From: Acidobacteriaceae bacterium
GTDB lineage: Bacteria > Acidobacteriota > Terriglobia > Bryobacterales > Bryobacteraceae
DNA: 64,000 bases
Direction: 5' to 3'
Assembly: GCA_019244055.1 (NCBI GenBank)
Contig: JAFATG010000268.1
Coordinates: 62,001-126,000, forward strand
In this document: positions 1 through 64,000 of the stretch, piece by piece
Layout: each line of letters opens with the position of its first letter
Numbering within the stretch: position 1 is the stretch's first letter
The notes under the pieces: generated by a model
The model's database searches: none
The model's input: only the letters and a program-made list of their open reading frames with translations
Told to the model about the DNA's origin: nothing
Program-made: the position numbers and the translations under genes

Positions 1-303
1 TTAGCTGTCGTGCCGGGCAATGCCGAGCTGGATTTGAAGGCGCTGGCGCGGCTGGCCGGCGATCGGAGGATGGAAGTTGCGCCTTTGAAGCAGGTTCAGC
101 CGCTCACCGGGTACATTCGAGGCGGAGTAACTGCACCGGGTTGTAAAAAAGAGTACCCGGTGTATGTAGACGAGACCGCAATCTTATTCGACGCGATCTC
201 GATTTCCGCGGGCGTGCGTGGCACTCAGATACTGCTCAGCCCTGGCGATTATCTGCGCCTCACGAACGCAGTTACAGGAGATATCGCCAAACCAAAGCAG
301 TGA
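1..303 (+). CDS. ybaK: YbaK/EbsC-family Cys-tRNA(Pro) deacylase, 5'-truncated
   Basis: Only the last ~100 codons are in the window; the reading frame is open from base 1. The visible part has the YbaK-family run LAVVPGNAELDLKALA, then LTGY(I/V)xGG with a following Gly/Pro-rich turn, and a late VDE(T/S)A strand, the order found in bacterial YbaK proteins. The family hydrolyses Cys mischarged onto tRNA(Pro) in the cytoplasm, acting as a trans-editing factor. Full-length members are about 155-160 residues, so roughly one third is missing to the left. The stop codon (301-303) abuts the stop of the convergent TIM-barrel gene. Family assignment is firm; the exact substrate is taken from the family. 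Confidence 0.85.
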   Translation, partial: LAVVPGNAELDLKALARLAGDRRMEVAPLKQVQPLTGYIRGGVTAPGCKKEYPVYVDETAILFDAISISAGVRGTQILLSPGDYLRLTNAVTGDIAKPKQ

Positions 304-1278
304 CTACGCCAGCGCGTCTTTGCAGTACTGGTAGCACTTCGCAACTTCTTGTTGTGACGTGCCCGTCCCCTTGTACTCGTATTCAATGAAAGCGGGAATC
401 GGATAGCGGTTCTGCTTTAGAAGCAGAAGAACTTGTTTGATCGGCGTGTCGCCTTCGCCCCAAGGGACATTCGGACCTTGATTCTTCTCCCGATCCTTGA
501 GGTGAAGCAAGACGATCTTACCGTGATTCTTCTGGATGAAATCCACGGCATCGTAGTTGGCTGCGGTGAAGTGGCCTATATCGAGGTTGATGCGATAGAA
601 GGGCGACATCTCCAATGCCTTTGCGAAGCTTTCGGGAGTAGCGAATTGATTCGGGTCCTTAACATCGGAGTGGCCGTGCATGGCGACAATCATTTTGTGC
701 TTCGCGGCAAACGGCACCACTCGCTGCGCTACAGGCAGAGTTGTGGAAGCGGTGATAATGTTCACGCCGAGAGCTTTCGCCATCAGGAAGCCCCGGTCAA
801 TCTCCTCGTCTGTGAAATGTTGGCCAAAGCTGTAGTTGTAGGCGTACAGATTGATTCCGGCGTCATTGAATTTTGTCTTAACGTTTGTAAAATAATCGAG
901 CGGAACCGAAACTCGCCATTGCCGCAGTTTTTCGGAGGCGGCTGCAAAAGCCGCGCGGCGTTCCTCCGGAGTCCTATTTGCGAGGCTGCGGAACATGGCC
1001 TCAGGCGCAACAGCTCCACCCTCTTCGACATGCGGTGAAAACAGCTCGCAATCTCCGAGTCCGTCGGCCGCCATGGCCTGAATGGCTTGATCGAGCGGCA
1101 GATCGCGGAAGCTGTAAGACTGAACGCCGAGCTGGACTCCGTTGATCTTGGAGTCGATCATTTTGCCGAAGGCCATGGCAGGAACGCCCGCCGCGGCTAA
1201 TTTGAGCACGTCCCTTCTAGTTGGCGTTAGGGATTTCATCATGAAAAAACGAGCATATGCGGCTTCGAGCGAGATCAC
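304..1278 (-). CDS. Tat-exported sugar phosphate isomerase/epimerase-like TIM-barrel protein
   Basis: A twin-arginine-type leader (TRRDVLKLAAAG) precedes a xylose-isomerase-like TIM barrel: LGVQSYSFRD at the first strand, MHGHSDV mid-protein, RINLDIGHF, and LHLKDREKN carrying the usual late metal ligands. The N-terminal GTG at 1278 overlaps the Ku stop codon as GTGA and has GGGAG about nine bases upstream, suggesting coupling to Ku. An ATG-ATG at 1242/1239 would shorten the leader but lacks a visible ribosome site. Such exported AP-endonuclease-2-fold proteins are expanded in Acidobacteria and Planctomycetes and are usually linked to sugar or cyclitol metabolism. The substrate cannot be read from sequence. 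Confidence 0.8.
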   Translation of the reverse strand: MISLEAAYARFFMMKSLTPTRRDVLKLAAAGVPAMAFGKMIDSKINGVQLGVQSYSFRDLPLDQAIQAMAADGLGDCELFSPHVEEGGAVAPEAMFRSLANRTPEERRAAFAAASEKLRQWRVSVPLDYFTNVKTKFNDAGINLYAYNYSFGQHFTDEEIDRGFLMAKALGVNIITASTTLPVAQRVVPFAAKHKMIVAMHGHSDVKDPNQFATPESFAKALEMSPFYRINLDIGHFTAANYDAVDFIQKNHGKIVLLHLKDREKNQGPNVPWGEGDTPIKQVLLLLKQNRYPIPAFIEYEYKGTGTSQQEVAKCYQYCKDALA

Positions 1279-2273
1279 TTTTTCCCGCTTCCGTGGGACT
1301 TGCCCTTTCGCGCCAAGGGCCGTGAAGATTCGTCCACCGAAGCTGAAGCTGAGGGCTTTCTGAGGTTCGCCAGGCTGCGCCGGAGCGCATCCGAAATATC
1401 GACTACGGCTGCAGCTCGGGAAACCTGCACCTCGGGCGAGACCGGCTGACCCGCCACTTTTCTCGCAAGAATTGATTCCAGCTTCTCGCGATAGGTATCG
1501 CGGTACTTATCAGGCTCGAAAGGCGCCGCCAGCGAGTGAATCAATGTTTGCGCGAGCGACAACTCCTTTTCGTTGACAAGGGTCGAATCGGCGCGGTACT
1601 CCTCGTCGGAGCGCACTTCGGAGGCGTAGAACATTGTGTGGGCGAGTAGTCCGGTTCGTCCCGGTCTCAGCACAATGACGTGCTCGCGGTTATGCATCGC
1701 AAACTGGGCGATTGCCACCAATCCTGTCTCGCGCATAGACGAATACAGGAGCGAATAGGCCTTCTGCCCAGCCTCTTCCGGCGTAACGTAATAGGAAGTC
1801 TCGAAGTAAACCGGATCGATTTCGGCTAACTCCACAAATTCCGAAATTTCCATGTTCGTCGAGGTCTTCGGAGAAATGTTCTTCAACTCCTCGGGTTCTA
1901 CAGTGACGAACCGGCCCTTCTCGTACTCGTAGCCTTTGACGAGAGATCGGGCAGGAAGGACCTCGCCGGTGTCAGCGTGAAGCGCGGCCTGCTTGATGGG
2001 CGTGAGAATCGGCTCTGCGTGGGCCTCTTCGCGTGGAAGTGACAATGATTGCTGCCGTTCGGGTTCAGGCTGCCGTTGCGCTATAGGCGCGGGTTTCGCG
2101 GCGGCCCGAACAGGCGCGCTTACCCGTTCTTCAGTTGTCTCGGGAGGTTCAGCCGGTTCTTCGCGGTACAGCCGCCGGAAACTGACGCGCTCGGCTCGAG
2201 CGGCCCGAAATAGGCGGACCGGAATAGAGATCAGGCCGAACGAAATGTACCCTCGCCAAACTGTGGATGCCAA
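1275..2273 (-). CDS. ku: Ku-family non-homologous end-joining protein with atypical insert
   Basis: Ku homodimers bind DNA double-strand ends and recruit ligase D. The start STVWRGYISFGLISIPVRLF is the bacterial Ku N-terminus, followed by VKGYEYEKG, a VEL.EIDPVYFE strand and FYASEVR. I place the start at TTG 2273 because AGGAG lies seven bases upstream; an ATG further up (2321) would add about 16 residues before the Ku motif. Between the first strands and VKGYEYEKG there is a ~70-residue Pro/Glu/Arg/Ala-rich insert replacing the usual short Cys-containing segment. The tail is basic and Ser-rich (about 305-332), as is common in Ku. No ligD is seen nearby. It overlaps the downstream TIM-barrel start by four bases. 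Confidence 0.9.
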   Translation of the reverse strand: MASTVWRGYISFGLISIPVRLFRAARAERVSFRRLYREEPAEPPETTEERVSAPVRAAAKPAPIAQRQPEPERQQSLSLPREEAHAEPILTPIKQAALHADTGEVLPARSLVKGYEYEKGRFVTVEPEELKNISPKTSTNMEISEFVELAEIDPVYFETSYYVTPEEAGQKAYSLLYSSMRETGLVAIAQFAMHNREHVIVLRPGRTGLLAHTMFYASEVRSDEEYRADSTLVNEKELSLAQTLIHSLAAPFEPDKYRDTYREKLESILARKVAGQPVSPEVQVSRAAAVVDISDALRRSLANLRKPSASASVDESSRPLARKGKSHGSGKK

Positions 2274-2359
2274 TTTTCCGCTCCTGATGAGTAGGATTAC
2301 CAGGGGTGGAAACCGTTTCAATCCACCTGCCGGGCTACCCTGGGCTCAGGAGCGGAACG

Positions 2360-3175
2360 TTGGCCGTTCACGCGTTTCGGATCACTCTCGCGGTTGCACT
2401 TGCCTTCGCGCTGCTGGTAGCACCGATTCCTACCACCACTCTGCGCCCGCGCACGGTTCATGAATTCGAGAAGTATGCGGCCCTCATCGAGCAGCAATTA
2501 AACGAGCGCTGGAGCGGCACGCGCCCATTCTTAGCGATTGACGAGTCGTTGCAGGAGAAGTCGAAGGTCCTCGCTGGAGAAATGCTGATTCGCCCAGGAA
2601 CGGAGGCGAATCCGATCAGTATTTCGAACGGGCTGATTCATGATTGGCTCGGCGACGTTTTTATACCCAACACGACGGTAGCGAAGGTGCTGGGAATCCT
2701 TCAGAATTATGACCGGCATCATGAAATCTATCCCGAAGTTATCGAGTCGCGGTTGATTGAGCGAAAGGGAAATGACGTGAAGGGCTACTGGCGCTTGGAG
2801 CGCAAGAATCCAATCGTGACGGTGGATTTCGATGTGTACCAGGACGCGCATTACGAGCAGATCGCGCCCAGTAAGTGGGTTTGCCGGGCTTACGCGAAGG
2901 ATATCTCAGAAGTGGACAACCCTGGGTCATCTGGCGAGAAGAAGTACTCGCCCGGCGAGGGTTCGGGCTTCCTCTGGCGTGTGTACGCATATTGGAGCTT
3001 GCAGGAGATGAGCGGCGGCGTTCTTGCGGAGAATCGTAGCCTGTCCCTCTCGCGCGACATCCCTTTGGCAGTCTCCTGGATCATCAAGCCCTTTGTCCAG
3101 GATGTTCCGAGACAATCTTTGGAATCTACCCTGAAGAACACTCGCAGGGCCGTCGCGAGCGCTCCGTTGAATTGA
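2360..3175 (+). CDS. Exported protein of unknown function, START/SRPBCC-like
   Basis: The predicted protein is 271 residues with an N-terminal hydrophobic segment (about residues 7-24) fitting a Sec signal peptide or anchor. I choose TTG 2360: AGGAG sits seven bases upstream, mirroring the divergent Ku gene, and it starts just before the signal. The middle (VAKVLGILQNYDRHHEIYPEVIESRL, then a WRLERKNPIVTVDFDVYQ strand) resembles lipid-binding SRPBCC proteins found in acidobacterial genomes. No catalytic residues are recognisable. It is divergent from Ku with an 86-base shared upstream region, so the two could share control. Function unknown. Confidence 0.7.
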   Translation: MAVHAFRITLAVALAFALLVAPIPTTTLRPRTVHEFEKYAALIEQQLNERWSGTRPFLAIDESLQEKSKVLAGEMLIRPGTEANPISISNGLIHDWLGDVFIPNTTVAKVLGILQNYDRHHEIYPEVIESRLIERKGNDVKGYWRLERKNPIVTVDFDVYQDAHYEQIAPSKWVCRAYAKDISEVDNPGSSGEKKYSPGEGSGFLWRVYAYWSLQEMSGGVLAENRSLSLSRDIPLAVSWIIKPFVQDVPRQSLESTLKNTRRAVASAPLN

Positions 3176-3248
3176 TTCCCCGCGCTGAAATGATTCGCGG
3201 CGCGTACCAGTGTCTGGCCATCACGCATCCAGTAAACAGGAATCCATC

Positions 3249-3443
3249 ATGTTCGGAAAGCAAGGAAGAGGGCTCAAGCTCCTCAAGATTCTGGCGGGAA
3301 TCGCAATACCTCTCGGCGCGGTGTGGTTTTGGAGGCGGAATTGCACTTGCCGGGACCAAACCGAGAGAGACAAGCAAGACCAGCTCCAAGAGATCGCTGT
3401 CGAGGACAGTTTTCCTGCAAGCGACCCGCCCGCAAGCTGGTGA
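3249..3443 (+). CDS. Small single-pass membrane protein with FPASDPPAxW tail
   Basis: 64 residues: a basic N-terminus (MFGKQGRGLKLLK), one transmembrane helix (ILAGIAIPLGAVWFW), a CTC pair, a charged stretch and the terminal motif VEDSFPASDPPASW. That C-terminal motif recurs in many small uncharacterised bacterial proteins, which makes the frame credible despite its size. AGGA lies seven bases before the ATG. A longer version from 3210 has no ribosome site. Role unknown. Confidence 0.65.
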   Translation: MFGKQGRGLKLLKILAGIAIPLGAVWFWRRNCTCRDQTERDKQDQLQEIAVEDSFPASDPPASW

Positions 3444-3478
3444 GCCAACGGGAAATTCCGCTATACTGATGCCTGATA

Positions 3479-4030
3479 ATGCGTGAGAAGGCTTCCTCCT
3501 TTCAACCCGTTGCGTTTACATTGACCGTCGCCGCGGCGCTTCTGCGGCTGGCTCCCCATCCACCGAACTTCACTCCGGTCGGCGGTGTTGCGCTATTCGG
3601 CGGAGCGAGGCTACGGGGTTGGCAGGCGTACGGGATTCCAGTCCTGGCCATGCTGGTGACCGACCCGATTCTGAGCCGCTTGGCCGGTTATTCTGCCTAT
3701 TCCTGGGCGACTGTCGTCATTTATGCTTGTTTTCTGATCAACGTGGTTCTCGGTCGCGTGTTTCTCAGACACACTTCGAACCCCGCGCGAATTGCCTCTA
3801 TCGTGTTAATCGGAAGCATTCAGTTCTTTCTGCTCACAAACCTTTATGAATGGTGGGCGGGCGTGTCGCTGTATCCGCATACCTGGACGGGATTAGTCAC
3901 GTGCTATGAGGCTGCGCTTCCCTTCTTCGGGCGCACGCTTCTGGGGGATCTCTTCTACTCGGCAGTACTGTTCGGTGCTCACGCGTTCGTCAGCCGAAAG
4001 CTCGAGGCCAACAAAACGGCTGCAGCTTGA
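3479..4030 (+). CDS. DUF6580-like integral membrane protein
   Basis: 183 residues with about five hydrophobic helices. The signature PNFTPVGGVALFGGA near residues 29-43 and the late ENLYEWW-type / HTWxGLxxCYxAALPFFxxTLLGDLFY block match a family of small predicted membrane transporters (DUF6580). Related families include cobalt/vitamin-uptake S-components, but no energy-coupling genes are adjacent, so transport is only a possibility. It faces the MacB-like permease gene convergently with 22 bases between the stops. Confidence 0.75.
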   Translation: MREKASSFQPVAFTLTVAAALLRLAPHPPNFTPVGGVALFGGARLRGWQAYGIPVLAMLVTDPILSRLAGYSAYSWATVVIYACFLINVVLGRVFLRHTSNPARIASIVLIGSIQFFLLTNLYEWWAGVSLYPHTWTGLVTCYEAALPFFGRTLLGDLFYSAVLFGAHAFVSRKLEANKTAAA

Positions 4031-4052
4031 GTCTGCTTACGCTCTAGGCTGT

Positions 4053-5258
4053 TTACTCGTAGCGCAACGCTTCCGTCGGATTAAGCTGCGAAGCGCGCCT
4101 TGCCGGCAAGAGGCCGAAGCCGACCCCTACGGCAAACGAAACCGCAAAAGCAACGAGCACGGAAAGCAAAGAAATGGGCACGTGCACCTGCTGCGTGATC
4201 AGGCGAACGCTGAGGGGCAGAGCCAGTCCGACTATGATTCCGACGAAGCCGCCGCTGAGGCTGATGAGAACGGATTCGACCAGAAACTGCAGCAGTACAT
4301 CTCGGCGGGAGGCGCCCACGGCCATGCGAAGTCCAATCTCGCGGGTTCGCTCTGTAACGGTAACCAGCATGATGTTCATGATGCCGATTCCCGAGATCAA
4401 CAGGGCAATCGTCGAGACGATGATCAATACGATCGTGAGAATGGTCGCGATCCGATCCGCCGTTTCCAGGATCGCGCTCAAATTCTGCACATTGTACTTC
4501 GCTCCAGCCCGATGGCGCCGCTCCAGGATGTCGTTGACCTGCTGAGTCACGCTGAGCACATCGGCCGCATTGCGTACCGCGATGTAGACAGGGTTGATGC
4601 GCTCATACGGCATGAAGTACTCCATCACCGTAATTGGGACCAGGATAGTTTCGTCCGTGATCTCACCCTGCCCCATGGTGGTGGTCTTCTCACGGAAGGT
4701 CCCGATTACAGTGAACTCGAGCTGGCTGATTTTGATAGTCTGACCCAGCGCAGCCTGCTGGCTTCCGAACATCTTGACCGCCAGCTTGTCTATGAGCATT
4801 GCGACATGCTCGCGTAGGGTCACGTCGCTTTCATCGATTGCGCGGCCATTCAGGATAACGAGATTGCGAACCGTTGCGTACTGATCGTCAACGCCATCCA
4901 CCGTAACCTCTCGCACTTTGCCGTTCGTCACGATTTTGTCGTGCGTGTTCATTACGGCTGACGCTGCGATGATCGTGCTCCCCAGGTCCTCGCGTATCGC
5001 TTGTACGTCGCCAAGCTTGACGAAGTCGCCTTCCACTTCGGCGATATTCTGTCCACCGGCTTCGTAATCCGCATACACGAGATTCGAGCCGATTCCGCGA
5101 ATCTGGTCGAGGATCAGATCCTTGCTGGCAAGAGAAATGGTGACGACGAGAATGACGGACGCATTCCCGATGATGAGCCCCAGAGCTGTGAGAAACGTAC
5201 GAAGGCGGTTCGCGTGCAGAGCCTGCAGGCTGAAGCTGACCGCCTCGGTGAGGTTCAT
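4053..5258 (-). CDS. MacB/FtsX-type ABC transporter permease
   Basis: 401 residues with the MacB layout: cytoplasmic start NLTEAVSFSLQALHANRLRTFLT, TM1 (ALGLIIGNASVILVVTIS), a ~220-residue periplasmic domain, then three C-terminal FtsX helices including the ISGIGIMNIMLVTVTERTREIGLRMAVGA block. Such permeases work with a separate MacB-like ATPase and a periplasmic adaptor in mechanotransmission or export. Neither partner is adjacent, so it is an orphan permease here. Normal GIG(V/I)MNIML residues are intact. The 66-base gap to the TPR gene upstream would allow cotranscription. Confidence 0.87.
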   Translation of the reverse strand: MNLTEAVSFSLQALHANRLRTFLTALGLIIGNASVILVVTISLASKDLILDQIRGIGSNLVYADYEAGGQNIAEVEGDFVKLGDVQAIREDLGSTIIAASAVMNTHDKIVTNGKVREVTVDGVDDQYATVRNLVILNGRAIDESDVTLREHVAMLIDKLAVKMFGSQQAALGQTIKISQLEFTVIGTFREKTTTMGQGEITDETILVPITVMEYFMPYERINPVYIAVRNAADVLSVTQQVNDILERRHRAGAKYNVQNLSAILETADRIATILTIVLIIVSTIALLISGIGIMNIMLVTVTERTREIGLRMAVGASRRDVLLQFLVESVLISLSGGFVGIIVGLALPLSVRLITQQVHVPISLLSVLVAFAVSFAVGVGFGLLPARRASQLNPTEALRYE

Positions 5259-5323
5259 CTACTCTCAGTGATACCAACCGGGAGAGATGCGGAGCGGAAA
5301 TCCTGCACGGGTACCCATATTGG

Positions 5324-6187
5324 TTATGCGCCGCCAACTTGCCTCAGCAGCCGAACCGCTTCCTGCTTAGGCGGATCGTCGGCCGTGACGGGCGCTTGCA
5401 CGTATTTGACCAGCAACTCCTTTGCTTCGTCCAGGTTTCGCTTCTGCTGAATATAAATGCCGGCAGTCGCCAGCCATAGACGGGGCGAATTCGGGGCCGT
5501 CTGCCGCGCTTGAGAAAGAACGGAGTCACTCTCGCTCACGTGCCCCTGACTAGCCAGCAGCTTGGCGAGTTCTATCAAATGGCCGACGCTTCGCGGCGCC
5601 GCGGCGATGGATTGCCGCAGTTCCCGTTCTGCGTCGTGGTATTCCTTCTTTTTCTGGGCGACCTTCGATCGCTGAAAATAGGCCTGAGCAGGATCGACGG
5701 CAGCCATTTTGGCGGTAACTCCGAGCGCCTTGTCGTATCCACCGCCCATAAAGCCCGGGGCTTCCAAGTAATAGTCGAAAAGATCATCCAGAGCATCACT
5801 ATTTCGCGGATCCAATGCCACCGATTGCTCAAAAGCCTGGCGAGCCTTGGAAGCCCATCCGATCGCAGATAGTGGATTGGAAGTTTCCGCGCGCCTACCG
5901 TACGCTCGACCAAGCCAATCCGTGTACTCGGCGTTTTGAGGACAGCCCTGAACAGCTTTTTCCAGGAACCCGCTCGCTTTTTTGAAATCAGCGAGCATGA
6001 AGTAATCGCGCCCGAGCAGGAATTGCACCGCCGGGTCCGTAGACTGTTTATCGAGCAGCGCGATCGAGCGCTCGTAATCGGTGTGCGTATACAACTCCTC
6101 CGCCCGATTTGGCGCCGCCGAAAAGCCGGGAAGTGACGCTAGCGCGAGCGCGCCTACAAGAATCCGCACGCGAATATCTTGAGACAA
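5324..6187 (-). CDS. Secreted TPR-repeat protein
   Basis: 287 residues with a signal peptide (VRILVGALALASLPGFSAA) followed by 5-6 TPR-like helical pairs, for example AVQFLLGRDYFMLADFKKASGFLEKAV and KARQAFEQSVALDPRNSDALDDLFDYYLEAP. TPR arrays bind proteins; no enzymatic domain is present. It lies upstream of, and is possibly cotranscribed with, the MacB-like permease. It is divergent from the second TPR gene at 6331 across a 143-base control region. Confidence 0.75.
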   Translation of the reverse strand: MSQDIRVRILVGALALASLPGFSAAPNRAEELYTHTDYERSIALLDKQSTDPAVQFLLGRDYFMLADFKKASGFLEKAVQGCPQNAEYTDWLGRAYGRRAETSNPLSAIGWASKARQAFEQSVALDPRNSDALDDLFDYYLEAPGFMGGGYDKALGVTAKMAAVDPAQAYFQRSKVAQKKKEYHDAERELRQSIAAAPRSVGHLIELAKLLASQGHVSESDSVLSQARQTAPNSPRLWLATAGIYIQQKRNLDEAKELLVKYVQAPVTADDPPKQEAVRLLRQVGGA

Positions 6188-6300
6188 AGCAACCTCTTTT
6201 GTTTTGCCTTTTATTTTAAGCCAATTAACCAGATGTTCACGAGCGGCTCGAGGTTGCGGCGGACCGCGCCAGAACGTTCGGAAGGTATAGTATTGTTAGG

Positions 6301-6320
6301 CTGAATTTCATTCAGGAAGG
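6301..6320 (+). promoter_or_regulatory. Inverted repeat against the ribosome site of the 6331 gene
   Basis: CTGAAT-TTC-ATTCAG (6301-6315) forms a perfect six-base inverted repeat with a three-base loop. It runs directly into the AGGAAGG ribosome site (6314-6320), ten bases before the ATG. TATAGT (6285-6290) just upstream looks like a -10 element. The repeat could be an operator or a leader hairpin that occludes ribosome binding; only its position supports this. Confidence 0.35.
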
Positions 6321-6330
6321 TAACAAACCT

Positions 6331-7530
6331 ATGCTCGCTCAGTTGCGACGCTCGCTCCTCTTGACCGGTTTCGCTCTCCTGGCGGCCGGCTGTGTCTGGG
6401 CTCAAACTACGACGATTGAAGGTGACGTCAAGGGTGCGAACGGAGAGGGCGTCAAAGGCGCGGTAATTCACTTAACACGTACAGACATTAAGGGAAATTA
6501 CGAAGTCAAATCTGACAAGAAGGGCCATTGGATCTACACGGGCTTGCCCATGGGTAAGTTCGACATCACCTGCTCCATCAACGGCCAAGTAGTCGACAAA
6601 GTGAACGGCGTCCAATCGAAGTACGGCGACCCGACCGAAGTCAATTTTGACGCGGCTAAAGCTGCACAGCAGCAAGCCGCAGCGCAGCAAGCCAACGCGA
6701 GCGGCGAGTTAAGCCAAGACCAAGCTCGCGGCATGAGCAAAGAGCAGAAAGAGCAGTATGAAGCTCAATTGAAGAAGAACTCCGAGGCTATCAAGAAGAA
6801 CAAGGCTCTGAACGACACCTTCAACGCGGGGCAAGACGCGCTGAAGGCCGCGCAGGCCGATACCGATCAGGCAAAGAAAGCCACGGATTACCAGACTGCC
6901 GTTGACGCCTTCAACAAGGGCGCGGAAATGGATGCCGGCCAGGCGGCGATCTGGAACAGCCTCGGCGAAGCGTACACCGGGCTGGCAAAGACCCAAACGG
7001 GAGACGCTCAGACGAAATCCTATGATCAGGCCGTCGACGCTTACAAGAAGAGCCTTGCGCTCCCACCGCCTAAAGGGCAGGAGAATGATGATGCTAAGCG
7101 GCAGGCCGCAATTTACAACCAGATCGGAAACATCTATGGTGCCGAAAAGAAGATGCCCGAAGCCACCGACGCTTTGAACAAGGCGGCTCAACTGGATCCA
7201 GCAATGGCCGCAAAGGCCAATTTCAATATGGGCGCAAATCTGGTCAACGGCGGACACCCGGATCAGGCAGCCGAGTTTTTCAAGAAGGCCGCCGATGCCG
7301 ATCCAAATTATGCTGAGGCCTGGTTTCAATACGGCAGTTTGCTCATGATGAAGGGTGCCGTTGATCCGAAGACTGGGCAGCAGACCTATCCTCCAGATAC
7401 GGCAACAGCTTTGAAGAAATACCTGGAACTCGATCCAAACGGCAAGCACGCGCAAGAAGCGACTTCGATGCTGCAGGCCATGGGTGAGAAGGTACAGACC
7501 AACGTGACGGTTAAAAAACCGAAGAAGTAG
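6331..7530 (+). CDS. Exported carboxypeptidase-regulatory-like/TPR protein
   Basis: 399 residues. The N-terminus has a signal peptide with a lipobox-like LLAAGC at about residues 17-22, so it may be a lipoprotein; a VWAQ cleavage site just after is the alternative. Residues ~27-105 form a carboxypeptidase-regulatory-like beta-sandwich (IEGDVKGANGEGVKGAVIHL... SDKKGHWIYTGLPMGKFDI). An Ala/Gln/Lys-rich linker follows (~110-160), then 4-5 TPR units to residue ~385. This domain mix is typical of acidobacterial envelope proteins. It probably acts in protein binding or scaffolding outside the cytoplasmic membrane. Confidence 0.75.
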   Translation: MLAQLRRSLLLTGFALLAAGCVWAQTTTIEGDVKGANGEGVKGAVIHLTRTDIKGNYEVKSDKKGHWIYTGLPMGKFDITCSINGQVVDKVNGVQSKYGDPTEVNFDAAKAAQQQAAAQQANASGELSQDQARGMSKEQKEQYEAQLKKNSEAIKKNKALNDTFNAGQDALKAAQADTDQAKKATDYQTAVDAFNKGAEMDAGQAAIWNSLGEAYTGLAKTQTGDAQTKSYDQAVDAYKKSLALPPPKGQENDDAKRQAAIYNQIGNIYGAEKKMPEATDALNKAAQLDPAMAAKANFNMGANLVNGGHPDQAAEFFKKAADADPNYAEAWFQYGSLLMMKGAVDPKTGQQTYPPDTATALKKYLELDPNGKHAQEATSMLQAMGEKVQTNVTVKKPKK

Positions 7531-7590
7531 TTCGGGAATCCCCGTCAAATTTAAGTGTGGGCAGTGGTTCGCTCACACACTCGTTAAATC

Positions 7591-7899
7591 ATGTTTCGCG
7601 CCATCCTCGAATTGATCATCACAATCATCGTTGTGATGGCGGCCAGGGCTATATTGAACAGCTTCCTTCGAGGTTTATCTAAAGCCTCCCGGGACGCGTT
7701 CCAGGAATCGCAGCACCAGAACCAGCGCAATTCGGGTCCAGCAACGCCCCCCGCCAGCGCGGCCGGCGAATTGCACAGGGATCCCGTTTGCGGCACCTAC
7801 GTTGCCGAATCGACCCGCTTTCGACGGCAAGCTGGCGGACAGACCTTTTATTACTGCTCTGAAAACTGCCGGGAAAAGCATGCCCTCGTGGCGCGATAG
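7591..7899 (+). CDS. Membrane-anchored YHS-domain protein
   Basis: 102 residues: an N-terminal transmembrane helix (MFRAILELIITIIVVMAARAIL), a Gln/Asn/Pro-rich linker, then a compact YHS-like domain DPVCGTYVAESTRFRRQAGGQTFYYCSENCREKH. The three cysteines in the DPVCG...YYCSxxCR pattern are those used for metal binding in YHS/TRASH domains. A role in metal sensing or handling is plausible but not shown. It converges on the aldo/keto reductase with six bases between stops. A weak hairpin (AGTGTG...CACACT, 7554-7581) lies between the preceding gene and this one. Confidence 0.75.
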   Translation: MFRAILELIITIIVVMAARAILNSFLRGLSKASRDAFQESQHQNQRNSGPATPPASAAGELHRDPVCGTYVAESTRFRRQAGGQTFYYCSENCREKHALVAR

Positions 7900-7905
7900 G
7901 CAAAC

Positions 7906-8901
7906 TTATACAGTAGCTTCGGTCAACCACTGCGGATGCTGGATGGTTCCGTCGAACTCCGTAGTAGTTTTGAAGGGCTCGAATTCACCGTTCTGCGCGG
8001 CCGAGCGGGTCTTGGCCAAGATCGCGATCACTTGAGCCTCTGTCATCGGCCGAAAAGTCCGGGCCGCCTCGAACGCCTGATCGAGAATCCGCATAGTGTC
8101 ACATCCCGTAATCACGACAGAGGTCGGCAGATTGAGCGCATAATGCAGACACTCTATCGGAGTGACCGTATTGCTCTGCAGAATGATGCCGCTTCCCATT
8201 GGCTTCATTCCCAGCACGGCAATTCCCTGCTCCACCAGTTTCGGCACAACATTATTCGCGAAGCTGCGGAAATGAGCATCCATCGGATTCAGCGGCATTT
8301 GGCAGCTATCGAAATGGAAGTTGTGCTGTTTCGCGACATCGAGCATCCGTTCGTGAACTAAGGGATCTTTGTGCCCGGTGAAACCGATATATCGGATCTT
8401 GCCGGCCTGCTTAGCTGCAAGGAGAGCCTCGAGCGCGCCGCCTTTGGCGAAAAAGCGATCCGGATCATCCAGACGGATGTTCTCGTGGAACTGGATCAGG
8501 TTGATGTGATCCGTTTGGAGCCGCTGTAAAGATTGATCAATCTGGGCCGCCGCGGCTTTTTTGGTCCGGCCATCGAACTTGGTCATCAGAAATGCCTTCT
8601 GTCGGTAACCGTCGCGAAGAGCCTTCCCCATGCGGATCTCTGACACGCCGTCGGCGTAATCCCAGCAATTATCGAGGAACGTAATCCCCCGATCCAACGC
8701 TGAACGGACAATCCGAATGGCCTCTTGCTCGGACGGCACCGAAATGTGATACCCGCCCAGCCCAATAGCAGAGACACGCTCGCCGGTGCTCCCCAATTGG
8801 CGGTAGATCATGCCGGATGACGCCGTTTCGGTGGATTGCGCTCGGGCCAGAGCTGCCAGTCCCGCGCCCGCAATCAGATTCAATGCCTCTCGCCTGTCCA
8901 T
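7906..8901 (-). CDS. Exported aldo/keto reductase
   Basis: 331 residues from ATG 8901, preceded by GAGGA; a start at 8928 is possible but lacks a ribosome site. The leader MDRREALNLIAGAGLAALARA is signal-like (RR then a hydrophobic stretch). The barrel follows with GLGGYHIS, the catalytic Asp-Tyr segment FLDNCWDYADG, Lys in FLMTKFDG and His in IQFHENI, so the catalytic tetrad appears complete. C-terminal TSVVITGCDTM is the cofactor-binding end. NAD(P)H-dependent carbonyl reduction is the family reaction. Export would make the cofactor source puzzling unless it is folded before Tat transport. Confidence 0.85.
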   Translation of the reverse strand: MDRREALNLIAGAGLAALARAQSTETASSGMIYRQLGSTGERVSAIGLGGYHISVPSEQEAIRIVRSALDRGITFLDNCWDYADGVSEIRMGKALRDGYRQKAFLMTKFDGRTKKAAAAQIDQSLQRLQTDHINLIQFHENIRLDDPDRFFAKGGALEALLAAKQAGKIRYIGFTGHKDPLVHERMLDVAKQHNFHFDSCQMPLNPMDAHFRSFANNVVPKLVEQGIAVLGMKPMGSGIILQSNTVTPIECLHYALNLPTSVVITGCDTMRILDQAFEAARTFRPMTEAQVIAILAKTRSAAQNGEFEPFKTTTEFDGTIQHPQWLTEATV

Positions 8902-8960
8902 TTGCCTATCCTCTACTCGAATTGACAATGACGGCCGCCCCTGCTGTTACAACGGAAATA

Positions 8961-9347
8961 ATGAACTGGACAGCAGCAGGCGCGTTCCTAATGGCATTGG
9001 CAGTAGGATCGGGCGCATTCGGCGCGCATGGCCTCCGTGGCCGGCTGGACGCGTATTCAATGTCGGTATACGAAAAGGCCGTCTTCTATCATTTCGTGCA
9101 CGCGCTCGGCATCCTCCTGGTTTCTCTGCTGGCGCGCACGGGCGGAATTCCGATCGCAGCTCAGGCACGAGTCGGTTGGTTGTTGCTGATCGGAATTGTT
9201 CTCTTCTCGGGAAGCCTCTACGCCCTCGCAATTTCCGGTGTCCGCGTGCTCGGCGCAATCACGCCGTTCGGAGGGATCGCGTTTATCGTGGGTTGGCTCT
9301 GGCTTACTTACGAGGCGCTTAGAGCCGTTCGCGCGGTCCGGGCCTGA
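8961..9347 (+). CDS. DUF423 (YgdD-type) inner-membrane protein
   Basis: 128 residues with four hydrophobic helices. GAFGAHGLRGRLDAYSMSVYEKAVFYHFVHALGIL is the hallmark of DUF423, and ITPFGGIAFIVGWLWL is its C-terminal helix. The ATG at 8961 gives the usual family length; 8928 or 8817 would add sequence overlapping the divergent reductase. Biochemical role unknown. The 3' end overlaps the convergent rsmG by 40 bases. Confidence 0.8.
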   Translation: MNWTAAGAFLMALAVGSGAFGAHGLRGRLDAYSMSVYEKAVFYHFVHALGILLVSLLARTGGIPIAAQARVGWLLLIGIVLFSGSLYALAISGVRVLGAITPFGGIAFIVGWLWLTYEALRAVRAVRA

Positions 9348-10003
9348 GCTCGAATCTGGACCAAAGTTCGCGTTCCGAGTCCATTGGGTAACTCGTAGCG
9401 GCAAACGATCTCTGCGTCTAAATTCGCCGAGCGGCTCTCCTCGATCTCCTGATCGACTTCGGGGCCCTTGTAGAGCATTAAAGTTGAGCCTTGCCTGAGC
9501 GGCTTCTTAAACAGTTCAACTAATTTGTGCATGGGCGCTACGGCGCGAGCAATGATAATCTCCGGAAGCTGCGCGAGCGCCCGCTGCTCGGCTCGCTCGG
9601 CGACTACTTTCACGTTGTGCAATTCAAGTGCCTCCACGGCCGAATCTACAAACCGAGCCTTTTTTTGGATGGATTCAGCCAAGGTAAACTGCGTGCCCGG
9701 CAGCACAATCGACAGCGGCAAACCAGGAAAGCCGGCGCCCGTTCCGGCATCTAAGACGCGGCGGGCTAATACGAAGTGCTTCCACGGAGCCACCGAATCG
9801 TAGACATGCTTGATCGCTGCATCTTGTGGACCGGTGATGCGGGTGAGATTCATCGCCTCATTCGCTGCGAGAATTAGATGAAGATGCTGGGCCGCTTTGG
9901 CAATCAGCCTTTCACGGTACGGCAACTCAAGCGGTAGTACTCGCTCCAGTTCCTCCTCGAACTGCACGCTCCCATCATTGCATTCACAACAATGAGATTG
10001 CAT
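9308..10003 (-). CDS. rsmG: 16S rRNA (guanine-527-N7)-methyltransferase RsmG
   Basis: Class I SAM-dependent methyltransferase. Visible motifs are MNLTRI(T), the SAM loop VLDAGTGAGFPGLPLSI, the E of TLAESIQKKARFV, and the (I)ARAVAP segment. It methylates G527 in the 16S decoding region. Family length is about 210-240 residues; ATG 10003 gives 231. An upstream ATG at 10027 abuts the divergent ychF start, and a GTG about 12 codons in is also possible. The short early part is Cys-rich (HCCEC) and not part of the family. In many bacteria rsmG sits with gidA/parAB; here it does not. Confidence 0.87.
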   Translation of the reverse strand: MQSHCCECNDGSVQFEEELERVLPLELPYRERLIAKAAQHLHLILAANEAMNLTRITGPQDAAIKHVYDSVAPWKHFVLARRVLDAGTGAGFPGLPLSIVLPGTQFTLAESIQKKARFVDSAVEALELHNVKVVAERAEQRALAQLPEIIIARAVAPMHKLVELFKKPLRQGSTLMLYKGPEVDQEIEESRSANLDAEIVCRYELPNGLGTRTLVQIRAQARTARTALSAS

Positions 10004-10025
10004 TGGTACGCGAACATAGAAATGC

Positions 10026-11129
10026 ATGTTGAGAGCTGGAATCGTTGGCCTACCCAACGTCGGAAAGAGCACGCTGTTCAACGCGGTCACGCAAACGCGG
10101 AAAGCGCTGGCCGCCAATTACCGTTTCTGCACAATTGAACCGAACACCGGAATTGTGACGGTACCGGACGATCGTTTAGCCGTGCTCGCGAAAATGAGCG
10201 CCTCAGCGAAAATCATACCCGCCGTATTCGAATTCGTAGACATCGCTGGACTGGTGAAAGGCGCCAGCAAAGGAGAAGGACTCGGCAATCAGTTCCTCGG
10301 CCACATTCGGGAAGTGGATGCAATTGTCCAGGTAGTGCGATGCTTCGAAGACCCTAACATCGAACACGTGATGGATACGATCGACCCCGTTCGCGATATC
10401 GAGATCATCAACACGGAGCTCGTCCTCGCGGACCTGGAGTCAGTCGAGAAGAGGAAAATCAAGCAACAGAAAGCGGCTAAGAGCGGCGACAAGAAAGCGA
10501 TTGCCGAGCTAGAACTGTTGGACCGCCTGGGGGAGCATCTGGATAAGGGCAAGACTGTTGTTACGGCCGATCTTTCGCCCGACGACAAGACCGCGGTGAA
10601 GGGCTTTTTTCTGCTTACTTCAAAACCAACGCTCTTTGGCTGCAATGTCGCCGAAGGAGATCTGGCGACCGCCGACGAGAATAAGTACGTCGCGCAGGTA
10701 AGGAGCTATGTTGGCGAACATCATGATACGGGGGCAGTGGTCGTTTCGGCTGAAATCGAATCTGAGCTGGTTACTCTGACCGAAGAAGAGCGAGCGGAGT
10801 ACCTGGCCGGTTTAGGGGTCAGCGACACGGGCGCCAGCAATCTGATCCGTGAAGCGTACACGCTGCTTGGCCTAAGAACGTATCTGACGACCGGCGAAAA
10901 AGAGACGCGCGCCTGGACGATTCACGCGGGTGAGAAGGCCCCGCAAGCTGCGGGTGTGATCCACTCCGATTTCGAGAAAGCCTTTATCTCGGCCGAGTGT
11001 GTTTCTTACGATGATCTGGTAACAGCGGGCTCCTTTGCTCGAGCGCGCGAACTGGGCAAGCTGAGAACCGAAGGGAAGGAGTATGTGGTGCAGGACGGCG
11101 ACGTGATCGAGTTTAAGACCTACGTTTAG
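10026..11129 (+). CDS. ychF: YchF/OLA1 ribosome-binding P-loop ATPase
   Basis: 367 residues, the standard length. Walker A is GLPNVGKST, the G3 region is FVDIAGLVKGASKGEGLGNQFL, and NYRFCTIEPN and the C-terminal TGS domain (TTGEKETRAWTIHAGEKAPQAAGVIHSDFEKAFI) are present. YchF hydrolyses ATP rather than GTP and associates with ribosomes and stress responses. The substitution NYRF for the near-universal NYPF is the only unusual motif position. Its last 17 bases overlap the convergent pseudouridine synthase gene. Confidence 0.95.
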   Translation: MLRAGIVGLPNVGKSTLFNAVTQTRKALAANYRFCTIEPNTGIVTVPDDRLAVLAKMSASAKIIPAVFEFVDIAGLVKGASKGEGLGNQFLGHIREVDAIVQVVRCFEDPNIEHVMDTIDPVRDIEIINTELVLADLESVEKRKIKQQKAAKSGDKKAIAELELLDRLGEHLDKGKTVVTADLSPDDKTAVKGFFLLTSKPTLFGCNVAEGDLATADENKYVAQVRSYVGEHHDTGAVVVSAEIESELVTLTEEERAEYLAGLGVSDTGASNLIREAYTLLGLRTYLTTGEKETRAWTIHAGEKAPQAAGVIHSDFEKAFISAECVSYDDLVTAGSFARARELGKLRTEGKEYVVQDGDVIEFKTYV

Positions 11130-11859
11130 CTCTGGACAGCTTGCGCAAGCTAGCCACTTCTTCCTTCGTCAGCTCGCGCCATTGTCCGATTTGAAGAGCT
11201 TCGAGCGTAAGCGGGCCGATTCGCGTCCGAACCAGTTTCAACACCTTGCTACCGATCGCCTCGATCATTCTCCTCACCTGGCGATTACGTCCTTCGGTGA
11301 TCGTGAGCTCCAGGAATGTGTACTTAGCCGAATCCCGGATTCTCATCACTTGGGCCGGGCGAGTGGGACCATCTTTCAATTCAACGCCCGAGGCAAGCCT
11401 CCGGAGTTGTTCGTCCGAAAGGAGAGTCGCAGCTTTTACCAGATACGTTTTCGGCAACTCATGCTCGGGATTCGTCATCGCCTCTGCAAGGTCGTGATCA
11501 TTAGTGAGCAACAACAGACCCGAGGTATCCAGATCGAGTCGTCCGACGGTCCCGACAAATTGATCCACTTCGGGGATTAAGCTGTAGACGGTGGCCCTGC
11601 CCTGCGGGTCGCGATAGCTGGTGATGTAACCCTTGGGCTTGTATAGAAGAATATAGCGGCGATCTAGGCTCTTTACGAGCCTTCCATCAAGGGTGACTTT
11701 ATCCCTTTGAAGATCCACCCAGTGATCTGGCGTCTGCACGACTTTTCCATTCACGCAAACGCGTCCACTTCCAATCCACCTGCGCGCTTCCGTACGCGAG
11801 CCCAGTCCCGCCTTGGAGACCATACGGTCGAGCGTTTTCAGCGTGCGCCCAGGTTTCAC
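11113..11859 (-). CDS. RsuA/RluB-family rRNA pseudouridine synthase
   Basis: 248 residues: an N-terminal S4 RNA-binding domain (LDRMVSKAGLGSRTEARRWIGSGRVCVNG), then the synthase domain with the catalytic-Asp motif GRLDLDTSGLLLLTND and the later EGRNRQVRRM block. The family isomerises a specific uridine in 16S or 23S rRNA. RluB (23S U2605) is the most likely assignment, but RsuA/RluE/RluF cannot be excluded without alignment. The GTG start shares one base with the stop of the upstream permease-amidohydrolase gene, so they are probably cotranscribed. Confidence 0.88.
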   Translation of the reverse strand: MKPGRTLKTLDRMVSKAGLGSRTEARRWIGSGRVCVNGKVVQTPDHWVDLQRDKVTLDGRLVKSLDRRYILLYKPKGYITSYRDPQGRATVYSLIPEVDQFVGTVGRLDLDTSGLLLLTNDHDLAEAMTNPEHELPKTYLVKAATLLSDEQLRRLASGVELKDGPTRPAQVMRIRDSAKYTFLELTITEGRNRQVRRMIEAIGSKVLKLVRTRIGPLTLEALQIGQWRELTKEEVASLRKLSRAKRRS

Positions 11860-14057
11860 TACTTGTCTTGATTAAACAGTTCCGGACGGTCGATGTGCTC
11901 GCCGCGAAACATGACGTAGTTGACATGTTCAACATTGGCAATGTCCTGCAAGGGATCGCCGTCGACGAGGATCAGCGTCGCATCGCGGCCGTTTTGGATG
12001 GATCCAATATGGTCATCGGCGTGCAACCATTTCGCAGCATTGTAGGTGGCCGCTTGTAGCGCAATAGCCGGAGGTATGCCGGCTTTCACCCATAACTCCA
12101 TTTCATGCTGAACTGTTGGCCCATGAATCACCAGCATGTTGCCCGCATCACTGCCGGTGATCAACATGACTCCACATTTATAGGCATCGAGCAGGTTCTG
12201 ATTGGCACGGCTGAAAGCCTGCTTGAAAAATGCCGCCTTCTCGCTTGGCTTTTCTTTCTTAACCATCTCGCGAGTCGCTTCGATCAGATCCGCCGGACCA
12301 ACCTGCTGTAATAGTGAGTCATTCAAGACGTCCGCATTTCCGGATAGCAAGTTCGCCATTCCCTCGAAGACGCTAAGTGTTGAGTCATAGGCGATCGACT
12401 TGCGCTTCATTTCAGCAAACGTGGGATCCGGTATGAGGTCAACCATGGAACCATGTTCAATGCTGTTTGTGCCCGCGCTCACGGCGTCCTTCATATCCGC
12501 GGAACTACCGGTGTGAGTCGCCGAGGGCAAATTATCTTTCTTCGCCTCGGCAATGATCGAATCGTACATGCTGGTGTCGAGGCGATTGAACAAGCCCCAG
12601 CCAGCATTTCCCGCCTCCAGCACTGCTTTGATGCAATCAACATGTGCCTCCGCGAGCGCATCCACCTGCTTGCGGGCCTCGTCCGCGGACTTCGGTAGGC
12701 GCACGAACTGCTCCTCTCCTTCTTTCCGCATGTTTTCCGGTAGCATTTTGAGTAACTCAGTCGGATGGCCGCCCTCAGCCGTAAACAGTGGGCCGCAAGT
12801 GAAAACCTGCGCGCCAAGATAGTTGCCGGAAGCGACGTCTTTGCGAAGTCCCACAGCCTGATTCAACCAATCTCCAGTGCTTCGGACCGCTGTTACGCCG
12901 CTATAGAGGTAAGCGGCCAACCGGCGTTTGCCCGCGTTCGGATCGGCATATTTCGCCGAATCGGCATACACTCCGCCTGGCGCCCCCAGGTGCACATGCA
13001 TGTCGATTAAACCGGGCAACAGGGTCTTGCCGGAAGCCTCCACGATTTCGGCATCGAGTTTCTTGGGATCAGCCGGCGGAGTGCCGTATACCAGAGCGAT
13101 CTTTGCTTCTCGCACCAGAACCGCGCCTCTTTCGATCACTGTTCCATTTCCGACAAAAATACGGGCATTCTGAAACAGAACCGACCGGTTCCGCATGAGA
13201 TTGCGCGAAACTATTTTCGCCTGCTCGATATTTTGCTTGGAATACGCCTGATACCCGCCCATGATGAAAAAAGGCGCAAGCACCGCAATAATCCATAGCT
13301 TTGCACTGGCCACTATCTTCTCTTCCTTCTCCCAGCGGAACAGCTTGGCGCCCACGAAGAAAGCGACACAGAGAGTGATAATCAACGCGACTACTGAGGC
13401 GAGATTCTTCCAGGCGCTCTCGCCTCCGATCATGATCGACTGCATGCCCTGGAAAAGGTACGTTGAAGGCAAAAATTGCCCGATCTCCTGTACCCAGACC
13501 GGCATCATGCTGGTCGGGAATGTGGCGCCGCTCAGAAACAGCATCGGCAGATACAGGATTTGGATCAGAATGCCGCCTTCCTGCGCCGAATTGACAACCG
13601 CGGCGATGATCATTCCGAGGGAGCGGAACGCCAGAACGCCGATCGATACGAAAACAAACAGCGATAAAAGATTGTGAGGAATCGGCGCGTTGTACAGAAC
13701 ATGGCCGAAAAACAGGAATAGGACGACAACGGGCAGGAAAGCAACCAGACCGGATACGAGAGAGGCCACCAGAATTGGCCCCGGCGTGATCGGGGCGACT
13801 TTAAACCGGCGCAAAACATTGGTTTCGCGATCCTGAACCGTGCGCATACCGGCGCCGAAGAAGCCGCTGCCGAGAACGCTGATGATCAGCACCATGGCTA
13901 TCACTTGCTGCATGGCAGCCGGGCTCTGGCGCGCATCGAAGACCTGCGCGAACAGGAAAAAGAACACGAGAGGAAACAGATAACTGAAGAACAGGACCGA
14001 ACGGTCCCGGCCCATCAGGCGCAAGTTACTCTTAATTTGAGCTAGATAGGGTTTCAT
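11859..14057 (-). CDS. ABC-2 permease fused to amidohydrolase
   Basis: 732 residues combining two families. Residues 1-~245 are a complete six-helix ABC-2 permease of the DrrB/YadH kind (RLMGRDRSVLFFSYLFPLVFFFLF... LFLSGATFPTSMMPVWVQ). A seventh helix (~253-270, LWIIAVLAPFFIMGGY) and a short linker lead into a full imidazolonepropionase-like amidohydrolase (~290-732): metal-binding IDMHVHLG (HxH at 354/356), THTGSS, IEHGSM, TGSDAGN. The extra helix would put the enzyme on the outer face of the membrane. One continuous frame with no internal start is evident. It begins directly after the ATPase gene. The transported or hydrolysed substrate is unknown. Confidence 0.88.
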   Translation of the reverse strand: MKPYLAQIKSNLRLMGRDRSVLFFSYLFPLVFFFLFAQVFDARQSPAAMQQVIAMVLIISVLGSGFFGAGMRTVQDRETNVLRRFKVAPITPGPILVASLVSGLVAFLPVVVLFLFFGHVLYNAPIPHNLLSLFVFVSIGVLAFRSLGMIIAAVVNSAQEGGILIQILYLPMLFLSGATFPTSMMPVWVQEIGQFLPSTYLFQGMQSIMIGGESAWKNLASVVALIITLCVAFFVGAKLFRWEKEEKIVASAKLWIIAVLAPFFIMGGYQAYSKQNIEQAKIVSRNLMRNRSVLFQNARIFVGNGTVIERGAVLVREAKIALVYGTPPADPKKLDAEIVEASGKTLLPGLIDMHVHLGAPGGVYADSAKYADPNAGKRRLAAYLYSGVTAVRSTGDWLNQAVGLRKDVASGNYLGAQVFTCGPLFTAEGGHPTELLKMLPENMRKEGEEQFVRLPKSADEARKQVDALAEAHVDCIKAVLEAGNAGWGLFNRLDTSMYDSIIAEAKKDNLPSATHTGSSADMKDAVSAGTNSIEHGSMVDLIPDPTFAEMKRKSIAYDSTLSVFEGMANLLSGNADVLNDSLLQQVGPADLIEATREMVKKEKPSEKAAFFKQAFSRANQNLLDAYKCGVMLITGSDAGNMLVIHGPTVQHEMELWVKAGIPPAIALQAATYNAAKWLHADDHIGSIQNGRDATLILVDGDPLQDIANVEHVNYVMFRGEHIDRPELFNQDK

Positions 14058-14987
14058 TTACTCGCGCAGCCTGCGGCCTGTCAGCTCAATGAAGACATCT
14101 TCGAGCGTGGGGCGTTTGAGATGTATGTCAAGCAGCTTTAAATTCCGCTGATCGATCCATTTGACCAGCTCAACGATGGTCGCGGCCGGCGAGTCGGTCT
14201 GCACCGCAAGGGTCCGGTTGTCATCCCGCGTTGTATGTTTCTCGTTGCGCAGCGCCTCCGGCAATTGCTCGATGGGCATGGCTTCATTCGTAGTAACCTC
14301 CACCAGTGTCAGTCCCAGGACGCGCTGCTGGATCTCGCGTGGAGTGCCCTGCTCGATGATCTTGCCGTGATCGATAATAGCAACGCGATCACAGAGGCGC
14401 TCGGCCTCTTCGATGTAGTGAGTGGTAATCAGAATTGAGCGGCGATCCTTTTTCAATTCCTGAATGACGCCGTGAATTTCGTGCCGCACCTGCGGGTCGA
14501 GGCCGGTAGTCGGCTCATCGAGAAACAGAAGAGCTGGGTCATTCAGAAGTGCCAGCGCCAGCGCGACACGCTGCTTCTGCCCTCCGGAAAGCGACTTGTA
14601 GTACGCGTTCTTCTTTTCCCAGAGCTGCAAGCGCTGCAATAATTTCTCCAGGTCGGCCTGCTTGTCGTAGAACGCGCTGAACAACTCGAGCGCTTCCCTT
14701 ACCTGAATCTTGTCCGGAAGGTTTGTGGCCTGCAGACACACACCGATGCGATTCTTGATTGCCTTACTCTGCAGAGCTGGATCAAGGCCCAGCACTGAAA
14801 CCTGCCCTTTGGTGCGCGGGCGCAGACCCTCCAGAATTTCGATCGTGGTGGTCTTCCCCGCCCCGTTCGGTCCCAGCAAGCCGAACACCTCTCCGGCTTC
14901 GATCTCGAGGTCTATGCCACGGACCGCCTCCACATCGCCATAGGACTTGTACAGATCTCTAACGAGAACGGCAGGCGAATTGTTCAT
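14058..14987 (-). CDS. ABC transporter ATP-binding subunit (DrrA-like)
   Basis: 309 residues: Walker A GLLGPNGAGKTTTIE, Q-loop GVCLQATN, signature LSGGQKQRVALALAL, Walker B LLFLDEPTTGLDPQ, H-switch ITTHYIEEAERLCD, and the ~80-residue C-terminal domain common in DrrA/CcmA-type exporters. It energises the fused permease immediately downstream (no intergenic gap). An inverted repeat upstream may be a control site. Confidence 0.93.
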   Translation of the reverse strand: MNNSPAVLVRDLYKSYGDVEAVRGIDLEIEAGEVFGLLGPNGAGKTTTIEILEGLRPRTKGQVSVLGLDPALQSKAIKNRIGVCLQATNLPDKIQVREALELFSAFYDKQADLEKLLQRLQLWEKKNAYYKSLSGGQKQRVALALALLNDPALLFLDEPTTGLDPQVRHEIHGVIQELKKDRRSILITTHYIEEAERLCDRVAIIDHGKIIEQGTPREIQQRVLGLTLVEVTTNEAMPIEQLPEALRNEKHTTRDDNRTLAVQTDSPAATIVELVKWIDQRNLKLLDIHLKRPTLEDVFIELTGRRLRE

Positions 14988-15027
14988 GTTCTAGAACAGT
15001 ATCCACAATCCCCATGTAAATACGATA

Positions 15028-15048
15028 TTCAAACGACGAAAGTTTGAA
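15028..15048. promoter_or_regulatory. Inverted repeat upstream of the ABC exporter
   Basis: TTCAAAC-gacgaaa-GTTTGAA is a perfect seven-base inverted repeat with a seven-base spacer, about 40-60 bases before the ABC ATPase start. The size and placement suit a dimeric repressor operator, or a small terminator-like hairpin without a T-tract. No regulator gene is adjacent, so the partner is unknown. Confidence 0.35.
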
Positions 15049-15078
15049 AGTTCATGACGAGTTGCCAGCCGGCGGCGA

Positions 15079-16323
15079 TCATTCGCTCCGCGTCAGGTCG
15101 TCATACTTTTCGCGTCTTCTGGCGATCGCGACACGTCTGCCATCCACCAGCAGCTCGCAAGGGCGCGGGCGGGAATTGTAGTTAGACGCGAGCACAAATC
15201 CGTAAGCGCCGGCAGTGCGAATCGCGAGAAGCTCGCCCGGTTCGACCGGAGCCATGTCGCGCCCCCGCGCAAAGAAATCTCCCGTCTCACAGATCGGACC
15301 GACGATGTCGGCATGGATCAATCCCTCGCCGCCGGGCTGGATCACTGGAACGATTTCGTGATGAGCCTGGTATAGAGCCGGACGAATCAGATCGTTCATT
15401 GCGCCATCCACCACCACAAACGTCTTTTGACCGTTTGTTTTCACCAGGAGCACGCGAGTCAGGAGCACGCCGGCCTCGGCCACAATGGAGCGTCCGGGTT
15501 CAAGCGTCAATGTGACATCGGCTTTCGCCAGCTTAGGCCGAAGCTTCTTCGCGAACGTCTCGATGCTGATAGCCCGCTCACTAGATCGGTACGGAACGCC
15601 GAGGCCACCGCCCAGGTCGAGATTGCGGATTGGAATGCCCTGAGATCGGAGACGATCGATTAGTCGCAGCGCCTTGTCAGCCGCTTCGACCAGAGGATCG
15701 AGGTCGAGAAGCTGCGATCCGATATGGCAGCTCACACCGTCTGGTAGAAGACTAGGGAGTTGAGCAGCGCGATGGTACAGCGCTTCGGCGGCATTTATAC
15801 TCACTCCGAACTTGTGTTCACGAAGGCCGGTGGAGATATACGGGTGCGTAATGGCGTCTACATCGGGGTTTACGCGAATTGCAATAGACGCGGTTCGACC
15901 GAGTGAATTGGCGATCCCTGAAATGGTCTCAATCTCCGACTCCGATTCGCAGTTGAAACTATGAATCCCTTCCGCGAGGGCAAAACGAATTTCGGAAGCC
16001 GCCTTTCCGACGCCCGAAAAGACAACAGTTCGCCCATCTCCCCCGGCTTTCAGCACCCGGTAAAGCTCGCCGCCGGAAACAATATCGAACCCGGACCCTT
16101 CCTCAGCCAAGAGTCGTAAAACAGAGAGATTGGAATTTGCCTTCACCGAATAGCAGATCCGGCAGCTTAAATCTGAAAATGCGCTTTGGTACGCACGGAA
16201 GCGGGCGCGAATCGCCGAACTGGAATAGACATATGCTGGAGTTCCATAGGTCTCGCCAATTGAGGCAAGGTCTACCTGCTCGCAGACGAGCGTCCCGTTC
16301 TCGTAGCGAAAAGCGTCGTTCAT
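15079..16323 (-). CDS. lysA: Diaminopimelate decarboxylase
   Basis: 414 residues, fold-type III PLP enzyme. The PLP lysine is in CYSVKANSN (K61); the glycine-rich phosphate site is DLGGGLGVPY; EPGRSIVAEAG and the dimer-active-site GPICETGD are present, with the final GAYGFVLASNYNSRPRP. It converts meso-diaminopimelate to lysine, the last step of lysine synthesis. It lies seven bases after the GAF/phosphatase gene and is probably in the deoC-phosphatase-lysA unit. No dapF/dapA is adjacent. Confidence 0.93.
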   Translation of the reverse strand: MNDAFRYENGTLVCEQVDLASIGETYGTPAYVYSSSAIRARFRAYQSAFSDLSCRICYSVKANSNLSVLRLLAEEGSGFDIVSGGELYRVLKAGGDGRTVVFSGVGKAASEIRFALAEGIHSFNCESESEIETISGIANSLGRTASIAIRVNPDVDAITHPYISTGLREHKFGVSINAAEALYHRAAQLPSLLPDGVSCHIGSQLLDLDPLVEAADKALRLIDRLRSQGIPIRNLDLGGGLGVPYRSSERAISIETFAKKLRPKLAKADVTLTLEPGRSIVAEAGVLLTRVLLVKTNGQKTFVVVDGAMNDLIRPALYQAHHEIVPVIQPGGEGLIHADIVGPICETGDFFARGRDMAPVEPGELLAIRTAGAYGFVLASNYNSRPRPCELLVDGRRVAIARRREKYDDLTRSE

Positions 16324-16329
16324 TCCGCC

Positions 16330-18117
16330 TTAGAGGACCTTGAGTACGATTACTGTTTGATCGTCGGTCAGCGGGGTGGCGCCGCGAAATGCGTCAATAT
16401 CAGCGAAGATCTTGTCGGCTAGCTGCTGAGGATCGTTTTCGTAATTGGACATCACCATCTTAGCGAGGCGCTCGTGTCCATAAGTCTCGGCATCTTCGGT
16501 CAATCCTGCTTCCGGCAAAGCGCTCAGATCATCTTCGAGCTGGTCCTCGACGCCATCCGAGCACAGAACCAAAACATCATCGGTCTCGGCCACAATCTCG
16601 ACCTGCTCATAGCTTTGGCCTTCGAGCAGTCCGATCGGTACGCCTTCGGCGCGGGCTTCGATGATTTCGCCTTTCCGGCATAGCATCGGCGGAAGGGTTC
16701 CGGCGCTGACAACCGTGAATGTGCGGGTTCGCGCCGACCATACGATCAGCGACAGAGTCGCATATTGAGAGTCCACCCTACGCTCGAGAAGCGCTTCATT
16801 GAGCGATTTCATGAGTTCTGCCGGACTCCGCCGCCGAGCAGCCATCGTTCGCAGCAAACCCGAGATCAGCGCCCCGTACAAGGCTGCTGCCGCGCCTTTC
16901 CCGCTCACATCTCCAAACGCAATGAGCGTGTATTCATCGCCCTGTTCGAAAAAATCATAGAGATCGCCGCTGATGGCGCGCGCAGGCCTGGTGTTCAAGC
17001 CGACATCGACCCCCAGGATTTCGGTGATCGAGCGAGGCATCAGAACGGACTGGAGCTTATAAGCGGCCTGCAGATCCTGCTCCATACTCTGCTCGCGCTG
17101 CGCGAGTTCCTCGTACAAGCGCGCGTTTTCTACCGAAGTGGATATTTGGGGCGCCAGCAGAGTCAATGCCCGCACGTGATCATCCGTGAAAAATCCGAGT
17201 TTCTCGCTTTCAAGATCGATCACTCCGATCATCCGATCCCGCAATATCAGCGGGACGGCCACTTCCGAGCGAATGTCGCTATGCGAAGCGATGTACCGAG
17301 GATCCTGGGTCACGTCCGCCACACGAATGGCCTGCCGGCTTTGGGCAGCCGCTCCCGTAATCCCTTTTCCGTATTCGATGTTCTCCACGGTCGTTTTCTC
17401 GTCATAACGCTGGCTGAACCGGCAACGAAGCAGCCTTCGATCTTCCTCATAAAGAAAAATGCTGAAGGCGTCAAAACCAATCAAAGCGTGGATCGTGACC
17501 GCAATTCTTGTTAACAACTCATCGATTTCGAGAATGGAACTGAACTCGTGCGACAGATGGGCCAGCGCGCGCAGCGTGCGATTCTGGCGCTCCACGCGGC
17601 GATAGAGCCTCGCATTATCGATTGCAATCCCAACGCGGCTTGCGATCAGCTCCAGTAGAGCGCGATCCTGCTCGGAAAACGCATTCAATCGAGTGGATTG
17701 AAGATCGATCACGCCTACAAGCTTGCCGCGGACCAGCATGGGGACTGTCAGTTCGGCGCGAACTGCATCCAACGCGTTCAGATATCGCGGGTCAGTGCGC
17801 ACGTCACCAACCAGAATGGGCCGGCGGCTTTGAGCTGCGGCCCCCGTGATGCCTTCGCCCGGTCCAATCAACAGACTCCTCGCTACCTCGTCACGGTGGC
17901 CAATGGAATACCGCATCTTGAGAGTGCGCGAACGCTCGGTATAAAGAAGGATGGCGAACAGCTCGTAGGGAATAACTTCCTTTACGATCTCGGCGACATT
18001 CGCGAGCAGCCGGTCCAGATCGAGTGTCTCCGCGGTGACCGTACTGACCTGAAGCAGAAAATCGAGCAGCTCGGCGCGCTCACGGAAACGGACCACGCCT
18101 TTGCGAGGAACCGCCAT
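16330..18117 (-). CDS. Two-GAF-domain SpoIIE/PP2C-type serine phosphatase (RsbU-like)
   Basis: 595 residues: GAF 1 (~20-165), GAF 2 (~185-335), a short coiled linker with ENARLYEELAQREQSMEQDL, then a SpoIIE PP2C domain (~370-595) with SGDLYDFF, FGDVSGKGAAAALYGA and LCSDGVEDQ metal-ligand Asp motifs. Both GAF domains share the GKGITGAAAQSR-like stretch, indicating internal duplication. RsbU-type phosphatases dephosphorylate anti-anti-sigma factors in partner-switching cascades; no such partner is encoded nearby. ATG 18117 overlaps the deoC stop (TGATG). Confidence 0.88.
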   Translation of the reverse strand: MAVPRKGVVRFRERAELLDFLLQVSTVTAETLDLDRLLANVAEIVKEVIPYELFAILLYTERSRTLKMRYSIGHRDEVARSLLIGPGEGITGAAAQSRRPILVGDVRTDPRYLNALDAVRAELTVPMLVRGKLVGVIDLQSTRLNAFSEQDRALLELIASRVGIAIDNARLYRRVERQNRTLRALAHLSHEFSSILEIDELLTRIAVTIHALIGFDAFSIFLYEEDRRLLRCRFSQRYDEKTTVENIEYGKGITGAAAQSRQAIRVADVTQDPRYIASHSDIRSEVAVPLILRDRMIGVIDLESEKLGFFTDDHVRALTLLAPQISTSVENARLYEELAQREQSMEQDLQAAYKLQSVLMPRSITEILGVDVGLNTRPARAISGDLYDFFEQGDEYTLIAFGDVSGKGAAAALYGALISGLLRTMAARRRSPAELMKSLNEALLERRVDSQYATLSLIVWSARTRTFTVVSAGTLPPMLCRKGEIIEARAEGVPIGLLEGQSYEQVEIVAETDDVLVLCSDGVEDQLEDDLSALPEAGLTEDAETYGHERLAKMVMSNYENDPQQLADKIFADIDAFRGATPLTDDQTVIVLKVL

Positions 18118-18911
18118 CAATAGCCCTCCAGCGTGCCACCGGGAACTTTCGCGCCGGACAGAGGAATTGGCTGCTTTTGCTCGGGCTCACCCTTCAGCTC
18201 GTTCATGATCTGGACACCGGAACTTGTTCCGATGCGGTTGGCTCCCGCCCCCAGCATTAGGCGCAACGCTTCCAACGAACGGATGCCGCCCGACGCCTTT
18301 ACGCCCACTCTCTCGCCGACACACTGCCGCATAAGTTTGACGTCCTCAACCGTCGCACCGCTTTTGGAAAAGCCTGTCGATGTTTTCACAAAGTCAGCGC
18401 TTGCCTCAACCGCCAGCCGGCAAGCGGTGATCTTTTCCTCATCAGTGAGCAGACAGGTCTCGAGGATTACTTTTAGAATTGCACTCTGGGAATGCGCCAG
18501 CTCCGCGAGATCCCCTATTTCTTTAGCTGCGATTTGATATTGATGCGATCGCAGAGCTCCGATATTGATCACCATGTCGAGCTCAGCAGCTCCGTGCGAA
18601 AGTGCAAGCTCCGCTTCGGCCAACTTGGTGCGCGCGTCATTCGCGCCGAGCGGAAACCCGACAGTGGAACACACCTTTGCAGCGCCCTCCAGGGCTCGCA
18701 CGGCGAATGGAACCCAAAACGGATTCACGCACACTGACGCAAAAGCAAATTGACGGGCCTCGGCGCAAAGCCGGGCGATCTCTTCTTCCGAAGCCTCGGG
18801 CTTCAGTAGTGTGTGATCGATCAATGAAGCTACGGACAAAGGTGGCAAATTCGCGTCAGCAATCACTCGTAGTGGGGGATCAGAAGGCGAGATTCGGGTG
18901 CAATCGAGCAC
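18117..18911 (-). CDS. deoC: Deoxyribose-phosphate aldolase
   Basis: Class I aldolase. Schiff-base lysine in FVKTSTGFSKSGATVEDVKLMR, early LIDHTLLKPEA, SVCVNPFWVP, TVGFPLGAN and the C-terminal VKASGGIRS and RIGTSSGVQIM are all present. It cleaves deoxyribose-5-phosphate to glyceraldehyde-3-phosphate and acetaldehyde in nucleoside salvage. The first ~25 residues before SLIDHTLL are not conserved, so an internal start is possible. First gene of the apparent deoC-phosphatase-lysA unit. Confidence 0.92.
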   Translation of the reverse strand: MLDCTRISPSDPPLRVIADANLPPLSVASLIDHTLLKPEASEEEIARLCAEARQFAFASVCVNPFWVPFAVRALEGAAKVCSTVGFPLGANDARTKLAEAELALSHGAAELDMVINIGALRSHQYQIAAKEIGDLAELAHSQSAILKVILETCLLTDEEKITACRLAVEASADFVKTSTGFSKSGATVEDVKLMRQCVGERVGVKASGGIRSLEALRLMLGAGANRIGTSSGVQIMNELKGEPEQKQPIPLSGAKVPGGTLEGY

Positions 18912-19003
18912 CTACGTTGGTCAAGGATAGCACGTGCGCGCAGGCACTCGGAAACACGTTGCGTGCGCCACGGCGCATGGGTCGCGGTTCCGTTTGCCGC
19001 AAG

Positions 19004-19690
19004 CTAGTCCGCCCGGCGCGTATGTCCGTACCAGCGTGCCAGCCAATTCGGCGGACAGCCCAACCAGTACAGGATCTGCAGTGTCGTCCAGTGCAGCCAC
19101 ATTGCAGCGAAATTGCGATTTTCGAAGCGCCGTGAGGATGTAATAATCCGGCATTCGAGCCGTGCAAAGCGGCCCTGCCGGCGCAACCGGCGGAGGAGGT
19201 CCAAGTCTTCGAACAAAGCCAGCCGTCTAAAACCTCCGACCCTTTGGTAAACGGAACGGCGCACGAAGATGCCCGAATCTCCGTAGCAGAGCCCTAGAAA
19301 ACGGAGCAGCGGATACACGGTGGTAAGCAGCCGCGCGGCCCGCGATGCACCCTCGAACGTCAATCCGAAATTCCCTGCCGAAATACCGGGATTACGCAAA
19401 GCATTCTCAATCCTCTCTAGAGCATTTACCGGCGGAATTGTGTCCGCGTGGACGAACCACAGCACGTCACCCGTGGCGGTTAGAGCTGCAGCATGCATTT
19501 GGTGCCCGCGCCCACGTTCGCAGCAGAGGGTACGAATCCCGGGACGCGATGCGATTTCAATCGTCCGATCCTCGCTTCCGCCGTCCACGACGATGATCTC
19601 CTTTTCGCCTGCCAAGCGGGCGAGCGCGTCTAGGGTCGTCCCGATCTGGCTTCCCTCATTCAATGCCGGAACGACAATACTAATGAGCAT
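19004..19690 (-). CDS. TIGR04283-type glycosyltransferase (arsenosugar cluster)
   Basis: 228 residues, GT2 fold: ISIVVPALNEGSQI, IIVVDGGSEDRT, RGRGHQMHAAA, then LWFVHADT as the DxD-type motif, and the family-specific YGDSGIFVRRSVYQRVGGF. TIGR04283 members co-occur with the radical-SAM ArsS and TIGR04282 in arsenosugar-type clusters, and both partners are here. The start shares one base with the stop of the TIGR04282 gene, so they are cotranscribed. Confidence 0.85.
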   Translation of the reverse strand: MLISIVVPALNEGSQIGTTLDALARLAGEKEIIVVDGGSEDRTIEIASRPGIRTLCCERGRGHQMHAAALTATGDVLWFVHADTIPPVNALERIENALRNPGISAGNFGLTFEGASRAARLLTTVYPLLRFLGLCYGDSGIFVRRSVYQRVGGFRRLALFEDLDLLRRLRRQGRFARLECRIITSSRRFENRNFAAMWLHWTTLQILYWLGCPPNWLARWYGHTRRAD

Positions 19691-20355
19691 CAGCCTTGAA
19701 ATTCGAAACTGGGATTACAGGCCAGCCAGGCGCGTGTTTCCGGAGCGCTGCCAGGCTTGCGAATGAGTTCCTCGGACAATCGCTGCAAATCGCCGGGCGT
19801 GTCCACGTCAAATCCTACGTCGATCTCGCGGACAGTCATCTTATTCTCGATGAGACGCTGCTTCATCGCTTCAGCAGTTTTGGCAGAACTCCACGGCAGG
19901 TCTGCCAACAGACCTCGCCAACAACGTGTCAGGCCCAGCAAGTAAAAACCACCGTCCTCGGCTGGACCAATAACGGCATCGAAGTGGCGCAGCAGTTCAA
20001 TGGCTTCCGTCAATTCACTCCTTCTAATTAACGGAGTGTCCGCGCCAACGGCTAACGCGGAGGAAGCGCTCTCGAGCGCCCGAATCAGTATTCGTTCCAG
20101 ACGCGCGCCCAAGTCTCCATCTCCCTGCAGCCAGATCTGATTCGCCGCGACCGGAACCTGAAAATCGCCATAGCTGTCAGTGGCTAATATTGGCTCCGTC
20201 TCGCTCACCGACGACACGACGGCCCACACATCCCGAAACATAGCCGCTGCGAGCGCAGCCGCACCGTCTTGCCCCAACCTGCCAATCAGACGCGTCTTGA
20301 CTTCTCCGGGCGTGGGCGGCTTCGCAAATATGCAGACTGGAACAACAGCGGCCAA
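19690..20355 (-). CDS. TIGR04282-type nucleotidyl/glycosyltransferase (arsenosugar cluster)
   Basis: 221 residues with a GT-A-like fold: VCIFAKPPTPGEVKTRL at the N-terminus, VGADTPL as the metal/nucleotide motif, and GPAEDGGFYLLGL, the signature of the DUF2064/TIGR04282 family. Transcribed divergently from arsS, with 26 bases of overlap between the two proposed starts. Together with the GT2 gene it is expected to build the sugar part of an arsenosugar or related glycoconjugate. Confidence 0.85.
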   Translation of the reverse strand: MAAVVPVCIFAKPPTPGEVKTRLIGRLGQDGAAALAAAMFRDVWAVVSSVSETEPILATDSYGDFQVPVAANQIWLQGDGDLGARLERILIRALESASSALAVGADTPLIRRSELTEAIELLRHFDAVIGPAEDGGFYLLGLTRCWRGLLADLPWSSAKTAEAMKQRLIENKMTVREIDVGFDVDTPGDLQRLSEELIRKPGSAPETRAWLACNPSFEFQG

Positions 20356-21373
20356 TCCTCAGTATCGCCGCCAGCAGCCGTGTGCTTGCGATACTGCAAG
20401 TGTGGCGGCCGTGCGTGCTGATTTTGGTGGCACTCTCCGACGATCGGGACTTCCACTACTGCGTCGAGCGCAAGTCACCACGGTGCAGATCAATGTAGGT
20501 AAAGTCTGCAATCAGGCTTGCCAGCATTGTCACGTAGACGCGGGCCCCAAGCGCACCGAGAGCATGTCACGCGAAACCGCGGACCGGGTACTCACGTTGC
20601 TTTCCCGCAGCCAGCAGCCGACGATCGCTGATATCACAGGAGGTGCGCCCGAACTGAACCTCTGGTTCCGGCATTTGGTCGAACAGTGCCGGGCACAAGG
20701 TCTACACGTGATTGACCGCTGCAATCTTACAATTTTGCTCGAGCCAGGACATGAAACACTAGCCGATTTTCTCGCGGGCCATCAGGTGGAAATTACCGCC
20801 AGCCTGCCATGCTACACGCGCGAAAACGTCGACCGCCAGCGTGGCCGCGGCGTATTCGACAAGAGCATTCAAGCGTTGCAACTGCTGAACCGAATCGGTT
20901 ACGGAATTTCCGACGAGCTTCCGCTCAATCTGGTCTACAATCCGCTCGGCCCCTCGCTGCCTCCCCGGCAACCAGCACTCGAGATGGATTACAAACGCCA
21001 TCTCCTCGAAGACTTCGGCATCCGCTTCAATCGCCTGCTCACGATCACCAACATGCCGATCAGCCGCTTCGCCGAGTTCCTCACGCGGACCGGCAAGCTC
21101 GAATTTTATTCATCATTGCTCGCTGATAACTTCAACGCCGCGACTGTTAATCACCTAATGTGCCGCTCACTGATCAGCGTCGGGTGGGATGGCAAGTTGT
21201 ACGACTGCGACTTCAATCAGATGCTCGAAATTCCGATTCCGCGCCGGCTGACAATTTGGGATATTGAAAGTTTTGACGAGATGGCCGAGCGGCACATCGC
21301 AACTGCAAATCACTGTTTTGGCTGCACGGCCGGCGCCGGGTCAAGCTGCGGCGGAACGCTTGTTGGGCCGTAG
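20330..21373 (+). CDS. arsS: Radical SAM protein ArsS (arsenosugar biosynthesis)
   Basis: 347 residues from ATG 20330; a longer frame to 20180 is only antisense to the glycosyltransferase. The radical-SAM cluster is CNQACQHCHVDAGP, the specific ArsS variant. C-terminal cysteines in CRSLISVGWDGKLYDCDFNQML and CFGCTAGAGSSCGG would bind additional Fe-S. ArsS adds a deoxyadenosyl group to dimethylarsinous acid, leading to arsenosugars. No arsM methyltransferase is in the window, so arsenic as substrate is from the family only. Confidence 0.88.
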   Translation: MQTGTTAANPQYRRQQPCACDTASVAAVRADFGGTLRRSGLPLLRRAQVTTVQINVGKVCNQACQHCHVDAGPKRTESMSRETADRVLTLLSRSQQPTIADITGGAPELNLWFRHLVEQCRAQGLHVIDRCNLTILLEPGHETLADFLAGHQVEITASLPCYTRENVDRQRGRGVFDKSIQALQLLNRIGYGISDELPLNLVYNPLGPSLPPRQPALEMDYKRHLLEDFGIRFNRLLTITNMPISRFAEFLTRTGKLEFYSSLLADNFNAATVNHLMCRSLISVGWDGKLYDCDFNQMLEIPIPRRLTIWDIESFDEMAERHIATANHCFGCTAGAGSSCGGTLVGP

Positions 21374-21391
21374 AATCGTTCTTTACGAACG

Positions 21392-22243
21392 ATGACGCGA
21401 CGAACCTTCTTTCCCGCCTTCGCGGCCGGTTCCACCCTACTTTCCTCTTCCCTTCCGGGCGAGAACTCTCTCAGCCCGAAAGGCCGTTTGAAACAAAGTG
21501 TCACGAAAGGAGTTTTCCGCGGCCGCCAGATGACCCTGGATGATATGTGCCGCGAGGCCGCGAACGCGCACGTGTACGGATTCGACCTGATCGACGTGGC
21601 GGACTGGCCCATCCTCAAGAAACACAACCTGGTCCCGACCATGATGCCCGGCTACGCAGGCACCATTCCCGATGGGATCAATCGGAAAGAGAATCACGAT
21701 CGGCTGGAGAAATCAACGCACGAAGGAATCGACCTGGCGGCCGCGGGTGGCTGTCCGAATCTCATTACGCTCTCGGGAAGCCGGCGCGGCATGTCGGACG
21801 AAGAGGGCGCGGACAACTGTGTGGCTTTCCTGAACCGCGTCAAATCTCACGCGGAAGAAAAAGGAGTCACTATCTGCCTGGAGCTATTGAATAGCAAGGT
21901 CAATCATCCTGATTACATGTGCGATCACTCGATATGGGGAGTAAATGTGATGAAGCGCGTCGACTCTCCGCGAGTGAAATTGTTGTATGACATCTACCAC
22001 ATGCAGATCATGGAAGGCGATATCGTCCGCACGATTCGCGAGAACATTCAGTACATCGCCCATTTCCACACCGGCGGAAATCCCGGCCGGCATGAGATCG
22101 ATCAGACCCAGGAGTTGAACTATCGCTTCATCGCGGAGGCGATCGCGGATCTCGGTTTTTCAGGCGTTGTCGCGCATGAATACACGCCGGTTCGGGATCC
22201 TTTCACTTCGCTCGCGCAGGCTGTCGATATATTCACGGTTTGA
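21392..22243 (+). CDS. Exported hydroxypyruvate-isomerase-like TIM-barrel protein
   Basis: 283 residues with a short signal-like leader (TRRTFFPAFAAGSTLLSSS). The barrel carries ICLELLNSKVNH, LYDIYHMQIMEGD and VAHFHTGG, and ends with VVAHEYTP, matching Hyi-like sugar isomerases; the Glu, Asp/His and His/Glu ligands all appear present. Nineteen bases after arsS, it may read through from it, but functionally it fits better with the following cytochrome and quinoprotein genes, whose first gene overlaps its stop region. Confidence 0.82.
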   Translation: MTRRTFFPAFAAGSTLLSSSLPGENSLSPKGRLKQSVTKGVFRGRQMTLDDMCREAANAHVYGFDLIDVADWPILKKHNLVPTMMPGYAGTIPDGINRKENHDRLEKSTHEGIDLAAAGGCPNLITLSGSRRGMSDEEGADNCVAFLNRVKSHAEEKGVTICLELLNSKVNHPDYMCDHSIWGVNVMKRVDSPRVKLLYDIYHMQIMEGDIVRTIRENIQYIAHFHTGGNPGRHEIDQTQELNYRFIAEAIADLGFSGVVAHEYTPVRDPFTSLAQAVDIFTV

Positions 22244-22257
22244 GGAAGAGAGCAGAA

Positions 22258-23049
22258 ATGGTTTTGACAAAAATATCACTGATATTTCTTTCGGCCGCCT
22301 TAATCGCTTCCGCGCAACAACATCAACCAACTCCGATGCCTCGCCAGCAGGGGGCCGAAGATCCCGCCGCAGTGGAACGCGGCCGAGCCCTTTTTCGCTC
22401 GAGCTGCGGTTTTTGCCACGGCAATGACGCCACTGGTTCCCGGGCGCCTGATTTGCTGCGCTCTCCCATCCTGCTGCACGATGATCACGGAACCCTGCTC
22501 GGCCCCATCATTCACAACGGCCGGCCAGAGAAAGGCATGCCCAGCTTCGCGACCATGAAGGACGACGAAGTGGCCGACATCGTCGGGTACCTTCATCACC
22601 AGGCGAATGCGGCATTGCACAGCGCGCACGTTCCCGGCGATTATCCGCTCTCGAAATTGCTAACCGGCAATGCCCAGGCCGGAAAAGCTTACTTTTACGG
22701 ACCCGGAGGCTGCTCGAACTGCCATTCCGTGACGGGCGACTTGGCGTCGATTGCCAAAAAACTGTCGCCAATCGATCTGCAGCAGCAGATGGTCTATCCG
22801 TCAGACAAAAAAATAGCCAAAACGGCTGTTGTCACGTTCGCCGATGGCGAGCGATGCGAAGGCAAACTAGTCCATCAGGATGAGTTCAATGTAAGCATGA
22901 TCTGTAAGGACGGATGGTACCGTTCCTGGCCTCGGGCGGACGTCAAAATTGAAATTCACGATCCGCTCGAAATGCATCGCGAGCTGATGAGCAAGTACAC
23001 CAACCCCGACATTCACAATCTCTTCGCATATTTGGAGACTTTGAAGTAG
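22258..23049 (+). CDS. Exported diheme cytochrome c
   Basis: 263 residues from ATG 22258 (AGAGAG upstream); starting at 22240 only adds a basic hexapeptide. The Sec signal ends near ALIASAQ. Two c-type heme sites: CGFCH (~residues 50-54) with a later Met ligand in KGMPSFATM, and CSNCH (~155-159). The C-terminal third is a small beta domain (VVTFADGERCEGKLVHQDEFNVS). It should carry electrons in the periplasm from the quinoprotein encoded two bases downstream. Confidence 0.88.
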   Translation: MVLTKISLIFLSAALIASAQQHQPTPMPRQQGAEDPAAVERGRALFRSSCGFCHGNDATGSRAPDLLRSPILLHDDHGTLLGPIIHNGRPEKGMPSFATMKDDEVADIVGYLHHQANAALHSAHVPGDYPLSKLLTGNAQAGKAYFYGPGGCSNCHSVTGDLASIAKKLSPIDLQQQMVYPSDKKIAKTAVVTFADGERCEGKLVHQDEFNVSMICKDGWYRSWPRADVKIEIHDPLEMHRELMSKYTNPDIHNLFAYLETLK

Positions 23050-23051
23050 TT

Positions 23052-24620
23052 ATGAAAATGATTCGTAGTGTTATTTCCCTGCTCGCGTTGGCTGTTGCCC
23101 CGGGCGTTGCGGCTGACGGTGGATTGAACCCGCAGGATCTCCTGAAGCCGCTCTCGGGTGACTGGCCCACTTTTAATGGTGACTACTCAGGCAAGCGTTT
23201 CAGCTCGCTTTCGCAGATCAATCAAACCAACGTCCATAAACTGACGCTCGCCTGGGTGCTGCAGCCTCATTCGGTCGGTATCAAGTCCATGCCGCTCGAA
23301 GTAAACGGGATTCTGTATCTCACGACGCCTGACAATGTCTGGGCGGCGGACGCGCGCACTGGACGCATTATCTGGCACTACTACCGCGAATCTACCGGCG
23401 ATCATATCGGCCAGCGCGGTGTCGGCATGTATGGCGACTGGCTCTACTTCGAGACACCCGATTGCCACCTGATCTCGCTCAATGCAAAGGACGGATCAGT
23501 GCGATGGAATATTGAGCTGGCCGATCCGAAACTCGGCTATTTCGCCACCATGGCGCCGCTCATCATCCGCAATCACGTTATAGTCGGCGTATCCGGCGAT
23601 GTCACCGATATCCCTGGCTTCCTCGCATCAATCGATCCCGATACCGGCAAAGTGCAATGGAAATGGTGGACCGAGCCGAAGCCTGGCGAGCCTGGTTCCG
23701 AGACTTGGCCGCGAGGCACGGACGCTATCTCTCACGGCGGCGGCATGACCTGGATGACAGGCACCTACGACCCCGATCTGAATCAGCTCTACTGGGGAAC
23801 CGGCAATCCGAATCCGGTTTTGAACGGCGATATCCGCAAAGGCGAAAATCTCTATACTTGCTCGATCGTCGCTTTGAATCCGGATACAGGAAAGCTGCTC
23901 TGGCATTTCCAGCCCTCACCGCACGACACCCACGATTGGGACGCCGTGCAGACGCCGATCCTTTTCGATGATGAGTATCAAGGTGTGCATCGCAAACTGC
24001 TCGCTCAGGCGAGCCGCAACGGCTATTTCTTCGTTCTAGATCGAACTACCGGCGAGCATATCCGGACGATGCCCTTCATTGCTACCGACTGGGCGGACGG
24101 TATTGACAAGCGAGGCCAGCCGATTCCGAATCCGCAGAAGGAGCCGAAGCCGGACGGGGTGCTGGTTTCTCCAGGATCAGATGGCGCAACCAACTGGCTG
24201 GCGCCGAGCTTCGATCCCAATACCGGATTCTTCTATGTGAGCGCGCGGCGCCTCTGGAGCATGTTCTATATGACCGCCGAGGGCAAGCCTGAAGGATGGG
24301 CCGGCCGCGACCGCAATCTTTGGGCGGATTCGACGCTCGAGGCCATCGACTATAAAACGGGAAAGATTGGCTGGAAGCACGACATCGGTAATGGCGAAGG
24401 CAGCGCCGGCATCCTCACCACGGCCGGCAATCTGATCTTCACTGGCGACAATTCGGACAACCTGCTCGCGCTAGATCCGCAGACAGGAAAAACGCTGTGG
24501 CACGTAAATCTGGGCGAGCGCATGGAAGGCGCGCCGAGCACCTACGAGCTCGACGGGCGGCAGTATCTGCTGACGCCAGCCGGAGGCGTAATTCTCGCCT
24601 GGACGCTACCGCAGGAATAA
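23052..24620 (+). CDS. PQQ-dehydrogenase-like quinoprotein, 'acido-empty' type
   Basis: 522 residues with signal peptide (ISLLALAVAPGVAA) and eight-bladed propeller repeats (…DPDTGKVQW, NPDTGKLLWHF, DPQTGKTLWHV). It resembles methanol/ethanol dehydrogenases, keeping HDTHDWDAVQTPIL and NGYFFVLDRTTGE. The adjacent Cys-Cys pair expected beside PQQ is not visible. From memory, NCBIfam defines an 'acido-empty-quinoprotein group A' (TIGR04528) for acidobacterial members of genomes lacking PQQ synthesis, and this one seems to fit. Two bases after the cytochrome gene, so a redox pair; substrate unknown. Confidence 0.82.
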   Translation: MKMIRSVISLLALAVAPGVAADGGLNPQDLLKPLSGDWPTFNGDYSGKRFSSLSQINQTNVHKLTLAWVLQPHSVGIKSMPLEVNGILYLTTPDNVWAADARTGRIIWHYYRESTGDHIGQRGVGMYGDWLYFETPDCHLISLNAKDGSVRWNIELADPKLGYFATMAPLIIRNHVIVGVSGDVTDIPGFLASIDPDTGKVQWKWWTEPKPGEPGSETWPRGTDAISHGGGMTWMTGTYDPDLNQLYWGTGNPNPVLNGDIRKGENLYTCSIVALNPDTGKLLWHFQPSPHDTHDWDAVQTPILFDDEYQGVHRKLLAQASRNGYFFVLDRTTGEHIRTMPFIATDWADGIDKRGQPIPNPQKEPKPDGVLVSPGSDGATNWLAPSFDPNTGFFYVSARRLWSMFYMTAEGKPEGWAGRDRNLWADSTLEAIDYKTGKIGWKHDIGNGEGSAGILTTAGNLIFTGDNSDNLLALDPQTGKTLWHVNLGERMEGAPSTYELDGRQYLLTPAGGVILAWTLPQE

Positions 24621-24683
24621 AGCTCGCCTGACGGACTTGTCGATTACGTTCAAAATCTCGTCCTTTCCGGCCCCAGGCGTTTG

Positions 24684-24699
24684 ATATCATGCATGATAT
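24684..24699. promoter_or_regulatory. Palindromic operator before the PIN toxin gene
   Basis: ATATCATGCATGATAT is a perfect 16-base palindrome, followed by a second ATGATAT half-site, ending about 11 bases before the toxin TTG. Position and symmetry fit autoregulation by the RHH antitoxin encoded just downstream, as in VapBC-type modules. Confidence 0.55.
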
Positions 24700-24710
24700 G
24701 ATATTGCTGC

Positions 24711-25130
24711 TTGAGGCTGGTGGTGGATACTGATGCCGTGCTGGCAGCCATGCGAAGTCCGGCAGGAGCTTCTGCCGCAATTATTCGGGCAGTGCGACAA
24801 GAAAAGGCAGTTCTGCTGTTGAGCGTCCCTTTGGCAATAGAATACGAGGCGGTGTGCCGGAGACCAGAGCATCGGGTCTCAGCCGGGCTTTCGGATCGCC
24901 AAGTCGGGGTCTTTCTGGACGCCTTGATGGCAATGGCCGAGCCCGTACAAACACATTTCTTGTGGCGCCCTCAATTACGCGATGCGAGCGACGAGATGGT
25001 TCTTGAGGCGGCGGTCAATGGGCGTGCGGATGCATCGGTGACATTCAACCTGCGGGATTTTGGTGACGCACCGGCCCGATTTGGAATTGAGCTTCTACTC
25101 CCGCGAGAGTTTTTGACGAGAATCAGATGA
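24711..25130 (+). CDS. PIN-domain toxin (COG1569-type)
   Basis: 139 residues. PIN acidic residues are in place: VVDTDAVLAAM at the N-terminus, the Glu of LAIEYEAV, and the C-terminal ADASVTFNLRDFGDA (D...TFNxRDF). It should be an Mg-dependent ribonuclease. TTG 24711 is the likely start; GTG 24720 is possible. It shares ATGA with the antitoxin start. The toxin-first order is the one seen in this PIN subfamily. Confidence 0.85.
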   Translation: MRLVVDTDAVLAAMRSPAGASAAIIRAVRQEKAVLLLSVPLAIEYEAVCRRPEHRVSAGLSDRQVGVFLDALMAMAEPVQTHFLWRPQLRDASDEMVLEAAVNGRADASVTFNLRDFGDAPARFGIELLLPREFLTRIR

Positions 25131-25471
25131 TGAAAGAGAATCGAACATATCCACTGCGGCTCCCTCGATCGCTCAAAGAGGCGGTTGAGCGGCTGAGTCG
25201 GGAGGACCGAACGAGTATCAACCAGTTCGTGGCGACTGCCGTTGCAGAAAAGGTTTCGGCTCTAGAGACGGCCAAGTTTTTTGCAGATAAACGGGCACGG
25301 GCGGATTTCAAGGCCTTTGACAAGATTATGCGGCGACGAGGGGGGCTACGCCGTGCGATGGCGATGATTTACCACAATGAGCTAAGGCGTTGCAGAACCG
25401 CTCAAACCAGTGCTAAGCATTCTCACGCTCTAGTCCGGTACGTACTCCCGCTCGCTCCTTTTTTGAGCTAG
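25127..25471 (+). CDS. RHH antitoxin, C-terminus apparently frameshifted
   Basis: The first ~73 residues are a typical ribbon-helix-helix antitoxin: LRLPRSLKEAVERLSREDRTSINQFVATAVAEKV, then FADKRARADFKAFDKIMRRRGG. At a six-G run (25340-25345) the frame leaves the family: it continues about 41 unrelated residues to 25471. If the run had seven Gs, the end would read GGATPCDGDDLPQ with a stop at 25378-25380, which is the GG..P..GDDLP ending of this family. The N-terminal DNA-binding and toxin-binding parts are intact, so the module may still work, or the base may be missing from the sequence. Confidence 0.8.
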   Translation: MMKENRTYPLRLPRSLKEAVERLSREDRTSINQFVATAVAEKVSALETAKFFADKRARADFKAFDKIMRRRGGLRRAMAMIYHNELRRCRTAQTSAKHSHALVRYVLPLAPFLS

Positions 25472-25494
25472 CATTAGCGCAGGAGGTGCTCACC

Positions 25495-26160
25495 GTGAGC
25501 ACCAGAGTTCTTTTGGCCCTTCTTCTGATACCGGCAGCGGCTCTCGCCCAGCGCTCGGGAGGCGCAGGCGGCGGATTCGGGCATTCCGCTGGTCCGATCG
25601 GTGGACATTCGGCTTCAATGCCTGCCCGGAGCTTCGGAGCCGTTCCGGGAATGAGTGGCGGATCCTTTCATCGTGGCCCTACATTCGGATTTGGATATGG
25701 TTCCGGCCATCGCGGTTTCCGAGGAGGCATTCGGTACCGCCCTGGTTTCGGTTTTTACGCACCGTACTTCCCGCTATCGGGCTACGATTTCTATGCGCCA
25801 TATTCTCCGTTATACGAAGGCGATCAATATGCCGGTGAGAGCCCGGAACCTTATGTGGCGCCTGGCAATGTCGTGTTCGTCCAACCTAGTGCTCCGGCTG
25901 AGCACGCCACGTTAGTGATTCACGAGTACAAGTTCGATAACAAACCTGCTCCCGCTTCCGGCGAGCGCCTGAGCTTCACGATCGTGCTCAAGGACGGCTC
26001 CACGCGTTCAGCGATCGCAAGTTGGATCCTGAATGGCAATCTGTTTTACATCGATTCGCAATCACGACAGCAGCTCCTCGCGCCGGAAGTCATCGACAGG
26101 GACGCTACGGAACGGGCGAATGAAGGAAAGAATTTGAGGCTGGACCTTCCGCCCGGCTAA
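25495..26160 (+). CDS. Exported Gly/His/Tyr-rich protein of unknown function
   Basis: 221 residues from GTG 25495, with AGGAGG eight bases upstream; GTG 25486 sits on the ribosome site itself. Signal peptide VLLALLLIPAAALAQ, then a low-complexity stretch rich in Gly, Ser, Phe and Tyr (about 20-115), and a C-terminal part (~135-221) with EYKFDNKPA and SFTIVLKDGSTRSAIASWILNGNLFYIDS. That last segment resembles a domain in many acidobacterial exported proteins whose role is unknown. Confidence 0.7.
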   Translation: MSTRVLLALLLIPAAALAQRSGGAGGGFGHSAGPIGGHSASMPARSFGAVPGMSGGSFHRGPTFGFGYGSGHRGFRGGIRYRPGFGFYAPYFPLSGYDFYAPYSPLYEGDQYAGESPEPYVAPGNVVFVQPSAPAEHATLVIHEYKFDNKPAPASGERLSFTIVLKDGSTRSAIASWILNGNLFYIDSQSRQQLLAPEVIDRDATERANEGKNLRLDLPPG

Positions 26161-26473
26161 ATTGTTTCTAACACACCATTCCGAGCCAGCAGCGACAGCG
26201 GTCCCGAGGCACACACGTGCTATTCTGGCGCCAGCCGCTCGAATGTATGCGTCTGCGTGCTGTCCTGTTCGCGACCCTGCCGAGCCCGGCGCTCCCCAGC
26301 GCACCATACGGCCATTCTTCCTTTCTCCGATTCAGTAAGGGTACTCGCAATAACCCAGCCTCGAGCCGTCACCTTGCGGCTGGCATGGAACGTCTTATTC
26401 CTATCCCGACGCGTTTCATCGCAGAAGCTATCGCGGAGGATGGCCCGGGCACGCACTAGAAACTGGTATTCGA
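26161..26473. other. Non-coding stretch before the MoxR/VWA operon
   Basis: 313 bases with no convincing gene; short frames here have no homology-like motif or ribosome site. It presumably contains the promoter of the seven-gene operon that starts at GTG 26474, but I cannot pick a -35/-10 pair. Confidence 0.5.
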
Positions 26474-28729
26474 GTGTTCGAGTTTTTCTTTAAATATCCG
26501 GCGGGCGCCTTTGCAAAAGGGACGTTTGTACTCCTCGGCTCGTGGCCGAAATGGGCGCTGATACTGGCCATTCTAGCGGCAGCCGGTTTGCTAGGATGGC
26601 TGATCTGGCGTGGACGTCCGCAGTCCGCCCGCTCGCTTCGAGGGCTGAAAATTGCTGTAATTTGGCTGCTCGAATCGCTTACCTTGGCTGTGCTTCTACT
26701 ACTGCTCTGGGAGCCCGCGATCAGCGTCACTGCTTTGAAGCCGCAGCAGAACATTGTCGCCGTGCTAATCGATGACAGTCGCAGCATGGGTGTCAACGAT
26801 GCCGGCAAACCGCGCGAGCAGGCCGCGATGGATGTGATGAATAACGGTCTCCTGCAAAGTCTTCAGCGACGGTTCCAGGTGCGGTTGTATCGGCTCGGCA
26901 ACGGGGTCGAACGCATCCAAAACTTTTCGAAAATCCAGGCAAACGACCCGGCTACCCAGATCGGCAAAGGCCTGCGCCAGCTTGCAGACGAAGCGGCTAC
27001 GTTACCAATCGGGGCGGTCGTGCTGTTAAGCGATGGCGCGGATAACACCGGCGGTATCGATCTAGATACCATGACCGAGCTGCAGCGCCGCCGGCTTCCG
27101 GTGAGCACGATCGGGTTCGGAAAAGACCAGTTAACGAACGACGTCGAACTCGAAAGTCTGGACTTGCCCTCGAGAACGCTTCCGGGTTCGCGGCTCCAGG
27201 CTGTCGCGACCATCCGGCAGAACGGATTCACTGATAAACGCGCCACTCTGGTGGTTACCGGCGGTGGATCAGTGCTGGCCAGCAAGGATATTAAGCTTAG
27301 GGCCGGCGCGGAACAGCGCGAATCTGTTGAATTCAACGCAGCCAAATCCGGCGTCCAGGAGATCGAGGCGCGCGTGAATCTCTTACCCGGCGAAACGAAT
27401 ACGCGAAACAATCAGCTCGCGCGCGTTCTATCAATCGACACCAGCCAAAAACGCATTCTGTACGTCGAAGGCGAGCCGCGTTGGGAGTTCAAGTTCATCC
27501 GCCGCGCAGTAGAAGACGACCCCGCGCTGCAGATAGTCTCGATGCTCCGGACCACGCAGAACAAAATTTACCGGCAAGGAATTCAGAACCAGAATGAGCT
27601 GGCGGACGGTTTTCCGAGCAAGACGGAGGACCTCTTTGAATACCAGGCGATCATTTTGGGCAGCATCGAATCGTCCTTCTTTACCTCCGCGCAACAGCAA
27701 TCGATCAAAGATTTCGTGGACAGGCGCGGGGGCGGAGTATTGTTCCTCGGCGGCCGGTACTCCCTCGCCGATGGCGGCTACAACGTGGCGCCGTTCACTG
27801 AATTGCTTCCAGTTGTTCTGCCCGGACGGAACGATACCTTCAGGCGTGACTTCGTGGCCGCCGAACTGACGGACGCGGGCCGGGACAGCCTCATCTGTCG
27901 GATTGAGAATACGGCCGAAAAGAGCATCGATCATTGGGAGGTATTGCCGTATTTACCGAATTACCAGAACCCCGGCACGCCCAAGCCCGGTGCGACTGTG
28001 CTCGCGCGGGTAAATGCGGGCGGCAGCCGCATCCCCCTTCTCATCATTCAGAATTATGGTCGTGGCCGCACCGCTGTCTTTGCCACTGGTGGAAGTTGGC
28101 GCTGGCGCATGCAGCAGCCGGTCGGCGATACCAGTCAGGAGACGTTTTGGCGACAGTTGTTACGCTGGACTGCCGGTAGCACCCCGTCCCGGGTCGTCGT
28201 ATCTACCCCGAATCCCCGCGTTCAGGATGACGGCCGCATAGATCTGCGAGCAGAGGTTCGTGATAAGTCATACGTCCCGGTGAGCGACGCCGCAGTTCAG
28301 GCACGCGTCATCGGGCCGGATGGCTCCGCTGTTACCGTCCCGTTACGTCCCGATCCGCTGGTCCAAGGCATCTATTCTGCCCAATGGACCGCGCCTGATC
28401 AGGGTTCCTATGTTGCGGAGGTGAGCGCGACGCGAGTCGGTACCACCCTGGGCAGTGACGTCTTAACGTTCCGACGAGAAGACGGGCAAGCAGAGAATTT
28501 TCACCGAGAGCAAAACCGCGAGCTATTGCAGAAACTAGCCGAGCAAACCGGAGGCCGCTACTATACACCTCGCGACGCCCATCGTCTGCCAGAGGAGATT
28601 GCATATTCGGAAGCGGGTATTAGTTCGCGCGAAATTCGTGACCTGTGGGATATGCCCGCTATCTTCCTATTGCTGCTTGTTCTCCGTTCCACTGAATGGC
28701 TGTTACGCCGCCACTGGGGAGTCGTATGA
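26474..28729 (+). CDS. Membrane VWA protein with glutamine-amidotransferase-like domain
   Basis: 751 residues. Two N-terminal helices (~25-45 and ~58-80) precede a von Willebrand A domain with MIDAS motif LIDDSRSMG and LSDGADNTGGID. A beta-sandwich region follows (~220-320), then a class-I-amidotransferase-like flavodoxin fold (~325-560; KRILYVEGEPRWEFKFIRRA, GGGVLFLGGRYSLADGGY) without the catalytic Cys, another beta domain, and a C-terminal helix (~725-745). Proteins of this shape accompany MoxR ATPases in Acidobacteria and Planctomycetes. GTG 26474 starts a family-like MFEFFFKYP. Its stop overlaps the next start (ATGA). First gene of the operon. Confidence 0.85.
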   Translation: MFEFFFKYPAGAFAKGTFVLLGSWPKWALILAILAAAGLLGWLIWRGRPQSARSLRGLKIAVIWLLESLTLAVLLLLLWEPAISVTALKPQQNIVAVLIDDSRSMGVNDAGKPREQAAMDVMNNGLLQSLQRRFQVRLYRLGNGVERIQNFSKIQANDPATQIGKGLRQLADEAATLPIGAVVLLSDGADNTGGIDLDTMTELQRRRLPVSTIGFGKDQLTNDVELESLDLPSRTLPGSRLQAVATIRQNGFTDKRATLVVTGGGSVLASKDIKLRAGAEQRESVEFNAAKSGVQEIEARVNLLPGETNTRNNQLARVLSIDTSQKRILYVEGEPRWEFKFIRRAVEDDPALQIVSMLRTTQNKIYRQGIQNQNELADGFPSKTEDLFEYQAIILGSIESSFFTSAQQQSIKDFVDRRGGGVLFLGGRYSLADGGYNVAPFTELLPVVLPGRNDTFRRDFVAAELTDAGRDSLICRIENTAEKSIDHWEVLPYLPNYQNPGTPKPGATVLARVNAGGSRIPLLIIQNYGRGRTAVFATGGSWRWRMQQPVGDTSQETFWRQLLRWTAGSTPSRVVVSTPNPRVQDDGRIDLRAEVRDKSYVPVSDAAVQARVIGPDGSAVTVPLRPDPLVQGIYSAQWTAPDQGSYVAEVSATRVGTTLGSDVLTFRREDGQAENFHREQNRELLQKLAEQTGGRYYTPRDAHRLPEEIAYSEAGISSREIRDLWDMPAIFLLLLVLRSTEWLLRRHWGVV

Positions 28730-29649
28730 AACCCCTTTTGCTACTTCTGCTCTCCACCTGGTCAATGCCGGCAGCCAGTTATTTCGTCACCATCGCCGGT
28801 CTGGGCGGAACACCGGAGTACGACGCCGAATTCGCCAAATGGGCTGCCGACCTCGACCACGACTTGAAAGCGAACGGTCCGGATGCTCGCGTGCTCACAC
28901 TGACCGCCGCTTCCGCTACGCGCCAGCAAATTGAGCGGACGTTCGCTGGTATCGCGGCCGATGCGAAACCAAACGATTCTCTCGCCGTTTTCCTGATTGG
29001 CCACGGCAGTTTCGACGGTACCGATTACAAGTTCAACATTCCGGGACCGGATATCACAGCCGCCGAGTTGGCATCCCTGATGAACAAGATTCCGGCACAA
29101 CGCCAGCTCGTAGTCAATATGACAAGCTGCAGTGGCGCTTCCGTCGCGTCACTCACGAGGAAAAATCGAATCGTGATCGTCTCGACAAAGTCTGGCACTG
29201 AGAAAAATGCAACCGTGTTTGCGCGCTACTGGATTGACGCCCTCCGCGACCCCGCGGCCGACACCGATAAGAATGGGACAGTATCCGCGCTCGAGGCCTT
29301 TGATTACGCCCAGCGCAAGACCGCCGCGTACTTTGAATCCGAGAAACTCCTCGCGACCGAGCACTCGATGCTCAACGATACCGGCGAAGGGAGCGCGGTT
29401 CGCGATCCGAAGCCCGCAAACGGAGAGGGGCTGCTGGCGGCGGCCTTCCCGATCATCCGCCCCGAAACTTCTATTGCCAAAGCTACAGATCCGGCCAAAC
29501 AGAAACTGCTCGCTAAGAAAGAAGATCTCGAAGCGAAAATTGACCGGCTCAAATATGAAAAAGCGGCGCTGTCTCCTGAGGAGTACAAACAGCAGTTGAC
29601 CTCTCTTCTGCTCGAACTCGCGCGCACGCAAGCGGAGATTGACCATTGA
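28726..29649 (+). CDS. Exported caspase-like (clan CD) protein with EF-hand loop
   Basis: 307 residues from ATG 28726. A signal peptide (~1-17) is followed by a caspase-fold domain: FLIGHGSFDG places the dyad His at 93 and NMTSCSGASV the Cys at 135, with the hydrophobic strands expected before each. Residues 179-190 (DTDKNGTVSALE) match the 12-residue EF-hand loop, with D1, D3, N5, G6 and E12 all present. A charged coiled coil fills ~255-305. Both dyad residues are present, so activity is plausible. It is embedded by overlaps at both ends (ATGA, TTGA). Confidence 0.72.
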   Translation: MKPLLLLLLSTWSMPAASYFVTIAGLGGTPEYDAEFAKWAADLDHDLKANGPDARVLTLTAASATRQQIERTFAGIAADAKPNDSLAVFLIGHGSFDGTDYKFNIPGPDITAAELASLMNKIPAQRQLVVNMTSCSGASVASLTRKNRIVIVSTKSGTEKNATVFARYWIDALRDPAADTDKNGTVSALEAFDYAQRKTAAYFESEKLLATEHSMLNDTGEGSAVRDPKPANGEGLLAAAFPIIRPETSIAKATDPAKQKLLAKKEDLEAKIDRLKYEKAALSPEEYKQQLTSLLLELARTQAEIDH

Positions 29650-31826
29650 GGACCGCGCTCTTTACGCTCCTCCTCGGCCTGATGCCGCCGTACCTGTTCG
29701 CACAAGCTGAATCGTGCCGCGCCCTAGAACATCACGGAAAACAAGTGGAAGCACAGGCGTGTTACACGAAGCTTTCGCAAAGCACGGACCCGTTTACGAG
29801 CGCGGAGGGATTCTTAGGCCGCGGTCTTTATGACGAGGCGAACGAACAGTTCCGAACCGCCGTTCGCCTGCAGCCGAAGTCCGCGCCCATCCGGACGGAA
29901 TGGGGCCGCCTATTTCTCGAACACTATCAGCCGGGCGATGCGGCCAAGCTGTTTGAAGAAGCCCTGGAAATCGATCCGAACTATGGGCCGGCGTACCTGG
30001 AACTGGCGCACATTGCCGCGGACCGGTTCGATAAGAGTGCCATTGACCTGGCGAATCAGGCTCTCCAGCACGATCCCAAACTGTTTCAGGCGCATGAGCT
30101 CCTTGCGTTCGTAGCGCTCGAAGACGATGACCCGAAGCTCGCCGCCGATGAGGCGAATAAAGCGCTCTCCCTTTCAAACGACGCATTGGACGGCATGTCC
30201 GTGCTTGCCTCTATGGATTGGTTGAGCGGCAAGCCCGATTCCGAATGCATGAATCGGATTCTCAAAATCGATCCGCATTATGGCGAGGCATACGCTACTG
30301 GCGCTCACTTTTTTGAAATCAACCGCAGGTATGAAGAAGCGATACGGTTTTATCGAAAGGCGCTCGAACTGAATCCGGATCTTTGGCCGGCTCGCAACGA
30401 ACTCGGCATCAATCTGATGCGCTTAGCGGATCTAACCGGAGCAAGAGAAGAGCTAGTCCGTTGCTATAACGCGCATCGCTCTTCACCGCAAACGAGAAAT
30501 GCGCTGCTGTTTCTGGACACCGTCAAGGATTATGAGACATTCCGAACCGAGCACGCCGCCATTGTCCTCAATAGGAAGGAAGCCGGGCTGTTGCGTCCGT
30601 ATATTGAGCCTGAAGTGGAACGCGCAATCCTTACCTATGAACGCAAGTACAAGATGAAGCTACCTGGACCGGTGCGGCTCGAAGTCTATCCGAACCATGA
30701 CGATTTCGTCGTTCGTACGCTCGGTCTCCCCGGGCAAGGCGGTCTTCTCGGTGTCACTTTTGGCCTGGTAGTTGCCATGGATAGCCCCTCGGCCCGGCCC
30801 GAAGGCGAATGCAATTGGGCCAGCACCCTGTGGCATGAGATGAGCCATGTGTATGTCCTCACGGCCACCCATAACCTGGTACCGCGTTGGTTTACCGAAG
30901 GACTTGCGGTGCACGAGGAAGGCGCAGTTTCCCCCGATTGGGGCGATCGCCTGACCCCCGACATCGTATCCGCGTTGCAGAAAAAACAGCTTCTGCCGGT
31001 GGTGGAACTCGATCGTGGGTTCGTGCGTCCACAGTACGCTACCCAAGTCTTGGTCTCGTATTTTGAGGCCGGTAAGATTTGCGATTACATCGTGGAGAGG
31101 TGGGGAAACGACGCGATCATCGGCATGATCCATTCCTACGCCGACCGCAAAACGACCGCCGACGCTATAGAGGCTAATCTCCGTGAAACCCCAGCCGCCT
31201 TCGACAAAGATTTTGCCGCCTGGCTCGATCGAAAAACCGGCAATACAGTCCGTCACTTTGACGACTGGAAGAAGGGCATGAAAAGCGCTTACGCGGATCT
31301 TCAGAAGGGCGACAAAGAAGGCGCGCTGCGGGACGGTTTATCGGTTCGCGATTACTATCCGCTTTACGTTGGCACGGCAAGTGATTACGAGTTGATCGTC
31401 GAAGCCTATTTGGGCAAGAACGATAGACTATCCGCGATTCGGGAGCTGGAACGCTATCGCGCTGCCGGCGGAACGAATACCGACACTCTGAAGAAGCTCG
31501 CCACGCTGGAATCGGAAAACGGCATGACTAAAGAGGCGGTGATTACCCTCACCAAGCTGAATTATCTCTATCCGGAAGACCCCGAAATCCATCAGCTCTT
31601 GGGGCCAATTCTCCTCGCCCAGCACGACACCAACGGATCGATTCGAGAGGATCGGGCTCTTGTCGCGCTGAACCCGCCTGACCCGGCTTCCAGTCATTAC
31701 CAACTGGCGATGGCCTTGCGCGCCGCCCATCGCTTGAATGAAGCCAAGGATGAAGTGCTCCTGGCCCTCGAAGCCGCCCCCGGCTTCAAACCGGCACAAC
31801 AATTACTGCTCGAATTAAGCCAATAA
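29646..31826 (+). CDS. Exported TPR protein with gluzincin metallopeptidase-like domain
   Basis: 726 residues: signal peptide (~1-20), TPR units (~25-290, e.g. AAKLFEEALEIDPNYGPAYLELAHIA), then a peptidase-MA-like domain (~310-520) with the zinc motif HEMSHV followed by WFTEGLAVHEE giving the third ligand, and a second TPR block (~560-720). This layout is seen in predicted envelope metallopeptidases of Acidobacteria. The TTG start overlaps the caspase-like gene's stop. The MoxR start follows three bases after its stop. Confidence 0.8.
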   Translation: MRTALFTLLLGLMPPYLFAQAESCRALEHHGKQVEAQACYTKLSQSTDPFTSAEGFLGRGLYDEANEQFRTAVRLQPKSAPIRTEWGRLFLEHYQPGDAAKLFEEALEIDPNYGPAYLELAHIAADRFDKSAIDLANQALQHDPKLFQAHELLAFVALEDDDPKLAADEANKALSLSNDALDGMSVLASMDWLSGKPDSECMNRILKIDPHYGEAYATGAHFFEINRRYEEAIRFYRKALELNPDLWPARNELGINLMRLADLTGAREELVRCYNAHRSSPQTRNALLFLDTVKDYETFRTEHAAIVLNRKEAGLLRPYIEPEVERAILTYERKYKMKLPGPVRLEVYPNHDDFVVRTLGLPGQGGLLGVTFGLVVAMDSPSARPEGECNWASTLWHEMSHVYVLTATHNLVPRWFTEGLAVHEEGAVSPDWGDRLTPDIVSALQKKQLLPVVELDRGFVRPQYATQVLVSYFEAGKICDYIVERWGNDAIIGMIHSYADRKTTADAIEANLRETPAAFDKDFAAWLDRKTGNTVRHFDDWKKGMKSAYADLQKGDKEGALRDGLSVRDYYPLYVGTASDYELIVEAYLGKNDRLSAIRELERYRAAGGTNTDTLKKLATLESENGMTKEAVITLTKLNYLYPEDPEIHQLLGPILLAQHDTNGSIREDRALVALNPPDPASSHYQLAMALRAAHRLNEAKDEVLLALEAAPGFKPAQQLLLELSQ

Positions 31827-31828
31827 TC

Positions 31829-32860
31829 ATGTCAACTTTTGCTAGCGCTTCCGTAACTGAACCTATCGACGTCCGAGCGCGATTGAGGCGTTTTCAGGAC
31901 GCGCACACGGCTATCCGCCAGGAAATCGGGAAAGTGATCGTCGGACAGGATGAAGTCATTGAACATGTCCTGATTTCGCTCTTTGTCGGCGGACACTGCC
32001 TTCTCACGGGTCTTCCCGGCACCGCGAAGACGCTCTTGGTGCGTACCCTGGCGCGAACCCTTGGGCTGAAGTTCAGTCGCATCCAGTTCACCCCAGACCT
32101 CATGCCATCTGATATCACGGGCACAGACATTATCGAAGAGGATCCAGCTACTGGGCGCCGCACCTGGCGATTTGTGCCCGGTCCGATCTTTTCGAACGTT
32201 CTTCTGGCCGACGAAATCAATCGGACGCCTCCCAAAACGCAATCGGCCTTGCTCGAAGCCATGCAGGAACTCTCGTGCACGGTTCGCGGAAATTACTACC
32301 GCATTGAAGCGCCCTTCTTTGTTCTCGCGACCCAGAATCCAATCGAGCTGGAAGGCACTTATCCGCTTCCCGAAGCGCAGCTCGACCGCTTCCTATTCAA
32401 CACGGTGCTGGACTATTTGACCGCCGACGACGAGCTTAAAGTAGTAGATCTAACAACCGGGACGACGGCAGCCGAAGCCAACGTGATCACGAACGGCGAA
32501 GAAATGCTTGAGTTCCAGCAACTCGTACGCATGACCCCGATAGCGGAACCCGTCGCGCGCTATGCCGTGGATCTTGTCCGCGCGAGCCGGCCAACAAAGG
32601 CCGTCGGCGCACCTGATTTCATCAACAAATATGTAAACTTCGGGGCCAGCGTGCGCGCTGCTCAGTTTCTCGTACTGGGGGGGAAAGTACGTGCTTTGAT
32701 GAAGGGCCGCCATCACGTCTCTTACGAAGACATACGGGCGCTAGCCCTGCCGATTCTGCGCCATCGCGTCCTGCTTAATTTTCATGCGGAATCGGACCGT
32801 GTCACTACTGACGATCTCATCCGCCGGCTTCTGGAGCACCTCCCGCCGCCGCGCGGCTGA
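31829..32860 (+). CDS. MoxR-family AAA+ ATPase
   Basis: 343 residues. VIVGQDEVIEHVLISLFVGGHCLLTGLPGTAKTLLV contains Walker A; LLADEINRTPPKTQSALLEAMQE contains Walker B; sensor 1 ATQNPIELEGTYPLPEAQLDRF and the C-terminal lid are standard. MoxR ATPases act as chaperones that load metals or remodel VWA-domain partners, several of which are encoded around it. All motifs are intact, including a G7 run at 32677-32683 within the frame. Confidence 0.95.
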   Translation: MSTFASASVTEPIDVRARLRRFQDAHTAIRQEIGKVIVGQDEVIEHVLISLFVGGHCLLTGLPGTAKTLLVRTLARTLGLKFSRIQFTPDLMPSDITGTDIIEEDPATGRRTWRFVPGPIFSNVLLADEINRTPPKTQSALLEAMQELSCTVRGNYYRIEAPFFVLATQNPIELEGTYPLPEAQLDRFLFNTVLDYLTADDELKVVDLTTGTTAAEANVITNGEEMLEFQQLVRMTPIAEPVARYAVDLVRASRPTKAVGAPDFINKYVNFGASVRAAQFLVLGGKVRALMKGRHHVSYEDIRALALPILRHRVLLNFHAESDRVTTDDLIRRLLEHLPPPRG

Positions 32861-32880
32861 AGAACAGAAAGCAGTCCTCT

Positions 32881-33780
32881 GTGTCGACCGCCCTTGCCAA
32901 CAGGTTTCTTGATCCGGCTGTTCTGGCTGGAATCTCGCGTCTGGATCTCGTGGCAAGAACGGTCGTCGAAGGTTTTCTGGCCGGTCTCCACCGGTCACCG
33001 GACTTTGGTTTCAGCCAGGAATTCGCTGAGTACCGCGCTTACACGCCGGGCGACGATCCGCGGCAGATCGATTGGAACGTGTTTGCCCGCACGGAACGGC
33101 CGTATCTGAAGCGCTACCGCGGAGAAACGAATACGGCGCTGATGGTTCTTCTCGATGCCAGCGCCAGCATGAGTTTTTCTTCGGGCGCAGTCGCCAAGTT
33201 CGATTATGCACGCTATCTCGCGTCCGCTCTCGTCTATCTTGCCCATCTGCAGCGCGATAGCACGGGGCTGATCGTTTTTCACGATGAGGTCGCGAATATT
33301 TTGCAACCCTCCGCCCGTCACGGGCAGCTCATGCGGCTCCTTCATGGTATTGAGGGCGCTGAAATTGGCAAGCGCACCGATTACAAACGCCCGTTCTTCG
33401 ATCTGCAAACGATTCTCAAACGCCGCGGCATAACGGTTCTCATTTCGGACTTTTTTGAAGATCCCGCGGTAATCGTTCGCACCATAGAACCGCTTCGCTT
33501 CCGCGGCAATGAAGTGATTCTGTTTCATGTCCTCGATCCGGCGGAGCTTGCGCCCGATTTGAGCGGACCCGCATTGCTTCTCGATATGGAGACCGGCGAC
33601 GCGATTGAGACCTCGGCAGAATACAGCCGGGTGGAATATCCGCAGAAGATCGCGACCCACATCGAAACGCTGCGGTCGAAAGCAAGATCGGCGGGCCTGG
33701 ATTATGTCCTGTTGCGAACGGACCAGCCGCTCGATGCCGGGCTCCGGGAGTATTTCACTTTGCGCCGGGAGAGATTGTAA
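32881..33780 (+). CDS. DUF58 protein with degenerate VWA domain
   Basis: 299 residues from GTG 32881. The DUF58 signature EYRAYTPGDDPRQIDWNVFARTERPYLKRYRGE is complete, leading into a VWA-like MIDAS strand (VLLDASASM). DUF58 proteins are the standard partner encoded after MoxR and are predicted to be its substrates or adaptors. No membrane segment is visible, so it should be cytoplasmic. Stop and next start abut exactly at 33780/33781. Confidence 0.93.
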   Translation: MSTALANRFLDPAVLAGISRLDLVARTVVEGFLAGLHRSPDFGFSQEFAEYRAYTPGDDPRQIDWNVFARTERPYLKRYRGETNTALMVLLDASASMSFSSGAVAKFDYARYLASALVYLAHLQRDSTGLIVFHDEVANILQPSARHGQLMRLLHGIEGAEIGKRTDYKRPFFDLQTILKRRGITVLISDFFEDPAVIVRTIEPLRFRGNEVILFHVLDPAELAPDLSGPALLLDMETGDAIETSAEYSRVEYPQKIATHIETLRSKARSAGLDYVLLRTDQPLDAGLREYFTLRRERL

Positions 33781-35766
33781 ATGGGTTTCCTATCTCCCTG
33801 GTTTCTCGCCGCAATAGCCGCTGTCGGCCTCCCAATCTGGCTGCATCTGTTGCGGCAGTACAGGCAAACGCCGCGGCCTTTCAGCTCGGTCATGTTTTTC
33901 GAACGGCGGTCGCAGAGTTCCGTCCGGCACAAGAGATTGCGTTACCTGGTTCTGCTCACGCTCCGCTGCGCTCTGCTAATATTGCTGGCTCTGGCGTTCG
34001 CGAATCCGTTTGTGAATCGGACATCTGCCACCGCCGGACGCCGCAAGCTCACTATCATCGCTGTCGACCGCTCCTTCAGCATGCGCTATGGCCGGGATCT
34101 GGATCAGGCCAAGGACGCGGCCCGCCGCGTTATTGCGAGCCTGCCCGGGCGCGATCTCGCGCAAGTGCTTGCGATCGATTCTCACGTCGAGGCGATGACT
34201 CAGCCCGAGGTCGATAAGAATGCGCTTCGCTCCGCGGTTGACGCCATTCACGCGACCGATCAGGCCAGCTCGTTCGGCGAGTTAACTCGCGCCTTGCGCG
34301 TCATGGACCAAACCACCGGTATGCGGCTGAACGTGCATTTCGTCAGTGATATGCAGGAATCCTCCATGCCAGGTTTTCGCGATCTGCGGCTAGGTCCTCA
34401 TACTACGCTCGTCCTGCATCGCGTCGGCGGGCGCGCTCGCCCGAACTGGGCGGTCGAGAGCGTAACTGCTCCACCGCATGTCTACGACGCGAACAGCACC
34501 CGTTTGACAACCACCATCACCGGATGGCAGACGTCTGCGGTTCTGCGGAAAGTTACCTTGTACCTGGACAATAAAGCAGTTGCTTCAAAAGAAGTTGAGA
34601 TTCCTGCTAACGGCCGCGCTCAAACGGAATTCCTCGCCTTCAACGTGCCTTATGGCTTTCACCGAGGCGAGGTTCGCATTCAGCCGCACGACGAGCTTTC
34701 TCAGGATGACTCGTTCCCGTTCGCTGTCGAGCGCTCCGATCCGCAGAAGGTGCTGTTCCTGTATGTAGGGGGACGTGCTCAACAGGCCTTCTACTACAAG
34801 GCAGCCATCGAGTCAGCTTCCAATACCGGATTGATTATTGATCCGGAACCGATAGAGCGTGTCTCTAGCCTCGACCTTTCGAAGTTCGCCTATGTTGTTC
34901 TGAACGATCCAGGCGCAGTTGATTCCGGCATCGCTCAAAAGTTGTGCGGTTATTTAAGCAGAGGCGGAGCAGTGTTCATCGCAATCGGACGTAACACCGA
35001 TCGAGCAGGCAAGGTGCCTCTGTACGGGTCTCGTATTGTGGGTGAGCACGACACCGAGCGCGCGGCCGCCCTCAATGCAGATGAACCGATGCTACGCGGA
35101 TTGGCCCAACTGGAGAACGTGCAGTTCTTCGAAAACGGAACGGTCGCCGTTAAGCCTGATTCCCGTGCTGTCGCCCGGCTGGCTGATGGAGCGCCTTTGC
35201 TGGTAGAAGCGCGGATGGGTGAAGGAAAGTTGCTTGTTTTCGATTCATCTCTGGATGGAACCAGTAGTGATTTTCCCCTGCACGCTTCCTTTGTGCCCTT
35301 TGTCGTGCAGACTGGACACTACCTGGCGGGATTTGAAGAAACTACGCCCAGCCTGGCCGCCGGTACGGCGATCCCGCTTCGCAAGACGCGAGACCAGAGC
35401 ACAGCCGCCGACGTAATCGGACCAGGCGGCAAGCACGAACTATCGCTCAATGACGCATCGCGCGCGATGAGCTACACCCTGCTCGAGGACGGCTTTTACG
35501 AAATACAGCGTGCGGACCACCGCCGTCTTCTCGCCGCCGTTCATGCCGACCGCAGGGAATCGGACCTGCGCCCTGCCCCCGACGAAACGCTCGATTTGTG
35601 GCGCAATACTGGAGATAGTCAGCCGGCCGTGCAGTCCGGCGGCATAGAGAAGCAAACGCGGCCCTGGAGTCTTTGGCGTTACGCCATGTTCCTGGTGCTG
35701 TTGGCTGCCGTTATGGAGTCTATTTTTGCAAGGCGATACCTGAAGGAGGAGAAGCCGGCCGTATGA
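33781..35766 (+). CDS. BatA-like membrane VWA protein
   Basis: 661 residues: the BatA N-terminus (MGFLSPWFLAAIAAVGLPIWLHLLRQ), a second helix (YLVLLTLRCALLILLALAFANPFV), a VWA domain (~75-215) with AVDRSFSMRYG as MIDAS, beta domains, and an amidotransferase-like domain around ~320-500 (KVLFLYVGGRAQQAFYYKAA, YLSRGGAVFIAIG), ending in a C-terminal helix (~632-650). It is the membrane partner of MoxR/DUF58. ATGA overlap with the next gene. Confidence 0.9.
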   Translation: MGFLSPWFLAAIAAVGLPIWLHLLRQYRQTPRPFSSVMFFERRSQSSVRHKRLRYLVLLTLRCALLILLALAFANPFVNRTSATAGRRKLTIIAVDRSFSMRYGRDLDQAKDAARRVIASLPGRDLAQVLAIDSHVEAMTQPEVDKNALRSAVDAIHATDQASSFGELTRALRVMDQTTGMRLNVHFVSDMQESSMPGFRDLRLGPHTTLVLHRVGGRARPNWAVESVTAPPHVYDANSTRLTTTITGWQTSAVLRKVTLYLDNKAVASKEVEIPANGRAQTEFLAFNVPYGFHRGEVRIQPHDELSQDDSFPFAVERSDPQKVLFLYVGGRAQQAFYYKAAIESASNTGLIIDPEPIERVSSLDLSKFAYVVLNDPGAVDSGIAQKLCGYLSRGGAVFIAIGRNTDRAGKVPLYGSRIVGEHDTERAAALNADEPMLRGLAQLENVQFFENGTVAVKPDSRAVARLADGAPLLVEARMGEGKLLVFDSSLDGTSSDFPLHASFVPFVVQTGHYLAGFEETTPSLAAGTAIPLRKTRDQSTAADVIGPGGKHELSLNDASRAMSYTLLEDGFYEIQRADHRRLLAAVHADRRESDLRPAPDETLDLWRNTGDSQPAVQSGGIEKQTRPWSLWRYAMFLVLLAAVMESIFARRYLKEEKPAV

Positions 35767-38700
35767 CAGCTCTGGATCAGGTTAATGCTTATCTACGCGG
35801 GCTCGAGCTCCGGCTTCGGCTGTTCGCGGCTTCGCGCGGCGCTGCCATTATCGCGGCGCTCGCTCTTGTTCTAACCATTGTTCTTGTTTGGATCGGCAAT
35901 CGGTATGAGTTTGCTGCTCATATCATTTCCCCTCTGCGCATCCTGCTCTTTTCCGCTATTGCTTTCGCGGTCTCGTTCGCCCTCGCCGCGCCCTTGCTGA
36001 AATTGAATCGCGGGCGCGTCACCCGTCTGGCCGAGCAGCGCATTCCGCAGTTCCAGGAAGGGCTGCTGACTGCGTCCGAACGCTCCGATAGCTCCAATCC
36101 TTTTACCGAGCTCGTCGCCGAGGATGCGCTCACTATTGCGCGCCAGCATCCTCCGGAGAAACTCGCGCCCCACCGCGCCTTGTTCGCCTGGATCGGGTCC
36201 GGCGTGGTCGCGGCCGCCATTCTGATTTGGCTGATTGCCGCCGGTCCCGGCTATTGGGGGTACGGCGCCGGCTTGCTGTGGACCGGTACTGGCAGCCCGG
36301 ACAAACGGCCCTTATACGACGTCAAGGTGCAGCCCGGAAACGCCACCATCCGCCGCAAATCGGATCAGATGATCACCGCTCGCCTGCTTGGATTCTCCGC
36401 TCGCAATGTCACCCTGCACGCGAGATATGAAGGCACAACTAAATGGGAAACCACGCCGATGCAGCCTGCCGCTCAAGGTTACCGTTTCCTTTTTGCCGGG
36501 CTTTCCGATGCAGTCGAATACTACGTCCAAGCCGACGCCGCCGTTTCCCGTAATTTCAAAATTTCGGTGAAAGATTTGCCAGCTGTGCGTCGAGTCAAGG
36601 CCACCATTCATTTTCCATCCCAGCTTCATCTCCAGGATGTCGCGCAAGATCCTGGAGGAGATATTCGTGCCGTAATCGGCAGTAAAGCGGATGTTGCAGT
36701 ACTCACTGACCGTCCGCTTGCCCGCGGCGTTCTGGTTCTCGAAGATGGATCGAAAGTGGAGCTCAAACACGCGGAAGGAAACTGGCTCACAGCAACGCTT
36801 CCCATCAATAAACAGAGCTCCTACCACGTCGCCGCTATCGACGGAGCAGATGCTATTCGCATCAGTGACGACTGGTTTATCGAAGCCAAAAAGGACGAGC
36901 CACCCTCGATTCGCATCGCGCGACCTGGACGCGACCCGCACGTCAGCCCCATCGAAGAGGTACCCGTTTCGGTGGAAGCGGCCGACGATTTCGGCGTCGA
37001 AGCGCTCGACCTGCATTACTCAATCAATGGGGGAACTGAACAAACGGTGCCGCTACTCAGGAATAGGGGTGCCAAAGATGCTCGAGGCACAACTACCCTC
37101 TATTTGGAGAAGTACAAGCTACAACCAGGCGATCTCATCAGCCTTTATGCCACCGCGCGAGATGCCAACACCACCTCTCGCAGTGACATCCTATTCGCGC
37201 AAACCGAACCGTTTGACCTTAAGTTCAGCCAATCCCAGGCGAGCGGAATGGGGATGGGGATGGGAATGGGCGACCAGGACAACATCTCAGAGCGTCAAAA
37301 GCAGGTGATCGCCGCCACCTTTAACGAGCTTAAGGATCCTGCGAAGGCTCGTGCGGCCCTGCAAGAGGACGCGCGCTTCCTGTCCGATCTGGAGAGTAAG
37401 ATCGGAGATCAGGCAAAGACTCTCGCCGAGCGCATGGGCAATCGCGAGCTGACCGGCACTAGCGCGGAATTCGAAAACTTTTCGAAGATCATGACGCAAG
37501 CCTCCCAACAGACGGGGGAGGCGATCTCCGAACTGAAATCGGCGAAATGGCGCGACGCGCTTCCTCCTGAACAAAAGGTTTTGCAATCGCTCTTGCGAGC
37601 CGAAGCGATGTTCCGCGATATTCAGGTTGCGTTCGGCTCCAACGCAGGCGGGATGGGCGGCAGTGGCGCGCAGCGTGATCTCGCGCGTATGTTCGATCTC
37701 GAGCTGGATACCTCGAAGAATCAGTACGAGACCCAGCAATCGGCATCTCAAGCGGCCAGCGAACAGCAGAAGGCCGTGGACGAAGCCTTCGAGCGCCTGC
37801 AAATGCTCGCGCGTCGTCAGCAGGAGCTCGCTGCGCAAAACAACCAAGAGAAGCCGTTCGAGCAGCGCTGGCAGGAAGAACAATTGCGTCGTGAAGCCGA
37901 GCAGCTTCGTCAGCAGATGGAACAACTCGCCCAAAACTCGCAAAGTCAGGGGCAGTCGTCGAACTCGCAATCAGGTCAGCAGAGTGCCTCATCCGCTGGG
38001 CGTAACCAGTCTCGCGCCGGAAACGGCGGGCGTTCCATGCAGCAGAACCAGGAACTCGCCCGCGCCATGCAGCAGACCACAGATGCTCTGCGCCGCGCGG
38101 AGGACGAGATGCGCAAGGCTGTCAGCGAGCACGACGCAGCCGCTCAACAGCGGGCCGCCGCGCAGCTTGCCGCTGCCGAGGATTCGCTGAACCGCGCTCT
38201 CCATCAGCGCGCGGGCAGTTCCGTCGGAGACATGGCTCAACGCGCGCAGCAGTTGGCGGAAGCGCAACGGAATCTGGCAAACCGTATGAAGCAACTGTAC
38301 GGGCAGTCCGGCTCGAGCGGGGATGCTTCTTCTGAAAGCGAGATGCCGGCTATGAATGATCCGGAGAATCCCGGCTACGGCTCGATGTACCGCCGTCGCT
38401 ATTGGCAGCAGCTCTCCGAGCCAAAGCGCCCGGCCACCGAACAGGAAAAAGCCTTGGCCGGGGAAAATGAGAAGCTCTCGGATCAGGTTGAGCGGCTCCA
38501 GCGCGACATGCAACAGGAAGAGCAGAGCCTGGCCGCTACCCAGCCGGATGCTGCCTCAAAATTGCGCAGCGCGCTTTCCAACGCGGAGCAGGAAGAGCTC
38601 GCTCTCCGCCTGCGCAAGAACTCGGAATGGATGCGCGACGGCTTCGGCGACCGCAACTTGGAGATGGAGGATGGCATCACGAAGGGTATAGAGCAGCTCA

Positions 38701-39266
38701 GCCGCGAGTTGCGGGACGCCGAGCAAGCCGCGAGCTCGTCCGGCCGAAACCAGAGCGGCGCAGATCGGGAAGCCGAGCAGGCTCTTTCCCAAATTCGCGC
38801 CATGCGCGACATGCTGCAGCAAGCTGAGGAAAATCAGCAGGGCGGCCCGACAGGCGCGAGTAACGGCCAAGACACGCAGCAGGCGCAAAGCGGGCAGTAC
38901 AGCCCGTATGGTGGCATTGGTCAACCCGGGATCAATCAGCGCGGCATTGAACGTCGCGGTCTGCAAGATGCCATCGCGCAACTGTACGCCTATCGCCGTC
39001 GCATCGATCCGAACGATCGAACGCTTGGTAACTATATAGATGGCACGCTCGGCTACTTGCGCGATCTGAACGCGAATCCGGACGTGCTCGATGCCACGGT
39101 CAGTCACGATGCCGTCGCCAGCCTAGAGCGCTTGGAAGTGGAACTGAGCCGGCGCGCCGGCCAGCCATCTGCGCTTGCTGCTAGAACCACCTCGCCTGAA
39201 GCCGCTCCGGAGAAGTACCGCCAAGCCGTCGCCGAATACTTTAAGAAGCTCAGCCAGCCGAAGTAG
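35763..39266 (+). CDS. DUF4175-like membrane/coiled-coil giant protein
   Basis: 1167 residues from ATG 35763; the frame continues upstream to 35673, but that part overlaps the BatA-like gene. Two N-terminal helices (~25-45, ~57-77) with RVTRLAEQRIPQFQEGLLTASERSD, then a helix at ~145-165. Beta-rich domains reach ~500, followed by a GMGMGMGMG spacer and a long Gln/Glu/Arg/Ala-rich coiled coil (~515-1080; EQLRREAEQLRQQMEQLAQ). The C-terminus is structured (ERRGLQDAIAQLYAYRRRIDPNDRT). DUF4175 proteins often close MoxR operons of this type. It may span the envelope as a scaffold. Last gene of the operon. Confidence 0.82.
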   Translation: MTALDQVNAYLRGLELRLRLFAASRGAAIIAALALVLTIVLVWIGNRYEFAAHIISPLRILLFSAIAFAVSFALAAPLLKLNRGRVTRLAEQRIPQFQEGLLTASERSDSSNPFTELVAEDALTIARQHPPEKLAPHRALFAWIGSGVVAAAILIWLIAAGPGYWGYGAGLLWTGTGSPDKRPLYDVKVQPGNATIRRKSDQMITARLLGFSARNVTLHARYEGTTKWETTPMQPAAQGYRFLFAGLSDAVEYYVQADAAVSRNFKISVKDLPAVRRVKATIHFPSQLHLQDVAQDPGGDIRAVIGSKADVAVLTDRPLARGVLVLEDGSKVELKHAEGNWLTATLPINKQSSYHVAAIDGADAIRISDDWFIEAKKDEPPSIRIARPGRDPHVSPIEEVPVSVEAADDFGVEALDLHYSINGGTEQTVPLLRNRGAKDARGTTTLYLEKYKLQPGDLISLYATARDANTTSRSDILFAQTEPFDLKFSQSQASGMGMGMGMGDQDNISERQKQVIAATFNELKDPAKARAALQEDARFLSDLESKIGDQAKTLAERMGNRELTGTSAEFENFSKIMTQASQQTGEAISELKSAKWRDALPPEQKVLQSLLRAEAMFRDIQVAFGSNAGGMGGSGAQRDLARMFDLELDTSKNQYETQQSASQAASEQQKAVDEAFERLQMLARRQQELAAQNNQEKPFEQRWQEEQLRREAEQLRQQMEQLAQNSQSQGQSSNSQSGQQSASSAGRNQSRAGNGGRSMQQNQELARAMQQTTDALRRAEDEMRKAVSEHDAAAQQRAAAQLAAAEDSLNRALHQRAGSSVGDMAQRAQQLAEAQRNLANRMKQLYGQSGSSGDASSESEMPAMNDPENPGYGSMYRRRYWQQLSEPKRPATEQEKALAGENEKLSDQVERLQRDMQQEEQSLAATQPDAASKLRSALSNAEQEELALRLRKNSEWMRDGFGDRNLEMEDGITKGIEQLSRELRDAEQAASSSGRNQSGADREAEQALSQIRAMRDMLQQAEENQQGGPTGASNGQDTQQAQSGQYSPYGGIGQPGINQRGIERRGLQDAIAQLYAYRRRIDPNDRTLGNYIDGTLGYLRDLNANPDVLDATVSHDAVASLERLEVELSRRAGQPSALAARTTSPEAAPEKYRQAVAEYFKKLSQPK

Positions 39267-39280
39267 ACTCGAACACACGC

Positions 39281-40297
39281 TTATCGCTTGTAACCGGTTT
39301 GCTTCATGTACTGCGCGAGGGCTTCATACTGGTCCGTTGCAATAAAGTTCACTCCTGCGTCAAGGGCCGCTTTCCAGCGAATCTGCACAGCTTTGAGCGA
39401 TCCGAAATTGTAATCGCTTCCCCAGCCTCTCTCGTCCGCCTGCTGGAATCCGTCGAGCGTGTAAAAGCGTATCCAGAACCCGAGCTGGTGCGCGTGCTTC
39501 ACCACGGCCTTCAGCCTCTCGTCTTTTGCCGTTGTCCACTCGCCGGCATTAATTTCGCCGCCTTCCTCCACCACATACCAGGAATTGTTCCACCAGCGGC
39601 GATAGTTCGTCGGCCGCTCGCTCAAAAGCTTTTCGGGAGGCAGCGTGGCCAAAAGATGACGTCGCTGCTCATCGTTCTCCGCGCTTAATGTAGCGGTATG
39701 AGCGGACCCGAACAGGCGTAGCTGCGCCCCGATCGGTTGCTCCTTGAAAAACAATTCTTCCTGTGCATCCGAATCTTCCGTTATGACCAGCAACGGCCTT
39801 CGCTCAATCGGGCTCAAGTCACGCGGATCGCTATTTTTCTTCGCAGTGCTGATCCACGATTCATGCTTGCCCAGCAGGTTCCAGACCGTGTGCAGAACCG
39901 GCGGCTGCTCGTCCTTGAAGTCGAAATGCAGAATGATTAGCGGCCATTTGTCCGGATGATTCTCTCGTAGTGCTTGCTCGATAATCGACTTGACGCGTTC
40001 AAAAAAGTAGTGCTCCAGCGGCGGTTCATTCCCGGTTGGATGAGGCGTATGACTGACCACCACGCGGCCGCGTCCGTTCGCCGGGTCGACATACCACGCT
40101 AAATCCTGCTCAATCGACACAGGGAATCCAGTGGACAGCGCGCGGTTGATACGGTCCGTCCACTTGCCGTCGTAGGGATAACAGTTGTGGCCATCGAGGA
40201 TAGGCCGGTTCTGGTTCAAGAAGTCGAGTCCCTGCGCGAATGCGCCGCTCACGCAAATAAATACTGCGGCATACGTGCAAATCGCCCTTATCACCAT
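39281..40297 (-). CDS. Exported PLC-like phosphodiesterase / TIM-barrel protein
   Basis: 338 residues with a signal peptide (ICTYAAVFICVSGAFA). The sequence has NRPILDGHNCYPYDGKW, SIEQDLAWYVDP, VVSHTP and a final VNFIATDQYEALA, the pattern of GDPD/PI-PLC-like barrels with an early His and a Glu/Asp pair. The putative phosphodiester substrate is unknown. It converges on the large DUF4175-like gene, 14 bases away, and is divergent from lacI with 34 bases between starts, so the latter pair may share control. Confidence 0.75.
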   Translation of the reverse strand: MVIRAICTYAAVFICVSGAFAQGLDFLNQNRPILDGHNCYPYDGKWTDRINRALSTGFPVSIEQDLAWYVDPANGRGRVVVSHTPHPTGNEPPLEHYFFERVKSIIEQALRENHPDKWPLIILHFDFKDEQPPVLHTVWNLLGKHESWISTAKKNSDPRDLSPIERRPLLVITEDSDAQEELFFKEQPIGAQLRLFGSAHTATLSAENDEQRRHLLATLPPEKLLSERPTNYRRWWNNSWYVVEEGGEINAGEWTTAKDERLKAVVKHAHQLGFWIRFYTLDGFQQADERGWGSDYNFGSLKAVQIRWKAALDAGVNFIATDQYEALAQYMKQTGYKR

Positions 40298-40331
40298 GAG
40301 ACAGTTATTCTAGCCTTCAGGTCTGCGCCGC

Positions 40332-41393
40332 ATGGCCGTTTCCATTAAGGACATCGCCCGTCTCGCCGGTGTTTCGCATTCCACCGTATCGCGAGCGCTC
40401 CGCGGAAGTCCCCTCATTCCCGCCGATACCGCGTTACGCATTCAGCGAATCGCTAGTGAAACCGGCTACACGGCGAGCGCAATCGCAAGAAGCCTCGTCA
40501 CTAGAAAAACGCACGTCATTGGAATCGTCGTCACCACCATCGCGGATCCGTTCAACGGCGAAGTGGTGGCGGGAATCGAAGAGACCGCGAACCAGCACGG
40601 CTATTCCGTTATTCTTGCGAACTCGCAAGCGGAATCTGAGCGAGAGCTCACCGTCGCCCGCTTGTTTCAGGAACAGCGCGTAGATGGAATCATCGTCGCT
40701 TCCTCCCGCGTAGGCGCCCTCTATCAGCCATTGCTCGTCGAAATCGATATACCTCTGGTTCTTCTGAACAATCAGCACCCGAGTAAATTCATTCACTCTG
40801 TTTCCATCGACAACTATGTCGGCGCTCTCGAGGCAACGCGCCATCTGCTCGCGCTTGGCCACCGTCGAATCGCCTATGTTGGTGACAACTTCGGTCTGGA
40901 CTCCGATATCGAGCGCTTTCGCGGATTCAGGAAAGCGATGTCCAGCGCAGGCTTGAGCTTTTCACCGGAGTCGATCGTCAGGGGCGATGGTAAGCCTGAG
41001 CGCGCCGCGAAAGAATCCCGTGCGCTCTTCGCTCTCAAGAGCCGCCCCACAGCGATCTTCTGCTATAACGACATGTCCGCGCTCGGAGTGATGAAGGAAG
41101 CCGCGCGACATGGTCTTCGAGTACCGGAACATTTGTCCGTCGCCGGTTTTGACGATCTCTTCTTTGCTGAGCTGCTCTCGCCGGCACTCACCACAGTGCG
41201 TCAGCCGAAGCGGGAATTAGGCCGCCGTGCGATGCAGCTTCTACTTGATGTTTTGGCCGGAAATCCAATCAAACCAACGATTAGGGTGAAAGGTGAGTTG
41301 ATCGTCCGCGATTCGACCGCGCCACCTACCAGGCGATCTGGTCCGGGAAAAACTCGCTCACTAAGTCCTCGTAATACGGCCGGATCTCTTTGA
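40332..41393 (+). CDS. LacI-family transcriptional regulator
   Basis: 353 residues. Helix-turn-helix and hinge: [52 protein letters not shown]; the periplasmic-binding-like effector domain begins at [13 protein letters not shown] and ends near IVRDSTAPP. The last ~20 residues are outside the family and run 68 bases into the convergent inositol oxygenase gene. The neighbouring oxygenase makes inositol-related ligand sensing a reasonable guess only. Confidence 0.92.
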
Positions 41394-42180
41394 TGTTTGG
41401 CCGCTCCAGACCCTTCGAATACAAATCGTACGGGTTAAACTTCCGGACCCATTCGAACATTTTCTGATCGTGATCGTTCATCAGGTGCTGGTACGCTCCA
41501 TGCTTGTGCGCCGGATAGAACGAATGATAACGGAGCATGTATTGCGCAGGCTCGGGCAGGTACTTTCGGGTGACCGTATAAATGTATTCGTCGTGGCCCC
41601 AAGATAGGTGCACGTTATCGAGCCCGCAGTTTGGCTCATAGATACCGTACTTGGTCTGATACTCAGGAACTTTGCTGTCGGGGTTGGCCGCAAAAAACTC
41701 CGGGAACACAATCTGATCCGAATAGGCGCAGCCAACCGGGAACGTATCCCCGACCACGGCCCATTGCGGCTCTCCATAGAGGCACAGAACTTTGCCCAAA
41801 TCATGGACGAAACCGGTCAGCACCATCCAGCGTGGATGTCCTTCTTTGCGGATGGCTTCTGACGTCTGGAGCAGATGCTCAATCTGTGTCACATCGGTAT
41901 CGGGATCGCTATCGTCCACCAGAGTGTTCAAGTACTCCGCCATGTCCCAGATGCTGCGGGGCTGGCGTGTGAGACCGCCGTACTGCGCTTTCTTCTCCTT
42001 CACGAACTCTAGCGTCTGGTACGCATGGTTCTGCCGGTAGAACTCGGTCACAGTCGGATTCGCGTCTGCTTTGTAGTTCCGGAACTCCTCTTCCGACTTC
42101 CCCTGTTTGTACCGCGTGGCGACAAAATCGTCCCACTCCTCGAGTTCTTTCAGCGGTTCGTGACTCACAATTGCGCTCAT
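41326..42180 (-). CDS. Inositol oxygenase (MIOX family)
   Basis: 284 residues from ATG 42180. MIOX is a diiron enzyme opening myo-inositol to D-glucuronate. Motifs: [35 protein letters not shown], the HD pair in [42 protein letters not shown] and [22 protein letters not shown]. All the expected iron-ligand His/Asp positions are visible. The end FFPDQIAW is the family C-terminus, so the 68-base overlap with lacI is real on this side. An upstream-extended start (42231) is not supported. Confidence 0.92.
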
Positions 42181-42277
42181 GGCAACAGTTCCTCTCCAGC
42201 CATTATGCACACGTGTGCACGCCCACTGCAACCGGCGCTGTAGCGACAGTCCGCGCCCGCTTCGCCATTCTGAGCGA

Positions 42278-42559
42278 GTGGAATTAATTTTCGAGATTCG
42301 AGACGCGGAGGAGGGCGGCTATTTCGCTCGCGCACTTGGCCACGCCATCTTTACGCAGGCAGAAACCTGGGAGGAACTTCGCAGCAACGTCCTTGAGGCA
42401 ACCACGCTGCATTTCGAAAACGCCTCGATACATCCGCGGCTCGTGCAACTACATTACGTAAAAGACGAATTGATTCCAGTCGAAGCTGCAGGAAGCTGCC
42501 GCACGGCGTATCTGCGGATCGCCTGGCTCGTGGGCTGGAACACCTCGGCTACCGTGTGA
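42278..42559 (+). CDS. hicB: HicB-like antitoxin with lost stop codon
   Basis: 93 residues as sequenced from GTG 42278. The HicB-like core is [38 protein letters not shown], ending DELIPVEAA. The family ends there: bases 42490-42493 read AGGA where an ATGA overlap would end HicB with TGA and start HicA with ATG. The T-to-G change makes HicB read on 22 residues into hicA in the wrong frame. The core itself is intact. Confidence 0.7.
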
Positions 42560-42695
42560 TCCGGCAAAAGGGCAGTCATGTCAGGCTGGTCCCTTGTCAT
42601 AATCCGCTGAAAAAACCGGTACGCTTCATGGCATCCTTTCTGAAGTTGCGGAGATGAGAGCAGCCAGCGTGGAGTCCATCGTTGAATTGCTTTAA
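42490..42695 (+). pseudogene. hicA: hicA-like toxin gene, start lost and frameshifted
   Basis: Translation from 42493 gives [32 protein letters not shown], a clear HicA dsRNA-binding-fold toxin with the active-site His. No ATG, GTG or TTG starts this frame; position 42490 is AGG where ATG is expected. At a six-A run (42610-42615) the frame is lost; adding one A restores GTLHGILSEVAEMRAASVESIVELL ending at 42695, the normal HicA C-terminus. Two independent lesions point to genuine inactivation of the toxin. Confidence 0.72.
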
Positions 42696-42778
42696 AGGCC
42701 GTTGCTGAGCCCGCGAGACAGAATTCCATCGCACATCGAGTACCATTACAGGTTCGGATCTAATATCGGATCTTATTG

Positions 42779-43231
42779 ATGATTCAGCTATCTGGTGTTT
42801 GGCAGGAGACCTGGACCAATTTCGAACACGTTGCCATCGCCTATTTGCTCACGGCCAGCATTGGGTGGGAGCGCGAACAGCAGGCCCATAGTGCCGGTGT
42901 GCGTACATTTCCGATCGTCGGCATGGCAAGTTGCGGATATCTCCTGCTATTGAGCAATCAGCCGGACCTTGCCGCTCAGTCGCGCCTCTTGCAGGGTCTG
43001 ATCACCGGAATTGGCTTTATCGGTGGCGGCGCAATTCTGAAGGAAGGCACCACTGTGAAAGGCACCGCGACAGCAGCCAGCGTCTGGAACGCGGGTGTAA
43101 TCGGCGCCGCGGTCGCTATGAATCACTTTGGAATTGCGATCACGCTTTCTCTTCTGAACCTGTTCACCTTGCGTGCCTTGTTGCCGCTCAAAAAATGGCT
43201 CGACCGTAAGGACCGCCCAGCTTCCAACTAG
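42779..43231 (+). CDS. MgtC/SapB-family membrane protein
   Basis: 150 residues with four predicted helices. SIGWEREQQAHSAGVRTFPIVG and LLQGLITGIGFIGGGAILKEGTTVKGTATAASVWNAGVIGAAVA are the MgtC hallmark. In pathogens MgtC inhibits the F1Fo ATP synthase under Mg limitation; function in environmental bacteria is unclear. ATG 42779 is preferred over the adjacent TTG. GGATCT occurs twice, 12 bases apart, just upstream. Confidence 0.9.
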   Translation: MIQLSGVWQETWTNFEHVAIAYLLTASIGWEREQQAHSAGVRTFPIVGMASCGYLLLLSNQPDLAAQSRLLQGLITGIGFIGGGAILKEGTTVKGTATAASVWNAGVIGAAVAMNHFGIAITLSLLNLFTLRALLPLKKWLDRKDRPASN

Positions 43232-43300
43232 CCGCCTGACCCGCCCGAGGACTGTACACGCTCGCGTCTATGATAAATTCGGCGCAGTGGAGGTAAAGCA

Positions 43301-44188
43301 ATGGCCCACTACTCCAGACGTGAGTTCCTGAAGACTGGATTCGCGGCAGGCGCTCTCGCCGGTGCCGGAACCCTGCCGGCGATAGCAGCGGAACACCAGA
43401 CCGCCACTGATTGGGTGACGCTCGGAAAATCCGACGTCAAAGTGACCCGTCTTGCCTTCGGCACTGGAACTATCAGCGGGGAAGTCCAGCGGGAACTGGG
43501 ACAAGACCAGTTCACTCGGCTCGTGCGCTATGCCTACGATCGCGGAATTCGTTTCTTTGAGACTGCCGAGTCCTATCAGGAAATGCACCAGATGCTCGGC
43601 GTGGCGCTGAAGGGTATTCCGCGCGATAGTTACCGGCTTATGTCTAAGGTGACCACGCGTGAAGGCACCGATCCCCAGGAGAAGATTGACGAGTTGCGCA
43701 AACTCGCGAATACCGAATACTTCGACATAATGCTGCTCCACTGGCAGCATGTAGCGTCCTGGCCTACCGACAGCGCGCGCTGGCAGGACGGAATTCTCGA
43801 AGCCCAATCGAAAAAGGCTGTCATCGCGCATGGTGCGTCGGTTCACGGGCTCCCCGCGCTGCGCCAAGTCCCGGACAACAAGTGGCTCCAAATCGCAATG
43901 ATCCGCATGAACCATAAGGGTGTCGCCATGGACGCCGAGGATTATGCCACGCATGGATTAGGCAACGTGAACGAGGTAGTCATGCACGTGAAACAGGCCC
44001 GGACAGACGGAATGGGCGTCATCAGTATGAAACTGGTCGGCGAGGGCAGGTTTACAAGCCGTGAGGATCGCAAAGCCGCGATGAGGTTCGCGTTCCGAAA
44101 CGCGGGTGTCCAGAGCGTGACGGTTGGCTATAAGAACACAGGGGAGATCGACGAGGCTATCGAAAACCTAAACTTGGCCCTCGCCTGA
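43301..44188 (+). CDS. Tat-exported aldo/keto reductase
   Basis: 295 residues with a clear twin-arginine leader (SRREFLKTGFAAGALAGAG). Barrel motifs: LGKSDVKVTRLAFGTGTI, FFETAESY with Glu replacing the usual Asp beside the catalytic Tyr, SKV with the Lys, and LLHWQH with the His. The family reduces carbonyls with NAD(P)H. With the 7906 gene this makes two exported reductases in the window. 99 bases of unassigned sequence separate it from the nuclease-peptidase gene. Confidence 0.87.
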   Translation: MAHYSRREFLKTGFAAGALAGAGTLPAIAAEHQTATDWVTLGKSDVKVTRLAFGTGTISGEVQRELGQDQFTRLVRYAYDRGIRFFETAESYQEMHQMLGVALKGIPRDSYRLMSKVTTREGTDPQEKIDELRKLANTEYFDIMLLHWQHVASWPTDSARWQDGILEAQSKKAVIAHGASVHGLPALRQVPDNKWLQIAMIRMNHKGVAMDAEDYATHGLGNVNEVVMHVKQARTDGMGVISMKLVGEGRFTSREDRKAAMRFAFRNAGVQSVTVGYKNTGEIDEAIENLNLALA

Positions 44189-44302
44189 TCAAGTCTGCGA
44201 GCCGACCGCTCCGGCCGCTTTGGCCATACTCTACCTCCGGCGCCCATGCTCGAGGATCACACTCTCGCAGTTCGTTAGACTAATCGCTTGACCCCAACCT
44301 CC

Positions 44303-47131
44303 ATGCGACGTTCCTTTTGCAGTTTTCTAATCCTAACTGTGCTGGCGCTTCCCTCCTTTGCGTGGTGGGAGACCGGACATCAGGCGATCGCCCGTATCGC
44401 CGCCGCGCATCTCGATCCAGTGGCCCGAGCGAGAATCGCGAATCTCCTCGATGTCTCCGACAACCCCGACGCGGTAGCGGATGCGCTGGCCCGGATTTCA
44501 ACCTGGGCCGATGAGGCGCGCAACGAAACGAAAACCGGCGAGTGGCACTATACGAACCTGGCTCTGCAGGACTCGAAATCTGACATTTCTCTACGCTGCA
44601 AGGACGACAATTGCGCCACTGCCCGCATTGAATTATTTGCCGCCCAGCTTGCAGGAAAGCGCCCCGGTGGACGCTGGAGCGATCTGGATGCCTTGCGTTT
44701 CCTGGTGCATTTCCTGGGAGACATTCATCAGCCCTTGCATGCAGTCTCAAATGCCGATCGGGGCGGTAATTGCGAGCGGTTAGATCTTCCCGTCGGCAGG
44801 GCGCAAAACCTGCATGCACTCTGGGATGGAGAAATTGTCAACGCCATCAACTCGAACGACAAAGCTCTCGCTTCTGCCATGGATACCGACATTCAGGCCA
44901 TGCCTGCCGGAGAGAGGAGCGAGGCAGCAGCGGGCAATTCGGATGATTGGACCTGGACTTCGCATGAACTTGCAGTCAAAAACATCTATCAGCGCCTGCA
45001 GATTCCCACCGAGCCGGTACAGTTCCCGGCGGACTGCAAGGATGCGCCCGAGGCAATTACCGGCCGCGAGCTGCACGTTAACTCTTCCTATATCGACGAA
45101 ATGAAGCCCATCGTGCGCAGCCAGATCGCCAAAGCCGGCCTCCGGCTCGCGCGCATTTTGAACGAATCGTTCGCTGAGACTAGCGCCAAACGCTATCTGG
45201 ATCTGGAGGATTTGAATCGCTTGCGGGATGTGGAGGACCCGCAGGTTTCGCCCGAGGGCAATTGGGTTGCCTACACAGTGCGAAGCGTCGACAAGGAAGC
45301 AGATAAGAACGTCACCCACGTCTGGATGACCGCTTGGGACGGCAGCCAGACCCTGCAACTCACGTTCGATTCGGAATCGGAGAGCTCGCCCCGCTGGAGT
45401 CCCGACGGCAAATATCTGTCCTTCGTATCGTCACGTCCGGGGAAGGCCAAAGGATCGCAGGTTTGGATCATGGACCGGCGCGGCGGTGAAGCGCAGCAGC
45501 TCACCGATCTGAAGAACATGAATCTTACGGAGCATGAGTGGTCGTCGGACAGCAAGAAGCTGCTGCTAGTGTTACAGGAAAAGCAAGAGCCCGATGCGGA
45601 CGAGACGAAGCCGGCTACTCCGCCCAAGCCGCCGAAACCGATTGTGATCGACCGTTACCACTTCAAAGAGGACATGGCCGGTTATCTGGGCCCCAAGCAC
45701 AATCACATTTACCTGTTCGATATCGCCAGCCACAAGCTCGATCAGATCACCAAGGACGATTTCGACGAAACGGACGCGCGCTGGTCGCCCGATGGAACCA
45801 AAATCGCCTTTATTTCGAATCAGGACAAAGATCCCGATAGAACCGAGAACAGCGACGTGTTCGTGGTGGACGCGCGGCCAGGCGCAACGCCGCGCAAGCT
45901 GACCAATTTCCCCGGTCCCGATACCGGCCGCCTCGCCTGGAGTCCCGATGGCAGCCTGATCGCGTACATGCAAGGGCTCGATCAAAAGTACAGCGCCTAC
46001 CAGATGCCGCGGCTGGCAGTCGTTCCTGCTGACGGGGGCACCGCCCGAGTCCTCACCACGCAGTTCGACCGTCCCGTCTCGTTCCCCGCCTTCGCTGCCG
46101 ACGGGAAATCCGTTGTGTTCATCGCCTCAGATGATCAATCGGAGTATCCGGCGCAAGTTTCAGTGCGCGGCGGTGCCGCCGAACGGCTCGTAGGTGGGAA
46201 GTTCGTGGCTTCCGATTTGTCGAGCAGCGGAGGGCATACGGCACTCCTCGTTTCGAGCGACGATTCGCCGCATGAAGTCTTCGGCCTGGAGGGAGGATCG
46301 CTTCGCAAGCTGACCACACAAAACGATGCGCTTCTGGCGGGAATCAAGCTGGGCGCAACCGAAGATCTCCGCTTCCAATCGCCGGACGGGGTGGAAGTAC
46401 ACGGACTGCTTACCAAGCCCTTTGGATTCGAGTCTGGGAAAAAATATCCGCTGCTGCTGCGCATCCATGGCGGCCCGAACGGCCAGAATGGACACGCCTT
46501 CAGCTTCGAAAATCAGTTTTTCGCCGCGAACGGCTACCTCGTGTTGAACGTGAACTATCGCGGCAGCGCAGGGCGCGGCGAAAGATTCCAGCAGGCCATT
46601 TTCGCCGACTGGGGACATAAAGAAGTAATCGATCTGCTCGCCGGTGTCGATTGCGTGCTCAAGATGGGCATAGCTGATCCCGCGCGCCTGGGCATTGGCG
46701 GCTGGAGCTACGGCGGCATCCTCACCGATTACACCATCGCTACCGATAACCGTTTCAAGGCCGCCATCAGCGGAGCGGGAAGCGCCAACCAGATCTCGAT
46801 GTATGGCATCGACCAGTATGTTTTTCAATACGACACCGAGCTCGGCCCGCCTTGGAAAAACCCGGATGCCTGGGTCAAAGTGTCTTACCCGTTCTTTCAT
46901 GCCGACCGTATCCACACGCCCACGCTGTTTATGGGCGGCGATAAGGATTTCAATGTTCCGCTTGTCGGCGGCGAGCAGATGTATGAAGCACTGAAAGCTC
47001 TGAAGGTTCCCACCGAGCTGGTGGTGTACCCAGGGCAGTTCCACGGCTTCACCCGTCCCAGCTTCATCTGCGACCGCTACCAGCGCTATCTCGCCTGGTA
47101 TGACAAATATGTGAAACCTCCGAGTTCCTGA
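44303..47131 (+). CDS. S1/P1 nuclease fused to S9 prolyl-oligopeptidase-family peptidase
   Basis: 942 residues from ATG 44303 (TTG 44288 is possible). The signal peptide should be cleaved before the two Trp of AWWETGHQ; S1/P1 nucleases use that Trp and following His for zinc. The nuclease part ends near LARILNESF (~residue 290) with EWHYTNL, HFLGDIHQPLHAV and NLHALWDGEIV ligands present. An S9 peptidase follows at once: LEDLNRLRDVEDPQVSPEGNWVAYT, a WD-like propeller, then alpha/beta hydrolase with GWSYGG Ser, DKDFNVP Asp and QFHGF His. Both catalytic units look complete in one frame. Extracytoplasmic digestion of nucleic acid and peptides is expected. Confidence 0.9.
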   Translation: MRRSFCSFLILTVLALPSFAWWETGHQAIARIAAAHLDPVARARIANLLDVSDNPDAVADALARISTWADEARNETKTGEWHYTNLALQDSKSDISLRCKDDNCATARIELFAAQLAGKRPGGRWSDLDALRFLVHFLGDIHQPLHAVSNADRGGNCERLDLPVGRAQNLHALWDGEIVNAINSNDKALASAMDTDIQAMPAGERSEAAAGNSDDWTWTSHELAVKNIYQRLQIPTEPVQFPADCKDAPEAITGRELHVNSSYIDEMKPIVRSQIAKAGLRLARILNESFAETSAKRYLDLEDLNRLRDVEDPQVSPEGNWVAYTVRSVDKEADKNVTHVWMTAWDGSQTLQLTFDSESESSPRWSPDGKYLSFVSSRPGKAKGSQVWIMDRRGGEAQQLTDLKNMNLTEHEWSSDSKKLLLVLQEKQEPDADETKPATPPKPPKPIVIDRYHFKEDMAGYLGPKHNHIYLFDIASHKLDQITKDDFDETDARWSPDGTKIAFISNQDKDPDRTENSDVFVVDARPGATPRKLTNFPGPDTGRLAWSPDGSLIAYMQGLDQKYSAYQMPRLAVVPADGGTARVLTTQFDRPVSFPAFAADGKSVVFIASDDQSEYPAQVSVRGGAAERLVGGKFVASDLSSSGGHTALLVSSDDSPHEVFGLEGGSLRKLTTQNDALLAGIKLGATEDLRFQSPDGVEVHGLLTKPFGFESGKKYPLLLRIHGGPNGQNGHAFSFENQFFAANGYLVLNVNYRGSAGRGERFQQAIFADWGHKEVIDLLAGVDCVLKMGIADPARLGIGGWSYGGILTDYTIATDNRFKAAISGAGSANQISMYGIDQYVFQYDTELGPPWKNPDAWVKVSYPFFHADRIHTPTLFMGGDKDFNVPLVGGEQMYEALKALKVPTELVVYPGQFHGFTRPSFICDRYQRYLAWYDKYVKPPSS

Positions 47132-47220
47132 GCCTTTCGAGCAGCGACTCATCGCTGCTCCTCAACGCTTTCGCGCCCACCTGCGTATTACAAGTGGATG
47201 CTTCCGATGGCCAAAAAGCT

Positions 47221-47802
47221 ATGACAGTCCCCTGGGCGGGCTCGTTCGACATGGAGCAGACCCTGTGCCGTCAGTTGGTCAGCAGGGCAAAGGCGGGCGA
47301 TGCCGCCGCTTTCGAACGCATAGTGGCGCTCAACGAGCGAACCGTTCTGCGCGTTGCGCGGCGCTTGTTGGCTAGCAGTGAAGAAGCCAAGGATGCCGCC
47401 CAAGAAGTATTCATTCGTCTTCACCGCGGGCTGGCTCGATTTGATGAGACGAAGGATCTCGCGCCCTGGCTATATCGGGTGACAGTGAACATCTGCCGCG
47501 ATTTCAAACGCCGGACGAAAGTGGATATTCCGCTCGAATCAGCAGCGCAGACGGCTGCGAATTCGCGAACTCCGGAGCAGTCGGTAATGCTCTCTGAGCA
47601 GTACGAGATGGTGTTGGATGCACTGGCGGCACTGTCCCAACGTGAGCGGGAAGCAATTGTTCTGCGCGATCTGGAAGGATGCCCGACCAGCGAAGTGGCC
47701 AGCATGCTGGGTTCTTCCGAGACCACCGTCCGCTCACAGCTTTCCACGGGGCGCATGAAGATAAAGAAACTTTTGGCCGATCGAATGTGGAGGCGAGCGT
47801 GA
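47221..47802 (+). CDS. ECF-type RNA polymerase sigma factor
   Basis: About 193 residues from ATG 47221 (GTG 47194 and ATG 47251 are alternatives). Region 2 includes AFERIVALNERTVLRVARRLLASSEEAKDAAQEVFIRLHRGLARF and LAPWLYRVTVNICRDFKRR; region 4 is LSQREREAIVLRDLEGCPTSEVASMLGSSETTVRSQLSTGRMKIK. It directs transcription of an envelope-related or stress regulon. Its stop overlaps the anti-sigma start as GTGA. Confidence 0.92.
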   Translation: MTVPWAGSFDMEQTLCRQLVSRAKAGDAAAFERIVALNERTVLRVARRLLASSEEAKDAAQEVFIRLHRGLARFDETKDLAPWLYRVTVNICRDFKRRTKVDIPLESAAQTAANSRTPEQSVMLSEQYEMVLDALAALSQREREAIVLRDLEGCPTSEVASMLGSSETTVRSQLSTGRMKIKKLLADRMWRRA

Positions 47803-48368
47803 CGGAACACATTTCCGAAGAGCGGCTCGCGCTCTATGCGGCGAGAGACTTGCCGGCCCGTGAAACCGCGAGCGTTGAAACGCACCTGCGCTGCTGTGGC
47901 GAATGCCAGGCGTTGGTGACTGAGTATCAAGACGCGCAGGCGTTTCTCACCGAGTCTGTCGAAGACCCGAGCCCCGACGAATTGCGGCGGCTCCGCGACG
48001 GAATCGCCCACGAGCTGACAAGTGTCGGGCACCACGCTCCGGCCCCGTGGCTCTGGCCCGCGCTTCTTACTCCAGCATTGGCGTTGACCTTGATATTCGT
48101 TACGACCTGGCAGCGGCTCGTATACCCGCGCCATAGCCGCGAAGAATCGACCGGTCAAGTGATCGTTCCTCAAACAATCCCGGCCCTGCCGGCTCTACCA
48201 ACGCCGCGGCTCGAAACAGTCGCCTTGCCGAAGAAAGCTGTCCGCCCCACGGCAGGACTTCGTACCGTCGCCTTGCTCCAGCGGGCGGACGAATCGCCAT
48301 TCATTAAGATGACGACTCCTGATCCGAACGTAGTCATCCTCTGGCAAGCCTCCGAAAGAATTCAATAA
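47799..48368 (+). CDS. Membrane anti-sigma factor with zinc-finger domain
   Basis: 189 residues from GTG 47799. The N-terminal zf-HC2 motif is HLRCCGEC (H-x3-C-x2-C) preceded by an ISEERLALYAARDLP helix; a single transmembrane segment (LWPALLTPALALTLIFVTTW) follows, then a short extracytoplasmic tail. It should hold the ECF sigma factor inactive. The overlapping arrangement is characteristic of sigma/anti-sigma pairs. Confidence 0.87.
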   Translation: MTEHISEERLALYAARDLPARETASVETHLRCCGECQALVTEYQDAQAFLTESVEDPSPDELRRLRDGIAHELTSVGHHAPAPWLWPALLTPALALTLIFVTTWQRLVYPRHSREESTGQVIVPQTIPALPALPTPRLETVALPKKAVRPTAGLRTVALLQRADESPFIKMTTPDPNVVILWQASERIQ

Positions 48369-48373
48369 TCGCT

Positions 48374-49147
48374 ATGAAGACTTTTTTTTGCGCATCGCTC
48401 TTGCTCATCCCGGTACTTGCTCTCCCGCAAAACACGGAGGTGCAAACGGTAACTGGTTCCGTACCCTCCGCCAAAGTGACGAAGATTGTCCGGGTTCACC
48501 ATGGTAATGCCCGGAACCTAGCTGAACTGGCGGCGCACGGCAGCAACGTAAGTGCAGCCGCCGACAACGCGCTGCAGGCGATCGTTCTAACCGGCAACAC
48601 CTCCGATGTTTCCTCGGTAGAGCAGATGGTCAAGGAACTTGACACGGCAGCGGCCTCATCGCGTGACTTCGAACTCACGATTTGGGCAATTGGCGGGTCG
48701 AACGATCCTGAATCTGCCCCCGAAGGGCAGATCCCCGAATCGATCGCGCCGGTAGTGAAGCAATTGAGAGCGATCTTCCCTTACAAGACCTATGACGTCC
48801 TGAGCACAATGCTAATCCGCTCGCGCGAAGGGACGAGCGCCGGCAACGGCGGTGTGATGCACGCCTTCTCGAAGACTCCTTCGGCCCCTTTCCCAAGCAC
48901 GTATAACGTGCACTACGCCGACAGCACGGTTTCGATGGATGAACGCACGGCCCTGATTCATTTACACGATTTCCGCTTTGTTACGCATGTGCCCGTGGGC
49001 TCAGGCAGCCAATGGCAAAACGAAGAGGTGAGCATTCAGACCGATGTCGACCTGCGCGACGGCCAAAAAGTTGTGGTCGGTAAGTCGAATGTCGGAAGCA
49101 GCGACTCGGCTCTGTTTGTCGTGCTGTCAGCGCGCTTGGTCCAATAG
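48374..49147 (+). CDS. Exported secretin-N-like domain protein
   Basis: 257 residues with a signal peptide (ASLLLIPVLALPQ). Residues ~30-95 (KIVRVHHGNARNLAELAA... IVLTGNTSDVSSVEQMVKELD) match a secretin N-domain. The C-terminal half is beta-rich with VSIQTDVDLRDGQKVVVGKSNV. No secretin pore domain is present. Five bases after the anti-sigma gene, so part of the ECF operon, perhaps its output. Confidence 0.72.
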   Translation: MKTFFCASLLLIPVLALPQNTEVQTVTGSVPSAKVTKIVRVHHGNARNLAELAAHGSNVSAAADNALQAIVLTGNTSDVSSVEQMVKELDTAAASSRDFELTIWAIGGSNDPESAPEGQIPESIAPVVKQLRAIFPYKTYDVLSTMLIRSREGTSAGNGGVMHAFSKTPSAPFPSTYNVHYADSTVSMDERTALIHLHDFRFVTHVPVGSGSQWQNEEVSIQTDVDLRDGQKVVVGKSNVGSSDSALFVVLSARLVQ

Positions 49148-49157
49148 ACGGCGCTGC

Positions 49158-50630
49158 TCAAACCTGCACCGGAGCTTCGCTGGGAGCCCGCACTGCTCCG
49201 GGCAGTACCACCTCAAAGCGCGAGCCTTTGCCGGGCTCACTCTCCACATGTATTTCTCCGCCGTGCGCTCGCACGATGGCCGAAACGAAACTTAATCCCA
49301 AGCCCAGGCCCTTTTCCGGATTCGGATCGGGTACGCGATAGAAGCGATCAAAAATGTGCGGCAGATGATCTTTCGGAATGCCCACACCCGAATCCTCCAC
49401 AATCAGACGCACCATGTTTCCCGTCTGCTCCGCGCAGGCGCGCACCCAGCCTCCGTCGGGCGTGTACTTGATGGCGTTTGATAGAAGGTTCGTTACCACC
49501 CGCTCGATCTGTGTGCGGTCCACGTCGCAAAGAACGGGTCCACGCGTGGTGTGGCTCAGGTGGACGTTGTGCGCTTCGGCTGGAATTTGAAACTGATCGA
49601 CCAGATCTTCAACCAGGCGCTGCATGTCCACCATGGCCTTATTCATCGGAATCTGGCCTGTCTCAGACTGAGATAGCAGCAGCAAGGCCCGTACAAGATT
49701 CGAGAGCCGCTCGACGTCTTGCAAGGCGTTCTCGATCGCTTCCTGCAACTGCTCCTTGCGCGTGGCCGTGAACAGCGCGACTTCGAGCTGCCCTTGAATC
49801 GCTGTTAGCGGCGTTCGCAGCTCATGAGAAACATCGGTCGAGAACCGGCGGATCTGCTCAAACGAGAACTTGAGTCGCCGGCTCATCTGATTAAAGGAGC
49901 CGATCAATCGGTCGAGCTCATCATCGGCGCCCCGCTTCGGAATCTGCAGTCCTAGATTCGAACCCGTGATCTCCTGTGCTGCGGTTTCGACGGACTGTAG
50001 AGCTCGCAAGGCTTTGCCGGCTGAATACCAGCTCACCAGGGCGCAGGCGAAAAGAGCAATCGGGAAGAAAATCAGATAATTTCTCCGGAAACGCCGGATC
50101 AACGACTCATCCCCCGCCAGGCTGCGACCTTCCGCCACATACCACTTGGCCCCTGTATCGTCCACCATCGCTCCGCTGATGATCTGATACGGAACCTTGT
50201 CAGCGGCGATAAAGGTCTTCAGGTACGGCTCTTTGGAGGTCTCGATTATTTGGAGCTCACGTCGAATCTCTTTCTGATCGTAGAGTCCCCTCAACGCGGG
50301 ATCGGGCGATCCCCGCCATGGTTCGCCGTCTTCGTTAGCGATCACAAAAACTGTCATCAGCCGCCCGACCGTCGCCTGTTCTTCGGGGTCCGATGGATCT
50401 TCGAACCAATACGGCTTCCCCTCCCCGTCGAAATGCAAATAGCCGCGCATTGCCCCGAGTTCTTCCCGCAAAACCTGCTCGCTCTGCGTTGCCAGCAAAC
50501 TGCGGAGCGTAGTGGTACCAATTACGCCGACTCCCGCCAATACCAGCGCGAGCAGCGCCAAAAACGTACTAGCTAGACGGAAGCGGAGCGTGCGGAAAAG
50601 CTTGATGTTCCGAAGCTTGGCCCACAACAT
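49158..50630 (-). CDS. HAMP-containing sensor histidine kinase
   Basis: 490 residues: TM1 (~20-40), a periplasmic sensor region to ~180, TM2 (LIFFPIALFACALVSWYSA), HAMP (ALRALQSVETAAQEITGSNLG...), HisKA with FSTDVSHELRTPLTAIQG, and HATPase with NLLSNAIKYTPDGG, DSGVGIP, DRFYRV and GLGLGLSFV. It phosphorylates the response regulator encoded seven bases upstream. Signal unknown. Confidence 0.93.
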   Translation of the reverse strand: MLWAKLRNIKLFRTLRFRLASTFLALLALVLAGVGVIGTTTLRSLLATQSEQVLREELGAMRGYLHFDGEGKPYWFEDPSDPEEQATVGRLMTVFVIANEDGEPWRGSPDPALRGLYDQKEIRRELQIIETSKEPYLKTFIAADKVPYQIISGAMVDDTGAKWYVAEGRSLAGDESLIRRFRRNYLIFFPIALFACALVSWYSAGKALRALQSVETAAQEITGSNLGLQIPKRGADDELDRLIGSFNQMSRRLKFSFEQIRRFSTDVSHELRTPLTAIQGQLEVALFTATRKEQLQEAIENALQDVERLSNLVRALLLLSQSETGQIPMNKAMVDMQRLVEDLVDQFQIPAEAHNVHLSHTTRGPVLCDVDRTQIERVVTNLLSNAIKYTPDGGWVRACAEQTGNMVRLIVEDSGVGIPKDHLPHIFDRFYRVPDPNPEKGLGLGLSFVSAIVRAHGGEIHVESEPGKGSRFEVVLPGAVRAPSEAPVQV

Positions 50631-50637
50631 AACGACG

Positions 50638-51345
50638 TCACGTGGCCGATATCTCTGGAGACGCGGCCAGTTGATTCTCGGGTGCGTCCAGCATGTAGCC
50701 GATCCCGCGCACAGTGTGAATCATCTTGATGGGAAACTTATCGTCGATCTTGCTGCGTAGATGCCGGATATAGACGTCCACAATGTTCGTCAGGCCGTCA
50801 TAATCCATGTCCCACACATGTTCGACGATCATCGTTCGGCTGAGAGGACGTCCCCGGTTACGCATCATGTACTCGAGAATGCTGAACTCTTTCGGCGCAA
50901 GCTCGATGTTGTCGTTGTTCCGCGTCACCTTCCGGCGGATGCAATCGAGACTCAAATCGCCCACCTGCAGCTTCTCGGGAGTGGGTTGCCCGCGTCTCAG
51001 CAGCACGCGAGTGCGCGCCAGCAGCTCCACGAATGCAAATGGTTTCACCAGGTAATCGTCCGCGCCTTGCTCCAGTCCCTTCACTCTCTCATCCACCGAA
51101 TCGCGCGCACTCAGAATCAAAACCGGAGGTATCGTCTTGCGATTCTTGATCTTCTGCAAAACTTGCAGGCCGTCGATATCCGGCAATCCGAGGTCGAGCA
51201 CTACCAGGTCGTATTCGGTCGAATGCACCCTTTCAATGGCGTCGGTTCCCGTATGCACTACGTCCACGGCGTAACCGGCGCTCTGCAAGCCACGCGAGAG
51301 GAAATCGGCAATCCGCTTCTCATCTTCCACTACGAGTAATCGCAT
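50638..51345 (-). CDS. OmpR/PhoB-type response regulator
   Basis: 235 residues. Receiver domain with VVEDEKR, phosphoacceptor D51 in VLDLGLPDIDG, SARD and the switch Lys in DDYLVKPF. The C-terminal winged helix reads ELAPKEFSILEYMMRNRGRPLSRTMIVEHVWD and NIVDVYIRHLRSKID. It is upstream of the kinase gene, in the same direction, separated by seven bases. Confidence 0.94.
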   Translation of the reverse strand: MRLLVVEDEKRIADFLSRGLQSAGYAVDVVHTGTDAIERVHSTEYDLVVLDLGLPDIDGLQVLQKIKNRKTIPPVLILSARDSVDERVKGLEQGADDYLVKPFAFVELLARTRVLLRRGQPTPEKLQVGDLSLDCIRRKVTRNNDNIELAPKEFSILEYMMRNRGRPLSRTMIVEHVWDMDYDGLTNIVDVYIRHLRSKIDDKFPIKMIHTVRGIGYMLDAPENQLAASPEISAT

Positions 51346-51412
51346 GGGTTACTTAAAGGACACTGCTGACTAAAGTCTAACGAAGAACGGGCGGAACAGC
51401 CGCTCCCGCGAT

Positions 51413-52528
51413 TCAATCTCCGGAGGCGCGCCGTGGCAGCGGCACCGGGCTCGGCTTGAAAACCTGCCAGATCGATCGGTAGCCCGTCTGGCCCAGCAGT
51501 CGGAAGCGCGTTTGACCCAACGAGATGAACGTCATGAGAACCAGCAACACCGCCGTGAAGGTGAGCACCTGCGGAACGGAAAGCCCCTCTTTCCAGATCC
51601 CGAACCATCGCCCATATACGAGCTCGATGTGTACCCAGTAAACGATGAGGGATGTTGTGCCAAGCTGCCGGAAGAAACTCCAGCGATTCCCCGCGCCATA
51701 GTTTACCCATAGGAACGCGACCGAAAGCAGGCAGAGAACCGTTCCCAGCTTGATCAGAATCTGCGCTGGGCTGTTCAGCCAGAATTCGCTCTTTGGGTAG
51801 ATTGAGTACGGCAGATTCGAGAAGTATTGCGCCGTAAGAGCGAGCCCCAGTCCAATAACCAGGCACCACAGCATGAGCCGTTCGATTCCGTCTTTGCCGA
51901 CCGTGCGCAAAATGCTTCCGGCTGCCATTCCGAATGCAAGGTACGAAGCCCAGGGAAAGAATCCGAAGTAGTTGTAGCTCGGGAAGAAGTACGCGTGGAT
52001 CAGCTTGGGAACGCCTGATGGATCGATCATGCTAACCACCGGCGATAGCCCGGCGATTACAAATCCGAGAATCGTACACAACTTGATCCGCTCCCGCGTG
52101 CTAAATACGGCCATTGGGGTGAACAGAAGCATCGCCATTCCCATGCAGTTCAGAATGTCCACGCGCAAAATCTCGCCGGCTGGGCTGGTCGGGAAACCAA
52201 ATACGTAGAGCTGCAGCCGGAACAAGAACGCAATCAGGAAGAGATAGCGCGATCTTTTCAGAGCCGCAACAATCCGCTTCCAGCCTGTTTCGCCTTGCTT
52301 TTCGCGGCTGTGCATAAGAAATGCGAAGGTGATTCCAGTTAGGAAGAGAAAGATGGCTGGAGGCAGTCCGCCGAAGAACTGCGAAAGCATGAACGGGCCT
52401 TTCGGGCGCAGGTCGGCTCGCGTAAATGAATCAAACGTGTGGCCCTGTATCATCACGACGGCCGCGAGCCCTCGCGTCCAATCGATAAAGGCCAGCCTGC
52501 CCGCCGCTGATGTTTTCTGCTCGTTCAT
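51413..52528 (-). CDS. DUF1624/heparan-acetyltransferase-like membrane protein
   Basis: 371 residues with about ten hydrophobic helices. GRLAFIDWTRGLAAVVMIQGHTFDSF and the PPAIFLFLTGITFAFLM block are typical of membrane acyltransferases of the HGSNAT/DUF1624 group. They transfer acyl groups to extracytoplasmic sugars; the acceptor is unknown. Monocistronic by spacing. Confidence 0.82.
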   Translation of the reverse strand: MNEQKTSAAGRLAFIDWTRGLAAVVMIQGHTFDSFTRADLRPKGPFMLSQFFGGLPPAIFLFLTGITFAFLMHSREKQGETGWKRIVAALKRSRYLFLIAFLFRLQLYVFGFPTSPAGEILRVDILNCMGMAMLLFTPMAVFSTRERIKLCTILGFVIAGLSPVVSMIDPSGVPKLIHAYFFPSYNYFGFFPWASYLAFGMAAGSILRTVGKDGIERLMLWCLVIGLGLALTAQYFSNLPYSIYPKSEFWLNSPAQILIKLGTVLCLLSVAFLWVNYGAGNRWSFFRQLGTTSLIVYWVHIELVYGRWFGIWKEGLSVPQVLTFTAVLLVLMTFISLGQTRFRLLGQTGYRSIWQVFKPSPVPLPRRASGD

Positions 52529-52564
52529 GTTTGTCTGGGCGCGTTCAACAAAGCCGCCTTCGCA

Positions 52565-53230
52565 TCAGCTTTGCTTCTTAGCTCCAGAAGGCAGCTTTAA
52601 TTCCAAAGTGCCCTTCATTGGCGGATTGATCTTAACATTTGTGTAAGTGACAATACGGTAATTTCCGGAAGGTTCGAAAAACTGCTGTTGTACCGGATAT
52701 CCAGCATTATTCGGCACCCAGATTTCGATCTTGCTCAGGTGCTCCTTGATCTTCGGATCCTTCGGGATGAGAAGTAATTTTGTCGTATCTTGCCCGGCAA
52801 TCTTTTCAGAGCCGTCGGCACTGATATCGTAGCTCTGCGCCAGTTCTTTGCCTGACGATCCAAACCCTAGCAGTAGAAACTGATTGAGCACGTCAGTATT
52901 CTTTCCAACGTCGTAGTCCTGGTAGCTCTTGAGATTCGGATAGTAAATGCGCACGATTTTCCCGAGAAACCCGATTTCCCGGGCATCGGTCTGGCCGGAG
53001 AAATCGAGAATGGCGCGCACGCCGCCATTCTTCACGCGCTGAATCTTGAGCGTGCCGTTTTCGACGGTCGTGTCCCCGATGATCGCGGTGAGCGTCTTCA
53101 TCTGTACGTCCGCGGACATGCCGCGAAAGGTAGGCGCGGCTTGATCCATGCGCGCCAAAACGGCGTTCACGTCCTGCGATTGAGCAAGAGCGGTGGATAC
53201 CAGAACACACAGTGGCAGCAGAGTTCTCAT
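52565..53230 (-). CDS. LolA-like outer-membrane lipoprotein carrier
   Basis: 221 residues from ATG 53230; a longer frame lacks a leader. Signal peptide LLPLCVLVSTALAQ, then VNAVLARMDQAAPTFRGMSADVQ and a LolA/LppX-type beta sheet with GQTDAREIGFLGKIVRIYYPNLKSYQDYDVG. It probably shuttles lipoproteins or lipids across the periplasm. The companion 53253 gene lies just upstream in the same direction. Confidence 0.72.
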   Translation of the reverse strand: MRTLLPLCVLVSTALAQSQDVNAVLARMDQAAPTFRGMSADVQMKTLTAIIGDTTVENGTLKIQRVKNGGVRAILDFSGQTDAREIGFLGKIVRIYYPNLKSYQDYDVGKNTDVLNQFLLLGFGSSGKELAQSYDISADGSEKIAGQDTTKLLLIPKDPKIKEHLSKIEIWVPNNAGYPVQQQFFEPSGNYRIVTYTNVKINPPMKGTLELKLPSGAKKQS

Positions 53231-53252
53231 CGATCTATTTAAGACGTGGTTT

Positions 53253-53603
53253 CTAACGGGCAGTGTACGCGATGAAGCCTTTGATTTCTCCTGCGGCTTC
53301 ATCTCGAATCGGTTCCACGCGAACCACTTGCCAGGTTTTCCCTGTCCGTTCTCGAATCAATTCTTCTGCTCGCTTCGTCCGTGCAGGTTCGGGTACGTCT
53401 TCGAGTAGCTCGGTTGCAATGAACACCCGGTCCGAGCCGTGCAGCGATGACATCAGGACGACACTCGCCGCTCTGGGTTGATCGCGAAACCACGCGCGTG
53501 GCGTTGCAAAAATGAACAGCAGAATCAGCGCGACAACAACGTCGTACTGCCACGAGGCCCGGGCGAAGTCCCAGAAAACTAAACGCCTTCCTAAGCCCGC
53601 CAC
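53253..53603 (-). CDS. Single-pass membrane protein of unknown function
   Basis: 116 residues: one transmembrane helix (YDVVVALILLFIFAT) followed by a short extracytoplasmic domain with VFIATELLEDVPEPARTKRAEELIRERTGKTWQVVRVEPIRDEAAGEI. Upstream of and likely cotranscribed with the LolA-like gene (22 bases between). Function unknown. Confidence 0.62.
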   Translation of the reverse strand: MAGLGRRLVFWDFARASWQYDVVVALILLFIFATPRAWFRDQPRAASVVLMSSLHGSDRVFIATELLEDVPEPARTKRAEELIRERTGKTWQVVRVEPIRDEAAGEIKGFIAYTAR

Positions 53604-53810
53604 TAGTAGCAGCTTATCATCTGGAGGGCAGATCCTTGATCGGGGTGCCCTCTGCGCCTGGCCTCGTAGGCCGCCTAATCAATCGAAGTTCGTTTGCCAA
53701 TTTGGGGGGTGGCCTTCAGCCCTGCCGAGGACTTAGGGCAGTACTTGCCCGCAGAGACGCTGAAGAGCTGGCGCGCGATAAAATCATTCTCCACAGAAAG
53801 GAGTTCACGT

Positions 53811-54317
53811 GTGTCCTTTCCTGATATCAGTGGCCGTTTCCAATTTCAGACGCGCGTCGTGGGGAACATCACCTACAAAGAGGGCTCAGGCGAGTTAGGC
53901 GTCCCGGGCCAGGTTCTTACGCACCGAAGCGTGAGCGCTCAGCGTGCCATATCAACGGCGACCGGGGAGCATGCCGGCCATCTTATTGGCATTCAATTCG
54001 GCCCGCCTGGCGATGAGCGCAACATGAGCATACAGAATCCCAATATGAACACATTCGCCCCGCGAGCATTGCAGAACGCCTTCCGCGGTCCCGGTGGTAA
54101 TTATCATGACCTAGAATCCCGATGGGCCGCACTTCTCAAGCAGGGATATCGGATTACTGTGCTTGTGCGCGACAAATTCCGCGCCGGGGAAGATCGCCCG
54201 TTCTCGCGCTATGTCGAATGGGAACAAATAGCCCCTAATGGCACCCGCCAGGCTAAGCTCTCGCTGGAATTCGGCAACTTTAGTTCGCCCCAAAGCCGCA
54301 CCGCAATTGGCCGTTGA
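53811..54317 (+). CDS. DNA/RNA non-specific endonuclease-like toxin domain protein
   Basis: 168 residues from GTG 53811, with AAAGGAG seven bases upstream; the frame continues upstream to 53694 without a ribosome site. EHAGHLIGIQFGPPGDERNMSIQNPNMN matches the catalytic region of pfam13930-type nucleases found as polymorphic-toxin tips, followed by ESRWAALLKQGYRITVLVRDKF. There is no signal peptide or delivery domain, so it is a stand-alone nuclease or a detached toxin tip. No immunity gene is recognisable. Confidence 0.62.
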   Translation: MSFPDISGRFQFQTRVVGNITYKEGSGELGVPGQVLTHRSVSAQRAISTATGEHAGHLIGIQFGPPGDERNMSIQNPNMNTFAPRALQNAFRGPGGNYHDLESRWAALLKQGYRITVLVRDKFRAGEDRPFSRYVEWEQIAPNGTRQAKLSLEFGNFSSPQSRTAIGR

Positions 54318-54416
54318 GCGCTCGGCCCTTGCCTGCGAGTCCGCATGGCCCACATGCGTGCTTTACGAGCGCCCCATTGTAGTTTCAGCGTGCGGCAATC
54401 CTGCTATCGTTTGATC

Positions 54417-56207
54417 GTGAAGTACCTTGCCGTCCTGGTGCTGGCTGTTTTTGTGCCGCTCGGCTGCCGCGGATCCGATGACGGATGGACCCTGGTCCGC
54501 AGCCCCCATTTCCATGTTTACTCTCAGCTCGGCGAGCATGATGGCCGATCGATCGGCCTGACACTCGAGCAGCTACGAGCGTTCTTCCTCACATCCGGCG
54601 CGCTCGGAGCGCATGCCGCTCTCGAAAATGACCGCGCCGTTCGAGTGCTCCAATTCGCCACGACGTCTGCATATGCTTCTTTCCGTCCTCGCGCATCCGC
54701 TGATGCGTTCTTCCTCGGCTCGGAAGCGGTCAACTATATCGTCCTTGCACCCTCCGGACCGAATCGCCCACGCACGCTTGCGCATGAATACGCCCACCTC
54801 GTCCTGCACTCGGCCTGCATTCATGTTCCTCCCTGGTTTGCTGAAGGGATCGCCGAGGTTTTCTCGAGCCTGGACATCACGGCGCGTGAATCGCTCCTTG
54901 GGGGCGACCTCCCGGCCCGCTCTCAAGTACTTCGGAATCACGCCCTCATCCCCCTCGACAAACTACTTACGATGGCCGAGGACGATCCTCTTCGATCCCG
55001 CCGCGACGATGCCGGCATCTTCTACGCCGAGAGTTGGGAACTCACGCACATGCTCCTTTTCTCGCCGCAATACAGCCCCAAAGCAGGAGCGCTCTGGGCC
55101 GCTTTCAACTCAGGCGCAATCGATGGACCGGCGCTCGCGTCCATCTACGGGCGTTCGATCGAGACCATCGAGTCTGACCTCCGGGCGTGGATCGACGCGC
55201 CGAAATCGGCAATGCCTCTGCCCGGCATACCCGTTCAGGATTACCCTCTGCACGCCTCGAGCGTAAACCAAGCGGACTCCGATTCCGTTTTGGCGGCGCT
55301 GGTACTGGCATCGGGCGATCTCGACCGCGCCCAAGCTGTCTATCGAACCTTGCAGACGGAGCGCACTTCGGATCCCGCTGTTCCCGCCACACTAGGGTCC
55401 ATTGCGCTGCGGAAGCACGACGAGGTCAAGGCGATTCTCGAATGGAAGCGTGCCTTCGACCTCGGCGTCACAGATCCGGTGCTCTGCTATCAATACGCAA
55501 ACCTGCTCCAAAACGCGCACGCCCCCGACGATCAGATCGCAGCCGCCCTACGGCGCGCGATCGAACTCAAACCCGGCTACGATGATGCACGCTTCAGGCT
55601 TGCCCTGCTCGAAAACAGCCGCGAGAACTACGGCGCGGCGCTCGACCAGCTACGCGCCATGCGATCCGTGCCCCGCGTGCGAGCCTACACGTACTGGCTC
55701 ACGATCGCCTCCGCGCTTCTCGAAACCGATCAGAGACCGCAAGCCAAAGCTGCCGCAGAGAAGGCGATCGCATTCGCGGCGACGCCCGACCAACGGGACG
55801 CCGCAGCCTTATTGGAACTCGATACGGAAACCGACATGACGGTCCAATTTGCGCGTGATAGTAAAGGCAATCTGCAGATGGTCACGAGCCGTAAGCCGCA
55901 CGGGGAGAAGGGCTGGAATCCATTCATCGAGCTCGGTGACCAGATTCGAACGGTAACGGGCCCGATACGCAAGGTCGAGTGCACCGCGGGCGCGATCACG
56001 GGATTCGAAATCGGCGACACCACAGCTCCGGTTCGCGTCTCGCTGCCCGATCCATCCCACCTTCTGATCGAAGGCGGTAAGGCGGAATTCTACTGCGGCG
56101 CCGAAGACGGCAGGAGAGTGACAATCCAATACGCTGCAAAACCGGTTCAAGATGGAATCCAAGGAACCCTGCGCGGCATGCATTTCGAGTCCGCGGCGAG
56201 CCACTAG
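54417..56207 (+). CDS. TPR lipoprotein with gluzincin-type metallopeptidase motif
   Basis: 596 residues from GTG 54417. A lipobox (FVPLGC) follows the hydrophobic leader, so it should be a lipoprotein. A DUF1570/peptidase-MA-like domain carries HEYAH and PPWFAEGIAEVF as zinc ligands; several TPR units follow (~290-480), and the C-terminus (~485-596) is a beta domain. Its design parallels the 29646 gene of the MoxR operon, suggesting the same protein class. Confidence 0.78.
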   Translation: MKYLAVLVLAVFVPLGCRGSDDGWTLVRSPHFHVYSQLGEHDGRSIGLTLEQLRAFFLTSGALGAHAALENDRAVRVLQFATTSAYASFRPRASADAFFLGSEAVNYIVLAPSGPNRPRTLAHEYAHLVLHSACIHVPPWFAEGIAEVFSSLDITARESLLGGDLPARSQVLRNHALIPLDKLLTMAEDDPLRSRRDDAGIFYAESWELTHMLLFSPQYSPKAGALWAAFNSGAIDGPALASIYGRSIETIESDLRAWIDAPKSAMPLPGIPVQDYPLHASSVNQADSDSVLAALVLASGDLDRAQAVYRTLQTERTSDPAVPATLGSIALRKHDEVKAILEWKRAFDLGVTDPVLCYQYANLLQNAHAPDDQIAAALRRAIELKPGYDDARFRLALLENSRENYGAALDQLRAMRSVPRVRAYTYWLTIASALLETDQRPQAKAAAEKAIAFAATPDQRDAAALLELDTETDMTVQFARDSKGNLQMVTSRKPHGEKGWNPFIELGDQIRTVTGPIRKVECTAGAITGFEIGDTTAPVRVSLPDPSHLLIEGGKAEFYCGAEDGRRVTIQYAAKPVQDGIQGTLRGMHFESAASH

Positions 56208-56561
56208 GTCGCGAAGTTCTTGAGCGCTGCGGAACGTCTTCGCACTCGCGGGGCATGAGCGCACACATCACCACGACGTCTGCCGGGCCATTCAGATCCT
56301 GCCGGTAGAGGAACACGCCCCCGCCGCACGGAATCTCGCAAGGCCGACTACACCTCGCTGTCGAGACTGATTGACGCAAGCGCGTCGATCATTACGCAGA
56401 CCCGGCGGGTCTGTCCGGATCGCCCGTTACACGACCGCAATGGACACTGAAGCGCCGAGTTAACCTGAGCGTCAGGACCTCGCTATGGTCGAATGACCAA
56501 CATCCCTCGCTCAGTGAGAGATCCTCGCACCGCTAGAGCCTACGGAAAGGAGAGCTTATCT
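56208..56561. other. Non-coding stretch with start of repeat copy 1
   Basis: 354 bases without a supported gene. The last ~148 bases belong to the direct repeat and hold the leader of the ydeI-like gene, including the AAAGGAG ribosome site. Nothing else is recognisable. Confidence 0.5.
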
Positions 56562-56870
56562 ATGTCGCGAAAAACGATTTCTACCGGTGTGGTACACGAA
56601 GTTCCCGCAGATTTAAAAAAAGCACTTACATCCGACCCGGAAGCCTTAACAGCATGGGAGGATATTAAGCCCCTGGCACGCAACGAGTGGATATGTTGGA
56701 TTGAGTCAGCTAAAAAAGCAGAAACTAGAAGCCGCCGGATTGAGTGGGGCTGTTCAAGCCTTAAGGATGGAAAACGACGCCCCTGTTGTTGGCCCGGATG
56801 CGCCCACCGCTAATTCCAAGATCGTCAAACTGGACGTTGGGACCGGCTGGACTCCGCCAACTTCCGGTTT
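56414..56870 (+). repeat. Direct repeat copy 1 (carries intact ydeI-like gene)
   Basis: About 457 bases closely matching 59473-59933 in the same orientation, differing by scattered substitutions and a few indels. It includes 148 bases of leader, the complete ydeI-like gene and 57 bases after it. No terminal inverted repeats or transposase are visible. Confidence 0.9.
56562..56813 (+). CDS. Short YdeI/OmpD-associated-family protein
   Basis: 83 residues: ISTGVVHEVPADLKKALTSDPEALTAWEDIKPLARNEWICWIESAKKAETRSRRIEWGCSSLKDGKRRPCCWPGCAHR, quoted here only by its landmarks VVHEVPADLKKAL, PLARNEWICWIES and the terminal CCWPGC. This is the pattern of the YdeI/OmpD-associated family (pfam13376-like). 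GGAG lies nine bases upstream of ATG. A second, broken copy lies at 59621. Function is unknown. Confidence 0.75.
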   Translation: MSRKTISTGVVHEVPADLKKALTSDPEALTAWEDIKPLARNEWICWIESAKKAETRSRRIEWGCSSLKDGKRRPCCWPGCAHR

Positions 56871-56965
56871 GTCTGCGATGCGATCGCGATCCGGAAATGA
56901 TGGTTAGCAGGATGGCTAAATCGTTGAGGGGAGGCGGCGAACTGAGACTTTCAACTTTGGGGCGT

Positions 56966-57821
56966 TCAGATTGTGACAACCAAGCCGTCGTGTGCCACCT
57001 CATATCCGTACAGCCAAGCAAAGGCGAGCAAGTCGGGGTGTGCCGGATTACCTTCATGAGCGATATGTGTCGCAAAGACCCTGGCATCGGGACGCAAGAG
57101 GCCTTCCGAACGCATTCGCGCTATGTGCTCGATTACCTGGTAGGCGCTGAGATGGTCAGTGCCGGATTGTTCGGGGCCATACGTGTGATCCAGAATTACA
57201 ACATTAAATCTCATCCTATGATGGCGCAAAGCCTCCCAAGTTTGTTCGAAGAGTGTTCCCGTGTCAGTACCGTAAAATAGAGCGCGGCCGCCTGCTTCAA
57301 TTGCATACAGCATCGCTCCCATTCCCGGCGCATGGTTGGCGGGAAAGGCCATTACGGAATACGGACCCACCGTGAAGTATTCCAAGGGCTGGATCTGATG
57401 AATCTTCAAGTTGAGGTATTTCTCCGCTTCGGGCGACAACAGGCCGTACCCAGCAAGGTCCCTTTCAAACGTATGGGCAGCTCGTTCCGCGGTCTCGCGA
57501 GAAGCGTAAAAATTCAGAATAGGCCGCGCCGACCACACCATACTTGGGACTCCGAGACAGGAGATGGGACAAGTCCAGATGATCTGCGTGCGGATGGGTC
57601 TGCAGGCAATATCGCACGTTCTCCAACGAACAAGCGTGCATGTGCGACGCCGCCATTATATCGGGGCCGAGATCGATGAGCAAATCATCATTGATCACCG
57701 CAGCTGAACGTTTCCTCAAACTCGGCCCACGTAGCGCCCGTGCTTTGGCACAGTTTCTGCACTTGCAGAAGGCTTCTGGGAAAGCATTCGCAGCGGAGGT
57801 CCCAAGGAACGTGATGATCAT
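56966..57821 (-). pseudogene. PhnP-like metallo-beta-lactamase-fold hydrolase, frameshifted
   Basis: Two overlapping frames make one protein. The first (from ATG 57821) has the MBL start MIITFLGTSAANAFP, the family's CKCRNC zinc-type cysteines and THPHADHLD (HxHxDH). The second gives FYASRETAERAAHTFERDL through FPANHAPGMG, YGTDTGTL, ILDHTYG and ATHIAHEGNP to the stop at 56966. They meet at a five-base A/T run (57508-57512): with four bases the frames join as EFYASRE. PhnP-like enzymes open cyclic phosphates; this copy is probably inactive if the sequence is right. Confidence 0.75.
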
Positions 57822-58455
57822 CTTGCTTGGCGGTATCTCCGATCCAAATCACTCCAGCTCGCCGCCCAACTCTCGCCTATCGCCTCGTTCTCCTAGCCAT
57901 CGGCTGCCTTTCGACCTACACGCGGCGTCAGAATGCGCGCAACGCGGCTTTCCCGTTGTGACCGGGTAGGCTTACGTCTCCTAGAAATCGGGCGACAGGC
58001 ACGCCCTTGCTAATATGTCACAACACTTGGTATGAAGCGTCTTTTTGCGGTTTTTCTCGTTATCTCGGACGTCGTGACCGCATCCAACTTTCAGCCCGCT
58101 GGCGCGATCTTGCTGCGATGATCACGCGCAAAGGCATCATGGTGGATATGGCGCACGACAAGCATATCCGGGGTGTTGCGTTAAGCGTGAAAGGCGACTC
58201 CATGTTTTGCACACTCGCAAAAGACACAGCCAACCTATCGCGCGGACAGACGCGAAATTCGCATCGCACGGAAAAGCAGCTACCAATGCTGGGCGATAGG
58301 CACCCCTATTGGTGGCGGAGCCCGTGCTGCCATCGCCATTCTCGTCTTCAAATGCTAGCGCGGTTCTGGGGACTTTATCGCGCATTTCGTCGACTAGGCG
58401 AGTCCCATGAGCGACTTGGTCTAATTGCACTAGTCGAACTTTACCATTGGAAATA
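57822..58455 (+). other. Degenerate stretch, possible M19-dipeptidase remnant
   Basis: 634 bases with no intact gene. One frame from about 58090 reads WRDLAAMITRKGIMVDMAH, and later frames give RNSHRTEKQL and IGTPIGGGARAAIAILV, each reminiscent of successive parts of renal-dipeptidase-family (M19) proteins. The pieces lie in different frames with stops, so at best this is an old relic. The rest shows nothing recognisable. Confidence 0.3.
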
Positions 58456-59368
58456 ATGACGGCTCAACCGGCACTGCCATCCTTGCTTTGGAACGCCCTT
58501 AGTGGGTTAGAGCAGGCGTATACAGTACAGGGCGCTGGCCGCCCTGGAATGCCGTGCCTTGATCTCTGGGCGAATCTTCTTCGGGCAATTAACGCGCAAG
58601 GAACTGATCTTCGTGAAATGCCGGCGCTCGTTCGCTTGTCCAAGCGAGCTGTGAGGACGAGAATAGCGACCGCCATTAGAGGTGGATGGGTCCAGCAGTT
58701 CGAAACCGGGCGAGGCCAAGCCACAGTACAGCTCACATTGCGTGGGGCGGATGTCGCCATTCGTTGGAAGTCACTGCGGATCGCCGCTGAAGAACAGTGG
58801 TGCGCACAGGTAGGTACGGAACCAGCACTCGTGCTCCGCAAGGCGCTGGAGAATATGGTTGCCGCGCTGCCGTTGGAACACCCGCACTACCCAGCGAGCT
58901 ATGGGGCAGCAGACGCGAGCATCACCGGCAGCAACGGAAAGGACTGGAAAGCGGTCCCGCGCCGGCAGCGAGACATCGTTTCGGATCTGCCGTTATCCGC
59001 GCTGGTCTCACAAACCCTCGTTGCCTTTGCCATAGAGTACGAGGAGTTGGCGCCGGTTGCGCTCTTCCTGAGCACATCTGTGATCAACCGCATCCCTCTG
59101 GAAGGACGGCCACTGCGCGGGCTCGGCGGACTCGGTTGGCGTCTCGGCGCTCGTCCGTCACGGCTTTCTTTACGCAAGTGGCAAGCGCCGGCACGAAACA
59201 GTACACCTTACGCAAAAGGGCGCGGCGGTAGGCGAAGCGTTTGATCAGCAAATGCAGGCGGTCGAAACCCGATGGCGTAACCGATTCGGTCACAAGCCGA
59301 TCGTGGCATTGCGCCGAGCTTTGGAAGTGGTGACAGAAACGGCTGGCCCTGCCACGATTGCTCCTTGA
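58456..59368 (+). pseudogene. MarR-like winged-helix regulator, frameshifted
   Basis: The first part is a winged-helix domain: PSLLWNALSGLEQAYTV... LDLWANLLRAINAQGTDLREMPALVRLSKRAVRTRI... QLTLRGADV. A second copy begins around LPLSALVSQTLVAFAIEYEE. At TT (59136-59137) the frame is lost; removing one T restores VSALVRHGFLYASGKRRHETVHLTQKG and the C-terminus ending at 59368. Together the two halves form a tandem winged-helix protein. The 58447 start adds only three residues. Confidence 0.72.
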
Positions 59369-59472
59369 TGAGGTGCCCAGTCGAATAACTCATTTCTTTT
59401 GTCGATCGATGCTAAATCGCTAAGTCACTGATCGAGCCCAGATACGGAACGACAAGCCCGTTGCGGTCAGGT

Positions 59473-59933
59473 TCCGGATCGCCCGTTACACGACCGCAAT
59501 GGACACTGAAGCGCCGAGTTAACCTGAGCGTCAGGACCTCGCTATGGCCGAACGACCAACGTCCTTCGCTCAGCGAGAGATCCTCGCACCGCTGGAGCCT
59601 ACGGAAAGGAGAGCTTATCTATGTCGCGAAAAACGATTTTCTAGCGGTGTGGTACACGAAGTTCCCGCAGATTTAAAAAAAGCACTTACATCCGACCCGG
59701 AAGCCTTAACAGCATGGGAGGATATTACGCCCCTCGCACGCAACGAGTGGATATGTTGGATTGAGTCAGCTAAAAAAGCAGAAACTAGAAGCCGCCGGAT
59801 CGAGTGGGGCTGTTCAAGCCTTAAGGATGGAAAACGACGCCCCTGTTGTCGGCCCGGATGCGCCCACCGCTAATTCCAAGATCGTCAAACTGGACGTTGG
59901 GACCGCGGACTTGAGTCCGCCAACTTCCGGTTT
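59473..59933 (+). repeat. Direct repeat copy 2 (carries broken ydeI-like gene)
   Basis: Matches 56414-56870 in the same orientation, 3059-3060 bases further on. Near its end it reads GCGGACTTGAGTCCGC, a six-base-stem hairpin where copy 1 has a shorter GGCTGGACTCCGCC. The terminal CAACTTCCGGTTT(A/G)CGCGTC recurs at 61754-61773. That suggests a boundary shared by a repeat family. Confidence 0.9.
59621..59873 (+). pseudogene. ydeI-like gene, second copy, frameshifted near the start
   Basis: Identical in nearly all residues to the 56562 gene, but the codons after ATG run ATT TTC TAG because of an additional T (59637-59640 is T4 against T3 in copy 1). The remaining coding sequence stays open to 59873. 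Translation could begin at 59544 in the correct frame, giving a 109-residue hybrid with an unrelated N-terminus; copy 1 has stops there, so this would be new. Confidence 0.75.
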
Positions 59934-60100
59934 ACGCGTCATCCGCCCGTGGGCGATGCGCGTTCGCTGCGGAAAAAAACAAGAGACAGGGGCCGCGCCG
60001 GCGATGAAGTCAATGCCACACGGCTGTTTTGTCTAACTCCGAAGCATTCGCGGAACAAATTCGAACGGCCCGACCTTCAGTACAGTTTGGAGGAACGCAC

Positions 60101-60458
60101 GTGACGAAACGAAATGGTGTTTGGCTGGTTTTGCTCTTGCTTTTAATGACGGCTGGCGCTTGGGCGGCGGATGTCACGGGCAAGTGGGACGTCAGGTTGA
60201 CCGCTGCTGCTTTGTGAGGCTCACGGCAAGGCAACGTTGACGCAACAAGGTGGTCGCGTCAGTGGATGGCTCGGACCGGAAGGTGATCCGTTTCCAATCA
60301 CCGGCACCGTTAAAGGAGACAAGCTCATGATCGAGACGCATCCCCAGGAAGGACGCACGGTTGCCTTCTCTAAGGCGGAGTTGACCATCAACGGCGACAA
60401 GATGTCCGGCACGATGGATACAGATAAAGGAATAATCGAATTGGTGCGGAGCAAGTAA
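60101..60458 (+). pseudogene. Small secreted protein gene, frameshifted
   Basis: GTG 60101 follows GGAGG by seven bases. It encodes a signal peptide (VWLVLLLLLMTAGAWA) and ADVTGKWDVRLTAA, then stops at 60215-60217. In a different frame, EAHGKATLTQQGGRVSGWLGPEGDPFPITGTVKGDKL continues to 60458. Together they make an exported small beta-barrel-like protein of ~115 residues of the common 'DVTGKW...GTVxGDxL' type. The lesion lies around 60206-60217, and its exact nature is unclear. Confidence 0.68.
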
Positions 60459-60913
60459 TATACGGCACGCCGGAGCGCAACGATTGATCACGTGCGACAC
60501 CTAGCCCGCTTCTCCCGCAGGTCAAAGCGCGGCTCCTACTTTGACCCAGCACTGGATAGTCGGCTACTCTTCCATTAGGACCGGAACATGTCGGAGCGGC
60601 CAAGTTCCAGTTAGCGCCTCATCTTTCCATAGCCTGCTACGTTTTTGAAATCTGCGGATTCCGTAGCGCCGTTTTACTGCTCTTCAACTTGGCCTCCCGA
60701 GATGGAGCTATGGATGCTTTGCCACCCGATGGAGTTTCGCATGCTCAGGATTCCTCGCCGGATTTACGAGTTGCTGTGCTCACAATGCCCGCTCTCACAG
60801 ACCGACTTCGCCCCGCAGAGGCTTGACCAGCAAGATTATCGCTTCATACATCTGCGACTCAGAGGGCGAACTCGTGCTCGACATGCGTTTAAATCAGTTC
60901 CTGCTTATTAGAG
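60459..60913. other. Gene-free stretch
   Basis: About 455 bases in which I see no supported coding, RNA or repeat feature. An 88-codon frame (60645-60911) has no family-like motif or ribosome site. Confidence 0.45.
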
Positions 60914-61464
60914 CTATTTAGTACCTGTGACTTCAGGTGAATCGGCTCGGGCGAAGAGAGCTCTTAGATCCTGTGTAAGTCGAGTGAGGGCGCGCTCAAA
61001 GTTCGTGTCCCGGTTCTTCTGCAGTTCGGGGGGTCGGCGTTTTCGCTAAAGCCCCAGAGAGCGATCCGCGTTTTCGGGTCGAGGATTTGCAGTTCGAGAA
61101 CCGGGTGGCCCTCTTTGATCGACGGGCAGACCACATGAATCTGGAAGACGAGATCGGCATCGCTGGGTGTGAGCACCAGTTCGAACCGACCCCAGTCTTT
61201 CAGCGCCGAGTAGAGCCCATCGTATGCGGTGGGAACTGCTGCGCTGACCTGCCCGTGCCGGAGCGGCTGCCCGATTCCGAAGTTGAATCCGGGACTGTTG
61301 AAGTTCTGGCATTCTCCGCCCATATTGGACACAAAAACGCGTTTGCCAGCTCCGATCTGAGTCGGGACGGGCGCCGCGCCGTGTTGATCGGCAGCGAACG
61401 CAGGTAGGCATGGAACTATGGACAGGGCAACAAAGGCGCAAACTTGACGGAACACGTCGCTCAT
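60914..61464 (-). pseudogene. Exported protein of unknown function, frameshifted near the C-terminus
   Basis: Signal peptide VCAFVALSIVPCLPAFAA, then KRVFVSNMGGECQ, DGLYSALKDWGRFELVLTPSDADLVFQI and ILDPKTRIALWGFSENADPP. At a six-G run (61028-61033 on the plus strand) the frame turns into an unlikely Arg/Ser-rich tail ending at 60964. One more base yields ELQKNRDTNFERALTRLTQDLRALFARAD ending at 60914, the C-terminus seen in this acidobacterial protein type. Function unknown. Confidence 0.7.
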
Positions 61465-61821
61465 CCTCGTACCCAGCTTAAGCCGGTTGTAAGATTATCG
61501 GAACCGCATATCGAAATCGGGGCAGCGTGACATTCTGATCACCAGATCGCAATTGTGAATTCCGCATAGAAGACGGCATTGAGCGAAACCTGGCGGAGTT
61601 GGTGGGCTGAGCGAAGGCAGCATCAGATGAGCTCATCCGGTCCAGCCGTGCACAACTCCGCTGAAATCAGTCGAAACGGCGAATGCGCCTGGGCTGAGGT
61701 GCCGTAGTTGTTCCGAGCGGTTTGAGGCATAGTTGTCGGAATGGACTTCGATTCAACTTCCGGTTTGCGCGTCTTTCTGCAGTAATCACACAGATCCAGC
61801 CGACAATCAAGAAAGTGGAGT
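61465..61821. other. Non-coding stretch with repeat-end fragment
   Basis: 357 bases with no supported gene. It contains CAACTTCCGGTTTGCGCGTC at 61754-61773, matching the end of the 59.9-kb repeat in 19 of 20 positions. Confidence 0.5.
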
Positions 61822-63597
61822 TCAGTCCTGCCTTAAGGCGACGAGGGCGTCTACGCGGGATGCCCTACGAGCCGGGATCAGCGTAGCCAGAAGACCAGCA
61901 GCTACCGATACAGACACTGCCGCCGAGATGACCAGCGGATCGAAGCTTGGAACGTCGAAAAGCATACCGGCAACGGAACGTAGTGCTAGCGCGGTCCCAA
62001 TAAGCCCGGCAGTTGCTCCGATAAGGACCATCGACAATCCCTGTTTCAGGAACAGCGCAACGATCTGGTTCGGCCGGGCTCCCAGCGCTACCCGCACTCC
62101 TATCTCCGGAACCCGCTGGTTCACAAAGAACGCGATCAAACCGTAAGTTCCTACGCCAGCCAACAGCAGCGCCGTAACGCCGAAGAAGAGTAACAGGGCA
62201 GCTTCTAGGCGGGCGCGGTCCGCCAAGTCATGTATATCGCTCTGCATTGTCTTGACTTGAAACGGCAACGAGCGGTCCAGATCACTAGCAGCATCTCGGA
62301 CCCATATGCCTGACGGTGCCAACCGCCGGAATCCTCCCATAAGTATGAACGTGAGCGCCAACCCCAGCATGCCGCCCAGCGCCGAGATCACGAGACTTTC
62401 TGTAAGCGCTTGTCTTAGCAGCCGCATCCTCCCGGCGCCCAGAGCTATGCGCACGGCGATCTCGCGTTGCCGGCTTGCCGAGCGAGCCAACAAGAGGCCC
62501 CCCACGTTGGCGCACGCAATAATGACAACCAGCCAAACGGACCCGAACAACATGATCGAGCTTCGGCGGGCGCTTGGTGTTTGTATTTGCACGAGAGGTT
62601 CGAGACTGAAATGAACCTGGGATCGGAGAAATGCCGGCGCATGCGCCACAAAGTCGGTGACTAGACTTCGTAGTCGCCACTTGGCCTGTTCCAGACTTAT
62701 GTCGGGACTGAGACGGCCGATAACGTGTAACGGCACGCCCGGTCCAGGGTCTGCCACGTTTAGCGCTTGGGGCATTACGATATCGGCTTGCCCCAAATCC
62801 GGAAGCTCAAAATTCTGCGGCAATACTCCAACGACCCTGCTCTGCGCGCCATCGATGTTCACTAACCTCCCCGGTACTAGTTGGTCGCCACCGAATCGGC
62901 CCTTCCAGAAGGCGTACGATATCAGGACAGCCCTCGCTCCATTTGGCCCGTCCTCATCCGAGGTGAAGTTTCGGCCAAGTTGCGGCATTACACCTAGGGT
63001 CGGCAGAAGATTAGCATCGATCAGGGCACAATTCAACCGTATCGGATTTCTTTCGGTAAGATCGCACGGCGCGGCACCCATCCATGCCCCCAGCCGGAGA
63101 AACGAGCCTGTTTCACGCTGCCAGGCCCGGTAAGCAGGTGCAAACATAAACTCGTAATGCATCGTTGGCAACCTGAAGCCGAGAGAAACTAATTGTTCCG
63201 GCGAAGCGTATGGCATCCCTCTAAACAGCAATCGGTCGACTGCGCTAAACACAGCGGTTGTCGATCCAATCCCGAGTCCCAGAATTACTACCGCCGTAAC
63301 TGCAAATCCAGGATTGTGCCACAGGGAACGGAGTCCATACCGCGTGTCGGCACAAAAGTCCTCCAGCCAGTTAAGGCCGCGCACGTCCCGGCACCTCTCC
63401 CGTACGCGTAACAAATTCTCCATTGAACGCAACGCTGCCCGGCGCGCCTCATCTTCTGTCAGTCCCGATTCAAGATTGTTCTGAATCTCAAAATCTAAAT
63501 GGTTTTCAAGTTCGGTATCGAGTTCTTCATCTGTCTGCCGGCGGCAAAACAGAGACCGACATCTAAGCTTTAGCGTTGTCAGCAGTTGTACGCTCAT
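61822..63597 (-). CDS. ADOP-type acidobacterial orphan permease, internally shortened
   Basis: 591 residues from ATG 63597. N-terminal cytoplasmic part LFCRRQTDEELDTELENHLDFEIQNNLESGLTEDEARRAALRSM is typical of ADOP permeases (TIGR03434), followed by YGLRSLWHNPGFAVTAVVILGLGIG and a first MacB/FtsX unit ending at SALGGMLGLALTFILMGGFRRLAPSGI. ADOPs usually run ~800 residues with a second periplasmic half; here ~200 residues are missing before LPFQVKTMQSDIHDLADRARLEAALLLFFGVTALLLAGVGTYG. The join is in frame. It overlaps padR by about 35 bases. Confidence 0.87.
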   Translation of the reverse strand: MSVQLLTTLKLRCRSLFCRRQTDEELDTELENHLDFEIQNNLESGLTEDEARRAALRSMENLLRVRERCRDVRGLNWLEDFCADTRYGLRSLWHNPGFAVTAVVILGLGIGSTTAVFSAVDRLLFRGMPYASPEQLVSLGFRLPTMHYEFMFAPAYRAWQRETGSFLRLGAWMGAAPCDLTERNPIRLNCALIDANLLPTLGVMPQLGRNFTSDEDGPNGARAVLISYAFWKGRFGGDQLVPGRLVNIDGAQSRVVGVLPQNFELPDLGQADIVMPQALNVADPGPGVPLHVIGRLSPDISLEQAKWRLRSLVTDFVAHAPAFLRSQVHFSLEPLVQIQTPSARRSSIMLFGSVWLVVIIACANVGGLLLARSASRQREIAVRIALGAGRMRLLRQALTESLVISALGGMLGLALTFILMGGFRRLAPSGIWVRDAASDLDRSLPFQVKTMQSDIHDLADRARLEAALLLFFGVTALLLAGVGTYGLIAFFVNQRVPEIGVRVALGARPNQIVALFLKQGLSMVLIGATAGLIGTALALRSVAGMLFDVPSFDPLVISAAVSVSVAAGLLATLIPARRASRVDALVALRQD

Positions 63598-63934
63598 ATT
63601 TTCGACGGGGCGCACGAATGACAACTGAGATCGCGCCGGAGAGGCGGTCCCAGCGGTCGGCTTCCCGTGCTAGCGCCTTTTTTCCCGCGGCTGTCAACGA
63701 GTAGAACTTGACCCTGCGCTGCGTCTCACTCAACTTCCATTCGGATCGGATCCATCCCTGCTGTTCGAGCTTATGCAGCGCCGGGTACAGCGAACCTGGA
63801 CCTACCTGCAGCACGTCCTTGGACATTTGCCTGAGCCGTTGCGCCACGGCCCAACCGTGCATCGGCTCAAGAGCAACAACTTTCAGGATCAGGAGGTCCA
63901 GAGTGCCCTGCACTAGATCATTTGGTTTGCTCAT
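63563..63934 (-). CDS. PadR-family transcriptional regulator
   Basis: 123 residues: LVQGTLDLLILKVVALEPMHGWAVAQRLRQMSKDVLQVGPGSLYPALHKLEQQGWIRSEWKLSETQRRVKFYSLTAAGKKALA is the PadR winged helix; landmarks are GTLDLLIL and GSLYPALHKLEQQGWI. It is immediately upstream of the ADOP permease, the standard acidobacterial pairing, and probably represses it. A palindromic site lies upstream. Confidence 0.93.
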   Translation of the reverse strand: MSKPNDLVQGTLDLLILKVVALEPMHGWAVAQRLRQMSKDVLQVGPGSLYPALHKLEQQGWIRSEWKLSETQRRVKFYSLTAAGKKALAREADRWDRLSGAISVVIRAPRRKYERTTADNAKA

Positions 63935-63955
63935 GAGTTTGTTAAGTATACACTA

Positions 63956-63985
63956 GATATCGGTCTTCGATATCGGATACCGATA
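63956..63985. promoter_or_regulatory. Putative PadR operator
   Basis: GATATCGG occurs twice 13 bases apart (63956-63963, 63969-63976), and TATCGG-ATA-CCGATA (63971-63985) is a perfect six-base inverted repeat. It lies ~22-52 bases before the padR start, where an autoregulatory site is expected. Confidence 0.5.
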
Positions 63986-64000
63986 AAAGAAGGGGAATAT

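Follow-up and report, generated by a model that had tools for sequence, protein, structure and literature searches.

An S1/P1 nuclease and an S9 peptidase in one open reading frame of a draft Acidobacteriota genome

The reading frame and its two domains

The window, meaning the whole stretch of 64,000 nucleotides analysed here, corresponds to positions 62001-126000 of contig C1 in genome G000, a draft assembly of 6.2 Mb in 372 contigs from a soil-type acidobacterium. At 44303-47131 (+) it contains a single open frame that encodes 942 aa from the ATG at 44303 and has zero internal stop codons; when an upstream TTG start is included, the ORF covers 44288..47131 (+) and 947 aa. The frame encodes, in this order, a signal peptide, an S1/P1 zinc nuclease (residues 21-290), and an S9C-type propeller/peptidase (about residues 300-942), and the features of the locus are collected in Table 1. 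The initial annotation had described an in-frame fusion of the two families with full motif sets in both halves, and our analysis agrees on both counts, as two full-length Pfam domains are joined without an internal stop and retain nine zinc ligands and a Ser-Asp-His triad, respectively. Chance cannot account for two full-length domain matches sharing one frame.

Table 1. Features of the fused gene and of its conserved neighbours, in window coordinates.
Feature	Position	Strand	Basis
Sec signal peptide (MRRSFCSFLILTVLALPSFA)	44303..44362	+	translation; cleavage before W21 predicted
S1/P1 zinc nuclease domain, residues 21-290, nine zinc ligands	44363..45172	+	Pfam PF02265 E 2e-53; PDB matches SmNuc1, AtBFN2, TBN1, S1, P1
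Join/linker, residues 291-299	45173..45199	+	DNA alignment with G004, spacing, low pLDDT at 292-299
Beta-propeller (PD40) half of S9 peptidase, about residues 300-684	45200..46355	+	PD40; model strands; 8wt1 fold match
Alpha/beta-hydrolase catalytic half of S9 peptidase, S802/D882/H914	46356..47128	+	Peptidase_S9 732-938; motif positions
Sensor histidine kinase, orthologue directly beside unfused nuclease in G001 and G003	49161..50630	-	synteny table
Response regulator belonging to this conserved neighbourhood	50641..51345	-	synteny table

The nuclease half matches PF02265 (S1-P1_nuclease) with 182 bits against a curated cut-off of 29.5, covering profile positions 1-257 of 258, and it is the only PF02265 copy in G000. 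All nine zinc ligands are kept (W21, H26, D70, H82, H136, D140, H146, H171, and D175, assigned from motif positions and from alignment to the PDB nucleases), and we take them to be the counterparts of W1, H6, D45, H60, H116, D120, H126, H149, and D153 of P1 nuclease. The first residue of the PDB nucleases aligns to W21 and the ligand motifs are common to both, and cleavage of the signal peptide before W21 would leave this tryptophan as the mature N-terminus. Within the S1/P1 family, the main chain of the N-terminal Trp coordinates zinc (PMC5201275); the nuclease must therefore be the first domain, and the order of the fusion agrees with this. The window protein resembles other members of the family (PF02265; SmNuc1 8qjl, AtBFN2 3w52, S1 5fb9, P1 1ak0) in its full-length domain, leader, predicted mature N-terminal Trp, and zinc ligands, but those proteins normally stop after the last helix, whereas this one runs on into the peptidase.

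For the peptidase half, Pfam Peptidase_S9 was found on residues 732-938 (210 of 213 profile positions, E 7e-45), preceded by PD40 propeller repeats, and the triad was assigned by motif to S802 (GWSYGG), D882 (GGDKDFNVP), and H914. The NCBIfam Dpp5 model NF053518 matches residues 299-938 with 261 bits, below its equivalog cut-off of 900; judged from its sequence, this half is related to dipeptidyl-peptidase Dpp5 but is not classed as Dpp5. A fold search returned the S9C carboxypeptidase/acylaminoacyl-peptidase structures 8wt1, 5yzn, and 4hxg (target TM 0.83-0.89), the best match being the S9 carboxypeptidase 8wt1 (target TM 0.89, about 665 alignment columns). The half is like these three enzymes in its propeller and alpha/beta hydrolase over the whole length and in its catalytic triad motifs, but it has no signal peptide of its own, and its N-terminus is joined to a nuclease. 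All close full-length homologues of the peptidase with their start covered have their own hydrophobic leader, and the window copy alone is without one, which bears out the earlier claim that the signal peptide of the peptidase has been replaced.

The join, its counterpart in a congener, and the gene neighbourhood

The join lies at about 45.17 kb, directly after the last nuclease helix, where the initial annotation had placed it. The window reads ...LNES-FAETSAKR... at this point (translation ...LARILNESFAETSAKRYLDLEDL..., with LNESFAETSAKRYLDLEDL as the junction peptide across the join). In the AlphaFold model of the 942-aa protein (mean pLDDT 80, pTM 0.67), the last nuclease helix spans residues 261-290, a loose, low-confidence linker follows at 291-299 (pLDDT <50 at 292-299), and the first peptidase helix spans 301-306. 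The domains on either side of the linker are both folded, with a poorly determined relative orientation, and only a few codons separate the join from the border of either domain.

The likely source of this arrangement is found in the congener G004 (JAOAPP010000633.1, Bryobacterales RYN_17), where a nuclease gene ending in ...LARLLNESL* is followed after 37 bp by a separate peptidase gene on the same strand that begins with its own leader, MRVLGFLLACSSLFAVTPPARRLLNIDDL... Past AACGAATCG, the window DNA can be aligned with the final codons of this leader (TTCGCC / TTCGCT), and in the DNA alignment the linker starts at the last nuclease codon and then matches the terminal part of what was the peptidase signal peptide. 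The two points joined in the window are 83 nt apart in G004, and nuclease relatives terminate at the point equivalent to the join, many of them as ...LNESL*. The G004 pair thus has the same two families in the same order on the same strand, but as two genes with two leaders. The best matches of both halves belong to the genus, at 75% to G014 for the peptidase half and at 61% to G014, G010, and G001 for the nuclease half. In G014, the closest peptidase relative, nuclease and peptidase are on separate contigs, and it is from the more distant congener G004 that we infer a tandem state for the direct ancestor. The tandem arrangement may predate the fusion or may have evolved repeatedly; neither is favoured by the trees, and the nuclease tree is not resolved.

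The nuclease is divergent to clpB in most genus genomes for which synteny was examined, and the row in G004 (G004:C269, L072) consists of clpB, nuclease, S9 peptidase, and a GH127 arabinofuranosidase gene; in G000, clpB is on another contig with no nuclease beside it. The unfused nuclease adjoins a histidine kinase/response regulator pair in G001 and the kinase, with a more distal acyltransferase, in G003, so the kinase marks the nuclease locus. Orthologues of these neighbour genes are present 3' of the fusion at window 49161-52528. Window 47194-49147, which separates the fusion from the kinase and regulator, codes for an ECF sigma factor, a probable anti-sigma factor, and an exported protein that has no Pfam match. 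A cytochrome c/PQQ-dehydrogenase pair is found near the unfused peptidase in G014 and G010, and its homologues in the window, at 22240-24617 and thus about 20 kb from the fusion, may reflect a local rearrangement.

Distribution of the fusion and other nuclease fusions

The domain combination is new, while both families are ordinary. That it is unusual, as had been proposed, is supported by our search for other proteins with both domains, which gave the fusion in 0 of 16 other genomes of the genus. In the family survey, the nuclease is present in 163 of 237 genomes, and among the matches listed, which comprise all but the weakest, only the G000 nuclease continues into a peptidase; this survey included a check of the long G126 and G072 frames, and a few frames of 430-600 aa, e.g. 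in G523, were left out. Phyla beyond Acidobacteriota were sampled only via genome contigs and plasmids, and the plasmid search returned zero records in which one place covered at least 80% of the query. We found no report of an S1/P1-S9 fusion in the literature, and the word nuclease is absent from the main text of a survey on prolyl oligopeptidase architectures in prokaryotes (PMC4522959). Both of the checked long frames were rejected. The LpxA-nuclease fusion G126:C360 (L080:1495-3069, +) has undetermined bases at the join and is probably a read-through artefact, a warning on fusions in draft genomes, and the G072 frame, with the nuclease C-terminal behind a long Pfam-less stretch, is probably a read-through frame as well.

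Among the 297 genomes of the phylum draw, the nuclease has a real C-terminal partner in two cases, and each of these partners contains a phosphoesterase. The 603-aa ORF in G439:C92 (L097:1700-3511, -) joins an S1/P1 nuclease to a PF04185 phosphoesterase, and the 1248-aa ORF in G442:C6 (L096:1298-5044, -) consists of an S1/P1 nuclease, a 7-bladed propeller, and a PF04185 phosphoesterase, possibly a nucleic-acid-to-phosphate scavenger. Both fusions are independent of the one in the window. These proteins share with the window protein an N-terminal nuclease and a join right after the last helix, but their partner is a phosphoesterase (with a propeller in G442) rather than a peptidase. The window fusion suggests that a partner at the C-terminus is tolerated by S1/P1 nucleases, whereas one at the N-terminus would spoil zinc binding there.

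Origin and possible function

We consider it most probable (roughly 0.8) that the frame is a real, recent fusion of adjacent genes via a short deletion, producing an exported and most likely bifunctional scavenger. In the scenario that we infer for the deletion, export, both activities, and their benefit, the ancestor would have had two adjacent same-strand genes whose products, an S1/P1 nuclease and an S9C-type peptidase, were both exported. One short deletion of very roughly 80-100 nt, a rough estimate as the spacer of the direct ancestor may have differed from that of G004, would have taken out everything from the stop codon of the nuclease gene through the spacer to almost the end of the peptidase signal peptide, and the frame stayed open. 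This would make it a gene fusion whose likely source arrangement, the tandem genes, survives in a relative. As the fusion occurs in one genome and the tandem genes in a relative, it seems to be a recent accident of neighbouring genes and not an enzyme type that has become established.

The evidence for the fusion comes from one genome in a draft assembly, and an error of assembly or consensus would give the same frame if the true genome had a G004-like tandem pair from which very roughly 80-100 nt with the stop codon and leader had been lost. The 372 contigs of the draft, the tandem but separate genes of G004, and the lack of the fusion in any other sampled genome all speak for such an error, but we judge it improbable, since about 21 kb of the 130 kb contig separate the fusion from the nearer contig end, codon-position GC is smooth through the join, and a random loss of exactly stop, spacer, and leader with the frame and both domains intact is unlikely. 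That unrelated sequences were joined, such as DNA of a different member of the metagenome, is far less credible still. G004-like tandem genes and a deletion explain the fusion, so no unrelated chimera is needed, and against the draft state of the genome and its estimated contamination of 3.8% stand the best matches of both halves within the same genus, the occurrence of both genes in this order in the congener G004, and the kinase and regulator of the nuclease neighbourhood that follow on the same contig.

It is more difficult to dismiss a real fusion that is neutral or being lost, in which only one half is still active or the linker is cut after export to leave two ordinary enzymes; this overlaps with a bifunctional scavenger on origin and differs on function. 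We regard it as possible but doubtful. The flexible, low-confidence linker at 291-299 and the limitation to a single genome would fit it, but the catalytic residues are complete in both halves and the peptidase half evolves no faster than its unfused sister (branch lengths of 0.18 in G000 and 0.20 in the sister; amino-acid changes are not in excess). For the nuclease, the G000 branch is 0.50, where those of its relatives are about 0.1-0.8, and the branch lengths show no sign of decay. The fusion cannot be dated from dN/dS because of saturation at synonymous sites.

If the fused protein is a bifunctional scavenger, it would be exported once, through the nuclease signal peptide, and would most likely act in the periplasm or the extracellular space. 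The mature N-terminal Trp would complete the zinc site of the nuclease, with the propeller-gated peptidase attached through ~10 flexible linker residues. The nuclease half would free nucleotides and phosphate from nucleic acids, and the peptidase half small peptides and amino acids from peptides; a secreted protein cutting both substrates, as suggested in the initial annotation, can soundly be predicted from the two domains. Should both activities be real, a single natural protein would scavenge nucleoprotein; if not, the domain combination would simply be carried along by annotation. More tentatively, nuclease and peptidase might act jointly on nucleoprotein debris, and Acidobacteriota might make recurrent use of an N-terminal S1/P1 module on exported hydrolases.
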